From the NCBI GenBank assembly GCA_024639505.1, contig JAHEIE010000003.1, forward strand, positions 1-34,359: a DNA stretch of 34,359 nucleotides. Direction: 5' to 3'. This document shows, in pieces, positions 1 to 34,359 of the stretch. The stretch is from Crocinitomicaceae bacterium (GTDB lineage: Bacteria; Bacteroidota; Bacteroidia; Flavobacteriales_D; CAJJDF01). The stretch's first letter is position 1, and every line of letters begins with the position of its first letter. A program made the translations under genes and the position numbers. The notes below the pieces were generated by a model, which was not told where the DNA came from, ran no database searches, and was given only the letters and a program-made list of their open reading frames with translations.

Positions 1-894
1 TTTTATAAATTGATTCAACAACTTATTCACCGGCATAGATTCCGCTACAATTCCTACAGGTCTGAGAATCTCTGTGATACTTTCTGGGTTTTTAAACATT
101 TCAAAAGAATGTACATACCCTATAATATTATCTATTGTATCCCTGAATACCATTATTTTGGAATAACCTGTTTCTACAAATTCTTTTCCTAGTTCTTCTA
201 CAGATGATTCCACGTTCACAGCCTTTATCTCTGTTCTCGGAATCATGCAGTCTCTTGCTTTTACTTTATTAAAGTTCAGTGCATTATGAAACAACTGCAC
301 CTCGTGATCTTGTTCCTTGTCCGTTTGAACTTTTGTTGATTTGTTCAGGTAATCATCCAAATCTATAGCTCCAAAATTTACTTCGCCAATTACTTGTTTA
401 CTGCCAAACAATCCTAAAATCAATCCAGAAATAAGCGTAACCAGCATAGTAAGGATGTACAAAACACCATAAACAACCGCTAGTGGATAAGCCAAAATGG
501 AGAGAGTTCTGTTTGGGTTAATACGAAAAATAGTTTTTGGTAAAAACTCAGCTGTTACCAATATAATGAGAGTGGAAATAAGCGTTTGAGTAAGTAAAAT
601 AACTCCTGGCAACTCAGTAGTGTTGACGTGGACAGGAAAAAGCTTAGCAATAATTAACTCTCCCATAAAAATACCATAAACTACCAAAGCTATGTTATTT
701 CCTAAAAGTAAGGTGGTAATGAATTTGGATTCATTTTTTACAAAAAACGATAAAATCTTGGCGCTTACTATACCTTGCTTTTTATCTATCTCAATTTTCA
801 GTCTATTGGATTGCAGGTAAGCGATTTCGGTTCCCGAAAAAAACGCGGAAAACAACAAAGACAATAAAATGACAAGTAACACGTAGTGTTCCAT
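1..894 (-). CDS. CNNM/CorC-family membrane protein (hemolysin C type), C-terminal part cut by window edge
   Basis: The frame is open from an ATG at 894 to the left edge, giving about 298 residues; the end lies outside the window. I see an N-terminal membrane domain with hydrophobic stretches near residues 3-20, 58-80, 98-115 and 130-165. It carries the CNNM/DUF21 hallmarks SGTEIA (near 20) and AEFLPK (near 115). A soluble part resembling the start of a CBS pair follows, with the family-typical phrase CMIPRTEI near 216. Proteins of this family are linked to Mg/Co ion transport or efflux. Gliding protein GldE belongs to the same superfamily, but I cannot assign GldE because no gldD is adjacent. 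The next gene upstream, a small membrane protein, ends 44 bases before this start. The family call is fairly sure; the substrate is unknown. Confidence 0.8.
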   Translation of the reverse strand, partial: MEHYVLLVILLSLLFSAFFSGTEIAYLQSNRLKIEIDKKQGIVSAKILSFFVKNESKFITTLLLGNNIALVVYGIFMGELIIAKLFPVHVNTTELPGVILLTQTLISTLIILVTAEFLPKTIFRINPNRTLSILAYPLAVVYGVLYILTMLVTLISGLILGLFGSKQVIGEVNFGAIDLDDYLNKSTKVQTDKEQDHEVQLFHNALNFNKVKARDCMIPRTEIKAVNVESSVEELGKEFVETGYSKIMVFRDTIDNIIGYVHSFEMFKNPESITEILRPVGIVAESMPVNKLLNQFIK

Positions 895-938
895 TTAAAA
901 GAAATTCGTGGGTTGAATATACACAAAAAGGTTTGAAA

Positions 939-1154
939 TCATGATTTATCCATCTTGGTATGTGAGTTGTTTTTTTCCATTCTTATACGAATGTACCTCC
1001 TGAGCAAATACATTACAATAGGCAAGATTAAAAATAGTAGGTAAAATTTTGCTGTTTGAACTTCATCTACAATAAATTCGTAGACACAAAAAACGGCTAC
1101 TAAAATCGAAAAATACAGCCAAAATTTTTCTAAACCTCTGTTAAACTTTTCCAT
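939..1154 (-). CDS. Small membrane protein of unknown function, two predicted TM helices
   Basis: A 71-residue protein with two hydrophobic segments (about residues 11-29 and 37-52) separated by a short charged loop, and a basic hydrophilic tail rich in Arg, Lys and Asn. The ATG at 1154 lies one base past the stop of the Nfu-type gene, so the two are almost certainly translated from one transcript, and the CorC-type gene follows 44 bases later. The tight coupling argues that it is a real gene. I do not recognise the family. The sequence suggests an inner-membrane protein with its basic tail in the cytoplasm, by the positive-inside rule. Confidence 0.6.
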   Translation of the reverse strand: MEKFNRGLEKFWLYFSILVAVFCVYEFIVDEVQTAKFYLLFLILPIVMYLLRRYIRIRMEKNNSHTKMDKS

Positions 1155-1155
1155 A

Positions 1156-1773
1156 TTATTGTGCTTCGGCTATTACTTCAGTTACATCAGGCAAGTGCGA
1201 TTTCAATAATTGTTCTACACCTCCTTTTAAAGTAGCTGTGGAAGAAGGGCATCCGCTACAAGAACCTTTCAAAATTACGGTAACTTTTCCCTCATCAAAC
1301 GATTTGAAATGAATAGCACCTCCATCGTTTTCTACTGCTGGACGAACAAATTCCTCCAATAAGTCTACAATTTTTTGATCCAATTCGGAGGTAATTGTTG
1401 GCTCAAAATACGCTGGAACTTCCTTTTTCTCGTCACTTTCTATTGACTTTGGAGTGGGCAAAGAAGAAACCACAACTGGATTCTTTTTAAGGGAATCGGC
1501 TATAAACAACCTTAATTCTAAGGTGATATCTTCCCATTCAATTTCAGTCATTTTAGAAACCGTAATAAAGTTTCTTGTGATAAAAACTCCCTTTACAAAA
1601 GGAAAATCGAATAAAGATTCTGCTATTTCAGAAGAGTTCTTTGCTTCCTCTTTGCTCAAATATTCTGCAACTACATCTTCGCCCACAAGCATCTTGTTGG
1701 CTACAAATTTCATTGTGTTCGGGTTCGGGGTCATTTCCGAATAAATTGTAATTGGCATTTCTTGTGTTTCCAT
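1156..1773 (-). CDS. Nfu-type iron-sulfur cluster carrier (NifU N- and C-terminal domains)
   Basis: A 205-residue cytoplasmic protein with two domains. The N-terminal half (about 7-95) is an Nfu N-domain, recognisable by TPNPNTMKF near residue 15. The C-terminal half (about 130-205) is the NifU C-terminal domain with the cluster-binding CxxC (Cys172, Cys175, in the phrase CSGCPSS). Such scaffold or carrier proteins bind a 4Fe-4S cluster between two subunits and pass it to target enzymes. In this window MiaB, which needs 4Fe-4S clusters, is a plausible client, but that is inference. It is the first gene of a short leftward unit. A -7 box, TAACTTTG on the minus strand, lies 19 bases before the ATG. 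Length and both motifs are complete. Confidence 0.9.
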   Translation of the reverse strand: METQEMPITIYSEMTPNPNTMKFVANKMLVGEDVVAEYLSKEEAKNSSEIAESLFDFPFVKGVFITRNFITVSKMTEIEWEDITLELRLFIADSLKKNPVVVSSLPTPKSIESDEKKEVPAYFEPTITSELDQKIVDLLEEFVRPAVENDGGAIHFKSFDEGKVTVILKGSCSGCPSSTATLKGGVEQLLKSHLPDVTEVIAEAQ

Positions 1774-1791
1774 ATCCTATTTTTATCTGTG

Positions 1792-1799
1792 CAAAGTTA
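1792..1799 (-). promoter_or_regulatory. Predicted -7 box (TAnnTTTG type) for the Nfu-type gene
   Basis: The minus strand reads TAACTTTGCA here, matching the Bacteroidota housekeeping -7 consensus TAnnTTTG. It would start a transcript with a leader of roughly 10-15 bases before the ATG at 1773. I found no good -33 element (TTG/TTTG about 19 bases upstream). Confidence 0.45.
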
Positions 1800-1878
1800 C
1801 TAAAAACTAGTTCAGAATTTCGTGATTTCATAAATTCTAGTTATTTTCAATTTAATTCATCTTAAAAAATCATTAGTT

Positions 1879-2256
1879 ATGTTATTCATACTTATTATTT
1901 ACATTGGACTTATTGTCTTTTTGATTGCCTCAATCTGGAAAATGTTCGAAAAAGCTGGACAGCCAGGATGGGCAGCTCTAGTTCCTTTTTACAACATTTA
2001 TGTTCTAACACAAATAGCTGAGAAACCAGGTTGGTGGATGCTTTTATTCTTTGTCCCTCTAGTAAACCTTGTTGCCTCAATTATGGTTTGGTCAGCAATC
2101 TCAACACGATTTGGAAAAGGAGATGGATTTACCGTAGGCTTAGTGCTGTTGTCTTTTATTTTCATACCTATCCTTGGTTTTGGAGATGCCCAATACAAAG
2201 GAATTAATCCTAATGGAGGAAATGACGACATCTTGGATGATGTTTTAGAAAACTAA
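1879..2256 (+). CDS. DUF5684-like small integral membrane protein
   Basis: A 125-residue protein with three hydrophobic segments (about 2-20, 50-70 and 82-101) and an acidic, Gly/Asn-rich C-terminal tail. The phrase KAGQPGWAALVPFYNIY near residues 25-41 is the signature of DUF5684-type proteins, which are often mislabelled as signal peptidase because they accompany such enzymes elsewhere; no peptidase motif is present here. The function is unknown. The ATG follows an A/T-rich stretch, as is usual in this phylum, which rarely uses Shine-Dalgarno sites. The next gene begins four bases after the stop, so the two form an operon. Confidence 0.8.
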   Translation: MLFILIIYIGLIVFLIASIWKMFEKAGQPGWAALVPFYNIYVLTQIAEKPGWWMLLFFVPLVNLVASIMVWSAISTRFGKGDGFTVGLVLLSFIFIPILGFGDAQYKGINPNGGNDDILDDVLEN

Positions 2257-2260
2257 AAAA

Positions 2261-2725
2261 ATGAAAAAGAAAGTTCCTGAAATGCTCAATGTACTCACAA
2301 TCATGACAATTGGTTGGAGTTTTATGATGCTCATTTCAAGTATTGTAAACGCTTTTGTCTTATCTGGAAGAGTGGATACTATTCAAGAAGAAATTGGCAA
2401 AGTAGACATCAAAGGAAAACCAGGAGAACCTTTTCTGGAAGTGATTTTTAATACTGCTGACATCGTGTTGGAGCATGCAGAATTTCTGAATTACAATAGC
2501 ATGATCGTTTATGTGCTAAGTATTGTTGCTGCTCTTCTTATGAGAAAACTATTGAAACTAGGTTTCTGGATGTATGTAATGGCTACCGCCATCGAAATTT
2601 CGGTTCCAGTGATTGTACTGGACAATAAATTAGCGGCAGGAGTAGTAATTTTGAGCAGTGTATTTTCTGTCATTTTCATTATTCTGTATGGTGTTAATTA
2701 CAAACAATTAACCGGCACAAAATAG
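2261..2725 (+). CDS. Integral membrane protein of unknown function
   Basis: A 154-residue protein with about four hydrophobic segments (near 12-35, 80-95, 98-118 and 122-147). A soluble loop (about 36-75, partly acidic, with a Gly-Lys-Pro-Gly-Glu turn) lies between the first and second. It starts four bases after the DUF5684-like gene and is followed by a hairpin terminator, so it closes a two-gene operon. I do not recognise the family and there are no catalytic motifs. The coding call rests on length, the membrane pattern and tight spacing. Confidence 0.7.
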   Translation: MKKKVPEMLNVLTIMTIGWSFMMLISSIVNAFVLSGRVDTIQEEIGKVDIKGKPGEPFLEVIFNTADIVLEHAEFLNYNSMIVYVLSIVAALLMRKLLKLGFWMYVMATAIEISVPVIVLDNKLAAGVVILSSVFSVIFIILYGVNYKQLTGTK

Positions 2726-2743
2726 ACCTTTACTTTATTTCAC

Positions 2744-2773
2744 AAAAGAGCTTTTCATTGAGGAGCTCTTTTT
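2744..2773 (+). terminator. Rho-independent terminator after the two-gene membrane-protein operon
   Basis: Perfect 9-bp arms AAAAGAGCT (2744-2752) and AGCTCTTTT (2764-2772) with an 11-base loop, running into T residues. It lies 19 bases after the stop at 2725 and separates this operon from the superoxide dismutase gene. Confidence 0.8.
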
Positions 2774-2797
2774 CTTTACATTCCAATTTGGATTAAT

Positions 2798-2805
2798 TAT
2801 ATTTG
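2798..2805 (+). promoter_or_regulatory. Predicted -7 box for the superoxide dismutase gene
   Basis: TATATTTG matches TAnnTTTG exactly, sits between the upstream terminator and the ATG at 2842, and would give a leader of about 30 bases. No convincing -33 element is visible 17-20 bases upstream, so the promoter call is moderate. Confidence 0.45.
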
Positions 2806-2841
2806 TTCTAAATAAAAATTAACTTTTAAACTAAATAAATT

Positions 2842-3450
2842 ATGGCATTCACATTACCAGAATTACCTTATGCATACGATGCATTGGAACCACATATAGA
2901 TGCAAGAACTATGGAAATTCACCATAGCAAACATCATAATGGATACACTACAAAACTAAATGGAGCGATTGAAGGAACAGATCTTGATGGAAAATCAATT
3001 GAAGAAATTCTTGAAAACCTTGATATGTCAAATGGTGCAGTAAGAAACAACGGAGGAGGTTTTTACAACCACAGATTGTTTTGGACTGTAATGTCGCCAA
3101 ATGGAGGTGGAGAACCTACAGGAGAATTGGCTTCAGCAATCAATGATGCTTTTGGATCTTTTGAAGATTTCAAAACTGCATTTTCAAATGCTGCAGCTAC
3201 TCAATTTGGTTCAGGATGGGCTTGGTTATGTGTTCACCCTGGAGGGAAATTAGAAGTTTGCGGTACGCCAAACCAAGACAATCCATTGATGTCTGGTGTA
3301 GGTTGTTCTGGATTCCCAATTATGGGAATTGATGTATGGGAGCATGCGTATTACCTAAATTACCAAAACAGAAGACCAGATTACATCAATGCATTTTTTA
3401 ATGTAATAAACTGGGAAGAAGTTTCTAAAAACTACGCAAACAACAAATAA
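2842..3450 (+). CDS. sodA: Superoxide dismutase, Fe/Mn family, Mn-type residues
   Basis: A complete 202-residue cytoplasmic enzyme of the Fe/Mn superoxide dismutase family, which converts superoxide to oxygen and hydrogen peroxide. The four metal ligands are present: His27, His77, Asp164 and His168 (motif DVWEHAYY). The outer-sphere glutamine, which distinguishes metal types, is in the C-terminal domain (Gln145, in PNQDNPLM), with Gly at the N-terminal position (GGGFYNH, residues 71-77). This is the Mn-enzyme arrangement, not the Fe-enzyme one, although cambialistic members exist. There is no signal peptide. It is a single-gene unit with its own predicted promoter and a strong terminator. The family is certain; metal preference is inferred from the residues. 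Confidence 0.95.
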
Positions 3451-3473
3451 GCGTTATAATTCACAATAAATAC

Positions 3474-3506
3474 AGCCTGTCCTAAGCAATTGGGACAGGC
3501 TTTTTT
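3474..3506 (+). terminator. Rho-independent terminator of the superoxide dismutase gene
   Basis: Arms AGCCTGTCC (3474-3482) and GGACAGGCT (3493-3501) pair perfectly across a 10-base loop and are followed by a run of six T. It lies 23 bases after the stop codon. Confidence 0.9.
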
Positions 3507-3551
3507 ATTGTATATTTTTCTTTAATTTTGGGAAGTCCAAAATCACACTGC

Positions 3552-3953
3552 ATGAAATATTTTCTTTTTGGTTTGTTAATCACCCTATTTGTTCCGCAAT
3601 TCGCTTGGGCTGAAGAAAATATAAACGCAAGTTTTGAAGTTTTTCAAAACGATTCGGATACTTTTCTCACCGAACATCTTGTAACGCTTGATAGTATTTC
3701 TCCTAAACAATTTAGAAAAATGAAAATTACTGCTGTTGCGCTAGCTGTAACGCTGGGAGTTTTTGGAGTTCATCGATTATATCTTGGAACACCTGCTCGA
3801 ATACCAATCACCTACACACTGACACTTGGAGGAGGCTTTTTCGTTCTTCCTGCCATTGATATTGTCTACATTATTCTAGCCAAAAATCCAGAACAACTAA
3901 AAAACAATTCTTCCATTTTTATGTGGAATAAATCAAAAAAAGACAACCTTTAG
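3552..3953 (+). CDS. TM2-domain protein with signal peptide
   Basis: A 133-residue protein from the ATG at 3552; an in-frame TTG at 3528 could extend it by eight residues but would put a hydrophilic stretch before the signal peptide, so I prefer the ATG. Residues 1-20 look like a signal peptide ending in AWA. A short linker (about 21-58) follows, then a TM2 domain: two membrane helices (about 60-78 and 88-108) joined by the family phrase VFGVHRLYLG. TM2 proteins have no established bacterial function. The stop codon lies inside the loop of a terminator hairpin shared with the converging rmlB gene. Confidence 0.75.
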   Translation: MKYFLFGLLITLFVPQFAWAEENINASFEVFQNDSDTFLTEHLVTLDSISPKQFRKMKITAVALAVTLGVFGVHRLYLGTPARIPITYTLTLGGGFFVLPAIDIVYIILAKNPEQLKNNSSIFMWNKSKKDNL

Positions 3954-3964
3954 AGTTGTCTTTT
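3938..3964. terminator. Bidirectional terminator between the TM2 gene and rmlB
   Basis: Perfect 10-bp arms AAAAGACAAC (3938-3947) and GTTGTCTTTT (3955-3964) enclose a 7-base loop. On the minus strand the stem runs into seven T, serving rmlB (stop at 3968). On the plus strand the stem ends in TTTT, serving the TM2 gene. The TM2 stop codon (3951-3953) is in the loop. Confidence 0.85.
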
Positions 3965-3967
3965 CAA

Positions 3968-5014
3968 TTATTTATATTGTTTTTCGTAATAGCTCTGGTA
4001 ATCTCCAGATGTTACATTATTCAACCAATCACTGTTACTCAAATACCATTCTACGGTATCTTCCAAGCCTTTCTCGAAAGTAATGGATGGCTCCCAACCA
4101 AGCTCTCTTTTTATTTTGGAAGCATCTATAGCATAACGCATATCGTGCCCAGCTCTGTCGGTCACGTAGGTAATAAGTTTTTCACTTTCTCCTTCTTTTC
4201 TTCCTAATTTTCGATCCATTGTTTGGCACAGTAGCTTAACCAAATCTATGTTGGTCCACTCATTGTTGCCACCAATATTATATGTTTCTCCCAAAACACC
4301 ATCATGAAAAACTACATCAATAGCTCTAGCATGATCATTCACCCACAACCAGTCTCTTATATTCAATCCTTCTCCGTAAACAGGAAGCGGTTTGTTTTGT
4401 TGTATGTTGTGAATCATTAATGGTATCAATTTTTCGGGAAATTGATGTGATCCGTAATTGTTAGAACAATTAGAAATCTTTACAGGCATTCCATAAGTAT
4501 AAAAATAAGCACGAACCAAGTGATCCGAACTCGCCTTTGAACTAGAATAAGGACTTCGAGGGTCATAAGGAGTTTCCTCCAAAAAGAATCCTTCTTTTCC
4601 CAGCGAACCATATACTTCATCCGTAGAAATGTGGTAAAATACTTTGTTTTCAAAATCGTTTCCCCAGCTATTTCTCGCTGCATTCAGCAAATTTATTGTC
4701 CCCATCACATTTGTCTTAATAAACTCGGTAGGATTGGAAATAGACCTATCAACATGAGATTCTGCAGCCAAATGCACTACTCCGTCAAATTTATTCTCTT
4801 GAAACAAATTCATTATAAAATCTTCATCCACTATATCGCCTTTCACAAACGAATAATTTGGATTGGATTCTATGTCTTTCAAATTCTCCAAATTTCCTGC
4901 ATAAGTAAGTTTATCCAAGTTCACTATTTCGTAGTTTGGATATTTCTTAAGGAACAACCTTACCACATGTGAACCAATAAATCCAGCTCCTCCTGTTATT
5001 AGTATTTTTTTCAT
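3968..5014 (-). CDS. rmlB: dTDP-glucose 4,6-dehydratase
   Basis: A complete 348-residue extended short-chain dehydrogenase. It turns dTDP-glucose into dTDP-4-keto-6-deoxyglucose, the second step toward dTDP-rhamnose and related sugars for surface polysaccharide. Visible features are the NAD-binding GGAGFIG (8-14), the triad Thr131 with Tyr156 and Lys160 (YSSSK), and the RmlB-specific Asp132-Glu133 in STDEVYG. HVDRSI near 87 and NCSNNYG near 182 also fit RmlB rather than UDP-glucose epimerase. It stands alone, without rmlA, rmlC or rmlD, directly downstream of the secretion cluster. Only about 30 bases separate its ATG from the hairpin that ends gldN, leaving little room for a promoter. The enzyme call is secure; the sugar product is not. 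Confidence 0.95.
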   Translation of the reverse strand: MKKILITGGAGFIGSHVVRLFLKKYPNYEIVNLDKLTYAGNLENLKDIESNPNYSFVKGDIVDEDFIMNLFQENKFDGVVHLAAESHVDRSISNPTEFIKTNVMGTINLLNAARNSWGNDFENKVFYHISTDEVYGSLGKEGFFLEETPYDPRSPYSSSKASSDHLVRAYFYTYGMPVKISNCSNNYGSHQFPEKLIPLMIHNIQQNKPLPVYGEGLNIRDWLWVNDHARAIDVVFHDGVLGETYNIGGNNEWTNIDLVKLLCQTMDRKLGRKEGESEKLITYVTDRAGHDMRYAIDASKIKRELGWEPSITFEKGLEDTVEWYLSNSDWLNNVTSGDYQSYYEKQYK

Positions 5015-5035
5015 TTCTATTCTTTCCTTTTCTTG

Positions 5036-5069
5036 AATAAAAAAGGCTGCATAGAAATTCTATGCAGCC
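5036..5069 (-). terminator. Strong hairpin terminator after gldN
   Basis: Twelve-bp perfect arms GGCTGCATAGAA (5045-5056) and TTCTATGCAGCC (5058-5069) around a single central base. On the minus strand the hairpin is followed by a run of T (complement of the A-tract 5038-5044). It begins 24 bases after the gldN stop at 5093 and ends the secretion cluster. Confidence 0.85.
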
Positions 5070-5092
5070 ATCTTTTTACTATTATTATCTGA

Positions 5093-6034
5093 TTATAAGT
5101 GCCACAAATCGTGCTCTATATTCAACATTTTGTTTTTGATTTTTTCACCTTCCAATAGAACTTTGATTCCGTTCTTTTCGTAGTGATTTATTTCTCTGTC
5201 ATATACGTTAGACTCTTTGTAGATGTAACTTGCAAATTGTCTTTTCCAGAACAAATCATCAAATGACATTCTTTGAGCATCATTTTGTCTGTTGTATACA
5301 AAGTAGTTTTGGAATACATAACGACACTCTGGGAAATACAACCAAAACAATTGCTTTGGTGCTTTAAATTCTCCATCTTCATCGTAAGTTGCAATGATTG
5401 GACAAATACCAATAATTCTTACATCCATCACAGATCTTTGCTTGTCAAAAAACCAATCTTCTTTTACTAAATACTGCATGATATTTTCGGCAGTGATAGC
5501 ATTTTTAGAAGTAATGAAAATATCGTCACCTTCATCATCGTACATTGGTTCACCATTTTCATCTAATTTCTGAACTTGAGATGTATTGTACAATAAGTTA
5601 TCAATGGTTGTTTTGTAATTTGTATCATTCGTATTTCCCTGAGGAGCAACTACTGGGTACAGAAATTCTCCATCCCAATCTAACTTACCATTTCCATTGA
5701 TTTCATAAGGAGTTAAACTTCCTTCAGTCTCAATTCCATACTTAATAATATCCCACATTGCCATTCTATCAGTCAATGGCTCTCTTGGGTAAAACAAAGG
5801 AAAATTAAGCTTTTGCTGAACGTCAATCACTCTCCATATTCTCTTACTCCACATTACATCCGCTTCTCTTAATGGTACGTAAGAAATTACTTTCTTAGTG
5901 GGGATATGCTGCTGAACATACAATCCATCCAATACATTGGAAGGTGACACTCCTGTACTTTGGAGCTGTCCAAATGCAAATCCAGTCATCATGAGTGAGG
6001 CTGCTATCGCTATTGCTATTATTTTCGTCTTCAT
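5093..6034 (-). CDS. gldN: Type IX secretion / gliding protein GldN (PorN-like)
   Basis: A 313-residue periplasmic protein with a signal peptide (residues 1-22, ending AFGQ). In the type IX system GldN binds the outer-membrane lipoprotein GldK to form large rings and connects to GldM. Identification rests on its place as the last gene of porP-gldK-gldL-gldM-gldN and on family-typical stretches such as LREADVMWSKRIWRVID (about 56-72) and QLFWLYFPECR (about 227-237). An acidic stretch near 155-175 (DENGEPMYDDEGDD) is a likely loop. There is no gldO duplicate after it, unlike Flavobacterium johnsoniae. A 56-base gap separates it from gldM, and a strong terminator follows. Confidence 0.93.
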   Translation of the reverse strand: MKTKIIAIAIAASLMMTGFAFGQLQSTGVSPSNVLDGLYVQQHIPTKKVISYVPLREADVMWSKRIWRVIDVQQKLNFPLFYPREPLTDRMAMWDIIKYGIETEGSLTPYEINGNGKLDWDGEFLYPVVAPQGNTNDTNYKTTIDNLLYNTSQVQKLDENGEPMYDDEGDDIFITSKNAITAENIMQYLVKEDWFFDKQRSVMDVRIIGICPIIATYDEDGEFKAPKQLFWLYFPECRYVFQNYFVYNRQNDAQRMSFDDLFWKRQFASYIYKESNVYDREINHYEKNGIKVLLEGEKIKNKMLNIEHDLWHL

Positions 6035-6090
6035 TTCGTTTCTATTTTATCCGTATTTAACTAGTACGCATTTTTGATTCAAATGTTGTC

Positions 6091-7770
6091 TTACAACACT
6101 TTGAAAGTAAGTCCACCAATTGGTTTAGACTTTCCGTCAGGACCAGCAACCATTACGTCACTGAAGTAAATTTTTTGTCCTTTCTTAGCGTTCTTCAATA
6201 AGTTTTTCATTTTAGGAGTTAATGAACCTCCCCTTCCTTTTTCTTCAATCAACTTTCCGTTTACAATTACTTCTAGAGTAAATGATTTTACAGAAAACTG
6301 AACATCCAAAGGAGAATCAGCCAACTTTGCAGTCAAAGGTGGTGTTTGTTTCAACAATCCATTTTGTATCGTATTGTCACCATAAGTTCTTCCTGCATAG
6401 TAAGGTTGTGGCTTTGGCATAGGCATAATTCTAAACTTCTGCATTCCCACTTTTTTACCGTCAGCAGTTACAGAAACAGTAGCTTCTTTACCTCCACCAA
6501 CTTTAGCGATATACAAATCACCTTTTTTAGAGAAAGAACTACAACCTGAACAAGAAACTTTCACAGCATCTGGTGGATAACCAGAAGCAACTGCTTGAAT
6601 CTTATTGTCGTAACCTCTGTACATTACATTCAGTTCTGGTGCAGCAATAGAAGCCGAAGGCTTTCCTACTGTGTACTCAAATGCAAACGGTAATTCAGTA
6701 GCAACTCCTGCCAATTCTACCGATAAGTTCCCTTCTAAGTTTCTTTTACCTGGTGAACCTGCGCTAATTACAAATGCACCTGAATCTGAAGTAGCGTAAT
6801 CTCCAGCGTCACCCATTCTATATTTGATTGGGTATTTTTTTGTAGAATCAAAAGCAACAATTCCTACTTTTACGTCTAGTTTCTCACCCACGTTTAGGTA
6901 TTGAGTAGATGCTATTACTTGCGCTTCTACTTTGTTGATATTCATCATTGGAGTTTCTACTCTTGACATTAACATTTTAGAAGCTTTTTCTTGAGCTAAT
7001 CTAACATCATTTCTCAAAGAAGTCATTGTACTAATTACTCCAACTATAGGTTGGTGGTAGAATCTTGCTACGTTCCAATCTTTATCTTCTTTGTGTTGCT
7101 TTACTTTTTCCGGCTTTGTAAGGCTTCGGTATATTTCCGCCAATTCAGTTTTATTTGGATGATTTTCATCAATTAAAAATTTTTGAAAACCTTCAAAACT
7201 TTGTAGATTCTCCTTTTTGACATTATATACTTTACCATCCTTTTTAATAGAATCTGCAACAATTAAGATGATTTCATCACGATACTTGATTAAGTCTTCT
7301 CGAAATTTCTTTCCTCTCTTAGTTGACTCAGGAGTATCCCCCCCAAATAATCTAGAAGGTGTATCATAATCATCCTTTTTACTTATTTCTTCAATTGGAA
7401 GATATTCTGTTATTTGAGTTTCAGGATTTTTTGTAAACCACTTTTTATCTTCAACTTCCAGAAACATCTCATTCATTTCGTTGTAGATATGATCATCTAC
7501 AGCATTTGCTTTCTCAGCAACTTTATTGAACAAAGGTAAAATATCCTCTGCAGATTTCTTAGATTGAGGATCCTGCATTAAAAAACCGATTTTGGTATTA
7601 ATACCATTTATCGATTGTACTATGTTTGTATTTTGTTCCAATGATTGTTCATCTATTGTAACGAAGGCGTCAAGAATACTCTTGGAAACGTTTAGTGCTA
7701 ACATGGCTGTTAACACTAAATACATCATTCCAATCATTTTCTGCCTTGGGGTTTCTTTTCCACCTGCCAT
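6091..7770 (-). CDS. gldM: Type IX secretion motor protein GldM (PorM-like)
   Basis: A 559-residue inner-membrane protein with one N-terminal helix (about 12-30) after the family-typical start GGKETPRQKMIGMMYLVLT, and a long periplasmic arm. With GldL it forms the proton-driven rotary motor, and its periplasmic domains carry motion to the GldK/GldN ring. The arm shows an alpha-helical first domain (about 40-270) followed by beta-rich domains, with the phrase VGKPSASIAAPELNVMYRGYDN typical of the family near 368-389 and a CxxC (Cys407, Cys410). At 559 residues it is somewhat longer than the roughly 515-525 usual for characterised GldM/PorM. The extra length seems to lie in a charged region (about 108-235) of the first periplasmic domain. 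The gap to gldL is 49 bases. Confidence 0.95.
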   Translation of the reverse strand: MAGGKETPRQKMIGMMYLVLTAMLALNVSKSILDAFVTIDEQSLEQNTNIVQSINGINTKIGFLMQDPQSKKSAEDILPLFNKVAEKANAVDDHIYNEMNEMFLEVEDKKWFTKNPETQITEYLPIEEISKKDDYDTPSRLFGGDTPESTKRGKKFREDLIKYRDEIILIVADSIKKDGKVYNVKKENLQSFEGFQKFLIDENHPNKTELAEIYRSLTKPEKVKQHKEDKDWNVARFYHQPIVGVISTMTSLRNDVRLAQEKASKMLMSRVETPMMNINKVEAQVIASTQYLNVGEKLDVKVGIVAFDSTKKYPIKYRMGDAGDYATSDSGAFVISAGSPGKRNLEGNLSVELAGVATELPFAFEYTVGKPSASIAAPELNVMYRGYDNKIQAVASGYPPDAVKVSCSGCSSFSKKGDLYIAKVGGGKEATVSVTADGKKVGMQKFRIMPMPKPQPYYAGRTYGDNTIQNGLLKQTPPLTAKLADSPLDVQFSVKSFTLEVIVNGKLIEEKGRGGSLTPKMKNLLKNAKKGQKIYFSDVMVAGPDGKSKPIGGLTFKVL

Positions 7771-7819
7771 TTTTTTCTTGTTTTAAAAAGTTAATAATTG
7801 TTTTAATACAATTGAAATC

Positions 7820-8623
7820 TTAACCGTTCGGGTTAATATTCATGGCATTTAGCATATTTCCATATACTTTGTTCAGAGCTTGTAAGTTTTTACTCAACTC
7901 TGTAATGTTAGTTTTGTAGTTTCTAGTGTCTTCAACAGAATCTGCAAGAGTTCCCATCATTTCACCAATTCCAGATTGAATTTTCTTAGAGTTTTCTAAT
8001 GATTCAGTTGCTCCTTCTAATTGCATTTCATATACTTTGTTCAAAGCAGTTAGATTTCCAGCAACCTTTTGCATTTCTTCTCCAAATGATTGTCCAGCCT
8101 CTGTTGCATTTGTCAATCCCATTAGAGATTCACTTGCTTTTGTATAAGATTCAGCTAAACCGTCTACTTTTGCAGCAGCATTTTTCAAGCTATTTGTGTA
8201 ATCCGCAGAAACAGAAGTAGCATCAGACATATTGCTTATTTTGTTTGCTGTTTCAGACAAGTTTCTCATTCCAGCTCCTAAGCTCTCAATCAAAGCTCCA
8301 TCTATTTTTGCTTCTTCCAACATTCCATCCAATTGCTGTGTAACAGTTCCGCTTTTGTGTGAAAGTGAAGTAATTTCATCGTCATCAGAACCGTGACCTA
8401 AAGCTAATTCTGGGTAAACCAATGTCCAATCATACTCTTCATGAATTGGCTCAAAGGCTGAGAATAAGAATATAACTGCTTCCGTTCCAAGACCAACTGT
8501 AAGCATCAAACTCGCTCCTGGCCAGTGTTGAATTTTAAATAGTGCTCCTACAATTACAACAGCTGCACCAATTCCGTACAGTTTTGACATAAAATTTTTC
8601 CATGCTTTAGTTCCTGGTTTCAT
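7820..8623 (-). CDS. gldL: Type IX secretion motor protein GldL (PorL-like)
   Basis: A 267-residue inner-membrane protein. Two helices (about 14-31 and 38-57) enclose the HWPGAS turn, and the polar membrane residues known to matter for proton use in GldL appear to be kept: Lys30, His33 and Glu48, with Glu58 at the helix end. The rest is a long cytoplasmic helical tail with a repeated phrase ALNKVY near 194 and 249. Five GldL subunits surround two GldM helices to form the motor. The order gldK-gldL-gldM-gldN is conserved across the phylum. A short GTTT repeat lies in the 97-base gap before it. Residue matches to F. johnsoniae are from memory. Confidence 0.95.
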   Translation of the reverse strand: MKPGTKAWKNFMSKLYGIGAAVVIVGALFKIQHWPGASLMLTVGLGTEAVIFLFSAFEPIHEEYDWTLVYPELALGHGSDDDEITSLSHKSGTVTQQLDGMLEEAKIDGALIESLGAGMRNLSETANKISNMSDATSVSADYTNSLKNAAAKVDGLAESYTKASESLMGLTNATEAGQSFGEEMQKVAGNLTALNKVYEMQLEGATESLENSKKIQSGIGEMMGTLADSVEDTRNYKTNITELSKNLQALNKVYGNMLNAMNINPNG

Positions 8624-8641
8624 AGACTTTTTTCTTTTTTA

Positions 8642-8659
8642 GTTTGTTTGTTTGTTTTT
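8642..8659. repeat. Short GTTT tandem repeat in the gldK-gldL gap
   Basis: Three GTTT units followed by GTTTTT lie 19 bases upstream of the gldL start. On the message this reads as CAAA repeats. At three copies it is too short to call a phase-variable tract. Confidence 0.4.
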
Positions 8660-8720
8660 CTATTTTACTATCTGAACACCTGATTCAAATGAGATTATAT
8701 TCGATAAAGTTATTTAATTT

Positions 8721-10202
8721 TTAGTTGACGTCTCCTCCTTTTTCATTTCCTCCTCTACCTAAATAGGCTGACACACATCTAAAGCCAATGTAGCTTTTTG
8801 CCGTATCTTGGTACTCGTATGTTCTAGAACCAGTTTGCAGGTAATAACCAATGTCTTTCCAAGACCCACCTCTAATCACTTTTCTTTTCATTGAAATTGG
8901 ATCATGATCCAATGCATTGTACTCGTATTCTGGATTCAAATCATGTGAAAACTCATACATTGATTCGTCATAAGCAGTATTTGTCCATTCAGCAACATTT
9001 CCTGCCATGCAATACAATCCGTAGTCATTTGGATGATAAGATGTAGCTTTTACAGTGTAAGTTCCTCCATCTTCCATGTATCTTCCTCTCATTGGCTTAA
9101 AGTTTCCTAAGAAACATCCTTTTGAGTTTCTGATGTAAGGACCTCCCCAAGGATAAGGACTTTGATCTAACCCACCTCTTGCTGCATATTCCCATTCAGC
9201 TTCTGTAGGTAATCTAAAATCATCGATTCTTGGGTCTCCAATACTTCCTAAATGTCCATTTAATAAATTCGTTCTCCATACACAAAATGCTTTTGCTTGT
9301 GACCAAGTAACACCAACAACTGGATAATCATCGTAGGCAACACTTGAAAAATACTGTCTTGCATATGGCTCATTATATGAATAGGCAAAGTCATTTACCC
9401 ATACCAAAGTATCAGGATAGACATTAATTTGTTCATGTATGATAAATCTTGATCGATCAGAGTGCGCTCGTATTGAATTATTTTGTCCTTTGCTGTTTCT
9501 CCAACCTAGGTCCAAATCTCTTCCTTGCTGAACCTCTTCATCGTACTGATCTACAGGAAAATCAAATCCCTCGTCTTTCATCTTCAATCTATGTTCTTCT
9601 CTGTCTTCATATTCTGTGTTAGAAATAGCTTTGACTACAGTTCTACCCTTTGAAGCCGCTGCCTTAAAATCAATCCAGTAATAGTCAAACATTAATTTTC
9701 TTACATCGATCTCTCTAGCACCATAAAACCTTTGATTTTCTGGCAACACCATTTCAGACATTAAGATTGGATAAAAATCTGGATCTTCCCAATCAATTTC
9801 AACATCCCAATCCAAATTCCAATCTTCTTCATCTTTTTCTTCCAATTCATCGTCATACGTAGGAATTAAAAATTCTTCTGGAAATTCCTCCGCTAAATAT
9901 CTCATTGCAATTGAGTCTCTCACCCAATATACAAACTGACGATATTCGTTGTTTGTAATTTCTGTGTGATCCATATAAAATGCAGAAACAGTAACTGTCT
10001 TTGTTTTATTCTGTTGAGTAAAAGGAACATCTTGGTCACTTTGTCCCATCTGGAAACTTCCTGCAGCAATATATTGCATATCCAATGGATCGTACCCATA
10101 CCATTCTGGTCTTCCTTGCACACCAATCAACTCACCGTTACCCGTTTGACAGCTGGCAAACACCAAAACCGCAAACCCTATCATTGTTGCTAATCTTTTC
10201 AT
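8721..10202 (-). CDS. gldK: Type IX secretion lipoprotein GldK (PorK-like)
   Basis: A 493-residue lipoprotein from the ATG at 10202. A longer frame starting at 10262 adds 20 residues ahead of the signal peptide and would begin upstream of the predicted promoter, so I reject it. The signal peptide ends in VFASC, with lipid-anchored Cys18. The body is a formylglycine-generating-enzyme-like (sulfatase-modifying factor) fold starting near QYIAAGSFQMG (43-53). It runs to the C-terminal RGGSWKDIGYYLQTGSR and IGFRCV phrases, and its family members in this role are structural, not catalytic. A long acidic insert lies near 130-165. GldK forms the outer-membrane ring with GldN. A promoter-like box inside a perfect inverted repeat precedes the gene. 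Confidence 0.95.
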   Translation of the reverse strand: MKRLATMIGFAVLVFASCQTGNGELIGVQGRPEWYGYDPLDMQYIAAGSFQMGQSDQDVPFTQQNKTKTVTVSAFYMDHTEITNNEYRQFVYWVRDSIAMRYLAEEFPEEFLIPTYDDELEEKDEEDWNLDWDVEIDWEDPDFYPILMSEMVLPENQRFYGAREIDVRKLMFDYYWIDFKAAASKGRTVVKAISNTEYEDREEHRLKMKDEGFDFPVDQYDEEVQQGRDLDLGWRNSKGQNNSIRAHSDRSRFIIHEQINVYPDTLVWVNDFAYSYNEPYARQYFSSVAYDDYPVVGVTWSQAKAFCVWRTNLLNGHLGSIGDPRIDDFRLPTEAEWEYAARGGLDQSPYPWGGPYIRNSKGCFLGNFKPMRGRYMEDGGTYTVKATSYHPNDYGLYCMAGNVAEWTNTAYDESMYEFSHDLNPEYEYNALDHDPISMKRKVIRGGSWKDIGYYLQTGSRTYEYQDTAKSYIGFRCVSAYLGRGGNEKGGDVN

Positions 10203-10225
10203 ATCTCTTATTCTTTTCTTTAGAA

Positions 10226-10250
10226 TTATTAACAAATATATTGTTAATAA
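10226..10250. promoter_or_regulatory. Perfect 10-bp inverted repeat covering the gldK promoter
   Basis: Arms TTATTAACAA (10226-10235) and TTGTTAATAA (10241-10250) are exact reverse complements with a 5-base spacer. On the minus strand the sequence TATATTTG (10240 down to 10233) is an exact TAnnTTTG -7 box, with TTG at 10262-10260, 19 bases upstream, as a -33 element. A transcript would start near 10226, about 24 bases before the gldK ATG. There is no T-run, so it is not a terminator. It could be an operator or, for readthrough transcripts from porP, an mRNA hairpin. Confidence 0.5.
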
Positions 10251-10300
10251 CTCAAAATTCAATCCTTATTACGTTAAAAATTTAATTATGTTTTATTTTT

Positions 10301-11266
10301 TTACAAAAAATATGGGTGAACTTCCTTTTCTTCTCTAATTGGCGGTGTAACACTGAAACAATAATTTAACATGATTTCGTGGTTTCCATTAGAGAAATAG
10401 TTACTCAAGAAAGAGGTACCTAAACCATAAGAATAACCAACTTTCAGAGCTCCTCCTTTCAACAACTGAAGACCCGCCATTGGAGCAATCGCATCATTGT
10501 GACGGTAAGTTGCTCCAGCCCAAAACGTATTAAAAGCTAAAACGTGTAAATTGAAATCATATTGTGTTTTTACACCGTCAGACTTAATCATAACGTTTGG
10601 TTTCAGCACAAATCCACCAAATAAAGCCGGTGATTCATATCCTCCCATTACGAAATAATGTCTTGAAGCAGAAACACTTAATGCTTTCAATTCTGTTTGT
10701 GAAATGTTAGTTGTTGAAACTCCCAAATATATGCTTGGGTTTTTATAATAAAGACCAGCGTTAAAACTCACTCCTCCTTCTGATTGATTCCCAGTAGGAA
10801 TAGATTGATCTAAGCCTGCAGTCGTACCTCCTGGAATTCCGTCAGGGGTTATCCATGCTCCGTTAATGTTTTTTTGAAAATAACCTGCAGACAATCCAAT
10901 TGCAAAGTTACCTCCTCCAATATCACTAAGACCGATGTCCCTCAAGTGTAAAGAATAAGACAACCTAAATACATTGTTCTTTTCCCAACCAATTTGGTCA
11001 TTGTAATATGAAAAACCTAAACCTCCTTTTATCAGCCCGATTTTAGGTGCTGTAAAATTAATAAGGGTAGTATTTGGCTCACCGGCACTAAAGCCTGTCC
11101 ACTGTCTTCTTGAAATTGCTGTAAGACAAAACGCGTCTTTGAAACCAACAGAGGCTGGATTAAAAGACAATTGATCGAACATAAAATGAGTAAACTGCGG
11201 ATCTTGCTGTGCTTTTGAAACAAAAGCCAAACTTACCACAAACGCTACTAGTACTAATTTTTTCAT
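10301..11266 (-). CDS. porP: PorP/SprF-family type IX secretion outer-membrane protein
   Basis: A 321-residue outer-membrane beta-barrel protein. I use the ATG at 11266, giving a standard signal peptide (residues 1-19, ending SKA); an ATG at 11278 adds four residues. The mature N-terminus QQDPQFTHFMFDQLSFNPASVG is the family hallmark, and the C-terminal part has alternating barrel strands. PorP-type proteins anchor the PorK/PorN ring or assist export of particular cargo such as the adhesin SprB. Its place directly ahead of gldKLMN matches the porPKLMN order of Porphyromonas gingivalis, so this is probably the core PorP and not a cargo-specific SprF copy. The gap to gldK is 98 bases. Confidence 0.9.
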   Translation of the reverse strand: MKKLVLVAFVVSLAFVSKAQQDPQFTHFMFDQLSFNPASVGFKDAFCLTAISRRQWTGFSAGEPNTTLINFTAPKIGLIKGGLGFSYYNDQIGWEKNNVFRLSYSLHLRDIGLSDIGGGNFAIGLSAGYFQKNINGAWITPDGIPGGTTAGLDQSIPTGNQSEGGVSFNAGLYYKNPSIYLGVSTTNISQTELKALSVSASRHYFVMGGYESPALFGGFVLKPNVMIKSDGVKTQYDFNLHVLAFNTFWAGATYRHNDAIAPMAGLQLLKGGALKVGYSYGLGTSFLSNYFSNGNHEIMLNYCFSVTPPIREEKEVHPYFL

Positions 11267-11341
11267 ATGATTGTTCATTATGGAATGAACTGCTAAAATA
11301 GTGAAAAAATCGGGATCAGAAAATTTTTTGTCAAATGTTTC

Positions 11342-11383
11342 TTGTTAAATTCTTGAAGAATTTTATTTAAATTAACAAAAATA
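11342..11383. promoter_or_regulatory. Predicted porP promoter region with TTGTTAA half-sites and a small palindrome
   Basis: On the minus strand TATTTTTG (11383 down to 11376) fits TAnnTTTG and is followed by TTAAT, the same extended box seen at gldK. TTGTTAA (11342-11348) and TTAACAA (11372-11378) are inverted copies. Between them lies a perfect 8-bp palindrome, AAATTCTT (11347-11354) and AAGAATTT (11356-11363), around one base. The region is very A/T-rich and no -33 match is seen, so chance is possible. Confidence 0.3.
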
Positions 11384-11387
11384 AGAG

Positions 11388-12548
11388 TTAGGAATGAATT
11401 CGGTTGTAGGTATTTATCCATAAGTCAGGCATTTCATCTTGCAGCGCTATTTCATAATCATGGTATGAGCATGGCACTAAATGGTGTCTTTCGAACTTTC
11501 TTTTCTTAGAGGGCGGATAAGGAATTTTCATCCACCACCTTCCAGATTTTTGACTCTTTATGAATGTCAACTCTTCTTCGGTATTAGAAATTACAACTTT
11601 ATAATTAGTGTAATACTTGCTGTTTGAGATTGGGGATTCATTGTTTCTATGAGCCACTCCATCCAAAAAATACCAAATCATTTGAGCTACAAGTTGTGCC
11701 GTTTGATTGTGAATATCATATTCTGGTGTCATTTCAAAAAACCCAATCGCATTTAACTTATCACTAATACCAGCATATCTGGCTATTTGACACGCTTCAT
11801 TTCCAAAAAAACCATTAGGCGATGCAAAACTAGTACCCGGAACTTCGCTTTGTCGGACACTATTTAAATCAAAACTTACCAGATTGGAATTTCTAAGAAT
11901 CGGCTCTGCCAATTCCATATTACTTTGAAGCTCGCCCAGCCTCTTTGTTTCAAAAAACAACTTGTGCATCATTTGCACGTTATCTGGATTCAAGTAATAA
12001 GATTGACTTCCTAGATTTGCATAATTGAACAAATAATTTGGTTTGGCTAATAAAATATCTTTGAGATACGAATCTGTGGTTGTTTCGTTGACGGCTTGAA
12101 AATCAATTTTCCTATCGATTGTCGTTAAATTGATAATCAACTCTAGTTTTTCGAAAGCCTTGTACATACCAAGAGTCAATTCTTGGCTCCCGCCAATTAA
12201 AACAGGAATTATATTTTTTTTGATTAATTGACTAAGAACCTCAGCCAAAGCAAAAAAAGTATCTGCTTGGGATTCGCCTTGCTCTATATTTCCCAAATCA
12301 ATGCAAGAAACTTGAGTTCCTGGAAACAATTTGTATAACTGATTACGCACTGCATCTGGCGAGTCCTTCACCGAAACAACCTCTGTCCCTCTTGACTCTT
12401 TTACACCTAAAAACGCAACTTTGTATTTTTTATTTATCTCGTCTCCGTTGTAAAAAACAACTTTAGAACCCAAAGATTTTGTGTTTTGGGCAAATTCCTC
12501 CTGGTTCTTTTCTGAAACTGGAGTTAGGAAAATCGAAAAATCTTTCAT
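11388..12548 (-). CDS. Degenerate arginase/formimidoylglutamase-fold protein, probable non-enzyme
   Basis: A 386-residue cytoplasmic protein with the ureohydrolase layout but broken metal sites. GG-H becomes GGSQ (Gln122 for the His ligand). DAHxD becomes Asp145-Arg-Lys147-Ile-Asp149 (Lys for His). SxDxDxxDP becomes Ser225-Phe-Asp227-Leu-Asn229-Ser-Val-Arg232-Gln233. Three of the six classical Mn ligands are therefore lost, while the late EMTP motif (Glu272) is kept. An extra C-terminal region (about 305-386) contains KSGRWWMKIPYPP. Similar proteins in flavobacteria are usually labelled formimidoylglutamase. It starts 12 bases after topA and lies directly ahead of porP-gldKLMN, with no hut genes nearby, so a role in histidine or arginine breakdown is unlikely. 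Its function is unknown. Confidence 0.85.
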   Translation of the reverse strand: MKDFSIFLTPVSEKNQEEFAQNTKSLGSKVVFYNGDEINKKYKVAFLGVKESRGTEVVSVKDSPDAVRNQLYKLFPGTQVSCIDLGNIEQGESQADTFFALAEVLSQLIKKNIIPVLIGGSQELTLGMYKAFEKLELIINLTTIDRKIDFQAVNETTTDSYLKDILLAKPNYLFNYANLGSQSYYLNPDNVQMMHKLFFETKRLGELQSNMELAEPILRNSNLVSFDLNSVRQSEVPGTSFASPNGFFGNEACQIARYAGISDKLNAIGFFEMTPEYDIHNQTAQLVAQMIWYFLDGVAHRNNESPISNSKYYTNYKVVISNTEEELTFIKSQKSGRWWMKIPYPPSKKRKFERHHLVPCSYHDYEIALQDEMPDLWINTYNRIHS

Positions 12549-12560
12549 TTAATCAAAGAG

Positions 12561-15083
12561 TTATTTCTTCTTGGCTACTTTCTTTTTAACTGCTTTCTTT
12601 TTTGGGGCAGCTTTTTTCTTAGCGGGCTTAGCTTTCTCTATCATTGCCTTCACTTCATCCAGAGTTAGTTTTTCTGCTTTGGTAGTTTTTGGCAATTCTA
12701 TTTTTGTTTTCCCTTTAATTACGTTGAACCTTCCCCACCTTGCTTTTTCTACTCTTATACCTTCTTCTTCCCAGTTGTGAATGATTTTATCAATTTCCTT
12801 TTGCTTCTTGGTTTCAATCAATTCAACAATATCATCTTTTGAAAGGTTATCAAAATCGTACTTCTTGTTTACATTGATAAACATTTCGTTCCATTTGATA
12901 AATGGTCCAAATCTTCCTGATCCTTTTTGAACTGGCAAACCTTCATACTCAGCAATTGGAGCATCTGCTTCTTGTTTTGCAACAATAAGCTCGATAGCTC
13001 TAGGTAATTCCATGTCGAGCGGCTCTTCTCCTTTTGGAATAGAAACAAATAGAGCATCGTATTTAATATAAGGACCAAATCTCCCGTTCGATACAATCAC
13101 TTCATGTCCTTTGTGCTCACCCAGTTCTTTCGGAAGTTTGAATAAATCCAACACCTCTTCAAGAGTTATTGTTTCTAAACTTTGATTTTTCTGTAACGAT
13201 GCAAATTTTGGCGCAGGTCCGTCTTCTTCTTCCGAAACTCTTCCAATTTGAGCCATTGGCCCAAACCTTCCAATTCTTACCAGAATATCATTTCCTTTTT
13301 CATCTTCTCCTAAAACTCTTTCTCCCGATTGACGTTCACCATGCTCCAGTGTGTTTTCCACTTTTGTATGAAATGGATTGTAAAACTTCTTGATCATATC
13401 TGTCCATTTCATCAATCCTTCGGCAATATCATCGAATTCTTTCTCTACAGATGCAGTGAAATTATAATCCAATATTCCATCGAAATTATCTACCAAAAAA
13501 TCATTTACTACGGTTCCAATGTCTGTAGGTGACAATTTATTTTTGTCTCCTCCATAGTTTTCAGTCAATTGTTTTGACTTCACTTCGCCTTTTTTCAGGG
13601 TAAGTTGAGCATAGTTCCTTTGGCTGTATTCAATTTCATCTTTCGTTACATACCCTCTTTTTTGAACTGTTGTAATGGTTGGCGCATAAGTAGATGGTCG
13701 TCCAATCCCAAGCTCCTCAAGTTTCTTTACCAAAGAAGCTTCTGTATATCTCGCTGGTGGTCTTGAGTATCTTTGAGTTGCTTCAATCATTTTAACATCC
13801 AAGAAATCTCCTTTTTTCATTGGAGGAAAAATCCCTTCGTTGTCATCGTCAGTATCTTCATTGTCTTCATCTCTTCCTTCCAAATACACTTTCAAAAAAC
13901 CTTCGAATAGAATAATCTCTCCTCTAGCAGTAAAAAGTTCCTTAATTGTGTCTCCTGCAATTTTTACTGTTGTCTTTTCCAGTTTTGCCTCACTCATTTG
14001 AGATGCAATTGCTCTTTTCCAAATCAAATCGTAAAGCCTATTTTCGCTACTATCTGTTCCAGCAGAATGGACTGCAAAACTTGTTGGTCTAATAGCTTCG
14101 TGAGCTTCTTGAGCTCCTTTTGTCTTTGTTTTGAATACTCTTGGATGAGAAAAATCATTTCCGTAAGCTTTTTTTATTTCAGCCTCTGCTCCATTTCGGG
14201 CAGTTTGCGAAAGATTTATAGAATCGGTTCTCATGTATGTAATTCGACCAGCTTCGTATAGCTTTTGGGCTACACTCATAGTTCTACTTACCGAATATCC
14301 CAGTTTTCTACTTGCCTCCTGCTGAAGAGTAGAGGTCGTAAAAGGTGGCGCTGGAGATTTTTTAGCCGGTTTCTTCTCGATATTATTAATAGAAAACTGA
14401 GCAGAGGCACAATCGTTCAGAAAATTCAATGTCTCTTCTTCCGTTTTGAATGTCTTTCCTAAGTCAGCTTTTATTACTGTGCCATCCAATAAAAATTCAG
14501 CCTTTACTTTGAAAGCAGCAACGCTGTTAAATTCTCGAATTTCTCTTTCTCGCTCAACAATCAATCTTACGGTAACAGACTGCACTCTTCCGGCAGACAA
14601 AGAAGGTTTGATTTTTTTCCATAATACTGGGGAAAGTTCAAAACCAACTAATCTATCTAAGACTCTTCGAGCTTGCTGTGCATTTACCAAATCAATGTTG
14701 ATTTTTCTTGGGTTTTCGATTGCATTTTGTACCGCAGTCTTGGTGATTTCGTTGAAAGTAATTCTTTTCGTTTCTTTTGTCTTTAACCCTAAAGTTTCAT
14801 ACAAATGCCATGAAATGGCTTCCCCTTCTCGATCCTCATCAGTCGCTAACCATACAATGTCAGCAGCTTTGGTTAATCTCTTCAATTCTGCAACTACCTT
14901 CTTTTTATCTTCGGATACTTCGTAATTCGGATTAAAATCATTCTCAATATCTATCCCCATTCCTTTTCTTGGTATATCACGCACGTGTCCAAAACTGGAT
15001 TTTACGGTAAATCCTGCTCCCAAATACCCTTCTATGGTTTTGGCTTTGGCTGGTGACTCAACTATGACTAGGTTCTTGGACAT
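12561..15083 (-). CDS. topA: DNA topoisomerase I (type IA)
   Basis: An 840-residue enzyme that relaxes negative supercoils by cutting one strand. The Toprim domain carries Glu9 and the acidic set Asp82, Asp84 and Glu86 (TDEDREGEAI). The active tyrosine is Tyr283 in RITYMRTDS, and GRPSTYAP (461-468) is a conserved core motif. The C-terminal region has no cysteine zinc ribbons. Instead it has repeats with the core GRFGP (605-609, 667-671, 723-727) and a diverged WGRFN (783-787), followed by a lysine- and alanine-rich tail (817-840) likely to bind DNA. This is the usual arrangement in the phylum. It leads the unit that continues into the arginase-like protein and the type IX genes. Confidence 0.97.
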   Translation of the reverse strand: MSKNLVIVESPAKAKTIEGYLGAGFTVKSSFGHVRDIPRKGMGIDIENDFNPNYEVSEDKKKVVAELKRLTKAADIVWLATDEDREGEAISWHLYETLGLKTKETKRITFNEITKTAVQNAIENPRKINIDLVNAQQARRVLDRLVGFELSPVLWKKIKPSLSAGRVQSVTVRLIVEREREIREFNSVAAFKVKAEFLLDGTVIKADLGKTFKTEEETLNFLNDCASAQFSINNIEKKPAKKSPAPPFTTSTLQQEASRKLGYSVSRTMSVAQKLYEAGRITYMRTDSINLSQTARNGAEAEIKKAYGNDFSHPRVFKTKTKGAQEAHEAIRPTSFAVHSAGTDSSENRLYDLIWKRAIASQMSEAKLEKTTVKIAGDTIKELFTARGEIILFEGFLKVYLEGRDEDNEDTDDDNEGIFPPMKKGDFLDVKMIEATQRYSRPPARYTEASLVKKLEELGIGRPSTYAPTITTVQKRGYVTKDEIEYSQRNYAQLTLKKGEVKSKQLTENYGGDKNKLSPTDIGTVVNDFLVDNFDGILDYNFTASVEKEFDDIAEGLMKWTDMIKKFYNPFHTKVENTLEHGERQSGERVLGEDEKGNDILVRIGRFGPMAQIGRVSEEEDGPAPKFASLQKNQSLETITLEEVLDLFKLPKELGEHKGHEVIVSNGRFGPYIKYDALFVSIPKGEEPLDMELPRAIELIVAKQEADAPIAEYEGLPVQKGSGRFGPFIKWNEMFINVNKKYDFDNLSKDDIVELIETKKQKEIDKIIHNWEEEGIRVEKARWGRFNVIKGKTKIELPKTTKAEKLTLDEVKAMIEKAKPAKKKAAPKKKAVKKKVAKKK

Positions 15084-15123
15084 AAAGTTATATTGTTTTT
15101 TTCATCTTTAAAGACGAATACTA

Positions 15124-15131
15124 CAAACGTA
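15124..15131 (-). promoter_or_regulatory. Predicted -7 box for topA
   Basis: The minus strand reads TACGTTTG, an exact TAnnTTTG, and would give a leader of about 35 bases before the ATG at 15083. A TTTG on the same strand at 15158-15155 lies 23 bases upstream, somewhat long for a -33 element. The remainder of the topA-miaB gap (15132-15314) shows nothing else I can support. Confidence 0.4.
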
Positions 15132-15314
15132 AAAGGCTGTAAATGTAGATAAATTCAAGCTGAGCAAAATTAAGGACTTTTTTTCCACAAATCAAAATGT
15201 ATTTTTTTTAGACCCCTTATTCATGCTGAACAAAGGCTATTTAGAACTAAAAACAAGATGAATTGCGACAACTTTAAGAACCTCAAAAAAGACTGCAATT
15301 CTGTCAGTTTTTCC

Positions 15315-15322
15315 TATCTTTG
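15315..15322 (+). promoter_or_regulatory. Predicted -7 box for miaB
   Basis: TATCTTTGCA is a textbook Bacteroidota -7 box. Transcription would begin near 15330, which rules out the in-frame TTG at 15331 as a useful start and supports the ATG at 15349. No clear -33 element is seen. Confidence 0.55.
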
Positions 15323-15348
15323 CACTTTAATTGAAACCGAATACAGGA

Positions 15349-16773
15349 ATGGACAAAATAGACAAAACAATAAACGAAGCCAAACAGGGAGAGGCTTTGG
15401 TGTTGGAAAATCAATCTGGGGAGAGTAGTAAAAAACTTTATTTGGAAAGCTACGGGTGTGCCATGAATTTTTCGGACAGTGAGGTTGTGGCTTCTATTTT
15501 GAGCGAAAACGGATATACAACTACACGAAATATTGAAGAGTCTGATTTGATTCTATTAAATACATGTTCGATTAGAGATAAAGCTGAACAAACGGTTAGA
15601 AAAAGACTAACCACTTTTAAAAAAATGAAAAAAAGCAAACCAGGACTAATGGTTGGCGTACTTGGCTGCATGGCAGAAAGGCTAAAAGCTGCTTTACTCG
15701 AGGAAGAAAAATTAGTTGATTTAGTTGTGGGACCCGATGCTTACAGAGATCTACCAAACTTACTTCATCAAACAGAAGGAGGGCAAAAATCGGTGAATGT
15801 ATTGCTTTCTCGTGAAGAAACTTATGCAGACATATCACCTGTAAGATTGGATAACACAGGAGTTACGGCTTTTGTATCGATTACGAGAGGATGTGACAAT
15901 ATGTGTTCTTTTTGTGTGGTTCCCTTTACTAGAGGAAGAGAGCGAAGTAGAAATCCATTGACTATCGTGGCTGAAGCAAGAGATTTATTTGAAAGAGGAT
16001 ACAGGGAAGTAACATTATTGGGACAAAATGTAGACAGCTACAGATGGAATATGTCTTCGAAAGGTGAAATAAAAGACGAGACGATTCCTACAACTAACTT
16101 TGCTCAACTAATGGAAATGGTTGGATTAATTAATCCTAAACTAAGAGTAAGATTTTCAACATCGCATCCTAAAGACATGGGAGATGATGTGCTTGAAGTT
16201 ATTGCTAAATATGAAAACATCTGCAATTACATTCACTTGCCGGTTCAGTCGGGTAATAGTGAAATATTGAAGAAAATGAACCGAGGATATACGCGAGAAT
16301 GGTATTTGAATAGAATTGCTGCTATTCATAGAATTCTGCCAGAAGCAACAATTTCTACCGATTTGATTATTGGATTTTGCGGTGAGACTGAAGAGCAGCA
16401 TCAAGAAACATTGAGCTTGATGGAAGAAGTGAAATTTTCATTTGCTTACATGTACAAATATTCTGAAAGACCAAAAACCTTGGCAGAAAGAAAGTACGAA
16501 GACAATGTTCCTGAGGAGATAAAACAAAGGAGATTGACAGAGATTATTGAGATGCAACACAAGCATCAATTAGAATATCACGAAAAGGAAATAGGGAAAA
16601 CGTATGAGGTTTTGGTAGAGAAGGTTTCGAAAAAATCGGAACAAGAATACATGGGACGAAATTCGCAGAGTTCTACTTGTATTTTTCCTAAAGGAGAGTA
16701 CAATATTGGAGATTACGTAATGGTGAAAATCGTTGACTTTACAAAAACAACATTAATCGCAGAATTGGTTTAA
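15349..16773 (+). CDS. miaB: tRNA-2-methylthio-N6-dimethylallyladenosine synthase
   Basis: A 474-residue radical-SAM enzyme that adds a methylthio group to i6A at position 37 of tRNAs reading UNN codons. The N-terminal UPF0004 domain binds one 4Fe-4S cluster through Cys37, Cys73 and Cys107. The radical-SAM domain binds the other through the CxxxCxxC Cys182, Cys186 and Cys189 ([10 protein letters not shown]). A TRAM domain occupies about the last 65 residues. The start at 15349 is chosen because the predicted promoter lies just upstream of the alternative TTG at 15331. The sigma-54 activator gene follows after one base, so the two are co-transcribed, an arrangement common in this phylum. Confidence 0.95.
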
Positions 16774-16774
16774 G

Positions 16775-18007
16775 ATGGAAATACAATCAGTAAAACAAAG
16801 GTTTGGAATAATAGGTAATTCGGCAGGACTAAACAGAGCTCTGGAGGTAGCAGTGCAAGTTGCTCCCACAGACATTTCGGTGCTTATAATGGGCGAAAGT
16901 GGTACGGGAAAAGAAATTATGCCTCAAGTAATTCATCAGTATAGCAAAAGAAAGCATGCTGAATATATTGCTGTAAACTGCGGAGCTATTCCAGAAGGAA
17001 CAATTGATTCTGAATTGTTTGGACACGAAAAGGGTTCGTTTACCGGAGCTCACGAAAAAAGAAAAGGATATTTTGAGCAAGCGGATGGAGGGACAATTTT
17101 CTTAGATGAATTAGGCGAACTACCTCTATCTACCCAAGCTAGATTACTGAGAGTATTAGAATCTGGTGAGTTTTACAAAGTAGGTTCTTCCAAGGTGCAA
17201 AAAACCGATGTAAGAGTAATAGCTGCTACCAACACAAAACTAGAAGAAGCGATACAAAAAGGGAAATTTAGAGAAGACCTATATTATAGGTTGAGCACTG
17301 TGCCTATTCGACTTACGCCTTTGAGAGAAAGAAGAGACGATATTCATTTGTTGTTCAGAAAGTTTGCTTCAGATTTTGCTGAAAAATATAGAATGCCCAC
17401 GATTGTTTTGACTCCAGAAGCCAAAGAAATGTTGGTGAATTATTCTTGGCAAGGTAATATAAGACAGCTGAAAAACATTACTGAACAAATCTCTGTGATT
17501 GAAAATTCCAGAGATATAAATGCCGAAAAACTAAGCAGTTACTTGCCAGCTGTGTACCAGAACAACTTACCTATGCTTTTGCCAAATGACGGAGAATCAC
17601 ATTCTGGAATGAGCGAAAGAGATATTTTGCACAAGGTGCTTTTTGACATGAAAAAAGACATCACAGAACTAAAGAAAATAATTGTAGATATAGTAAACAG
17701 CAACGGAAATCCTGATGTGGATTTTCCCGAAAATGACATTGCTATTATAAACAAAATGGACAAGGATGTAAGAAATGATTACACTCCCAGAGAGTCATTT
17801 TCGCCAAGACCAACGATTTCTTACCAGCAACCCGATATTCACGATCACGAGGAAGTAGAAGAAATTCTTTCGCTAGAAGAAAAGGAAAAAGAAATGATTG
17901 CAAAAGCTCTTGAAAAACACAGAGGAAAAAGAAAGTATGCAGCCAAAGAATTGGGAATTTCTGAGAGAACTTTGTATCGAAAAATAAAAGAATATGGGCT
18001 TAAATAG
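16775..18007 (+). CDS. Sigma-54-dependent AAA+ transcriptional activator
   Basis: A 410-residue enhancer-binding protein. Nearly all of the N-terminal half is the AAA+ domain: Walker A GESGTGKE (40-47), the sigma-54 contact loop as GSFTGA (87-92, instead of the usual GAFTGA), Walker B TIFLDE (107-112) and an arginine-finger region RLTPLRERRDD (179-189). A variable linker (about 265-360) leads to a Fis-type helix-turn-helix at the C-terminus (about 365-410, AAKELGISERTLYRKI). There is no receiver or other sensor domain, so activity must be controlled by abundance or a partner. It starts one base after miaB. In relatives lptE and secG often follow; here the next gene is lpxH on the other strand. 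Its targets are unknown. Confidence 0.93.
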   Translation: MEIQSVKQRFGIIGNSAGLNRALEVAVQVAPTDISVLIMGESGTGKEIMPQVIHQYSKRKHAEYIAVNCGAIPEGTIDSELFGHEKGSFTGAHEKRKGYFEQADGGTIFLDELGELPLSTQARLLRVLESGEFYKVGSSKVQKTDVRVIAATNTKLEEAIQKGKFREDLYYRLSTVPIRLTPLRERRDDIHLLFRKFASDFAEKYRMPTIVLTPEAKEMLVNYSWQGNIRQLKNITEQISVIENSRDINAEKLSSYLPAVYQNNLPMLLPNDGESHSGMSERDILHKVLFDMKKDITELKKIIVDIVNSNGNPDVDFPENDIAIINKMDKDVRNDYTPRESFSPRPTISYQQPDIHDHEEVEEILSLEEKEKEMIAKALEKHRGKRKYAAKELGISERTLYRKIKEYGLK

Positions 18008-18052
18008 TAGGAGTTGGAAGCATGGGGTATAGAATGACGGTTTAGAGACTAA

Positions 18053-18808
18053 TTAGCCGCCAAAATTAATTAGCTCACAGTTCTCTCCATCAAATACTAA
18101 ATAATTGTACTGCGAAATCCATTCGCCTAAATTGTAATAAGTACTTTGTTCTGCTAATGGAAATACAACGGGATGATGCCTGTGTCCGTAAACAAAATAA
18201 TTAACTGGTTTATTTTTCAAAACTTCTTTGGAATATGTAATGAGCCACTCTTTTTCTTCCCCCAAAAACTTATCATCATTTACCGAGTGCTTTCTGCTTG
18301 TTTTAGAAAAGTAGTTGGCAATTCCCAACCCAAAATTGGGATGAAGACGAGCGAACATCCATTGGCAAAATCTATTTCTAAAAATAGACTTAATTATTTT
18401 GTAACCAGTATCTCCGGGACCAAGTCCATCGCCATGCGCTACCAAAAAGGATTTTTCATTCAATTCAAACTCCAATTCCTCGGTCAATATTTCTACTCCG
18501 AGTTCCTGAGTAAGGTAATCAAACATCCACATATCATGATTTCCTGTAAAAAAAACTACTCGAATTCCAGAATCAGTTAGTTCGGCTATTTTACCAAAAA
18601 AACGAGTAAAATATTTTGGAATTGCATGCTTGTATTCAAACCACATATCAAAAATATCGCCTACCAGATAAATGGTATCCGCATCTTCTTGGATTTGAGA
18701 AAGCCAAGCAACAATTTTTGCTTCTCTCTTCCTACTTTTTTCATAAGTTGGGACACCTAGATGAAAATCTGAGGCGAAATATATTTTTTTTCCTTCCTCT
18801 AGTTTCAT
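18053..18808 (-). CDS. lpxH: UDP-2,3-diacylglucosamine diphosphatase, LpxH-like metallophosphoesterase
   Basis: A 251-residue calcineurin-type phosphoesterase. All metal-site blocks are present: SDFHLG (Asp14, His16), GDIFD (Asp51), GNHD (Asn90, His91), AHGDG (His125) and GHRHH (His209, His211). The RNRFCQWMFARLHPNFG stretch (144-160) matches the lid region that binds the acylated substrate in LpxH-type enzymes. It would hydrolyse UDP-2,3-diacylglucosamine to lipid X in lipid A synthesis, at the inner face of the cytoplasmic membrane. Its ATG overlaps the stop of the upstream thioredoxin gene by one base (TAATG), indicating coupled translation at the end of the operon. LpxH is preferred over a general phosphatase, with LpxK nearby as support. 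Confidence 0.88.
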   Translation of the reverse strand: MKLEEGKKIYFASDFHLGVPTYEKSRKREAKIVAWLSQIQEDADTIYLVGDIFDMWFEYKHAIPKYFTRFFGKIAELTDSGIRVVFFTGNHDMWMFDYLTQELGVEILTEELEFELNEKSFLVAHGDGLGPGDTGYKIIKSIFRNRFCQWMFARLHPNFGLGIANYFSKTSRKHSVNDDKFLGEEKEWLITYSKEVLKNKPVNYFVYGHRHHPVVFPLAEQSTYYNLGEWISQYNYLVFDGENCELINFGG

Positions 18809-19842
18809 TATTTCGAAAATATTTCTTCCAATTTCTTTTCCAAAGCTGCGCCTCTCAGTCGCGTTTGGATAATCTTTCCTTCTCTGTCTATCAGAACTGT
18901 ATAAGGAATTCCTCTAAATCCATACAAAGAAGTTGCTGCCGAGCCCCAACCTTTTAAATCACTCACATGGCTACTCCAGTTCAAGTTATCTTTTATAATT
19001 GCAGCTTCCCACTTTGCTTTGTTTTTGTCTAGCGAAACACTAAACACCTCAAACCCCTGATCTTTGTATTGGTTGTAAAGCCTTACTACATTTGGGTTTT
19101 CTCTGCGACATGGTCCGCACCACGAAGCCCAAAAATCAATCAACACAACTTTTCCTCTCAATGATTCTAAGGTTAAAATTTCTCCCTCGGGATTTGGCAT
19201 ATTCAATTCAGGAGCTAGTTTTCCAGCCGGTGAATTTCCTGCTTGAGCCGCTTGAGATTTGATAGCTTGTTGGGTTCTTTTGAGAGCATTGTGATAAATA
19301 GAATTGGGATAGGACTCTCCTATTCCTTTTTCTGCGACATCTATTGAAGCAGCTAAATCTTTCACCTCGTTCAGGGCTAAAAATACAGCTAACGATTTTG
19401 CATTATTTTCAACAAAGTGAGTTGCGTATTCCCTGAGGGAATCTTTAGAAACAGAAGGATTAAGTTTCATCGAAAAAAAATCTTGTATCAGTTCACTATC
19501 CGCAGATCCAGAAACGCTGTAATTCATACTTTTAAAATCTGTAGTAGATTTTATTTTCAACTTTTCGTCTCCCTTCAGAATCAATATTATTCCATCTTTT
19601 TTATCTAAAGATACTCTGTAAAAATCATCCAAAACAACATTTGCATTCAATTTATAGGAACCAAATAAATTAATGTTAGACGAATCGCAAGCCACAAGCT
19701 TCCCTTTTTCCTCATGCATCAAATAAATAGTTTTTCCTTTTGCACCTTTTATTTTTCCATTTATTTCAGAGGAAATTTGCGAACTTGCACCGTAAGCTGC
19801 ACATAAAAAAACAAGTAGTAAAATCTGATTTAATCGATTCAT
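18808..19842 (-). CDS. TlpA-like periplasmic thioredoxin protein with DUF4369-like N-domain (WCGPC)
   Basis: A 344-residue exported protein. The signal peptide covers about residues 1-21. A DUF4369-like beta domain (about 25-115), a helical linker (about 116-205) and a thioredoxin domain (about 207-344) with active site Trp241-Cys242-Gly-Pro-Cys245 follow. The cis-proline phrase GIPYTVLIDREGKI is present near residue 315. Such proteins act as thiol oxidoreductases in the periplasm, usually reducing. The upstream neighbour has the same architecture but a WCKPC site and a lipid anchor, so the two look like a tandem duplication. It is translationally coupled to lpxH through a TAATG overlap. Substrates are unknown. 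Confidence 0.87.
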   Translation of the reverse strand: MNRLNQILLLVFLCAAYGASSQISSEINGKIKGAKGKTIYLMHEEKGKLVACDSSNINLFGSYKLNANVVLDDFYRVSLDKKDGIILILKGDEKLKIKSTTDFKSMNYSVSGSADSELIQDFFSMKLNPSVSKDSLREYATHFVENNAKSLAVFLALNEVKDLAASIDVAEKGIGESYPNSIYHNALKRTQQAIKSQAAQAGNSPAGKLAPELNMPNPEGEILTLESLRGKVVLIDFWASWCGPCRRENPNVVRLYNQYKDQGFEVFSVSLDKNKAKWEAAIIKDNLNWSSHVSDLKGWGSAATSLYGFRGIPYTVLIDREGKIIQTRLRGAALEKKLEEIFSK

Positions 19843-19858
19843 AGGTAGTTTTTCTAAT

Positions 19859-21001
19859 TTATAAAACTTCTAATAATTTTGCTTCCAAGGCAGGTCCTCT
19901 CAAGCCTTTCGCCACAATTTTTCCTTCTCTGTCTATCAGTACAGTAAATGGAATTCCGTTGAATCCATACAGATCAATGGCTGCTGTTTGCCAAAATTTA
20001 AGATCACTTGCGTGATTTTTCCACACCAAACCATCTTGCTCTATTGCTTTTACCCAAGCAGACTTTTCTTTGTCCAATGAAAAACTAAATACATCAAATC
20101 CTTTGTTTTTATATTTATTGTAGGTAGCCACTACATTCGGATTTTCTGCACGACATGGTTTACACCACGAAGCCCAAAAATCAATCAAAACAACTTTTCC
20201 TCTCAACGAAGAAAGCTGAATATTTTTACCTTCAGGATTAGGAAAATCAAGTTCTGGAGCAAGATTCCCAACTTCTATTAATTTCTCCCTCTTGGCTGCT
20301 TTTTCTTTTTCCACCTCCATATTGGCAAGGTAATTCTTTATGTTTTGAGCGTAAGGCGAATTGGGCATAGTTGCGGACAAATTAGTAGATATCTCTTTCA
20401 ATAAATCTAATTCTGATTCTGGATTTATTTGATCTATCACCGCAATTAAAGCTTCGGAATTTTTATTTCTTTCGATGTATGCGTTTCTGAATTCGATAAA
20501 CTTAGCCGAAGCAGTACTGAATTCGTTTTGGATATTTTGTTGTCCTTGAAAATCATCTGGAGCTAATTGTTGTGCTTCCACAGACAAGCGCTGATTCAAA
20601 CTCATCATTGTAAACACTTCTTTTGCAAACGAAGCAATCTCCTCTGAAGCTTTAGATCCCTGAATTGTATAATCCATTGATACTTGCTGGTTGTTGTTTA
20701 TTTTGATGTTTAAGTTTTCAGATTCTTCATTAAGCACAACCGGAAATGTATTTCTTACAGTTGTTCCGAAATGAAAAACTCCATTTTGTGGAGTCTTTAA
20801 TCCTAGACTAAACCCTCCTTTTTCATCCAAGGTAACAGAATCTATAGGCACCAAAATTTGATTTTCTATTTTGTACAAATACATCTGCTGATTTGGCTGA
20901 ATTCCAACCATATCTATCGTTCCTTCTATGGAGTGAGCTACTTGTTCTCCACAACTCCAAAGCCCTAATAAAAGAGCAAATACAATACCTAGTTTTTTCA
21001 T
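19859..21001 (-). CDS. TlpA-like thioredoxin lipoprotein with DUF4369-like N-domain (WCKPC)
   Basis: A 380-residue probable lipoprotein. The signal peptide ends in GLWSC, with Cys17 as the lipidation site, placing it at a membrane facing the periplasm. The DUF4369-like domain spans about 22-120. A long helical and Gln/Glu-rich linker (about 120-245) precedes a thioredoxin domain with Trp279-Cys280-Lys-Pro-Cys283 and a GIPFTVLIDREGKI cis-proline phrase near 350. The Lys in place of Gly between the cysteines, compared with its neighbour, should change the redox potential. It starts six bases after gatB and ends 16 bases before the second thioredoxin gene. The exact redox partner is unknown. Confidence 0.87.
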   Translation of the reverse strand: MKKLGIVFALLLGLWSCGEQVAHSIEGTIDMVGIQPNQQMYLYKIENQILVPIDSVTLDEKGGFSLGLKTPQNGVFHFGTTVRNTFPVVLNEESENLNIKINNNQQVSMDYTIQGSKASEEIASFAKEVFTMMSLNQRLSVEAQQLAPDDFQGQQNIQNEFSTASAKFIEFRNAYIERNKNSEALIAVIDQINPESELDLLKEISTNLSATMPNSPYAQNIKNYLANMEVEKEKAAKREKLIEVGNLAPELDFPNPEGKNIQLSSLRGKVVLIDFWASWCKPCRAENPNVVATYNKYKNKGFDVFSFSLDKEKSAWVKAIEQDGLVWKNHASDLKFWQTAAIDLYGFNGIPFTVLIDREGKIVAKGLRGPALEAKLLEVL

Positions 21002-21007
21002 GGTTCT

Positions 21008-22462
21008 TTATTTTTCTAAAAATTCTTTTAAACTCTTGCTTGCCATCTTAGGGTCTGCTTTTCCTTGAGACAATTTCATTACTTCGCCCATAAACAATCC
21101 CAAAAGTCCTTTTTTTCCTGATTTGTATTCTTCTACTTTTTCCGGAAATTTAGCCAAAGCTTTTTCTATAAGCTCTGTAATTTCATCTGCATTAGAATTT
21201 TGAATCAAGTTATTTTCTTCAGCAATTTGAATAGCAGATTTTTCTGGTGTTTCAATCATCAGAGGAAATACTTTTTGTGAAGCAACGGAGTTACTTATTT
21301 TTCCTGAATCAATGAGTCCAATAATATCGGCAATTTGAACAGGAGTTAGTTTAAACTCACTGATTTCAATTGCTTTTTCGTTCAAGAATGACTTAATATT
21401 GACTGTCACCCAATTGGAAGCCGATTTATAGTTTTTTGTGCTCTTCGTTACATCTTCAAAATACAAAGCTATGGATTTATCATCCGTCAAAACATTGGCA
21501 TCATACTCGGACAAGCCATAATCTTGGGTATATTTCTTGAATAAAAAATTTGGCAAAGGAGGCATTTTTTCTTTTACTGCTTGCACATATTCCTGAGTTA
21601 CTTGAATGGGCTGTAAGTCTGGCTCAGGAAAATACCTGTAATCGTTTGCAGCTTCCTTGCTTCTCATAGAAATTGTTGAGCCATTTGCAGCATTAAAACT
21701 TCTAGTTTCTGTCACTATGGTTTCTCCCTGTTCAATCAAATCGATTTGTCTTTTGATTTCAAATTCAATCGCTTTTTGAACATTTCTCATCGAGTTCATG
21801 TTCTTTACCTCAGTTCTATTTCCAAATACCTTTGAACCTTTCAACATCACAGAAACGTTTGCATCGCATCTCAAACTTCCTTCCTCCATGTTTCCATCAC
21901 AAATATCGAGATACCTCACCAATCTTCGCACTTCAGTTACATAATTATAGGCTTCTTGAGAAGTTTTAATTTCAGGTTCAGACACTATTTCAATCAGCGG
22001 AACTCCGGCTCTATTCAAGTCTATTAATGTATTAAAAGGATCTAAATCATGAATACTTTTTCCTGCATCTTCCTCTAAGTGGATTCGCGTAAGAGTTACC
22101 TCTTTGTCTTGTCCATCGTCTGTTTTAATCACCACTTTTCCTCCCGTACAAATAGGTGTTTCGTCTTGAGTAATTTGGTAACCTTTTGGTAAATCTGGAT
22201 AGAAATAGTTCTTTCTTGCAAAAATCATATCTTCCGTGATAATACTCTCGCAAGCCAATCCCATTTTTACAGCAAAATTTATTGCTCTCTTGTTGTACAT
22301 CGGTAAGGTTCCAGGATGCCCGAGTGTCACTACACTCACATTTGTATTTGGAGTAGATCCATATTCGTTTCTATCCGCAGAATAAGCTTTTGTATTGGTT
22401 TGTAATTGGGCATGGATTTCTAATCCAATTACAGCTTCGTATTTGTCGTAAATTGTACTCAA
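21008..22462 (-). CDS. gatB: Asp-tRNA(Asn)/Glu-tRNA(Gln) amidotransferase subunit B
   Basis: A complete 484-residue GatB. In the GatCAB complex it binds and phosphorylates the misacylated tRNA and uses ammonia from GatA to make Gln-tRNA(Gln) or Asn-tRNA(Asn). Diagnostic stretches are YEAVIGLEIHAQL (8-20), LPKGYQITQ (about 114-122), HLEEDAGKS (147-155) and RCDANVS (about 198-204). The YqeY-like tail domain lies in the last 150 residues, ending GLLGLFMGEVMKLSQGKADP. No gatA or gatC is in the window. It lies two bases after a putative type IX cargo gene and six bases before a thioredoxin gene, an odd operon of unrelated functions. Confidence 0.96.
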   Translation of the reverse strand: MSTIYDKYEAVIGLEIHAQLQTNTKAYSADRNEYGSTPNTNVSVVTLGHPGTLPMYNKRAINFAVKMGLACESIITEDMIFARKNYFYPDLPKGYQITQDETPICTGGKVVIKTDDGQDKEVTLTRIHLEEDAGKSIHDLDPFNTLIDLNRAGVPLIEIVSEPEIKTSQEAYNYVTEVRRLVRYLDICDGNMEEGSLRCDANVSVMLKGSKVFGNRTEVKNMNSMRNVQKAIEFEIKRQIDLIEQGETIVTETRSFNAANGSTISMRSKEAANDYRYFPEPDLQPIQVTQEYVQAVKEKMPPLPNFLFKKYTQDYGLSEYDANVLTDDKSIALYFEDVTKSTKNYKSASNWVTVNIKSFLNEKAIEISEFKLTPVQIADIIGLIDSGKISNSVASQKVFPLMIETPEKSAIQIAEENNLIQNSNADEITELIEKALAKFPEKVEEYKSGKKGLLGLFMGEVMKLSQGKADPKMASKSLKEFLEK

Positions 22463-22464
22463 AA

Positions 22465-23850
22465 TTAGTTTTTTATAATTTTTATACTCTCAGCAAAAGT
22501 ACTATTAAAAATACTGACAACATAAACCCCCGAAGGAATTTCAGAAGGAATTTTTATGTTGTTGACTCTCATGAAGGAATTCTGAATAATTTCCTTCACT
22601 ACTAGCTTTCCATTCACATCGGTAATAGAAACTGTATACTCTCCCCCAAAATCCTGAATCCCAACCACATTGAGTTCCGAAACAATTGGATTAGGGTAGA
22701 CTTTAAATCGTTCTTGTTTCAGCTCCTGAACTCCCACAACTGCCTGCGAAACATCCATTACAAAAAGTCCTTTTTGCATGTCAGAAACTAATAAATTTCC
22801 TGAAGGCAAAAACGGATACACTCCCCAAGCTCCTTTAAAACTTCGGTAATTGAACTCGGTAGAAGTATCGTAGAACCCAACAAGAACTGGGGATGAGGGA
22901 TTGGAAATATCGTAAACAAAAACTCCATTGTAATAATAAGCCACGTACACATAATTCCCTCTTATTATTTGATTGTGGAGGATTGCATTGTTGTCTCCAC
23001 TAACGCCAACAGTATCCAAAAATTGAATGGAAGAAAGATTTGACACATCAAGCATCTTCATTTTTTTTCCGTGTGTTTCATCTCCCATTGCGTAAATCGA
23101 ACCATCTTCGGAAAGCCAACCCGAGTGATTGTAACCAATATCTGGGTAACTCGTTAAACTTGCCAACAATGTAGGTGTCCCCGAAAAATTAACGACATAC
23201 AATCCATCCCCTGCATTGCAAAAAACAGTGTCGTTTCGGGCAAAAGCATCATGAACATACCCACCTGTTCCCACTGTGGCTCCCCACCAGCTAATGTCAT
23301 TTTCACATTGAAAAAGTAATTGTGGCGAAAGCGGATTTGCGAGCGAAAAAACTCCGAATTTTTTGGAATTCCCTCCTCCGCAATTGTATAATTTTCCTGC
23401 AGCAGAATCGATAAAAATATTATGCGAAAGCTTGATTGCGGTATCTTGGTCATAAACCAAGCTAACAGAATCGGGCAAAAAGGACAAATCTGCTATCTGC
23501 AAAGATGCATTTCCTTCATCCGAAACCATGTATAAATAACCTTGGTAATCGTGGTAATCTCTGTGAACAATGTTTCTTCCTGTATCTCTTCCTTGAATAA
23601 AATCAACCAGAACTACCGAGCTAGGATTTGTTACATCAAAAAAATGAGTTCCTCTCGTAGTTCCAATTATGGCATACTCTCGCCCATCTTTTGCGTAACC
23701 CCATACTTCATTGTAAGCATTAGAATACAAGCTGCTTTTGGAAAGACTTGGGTCTTGCCAATTGTACAACACACTCATATTCAAACTATCTTGCGAAAAA
23801 CTAATTCCAGGAAAAGTCAAACAAGCGAAAAGAAAAAGAATTTTATTCAT
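22465..23850 (-). CDS. Choice-of-anchor-B-type secreted protein with type IX sorting domain
   Basis: A 461-residue exported protein. The signal peptide covers residues 1-19 (ending SFSQ). A beta-propeller-like body with repeated blocks of the form FDVTNPSSVVLV, LDVSNLSSIQFL and YDISNPSSPVLVG fits LVIVD-repeat / choice-of-anchor-B proteins. The last 80 residues start with FKVYPNP (about 383-389) and end with SIKIIKN, the pattern of a type A C-terminal sorting domain, so it should be exported by the type IX system and attached to the surface. It leads the operon with gatB two bases downstream. No enzyme motif is visible; the body probably binds or displays. Confidence 0.85.
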   Translation of the reverse strand: MNKILFLFACLTFPGISFSQDSLNMSVLYNWQDPSLSKSSLYSNAYNEVWGYAKDGREYAIIGTTRGTHFFDVTNPSSVVLVDFIQGRDTGRNIVHRDYHDYQGYLYMVSDEGNASLQIADLSFLPDSVSLVYDQDTAIKLSHNIFIDSAAGKLYNCGGGNSKKFGVFSLANPLSPQLLFQCENDISWWGATVGTGGYVHDAFARNDTVFCNAGDGLYVVNFSGTPTLLASLTSYPDIGYNHSGWLSEDGSIYAMGDETHGKKMKMLDVSNLSSIQFLDTVGVSGDNNAILHNQIIRGNYVYVAYYYNGVFVYDISNPSSPVLVGFYDTSTEFNYRSFKGAWGVYPFLPSGNLLVSDMQKGLFVMDVSQAVVGVQELKQERFKVYPNPIVSELNVVGIQDFGGEYTVSITDVNGKLVVKEIIQNSFMRVNNIKIPSEIPSGVYVVSIFNSTFAESIKIIKN

Positions 23851-23959
23851 ACTTACATTTTATACTAACTAAAGTAGTAAAAAATCCTGCCCTAAGCAAA
23901 GGCTACACTTCATAATCATTGACTATCAAGTATTACTAAAAATGCCTAAATAAATAAGC

Positions 23960-24772
23960 TTACAGGCTAGAAATCAATTCTTTTACTATCAAAGTAACCT
24001 TTGGAGTAGATTTTCTTGCCACTTCCTGAACTATTTCATGTGTCATTTCAATAATTTTTCCGGGAACACCCAAATCTGTGATTATTGAAAAACCAACACA
24101 CGGAATCCCCATGTGTCTAGCGGCAATTACTTCTGGCACTGTTGACATACCAACGGTGTCGGCACCAATTGCTCTCACATATTTATACTCTGCGGGAGTT
24201 TCCAAAGTAGGCCCAGAAAGCCCAGCGTATGAACCTTGCTGAATTGCAATGTTATTATTTAATGCAATTTGCTTCACTTTTTCTATCAAACTCCTGTCGT
24301 ATGGCTCGCTCATATCGGGAAATCTTGGTCCCAATTCATCCATGTTTTTTCCAATTAATGGATTGTCGCTGAATAAATTAATGTGATCATCCATCAGCAT
24401 GATATCTCCAATTTCAAACTCAGGATTCACTCCTCCACTCGCATTAGAAACCACCAAGGTTTTTACTCCCAAAAATTTCATTACTCTCACAGGAAAAACC
24501 ACTTCATTCATACTGTATCCTTCGTAATAATGAAATCTGCCTTGCAATGCAACAACACGTTTACCTCCCAATACTCCAAATATTAATTTACCCGAATGTC
24601 CTTCGACCGTAGAAACAGGAAAATTGGGAATATCTTCGTAGGCAATGCTATGCGAAATTTCGATTTCACTAACCAAATCTCCTAACCCAGTTCCTAATAT
24701 AATTCCTACTTCGTAATTCTCGCCAACTAATGAAATAAGGTGATTGGCAGTGTCTTTAATTTTCTGTAACAT
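23960..24772 (-). CDS. Purine nucleoside phosphorylase, trimeric family
   Basis: A 270-residue enzyme of the trimeric PNP/MTAP family, which splits purine nucleosides with phosphate into base and ribose-1-phosphate. Seen are GTGLG (27-31), the phosphate-binding GRFHYYEG (78-85), the substrate-site Glu191 (SGPTLETPAEY), Met209 (GMSTVPEV) and His245. The position equivalent to Asn243 of mammalian PNP is Asp233 (SIITDLG); Asp is what adenine-accepting relatives such as MTA phosphorylase have. Its start overlaps the end of lpxK by 17 bases, and it closes the HD-lpxK unit. The family is certain, but 6-oxo versus 6-amino purine preference is open, so I give no gene symbol. Confidence 0.9.
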   Translation of the reverse strand: MLQKIKDTANHLISLVGENYEVGIILGTGLGDLVSEIEISHSIAYEDIPNFPVSTVEGHSGKLIFGVLGGKRVVALQGRFHYYEGYSMNEVVFPVRVMKFLGVKTLVVSNASGGVNPEFEIGDIMLMDDHINLFSDNPLIGKNMDELGPRFPDMSEPYDRSLIEKVKQIALNNNIAIQQGSYAGLSGPTLETPAEYKYVRAIGADTVGMSTVPEVIAARHMGIPCVGFSIITDLGVPGKIIEMTHEIVQEVARKSTPKVTLIVKELISSL

Positions 24773-25787
24773 AATTTTTTATTAATTTTTTGAACTCTTC
24801 TTCCCTTTCCTGAATTGCAACTTGTATTGGAATATAAAAAAGTGGAATACCTTTGAACTCTTGAAAATCTCTTAATCTCATTGCGTCCTTTTCGGTAGTC
24901 AAAACAACTGAATTAGCTTCTTTTCCATAGCTTTCGATTATGGCATTCACTTCTTTGGTTGAAAACGGGTGATGATCAGCGTATTTTAGATGCTCTATTT
25001 TTTTATCAAATTTACTCAAATGATTGAGTAATGGTTTTGGATTTGCAATTCCTGTAACCAATACAATCCTTGCCGATTTTTCAAAAGAAACAGAAGCAAA
25101 TTCTGTTAATGGCTCAGGAAGAGCATAATCGATTTGAGAAAAGAAAATAGGAGTTTCTGGAGCATTAATTCTAGTTGTAATCTCTTCTTTCTCAGACCGG
25201 GACATAGAGGGAGAACATTTTGTGACAACAATTGCATCTGCTCTTTTCTTACCTCCCGAAAACTCTCTTAAATTGCCAGTTGGCAGCATAAAGTCCGAAT
25301 AAAATGGAGAATTCACATCCATTAATAAAATAGATAGTCCGGCTTTGAGCTGGCGGTGCTGAAAAGCATCATCCAGCAATACGATTTCTGGCGAATCCTC
25401 CTGACTCATCAACTCTATAATTCCGCTCACTCTTTTGGCATCTACAGCTACTTGAATTTCAGAAAATTTATGATGAAACTGAAGTGGTTCATCTCCAATA
25501 TCTTTGGCTGTTGAATTGTCATTTGCAAGCAAAAACCCTGAGCTTTTTCGGCCGTAGCCTCTAGACAAAGTTGCTAGTTTATATTCTGGTTTCAAAAGTC
25601 GTATTAAATATTCTATATGAGGAGTCTTACCTGTTCCGCCTGCCGAAATATTGCCTACCAAAATAGTTTTGACATCAAAACTACTTGATTTGAGAATTTT
25701 TTTATCGAACATAAAATTCCTGACAAAGGTTATCAATCCATAAATAAGAGAGAAAGGAAATAATATATATCGAATCAGTTTCACCAT
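24756..25787 (-). CDS. lpxK: Tetraacyldisaccharide 4'-kinase
   Basis: A 343-residue membrane-associated kinase that phosphorylates the 4' position of the lipid A disaccharide to make lipid IVA. An N-terminal hydrophobic anchor (about 4-25) precedes the P-loop GNISAGGTGKTP (45-56). LSRGYGR (74-80), the DDAFQHR phrase near 138-144 and the C-terminal LTTEKDAMRL all fit LpxK. It overlaps the HD gene upstream by seven bases and the phosphorylase gene downstream by 17, so the three are translated from one message. Together with lpxH this places two separate lipid A steps in adjacent transcription units. Confidence 0.95.
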   Translation of the reverse strand: MVKLIRYILFPFSLIYGLITFVRNFMFDKKILKSSSFDVKTILVGNISAGGTGKTPHIEYLIRLLKPEYKLATLSRGYGRKSSGFLLANDNSTAKDIGDEPLQFHHKFSEIQVAVDAKRVSGIIELMSQEDSPEIVLLDDAFQHRQLKAGLSILLMDVNSPFYSDFMLPTGNLREFSGGKKRADAIVVTKCSPSMSRSEKEEITTRINAPETPIFFSQIDYALPEPLTEFASVSFEKSARIVLVTGIANPKPLLNHLSKFDKKIEHLKYADHHPFSTKEVNAIIESYGKEANSVVLTTEKDAMRLRDFQEFKGIPLFYIPIQVAIQEREEEFKKLIKNYVTEN

Positions 25788-27004
25788 TTATTCCTAAATT
25801 CTTTTGGGTAACAGATAAAATACTTTTTCACAGATTCGGTCAATGCTTGAATATTAAAATTATCAGAAGCATCTGTAATATTCAGCACCGATCCATTTTT
25901 ATATTTTATTAAAATAATATCTTTTTTAGCGTTGTAAGCATTGTTTGCTATTTCAGAGTTGAAAACCAAATGTCCTATTTCAACTTCACTAATTTGATAC
26001 TTTTCTTTTACCATTTCCTTCAATTTCTCTATTCTTTCATTTTCGAAAGGTAGTTTTTGAATGGCAATTTTTGGGAGTTTTCTGTCAATTAAATTCCTAG
26101 AAATAACCGACAATGTTTTGTCTGGATGATCGCACCAAGCTTTGATTGCACTGTAAATATCTGAATCATCTAGCATGGTAAATTGATAGATCACCTCTTC
26201 TTTATTAAAATCTTCCTTTGTATAGTTGTTGTACAAGAATTTTTTTAAAACTGGACTTGCAAACAATTCTTCGCCTTGACTTGCCAGGAAATTGGCTCTT
26301 TTTAATATTTCGACCAATAAGTTCTCTGCCGCCAAAACAGTTTTGTGTAAATATACTTGCCAATACATGAGCCTGCGGGCAACAATAAATTTCTCTATTG
26401 AATAAATTCCTTTTTCTTCGATCACCAATTGATCTTCATGCACATTCAGCATGTTAATTATTCTGTCGCTACTCACAACTCCCTCAGAAACTCCACTATA
26501 AAAACTATCTCTCTTGAGATAATCCAATCTATCCATATCCAACTGAGAAGAAACTAATTGATGTAAGAATTTTTTTGAATAGGTATTTCTAAATATCTGA
26601 ATACCTAGATTCAGTTTTCCTTCAAATTCTTCATTTAATTTATCCATCAAAATAATAGACAAATCTTCGTGATTCACTCCAGATACTAGAGTATGTTCCA
26701 ATGCATGAGAAAATGGTCCGTGACCAATGTCATGCAACAAAATCGCAATTAATACTCCTACTTCTTCTTCCTCTGTAATCTTCACGTTTTTTACCTTTAG
26801 CACCTCAAGAGCTTGCTGCATAAGATGCATGGCTCCAATTGCATGATGAAATCTTGTGTGATGCGCTCCCGGATAAACTAAATAAGATAAACCCAATTGT
26901 TTAATTCTATTGAGTCGTTGAAAATAGGGATGATCAATCAGCTTCAATAAAATTGGATGCTTGATAGTAATAAATCCGTATATCGGGTCGTTAAGTATTT
27001 TCAT
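25781..27004 (-). CDS. HD-domain phosphohydrolase (SAMHD1/dGTPase-like fold)
   Basis: A 407-residue cytoplasmic protein. The HD metal site is complete: RFHHAIG (His53/His54), HDIGHGPFSH (His91, Asp92) and the late Asp in SQLDMDRLDYLKRDS near 175. The start IYGFITIKHPIL and QRLNRIKQLGLSYLVYPGAHHTR are typical of the bacterial HD family related to dNTP triphosphohydrolases. The substrate of this branch is not established, although a nucleotide role would suit the purine phosphorylase two genes downstream. An exact -7 box (TATCTTTG) sits 15 bases before the ATG. The last seven bases overlap lpxK. Confidence 0.88.
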   Translation of the reverse strand: MKILNDPIYGFITIKHPILLKLIDHPYFQRLNRIKQLGLSYLVYPGAHHTRFHHAIGAMHLMQQALEVLKVKNVKITEEEEVGVLIAILLHDIGHGPFSHALEHTLVSGVNHEDLSIILMDKLNEEFEGKLNLGIQIFRNTYSKKFLHQLVSSQLDMDRLDYLKRDSFYSGVSEGVVSSDRIINMLNVHEDQLVIEEKGIYSIEKFIVARRLMYWQVYLHKTVLAAENLLVEILKRANFLASQGEELFASPVLKKFLYNNYTKEDFNKEEVIYQFTMLDDSDIYSAIKAWCDHPDKTLSVISRNLIDRKLPKIAIQKLPFENERIEKLKEMVKEKYQISEVEIGHLVFNSEIANNAYNAKKDIILIKYKNGSVLNITDASDNFNIQALTESVKKYFICYPKEFRNKW

Positions 27005-27018
27005 TTAGAATTATTTTA

Positions 27019-27026
27019 CAAAGATA
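27019..27026 (-). promoter_or_regulatory. Predicted -7 box for the HD-lpxK-phosphorylase operon
   Basis: The minus strand reads TATCTTTG, an exact TAnnTTTG, giving a very short leader before the ATG at 27004. A second exact match, TATTTTTG, lies at 27105-27098 on the same strand. Neither has a clear -33 partner. I found no matching box on the plus strand for porX. Confidence 0.4.
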
Positions 27027-27163
27027 AAAGTTAAGCAATTATCTTGTAGGTTTTTTTACAAGTTACCCCTCGAGGGCAGAAATAAGCAATATATTTACAA
27101 AAATAAGAATATTAAACCACTTGAAGGAATTAGTTTATATTCCCTTAGAGTTAAACAAAAAAT

Positions 27164-28711
27164 ATGGCAGTAAGAATTTTATGGGCTGATGACGAAATTG
27201 ATTTATTAAAGCCTCACATTATGTTCTTGGAACAAAAAAACTGTGAGGTAGACACGATAAATAATGGAAGTGAAGCAATTGATATGGTAAAAGAAAAATC
27301 CTATGATTTGGTTTTCTTGGACGAAAACATGCCAGGAATTTCGGGCTTGGAAGCACTTACAGAAATCAAAAGAATAAGTCCCAACTTACCTATCATTATG
27401 ATAACAAAAAGTGAGGAAGAATCTATCATGGAAAGTGCAATTGGAAAAAACATATCTGATTATCTAATTAAACCCGTGAATCCTCATCAAATTTTGCTTG
27501 CTGTAAAAAAGAATACAGATCAATCTCGATTGATAAGTGAAGAAACCACCTCAGGATATCAGCAGGAATTCAGAAACATAGGAATGAAACTGATGGGGAA
27601 TTTGGATATCAATGACTGGAAAGAACTTAACGAACAGCTCGTTTATTGGGAGTTACAGATGGATAAATCTCAAGACAAGAGCATGATGGAAATTTTTGAA
27701 ATGCAAAAAAAAGAGGCGAATCTTCTTTTTGCTCGTTTCATCGAAAACAACTACTTGGATTGGCTCAATGGAACTTCTGACGAAACTCCTGTTTTATCAC
27801 ATACCTTATTTCAAAAAAAAATAGCGCCATCTATCAAAGAGAAGCCTTCATTTCTGTTGGTAATTGATAACTTCCGTTACGACCAATGGAAAGTTTTAAA
27901 ACCTCTGTTTTCTGAGTATTTTGACGTAACAGAAGAGGATACTTATTTCAGTATTTTACCTACCGCTACTCAATATGCCCGTAATTCAATTTTTGCTGGT
28001 CTCATGCCTTCTGAAATCAGAAAAAGATTTCCAAGTAAATGGGTTGAAGAGGAAGACGAAGGAGGAAAAAACAATTTTGAAGAGGACTTCTTGAATGATC
28101 AAATGAAAAGAATGGGTCTTGGCCTAAAAACATCTTACACCAAGATTACAAACAATCAAAAAGGAAAGAAATTGGTTGATAATTTTTCTGATTTACTAAA
28201 AAATGATTTCAATGTAATCGTGTATAATTTCGTAGATATGCTTTCGCATGCCAGAACAGACATGGAAGTAATCAAAGAATTGGCTGATGATAATTCTGCT
28301 TACCGTTCCATTACTGAATCGTGGTATAAGCACTCTCCTCTTCAAGAAATAGTTCAAAAGATTCATGAAAACGGCTTGCAATTAATTATTACTACTGACC
28401 ATGGAATGATAAAAGTGAGCAATCCTGTTAAGGTTGTTGGAGATAAAAATGTAAATACAAACTTGCGTTACAAGTTAGGAAAAAACATGAGTTACAATAC
28501 CAAAGAAGTATTTGAGGTTGCAAACCCAGACGATGCCTTTTTGCCTAAATTAAATCAAAATACACGTTACATATTTGCCAAAGAAGATACTTTCTTGGCC
28601 TATCCAAACAATTACAATTACTACGTAAATTTTTACAAAGACACTTTTCAGCACGGAGGAATATCAATGGAAGAAGTAATAATTCCTATTCTTAAATTGA
28701 ATCCTAAATAA
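27164..28711 (+). CDS. porX: PorX-type response regulator with PglZ/alkaline-phosphatase-like domain
   Basis: A 515-residue cytoplasmic regulator of type IX secretion. The receiver domain (about 3-118) has the acidic pair Asp9-Asp10, phosphoacceptor Asp53 (FLDENMPG), Thr81 and Lys103. A helical linker (about 125-225) leads to a PglZ-type alkaline-phosphatase-fold domain (about 226-515) with metal-site candidates Asp235 (VIDNFRYDQ), the Thr cluster near 267-269 (PTATQ), Asp359/His362 (DMLSH) and Asp412-His413 (TTDHGM). In P. gingivalis PorX works with kinase PorY and sigma factor SigP to control type IX genes, and its phosphatase-like domain acts on cyclic or linear oligonucleotides. No porY or sigP is nearby. 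A terminator follows. Confidence 0.95.
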   Translation: MAVRILWADDEIDLLKPHIMFLEQKNCEVDTINNGSEAIDMVKEKSYDLVFLDENMPGISGLEALTEIKRISPNLPIIMITKSEEESIMESAIGKNISDYLIKPVNPHQILLAVKKNTDQSRLISEETTSGYQQEFRNIGMKLMGNLDINDWKELNEQLVYWELQMDKSQDKSMMEIFEMQKKEANLLFARFIENNYLDWLNGTSDETPVLSHTLFQKKIAPSIKEKPSFLLVIDNFRYDQWKVLKPLFSEYFDVTEEDTYFSILPTATQYARNSIFAGLMPSEIRKRFPSKWVEEEDEGGKNNFEEDFLNDQMKRMGLGLKTSYTKITNNQKGKKLVDNFSDLLKNDFNVIVYNFVDMLSHARTDMEVIKELADDNSAYRSITESWYKHSPLQEIVQKIHENGLQLIITTDHGMIKVSNPVKVVGDKNVNTNLRYKLGKNMSYNTKEVFEVANPDDAFLPKLNQNTRYIFAKEDTFLAYPNNYNYYVNFYKDTFQHGGISMEEVIIPILKLNPK

Positions 28712-28725
28712 ATCTCGGATTCAAC

Positions 28726-28765
28726 AAAAAAAGCCTTGTTACTGTTCAGTAACAAGGCTTTTTTT
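28726..28765. terminator. Bidirectional terminator between porX and tRNA-Pro
   Basis: Arms AAGCCTTGTTACT (28731-28743) and AGTAACAAGGCTT (28748-28760) pair perfectly around a GTTC loop. An A-tract lies on the left and a T-run on the right, so the hairpin works for porX on the plus strand and for the tRNA transcript on the minus strand. Confidence 0.9.
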
Positions 28766-28777
28766 GAATTGTATTTG

Positions 28778-28852
28778 TCGGGATGAGAGGATTCGAACCT
28801 CCGATCTCTGGTCCCCCAGACCAGCACTTTAACCGGACTAAGCTACATCCCG
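28778..28852 (-). tRNA. tRNA-Pro (anticodon GGG)
   Basis: The minus strand folds into a full cloverleaf of 75 bases. The acceptor arms are CGGGATG and CATCCCG with discriminator A. The anticodon stem is CTGGT/ACCAG around loop CTGGGGG (anticodon GGG, reading CCC/CCU). The T arm is GGAGG-TTCGAAT-CCTCT. The CCA end is not encoded. Its 5' end lies only seven bases after the stop of the HIT gene, so it is probably cut from the greA-HIT transcript. Confidence 0.93.
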
Positions 28853-28859
28853 AATTTGA

Positions 28860-29246
28860 TTATGATAAAATAGATTGCAGCGTCTCCTCCATTTCTTCAC
28901 TTGTAAAAGAGAGCTTAGGTCGCGAAAAATTGATATCCTCAACAGAATTTAAAGGAACCAAGTGAATATGTGCGTGAGGGACTTCTAAACCAATCACAGC
29001 AACTCCCATTCGCTTACAAGAAATCTTCTTTTCTATCATTAGAGCTACTTTTTTTGAAAAAACTATCATTTCACTTAGCTTGTCATCACTCACATCAAAA
29101 ATGTAATCAATTTCTACTTTAGGTATTACTAGAGTATGACCTTTTGCTAGTGGATTAATATCTAAAAACGCCAAGAAACTATCATTCTCTGCTATTTTAT
29201 AACAAGGGATTTCACCTTCAATTATTTTTGTAAAAAGTGTCGCCAT
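28860..29246 (-). CDS. HIT-family nucleotide hydrolase/transferase
   Basis: A 128-residue protein of the histidine-triad family (Hint-like). The catalytic triad is in HAHIHL (His91, His93, His95), and the start TLFTKIIEGEIPCYKIAEND matches bacterial HIT proteins. These hydrolyse purine nucleoside phosphoramidates or related AMP-linked compounds; the true substrate is not known for this branch. Its ATG overlaps the greA stop by one base (TAATG), and tRNA-Pro follows after seven bases, so it is the middle of a three-gene unit. A proline-type GHTLVIPK phrase at 36-43 is also typical. It is complete. Confidence 0.93.
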   Translation of the reverse strand: MATLFTKIIEGEIPCYKIAENDSFLAFLDINPLAKGHTLVIPKVEIDYIFDVSDDKLSEMIVFSKKVALMIEKKISCKRMGVAVIGLEVPHAHIHLVPLNSVEDINFSRPKLSFTSEEMEETLQSILS

Positions 29247-29719
29247 TACCTACTAATATCAATGATTTCGAACTGAATAACTCCTCCAGGTGTTTGCACA
29301 TCCGCAACATCACCCACACTATGACCAAGTAATCCTTTTCCAATAGGAGAATCTACAGAAATTTTCTTTTCCTTCAAATTAGCTTCATTTTCTGCCACCA
29401 AAGTATATTGAACTTCCATTCCGTTTTTCAGATTCTTGATTTTAACTTTAGACAAAATCAAAACTTTTGTTGTGTCCATTTCAGAATCATCCAACACTCT
29501 TGCTGTTGAAATTAATGTCTTCAACTGAGAAATTTTCATTTCTAACAATCCTTGAGCTTCTTTTGCAGCATCGTACTCCGCGTTCTCAGACAAATCACCC
29601 TTATCTCTGGCTTCAGCTATTTGTTGAGAAACTCTGGGTCTTTCAAAAGCCTCTAACTGATGTAATTCATCTTTCAAAGATTTTAATCCTTGCTCGGTAT
29701 AGTAAGTAATATCTGACAT
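29246..29719 (-). CDS. greA: Transcription elongation factor GreA
   Basis: A 157-residue factor that enters the RNA polymerase secondary channel and stimulates cleavage of backtracked RNA. The N-terminal coiled coil has the catalytic acidic tip GDLSENAEYDAA with Asp42 and Glu45, equivalent to Asp41 and Glu44 of E. coli GreA. The C-terminal FKBP-like domain ends with SPIGKGLLGHSVGDVADVQTPGG. Length is normal. The stop overlaps the HIT start. A hairpin (29752-29781) lies 33 bases upstream of the ATG. It can be read as the terminator of the upstream gene or, if the -7-like box at 29797-29804 is used, as part of the greA leader. Confidence 0.96.
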   Translation of the reverse strand: MSDITYYTEQGLKSLKDELHQLEAFERPRVSQQIAEARDKGDLSENAEYDAAKEAQGLLEMKISQLKTLISTARVLDDSEMDTTKVLILSKVKIKNLKNGMEVQYTLVAENEANLKEKKISVDSPIGKGLLGHSVGDVADVQTPGGVIQFEIIDISR

Positions 29720-29751
29720 ATTCTGTTCGTTTAAAGGTATTTGTATAACGC

Positions 29752-29781
29752 AAAAAAAGAGAATCTCTCGACTCTCTTTTT
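29752..29781 (-). terminator. Hairpin between the PorV/PorQ-like gene and greA (terminator or greA leader)
   Basis: Arms AAAAAGAGA (29754-29762) and TCTCTTTTT (29773-29781) pair around a 10-base loop, and the minus strand continues with two more T. It could end the PorV/PorQ-like gene (stop at 29844). However, an exact -7 box, TATATTTG on the minus strand (29804-29797), lies between that gene and the hairpin, so the hairpin may be in the greA leader. Confidence 0.6.
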
Positions 29782-29843
29782 AATTCTGTGCATATACAAA
29801 TATACAAATTTTTTATTTACAAGTTACTTAAACCATTTGATTT

Positions 29844-30908
29844 CTAGTCTTCATCACTACTTCCTAACTTCAAAGTAACGCCCACGGTGTGAATACCTCC
29901 TAAAACAGGAGCTGTTCTGTATGAGTAATCAATCCCCATGCTAGATTCGTTTTTTCCAAAAGGAAAATCCAAAGAAACCCCAGCCGTTGGACCTGAAAGT
30001 GCAGAAAGCGTTTCTTCATCAGAAAAAATTCCTTCTTCATAAGCCAATCCAGCTCTCAAGATCACTACTATTTTCTTCGCATTCAAGGAATACTCTCCTC
30101 CAACACTAAACTGATCTCTCTGAAAAGAATTGGATGTAAAAGTTCCTGCCATTGTCAACTTGTTATTCTCATTTATTAAGAAATCATAAGCTGCAGCAAT
30201 ATTAATCAATGAAGGCAATTCAAAGTTTGCAGTTCTTTGTTCAGTAGTTGTAGAAATTTCAGTAAAAGGATTCATAGTTTCTATTGCAAAACCATCTCCT
30301 TTAAACTTCAATGGAGGGCCAACATTTTTAAGAGCCAAACCAATTTTTATTTGGTCATTTTCTCCAGTTACATATCTCACACCAGCATCAAATGCAATAC
30401 CTGATGAACGAGCATTCGAAATTCCTTCATTAAGAATTTTGATGTTTATACCACCCGTAATGGAAGCCGAAAATTCTCTTGCGTAAGCCAAGTTCATCAA
30501 AAAACTAGATGGAGAAAACGTTCCTAATCCTCCTTCAGGCAATTCTTCTGTAGTAATTGGAATATTTCCATAATTGGTCGACATTATTGTTACACCCAAT
30601 ACACTAGACTCGCCCACACGCTGAGCTAAACCAAAAGAGTTTATTTTAATATCGGTAGATTGCATCCAAGTTGTATTACTAAACCCTATTTGGGTTTTTC
30701 CAGCAAGAGCTAATCCCGCAACATTCAGCTGTATTGCCTCAAGTCCTTTAACATGTGCACCTCCAGCATTTCCCCATCCAGAAGTTCTTCCCCATGGATT
30801 GATAAGTAATTGAGTTGCCCCTGCTGCACCAATTCTGTCTTCGTTACCTGCGAAAGTATTTACAGAAAACAATGTTGCAATTGATAGTATTGTTAATTTA
30901 AGTTTCAT
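29844..30908 (-). CDS. PorV/PorQ-family outer-membrane barrel protein, cargo-linked paralogue
   Basis: A 354-residue outer-membrane protein. The signal peptide covers residues 1-20 (ending TFA). The mature start (GNEDRIGAAGATQLLINPWGRTSGWGNAGGAHVKGLEAI) is the FadL-like PorV/PorQ pattern, followed by alternating barrel strands to the C-terminus. It has INPWGRTSGWGNAG where core PorV proteins have a PDARxxGMGD-type phrase, so I judge it a paralogue, not the core PorV. PorV-type barrels receive type IX cargo by its C-terminal domain and carry it to the attachment complex. It begins 43 bases after the giant secreted protein gene, suggesting a dedicated pair. Confidence 0.82.
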   Translation of the reverse strand: MKLKLTILSIATLFSVNTFAGNEDRIGAAGATQLLINPWGRTSGWGNAGGAHVKGLEAIQLNVAGLALAGKTQIGFSNTTWMQSTDIKINSFGLAQRVGESSVLGVTIMSTNYGNIPITTEELPEGGLGTFSPSSFLMNLAYAREFSASITGGINIKILNEGISNARSSGIAFDAGVRYVTGENDQIKIGLALKNVGPPLKFKGDGFAIETMNPFTEISTTTEQRTANFELPSLINIAAAYDFLINENNKLTMAGTFTSNSFQRDQFSVGGEYSLNAKKIVVILRAGLAYEEGIFSDEETLSALSGPTAGVSLDFPFGKNESSMGIDYSYRTAPVLGGIHTVGVTLKLGSSDED

Positions 30909-30951
30909 AAAAGTATGTTTCTTTAAATAATTTATTTACGAGTTTCCAATC

Positions 30952-33900
30952 TTAGAAGTTAGTTAAATCTGGTGGTCTCAATGCACCAAACCACTTAATC
31001 ACCTTTTCTCCTACTTCTGGTACATCTACATGAATAATGTATACACCTCCAGCAATTGGAACTCCGTTTATATTCTTTAAATCCCAATCAATTGATGTCA
31101 AAGGATCATCTTTAGTTAGAGTTCTAATTAAAGAACCTCCAACGTTATAGATTTTAACAGTACACTTATCTGGTAGATTTGTAATCTTTATTCTAGAATC
31201 CAATCTACTCGACTCATAATTTGAGTATGCGTAGTAAGGGTTAGGTACTACATTGATGATATCCAAAGCCGTTTCAGCTTGGTCTAACACTCCTTTTCCT
31301 GTTGCAACCGAATTTGTATTAAACTTATACAAATTAAACCATTCGTTTTGGCTTGCAGCCTCATTGTTGTTCGTAATCGAACTAACAAAATTTACCACAT
31401 TTCCTCCGGTAGCATACCTCTCATAATCAGTTTCTACTCTCACTTTCAATATTGCATCTGTACCCAAGAAAGTTGTTCCAGGAATTGTCATTGGTATTCC
31501 TACCCACATACAAGATCTCCATAACTGTCCTCTCTGACTTGCATTATTCATTTTATCCCAAACAGTTTGACCATTGTCATATTGTGTAACTGGATTAGCA
31601 TCATTTGCCATTATAATTGGCTCTGTTACAATATCCTGGTTTCTGAATACATACAAATAGTGTTTCCCACCTGCAACCCAGCTACCTAAACCTTGAGAAA
31701 AAGTCGAAGTTGGGTTAAACATCATGTCTCGTCCGTTGTCTCCTGCAAGCCACGAATCTTCTCCGTAAGCTACATTCAATCTTTCTCCAGTTTCAAGATC
31801 AATTACATAGCCTGGGAACCATCCCATTCCTGTTGCATTTACCAAATCTCCTTCATTACTATTGTAACCAGCATCTCCAGCTTGTCTTCCTTCCTTATCG
31901 ATAGAAGCTGCGGCCCTAGGTCGTAACTTACTTACACCACCTTCCGCTAAAGTTGCACTTTCTTGTGTTTCAAGAACAACGCATCTAGTCCACAAACTTT
32001 TATCCCTAGTGTAAACTACATCAATACTATGTAGCTCTAACATACCATTGTATGATCTTACAGCGCCTGATGCTTCTCCAACTCCTCCCACTGGTGAGTT
32101 AGGAACTGGCTGAGAACCCATTAATCTGAATGGTGCGAAAGTTCCATTTGCAATTCCTTCAAATTGTTGTTGGTCATCCAAGCCTTGATAATCGTTGTAA
32201 TCTCCATCTGGTGTAGCTGGATCACTAATTTGCGTCCCACTTCTTATCCAGTTAAATTCTGAATTTCCATCCTGATCTGGCATTCCTGTCAACCAAGCCT
32301 TAGTAGGATCGGCATATTCTAGACTCCAAGAAATTAAGTTTGTACTTCTTTCAGCCGCACCACCTGCACTAGCAGGATCAGTTTTCACTAAAACAGTTTG
32401 ATGAACATATTGCTCGATGTCTATTGAGAAACCAAGATCTGGGAATAATTGTTCGTAACCAAGTGCTATGCTTTCTTCTGAAGTATAAACTTCACCAGTA
32501 GAAAGACTTTTTAATTCCCAAGTTGCTGAATCCAATCTGTTATTCGCATCTTTTACAAATCTCAATTCATATTCGTCTGCAATCAAGTTCAATGGATCAA
32601 TGACTTTTATATCCACTGGACCTTTTCCTGCCGCATAAGTAACTTCATCCGCTCTGTTGCTTCTCGCTATTTCATTTCTAGATTCAACTGTCAAGTCTAA
32701 CTCTCTTCCTCCGTTACCCATACCTTCAAGTCTAGTAATTTCTACTCCATCACCGTAACTTGCATTTTGAACAGTTCCTCCTGCCTCTGGTGAAGGGATG
32801 TGAGGAATTCCAGCATAAGCAGCTATTTCTCCTCCGTCAAATCCTTTTCTTGAGGCGATGTAAGGTTTCTGTTGTCCATCTAACGATAATGCGTTGGTTG
32901 GGTCATATTTTTTAAATTCATTATATCCGTATGCGATGATTAAGTAATAATACGTTTTATGATTTACTAACCTTGTATTTCCTTTGGCAAACAAATCTTC
33001 TGTTACTCTGAAAGAATGTTTAATTCCTTCATCAGCACCATTAGCCAACAATTCTGGGACACCAACACCCATAACAGCGTCCACAGTGTAATTGATCAAT
33101 TTAGTTACTCCATTTGCAATATCAAACTGAGCTACTAATCTTGATTTATCTATGTCATAGATATCTGAGGCAGAAACTGAATTATCTTTCAATTGGTACA
33201 CTTGGTAACCCTCAAAGGTATAGTAGTTATTTTTTCCATTTACTCCTTTCAAGCTATCTACTAATAAACTTGTGTCAATTGTTGGATCTAATTTTGCATA
33301 TGCTTCAATATCTCCACCATTAGCTTTAGGATCGATTGTAAGAATTAATTCGTTCTCCAGTTCTTGAATAGAAAGTTTTGGGGCATCTGGTCCCTCCAAA
33401 ATTTCAAAACAATTATCAAATAAACTTTGTGCTTTATCATCTGCTTGAGTCAACTTGGCAATAGCCGATAAGTTTCCGCTTGTTCCTCTTCCATAAACTA
33501 CACCAACAGTAATATTGTTCAATGCACCTGGCTCCAAAATAAATGGACCGGCCGATTGCAAAAATCTTCTATCTCCTGCTGCGTTTCCTACTGAAGATTC
33601 TGACCAAGGCAAAGCAGCTACAGCCGTATTACCTCCTGTACCCCATCCTTCTGGATCGGTATTTCTTCCTGTTGCAGGATCACTTGGGAACATGAAGTCA
33701 CAATCAACTCCGGAAGTAGATGTACCAATTGGTGCTGGATAAGCATTTCCTCCATACTGGAATTTAACACCATCTTTCCATAAACCTCTTAGGTAATTGT
33801 AATGTTCTATTTGGTTATCTGGGTCGCTTTGATTCCCTCCAGCAGAATTGTTATAATAAACAAAACGTCTCATTCCAAATCTTTCATTATCTACAACCGA

Positions 33901-34359
33901 ATCTCCATATCCAATTCCATTTCCAGGTATTGCCTCAGTTAAGAAATTCTGAGAACCATTTACAAAGTATGGGTTAGCTACTCCATCATTGTCTTGGTAA
34001 GGTCCTTCAAAAAAATCAATTCCTACTGCTGGTGGGTTACTTCCGTAAGGAACTGCACCATTGGAACAATTATCATCTGTTGCATCAGCATTGTAGGCAT
34101 ATCCTAAACCTCTTCCTACATCACAACCTACGTAATCATCTTGTGCACAACCCAAATCTGTATCAACATTCTGTCCGAAATAAGTATCAAATAAAGTCTG
34201 TGTAGATCTATTTATCAATTCATAATTGTAAAAAGTCATGTCATTTATCTCATCATTTGTTGCAAACGAGAACGCTTGACCTCTAATTTCCATACCAATT
34301 GGCTCTCCACCTGATTCTGTATGGATATTTCCTCGATCATTAAAAATCCACCAGATTGT
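30952..34359 (-). CDS. Very large secreted protein with type IX-like C-terminal domain (N-terminus outside window)
   Basis: The frame is open to the right edge, giving at least 1,135 residues; the ATG at 34293 is internal because 22 more in-frame codons precede it (WWIFNDRGNIHTESGG and on). The body is rich in Gly, Asp, Asn and aromatic residues with many acidic Asn/Asp turns, typical of extracellular Bacteroidota proteins. The last 100 residues resemble a sorting or FlgD-like domain: VVPNPYYAYS, then KIYNVGGSLIRTL, then GVPIAGGVYIIHVDV and VIKWFGALRPPDLTNF. The chain runs about 12 residues past the usual end of a type A sorting domain. The PorV/PorQ-like gene follows 43 bases later. No enzyme motif is recognised. 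Confidence 0.8.
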   Translation of the reverse strand, partial: TIWWIFNDRGNIHTESGGEPIGMEIRGQAFSFATNDEINDMTFYNYELINRSTQTLFDTYFGQNVDTDLGCAQDDYVGCDVGRGLGYAYNADATDDNCSNGAVPYGSNPPAVGIDFFEGPYQDNDGVANPYFVNGSQNFLTEAIPGNGIGYGDSVVDNERFGMRRFVYYNNSAGGNQSDPDNQIEHYNYLRGLWKDGVKFQYGGNAYPAPIGTSTSGVDCDFMFPSDPATGRNTDPEGWGTGGNTAVAALPWSESSVGNAAGDRRFLQSAGPFILEPGALNNITVGVVYGRGTSGNLSAIAKLTQADDKAQSLFDNCFEILEGPDAPKLSIQELENELILTIDPKANGGDIEAYAKLDPTIDTSLLVDSLKGVNGKNNYYTFEGYQVYQLKDNSVSASDIYDIDKSRLVAQFDIANGVTKLINYTVDAVMGVGVPELLANGADEGIKHSFRVTEDLFAKGNTRLVNHKTYYYLIIAYGYNEFKKYDPTNALSLDGQQKPYIASRKGFDGGEIAAYAGIPHIPSPEAGGTVQNASYGDGVEITRLEGMGNGGRELDLTVESRNEIARSNRADEVTYAAGKGPVDIKVIDPLNLIADEYELRFVKDANNRLDSATWELKSLSTGEVYTSEESIALGYEQLFPDLGFSIDIEQYVHQTVLVKTDPASAGGAAERSTNLISWSLEYADPTKAWLTGMPDQDGNSEFNWIRSGTQISDPATPDGDYNDYQGLDDQQQFEGIANGTFAPFRLMGSQPVPNSPVGGVGEASGAVRSYNGMLELHSIDVVYTRDKSLWTRCVVLETQESATLAEGGVSKLRPRAAASIDKEGRQAGDAGYNSNEGDLVNATGMGWFPGYVIDLETGERLNVAYGEDSWLAGDNGRDMMFNPTSTFSQGLGSWVAGGKHYLYVFRNQDIVTEPIIMANDANPVTQYDNGQTVWDKMNNASQRGQLWRSCMWVGIPMTIPGTTFLGTDAILKVRVETDYERYATGGNVVNFVSSITNNNEAASQNEWFNLYKFNTNSVATGKGVLDQAETALDIINVVPNPYYAYSNYESSRLDSRIKITNLPDKCTVKIYNVGGSLIRTLTKDDPLTSIDWDLKNINGVPIAGGVYIIHVDVPEVGEKVIKWFGALRPPDLTNF

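Follow-up and report, generated by a model that had tools for sequence, protein, structure and literature searches.

An arginase-fold protein with half a metal site, encoded beside type IX secretion genes in Bacteroidia

The window analysed here (the whole stretch of 34,359 nucleotides, from a Crocinitomicaceae bacterium) carries topA, argF, porP, gldK, gldL, gldM and gldN on a common strand and in that order, with miaB and a sigma-54 activator gene lying beyond topA in the opposite direction (Table 1). The name argF is a working label only. A first-pass annotation had reported that this gene follows topA after 12 bases and leads into porP-gldKLMN, and the open reading frames confirm this. Its further description of argF as the head of the type IX secretion system (T9SS) genes has to be tempered, as the gap between the two genes contains a conserved block, and porP may therefore own a promoter. 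On this evidence the T9SS genes may also be expressed from within the gap, with argF trailing topA. A sigma-70 style promoter scan gave no excess over shuffled sequence. Upstream of the conserved block lies a near-perfect palindrome, AAATTCTTgAAGAATTT, that is absent from L007 and L008. No structured RNA was found in the argF region, a search for phage origin gave no PHROG match, and a plasmid origin was rejected, the plasmid matches being ordinary ureohydrolases from other phyla.

Table 1 Features of the argF region of the window, including the positions of the metal site
Feature	Coordinates	Strand	Remarks
gldN	5093..6034	minus	Profile match
gldM	6091..7770	minus	Profile match
gldL, inner-membrane motor	7820..8623	minus	Profile match
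gldK	8721..10262	minus	Profile match
porP/sprF family gene	10301..11278	minus	Profile match
argF-porP gap	11279..11387	minus	109 bp; block TTTTTT..ACTATTTTAGC..TTCAT shared by the window, L006, L007 and L008; possible porP promoter
argF, arginase-fold pseudo-ureohydrolase CDS	11388..12548	minus	386 aa, ATG start; ORF, PF00491, AlphaFold2 model
C-terminal extension, aa 300-386	11391..11651	minus	~85 residues; absent from the catalytic ureohydrolases compared
Glu272, substrate-binding Glu position	11733..11735	minus	E in 102/137 relatives, G in 21
Asn229, Mn B Asp position	11862..11864	minus	Asp in 0/137
Asp227, ligand position kept	11868..11870	minus	129/137
Asp149, Mn A ligand position kept	12102..12104	minus	123/137
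Lys147, second His (Mn B) position	12108..12110	minus	Among the most variable columns, rank 380 of 384
Asp145, ligand position kept	12114..12116	minus	131/137
Gln122, first His (Mn A) position	12183..12185	minus	Q in 103/137, H in 20/137
topA	12561..15083	minus	12 bp upstream of argF; linked upstream in 69/121 class genomes
PorX gene	27164..28711	plus	CheY + PglZ; NCBIfam NF052313, 817 bits

Further genes of T9SS type lie elsewhere in the window. The gene for PorX is found ~15 kb from gldKLMN, and a gene for an outer-membrane protein of the PorV/PorQ family (29844-30908) adjoins a gene for a protein of 1113 amino acids (30952-34293), both on the minus strand. The final 100 residues of the latter protein bear a weak similarity to the C-terminal end of PorZ. 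With these PorV/PorQ-family and PorZ-like genes added, the window can be regarded as a loose T9SS cluster.

The argF protein matches the Pfam arginase family (PF00491) over residues 43-294 with a score of 62.8 bits (cut-off 22), as do 38 of the 39 family members tested, none of the 39 having a second Pfam domain. The AlphaFold2 model, built from an input alignment of 38 relatives, has a pLDDT of 91 and a pTM of 0.92, and the best 50 Foldseek matches to it in the PDB are all ureohydrolases (TM on the target up to 0.81), comprising metformin hydrolase, formimidoylglutamase, agmatinase and arginase chains, with 8ryi_C at the top. In a PDB profile search the Bacillus subtilis formimidoylglutamase came first (E 1e-14). 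An arginase/deacetylase alpha-beta fold is well supported by these results. Hydropathy analysis revealed no signal peptide, hydrophobic N-terminus or transmembrane segment.

Beyond the arginase domain the protein continues into a C-terminal extension that is folded in the AlphaFold2 model (pLDDT mostly >80) and has no significant match in the PDB. It contains two motifs, RWW (residues 337-339) and PCSYxDY, in which Trp338, Trp339, Cys360 and Tyr365 are present in every family member having that stretch and Arg337 in 133/137. Within the 137 sequences Arg68, Asp84, Gln182, Arg203, Glu215, Pro216, Arg219, Gly246 and Trp292 are likewise invariant or nearly so. As judged from the alignment, argF is a maintained gene and not a decaying one, since these columns and the C-terminal motifs are invariant or nearly so while the metal columns drift. 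Comparison with the nearest relative gives a dN of 0.11; dS is saturated, so that only dN can be quoted.

In rat arginase, Mn A is held by His101, Asp124, Asp128 and Asp232, and Mn B by His126, Asp124, Asp232 and Asp234. By reference to that enzyme we take argF positions 147 and 229 to be those unique to Mn B, and 122, 145, 149 and 227 to be the Mn A set. In the window protein both of the Mn B-only ligands are gone, whilst the Mn A set is present with glutamine replacing histidine, the residues falling within the motifs GGSQ (Gln122), DRKID (Asp145, Lys147, Asp149) and SFDLNSVRQ (Asp227, Asn229). These are the residues listed in the first-pass annotation, which had noted the replacements at 122, 147 and 229, the retention of Asp145, Asp149, Asp227 and Glu272, and an SxDxDxxDP motif ending in Arg-Gln, and each is found as described. 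That the losses concentrate on Mn B had gone unnoticed there.

The pattern is more than chance, as it recurs in 137 relatives: three of the six classical metal ligands remain in the window protein and no more than four in any of the 137, which bears out the earlier view that ureohydrolase function has been lost. His147 and Asp229, the Mn B pair, occur together in 0/137 members. The Mn A set (Gln or His at 122, with Asp145, Asp149 and Asp227) is complete in 116/137. To call the metal site dismantled, as was done at first, is therefore too strong, given the retention of site A in these members. By every sequence criterion the argF family is non-ureohydrolase. The glutamine at position 122 means little by itself, because the solved B. 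subtilis formimidoylglutamase (3m1r) reads GGDN at the first histidine position, with asparagine there, and because the Foldseek matches include a Trypanosoma cruzi enzyme with an 'N114H variant' PDB entry alongside the wild type.

Such changes to the first ligand, tolerated in known enzymes, are one of two points in favour of the protein being an active enzyme of the kind that naming by similarity implies (formimidoylglutamase or arginase), the other being that NCBIfam hutG (TIGR01227) is the best family model for argF. The hutG score of 70.2 bits lies far under the cut-off of 229.15, however, the Mn B ligands are both absent here and never paired among the relatives, and separate canonical ureohydrolases are present in the source genome, so that we give this reading hardly any credence. 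On C99 that genome encodes a canonical agmatinase, next to an arginine-decarboxylase-like gene, and on C30 an arginase. A canonical HutG-like ureohydrolase gene (motifs GGGHN, DPHAD and DLD) is broken by contig ends into pieces at C97:48982-49554 and C11:14-193 (L004, L005) that overlap in sequence. The statement that no gene for histidine or arginine breakdown lies near argF holds for the annotated ORFs of the window, where none was seen; the canonical enzymes are found elsewhere in the genome. A histidine-degradation neighbourhood is likewise not encountered, the neighbours of argF being topA, miaB, porP and gldKLMN. HutG (3m1r, 1xfk, 4mxr; TIGR01227) has the same fold over residues 40-300 of the argF protein, but argF differs in having no Mn B ligands, in its extra C-terminal domain and in lying outside a hut operon. 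Genes of argF type are easily read as formimidoylglutamase, misplacing a step of histidine degradation, and recognition of the family corrects what is likely to be an annotation error.

Could the remaining half-site still support catalysis? A mononuclear Mn A half-site might catalyse a different reaction, its substrate being a guanidino, imino or other compound, and both the site A ligand set and Glu272 are retained in most of the family (Table 1). Histone deacetylases, which are related, have a one-metal site in the same fold. In a branch belonging to the Chitinophagales/Saprospiraceae, however, site A and Glu272 are also gone (the sequences reading, for example, PDFRQA and G272), whereas R203, E215, R219, W292 and the C-terminal motifs are still present. 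The conserved function can therefore do without the pocket, and we consider an enzyme of this sort improbable. The half-site retained in most lineages suggests that the protein may be modulated there by one metal or small ligand. As a case in enzyme evolution, the family presents a binuclear site of which half has been kept and half lost.

Non-catalytic homologues of ureohydrolases have been described before, and argF resembles them in having the same fold, a lost metal centre and a sequence under constraint. The Trypanosoma brucei arginase-like protein has no manganese cluster (Hai et al. 2015, cited in PMC11271267), the arginase domains of Fusobacteriaceae are further pseudo-ureohydrolases (PMC11271267 and references therein), and MetCb is a metal-free pseudoenzyme that serves as a binding partner (PMC11271267). 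The T. brucei protein (4rhi-4rhq) is a weak phmmer match to argF but comes from another lineage, the match showing no trace of the RWW/PCSYxDY domain, and has no link to secretion. The argF family differs from the other pseudo-ureohydrolases in its ligand pattern, in its C-terminal domain and in its association with the T9SS.

MetCb/MfmB (8ryi, 8snf, 8x3g) is a parallel for the way in which argF is proposed to work, being an arginase-family pseudoenzyme that acts via protein contacts. Both subunits of metformin hydrolase are among the closest solved folds, and argF might by analogy be the inactive partner in a hetero-oligomeric ureohydrolase. The gene for MetCb adjoins that of its catalytic partner, however, whereas no ureohydrolase gene adjoins argF, and in three genomes (G099, G236 and G298) the argF copy is the only PF00491 protein found. 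An obligate heteromeric pseudo-subunit is largely ruled out by these three genomes, and a hetero-oligomeric partner of any kind is very improbable.

The distribution of the family was examined by profile search in 129 genomes of the class Bacteroidia (the class sample) and in 149 genomes of the order to which G225 belongs, here called Bacteroidales-like (the order sample). Almost every sampled Bacteroidia genome carries argF (121/129, or 94%, with nearly all copies full length), some host-associated lineages excepted. In other classes of the phylum the matches cover only positions ~1-305 of 388 and look like ordinary ureohydrolases. Of the 129 class genomes, 124 have GldL and 128 have TopA. 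Carriers of argF divide into 120 with GldL and one without, and in the latter the contig stops 471 bp beyond argF, in the direction in which gldL would be expected. All 104 carriers in the order sample have GldL, and all nine genomes of that sample without GldL are also without argF (Fisher 1.1e-5); when counted by family, the six families with a GldL-less genome are all among the 27 of 96 that lack argF (3e-4). None of 101 genomes in the family of G225 carries argF. Pooling the two samples gives 224 GldL-positive genomes amongst 225 carriers, the exception being that at the contig end. Families in which GldL varies (f160 and f163) have argF in neither member, so clean independent contrasts are few.

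The dependence runs one way only. GldL is found without argF in 36/140 genomes of the order sample and in four of the class sample, indicating that argF is an accessory to secretion and not part of its core. The T9SS-positive lineages without argF are G213, G249, G278 and G284 together with 35 further genomes of the G225 order, and are mostly consistent by family.

When argF and gldL are linked (within 8 kb and on one strand, as in 68/121 class genomes and 61/104 order genomes), argF is always upstream, the reverse order never being seen in either sample. The linkage with porP/gldKLMN noted at first is therefore conserved across genomes. Both topA and gldL are linked to argF in 59 of the 121 class genomes and neither is in 43, and in no genome of the class sample are topA and gldL together without argF nearby. 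In some lineages argF adjoins topA with the T9SS genes elsewhere. In a quick LG+G4 tree of 110 argF members and three canonical ureohydrolases, in which many forks are weak, gldL-linked and unlinked copies are interleaved with 11-12 changes of label. This argues against a single clade of gldL-linked copies, and the suggestion that copies next to gldK might form a clade sharing the ligand losses is not upheld, the losses being family-wide. The topA-argF-porP-gldKLMN order looks old and broken later in some lineages, because linked and unlinked copies are interspersed and the ligand losses extend to the whole family. In L014, L021, L022 and L027, which are of Bacteroidales type with no T9SS genes nearby, recurring neighbour clusters (C8, C16 and C17) follow topA-argF.

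These same data can be read as pointing away from secretion: argF might encode a topA-linked cytoplasmic housekeeping protein, or one sensing stress or metabolites, in free-living Bacteroidia, with the T9SS genes as old neighbours and both lost in host-adapted lineages. Linkage to topA is as common as linkage to gldL in the class sample (69 and 68 of 121), the topA-argF pair persists where the T9SS genes sit elsewhere, and argF is 12 bp from topA, yet a promoter-like conserved block divides it from porP. Loss of argF is also commoner than loss of the T9SS, as the 36 GldL-positive genomes without it show. On the other hand, TopA is present in nearly all class genomes, those without argF included, so that the presence of argF does not track topA, whereas it implies GldL even in lineages in which argF and gldL are unlinked. 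We regard a role apart from secretion, the chief alternative, as somewhat unlikely.

A link to gliding, raised in the first-pass annotation, is not supported, as GldJ is almost absent from argF carriers of the Bacteroidales-like order. In the order sample, with its 104 carriers, a single genome (G369) matches the GldJ_short model at the stringent threshold of E<=1e-80 and none exceeds the model cut-off. A gliding-specific gene finds no support on this basis, which covers GldJ_short only. GldB is uninformative on gliding because it is nearly universal in the order, T9SS-free genomes included.

The argF protein is probably no enzyme but an unrecognised helper of type IX secretion, since it is found only in T9SS genomes, is missing half of the metal centre and has a new tail domain. 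The reading that we prefer, with a probability of roughly 0.45, is that it serves the T9SS as a cytoplasmic accessory and may sense a metal or ligand. Such a protein would act by binding to another protein, the likeliest partners being the GldL/GldM motor, at its cytoplasmic face, and the regulator PorX, and the invariant C-terminal patch (RWW, PCSYxDY) would provide the contact surface. Where it is kept, the site A pocket of Gln or His and three Asp residues might bind one metal ion, or a small ligand, and so tune the contact. A cytoplasmic protein at the T9SS motor would have a precedent in PorX, for which binding to the cytoplasmic part of GldL is described (PMC10951265). PorX and the argF protein are both soluble, cytoplasmic and tied to the T9SS; they differ in that the fold of PorX (CheY and PglZ) is unrelated to that of argF and in that the PorX contact is experimental, whilst that of argF is proposed. 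A stronger form of the reading, with argF as a class-wide motor subunit or switch that couples a metabolite or metal signal to the motor or to secretion through its Mn A half-site and C-terminal docking domain, is unlikely.

Work on the T9SS has concentrated on two model genera, and little is known of its cytoplasmic side (the GldL tail and PorX). The gliding and T9SS literature within our search, which excluded most subscription papers, contained no mention of the argF gene, and the terms 'type IX secretion' and 'arginase' co-occurred in only one of the 5.4 million papers searched, a genome report on Prevotella, and there with one mention only. The argF protein thereby offers a directly testable T9SS candidate, being soluble, present in 94% of the Bacteroidia sampled, found only with the T9SS and often encoded beside the motor genes. 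Two loci in genomes titled as Alphaproteobacteria or Sphingomonadales MAGs (L013 and L039) carry Bacteroidota argF copies almost identical to those of L012 and L042, and are probably mis-binned contigs.
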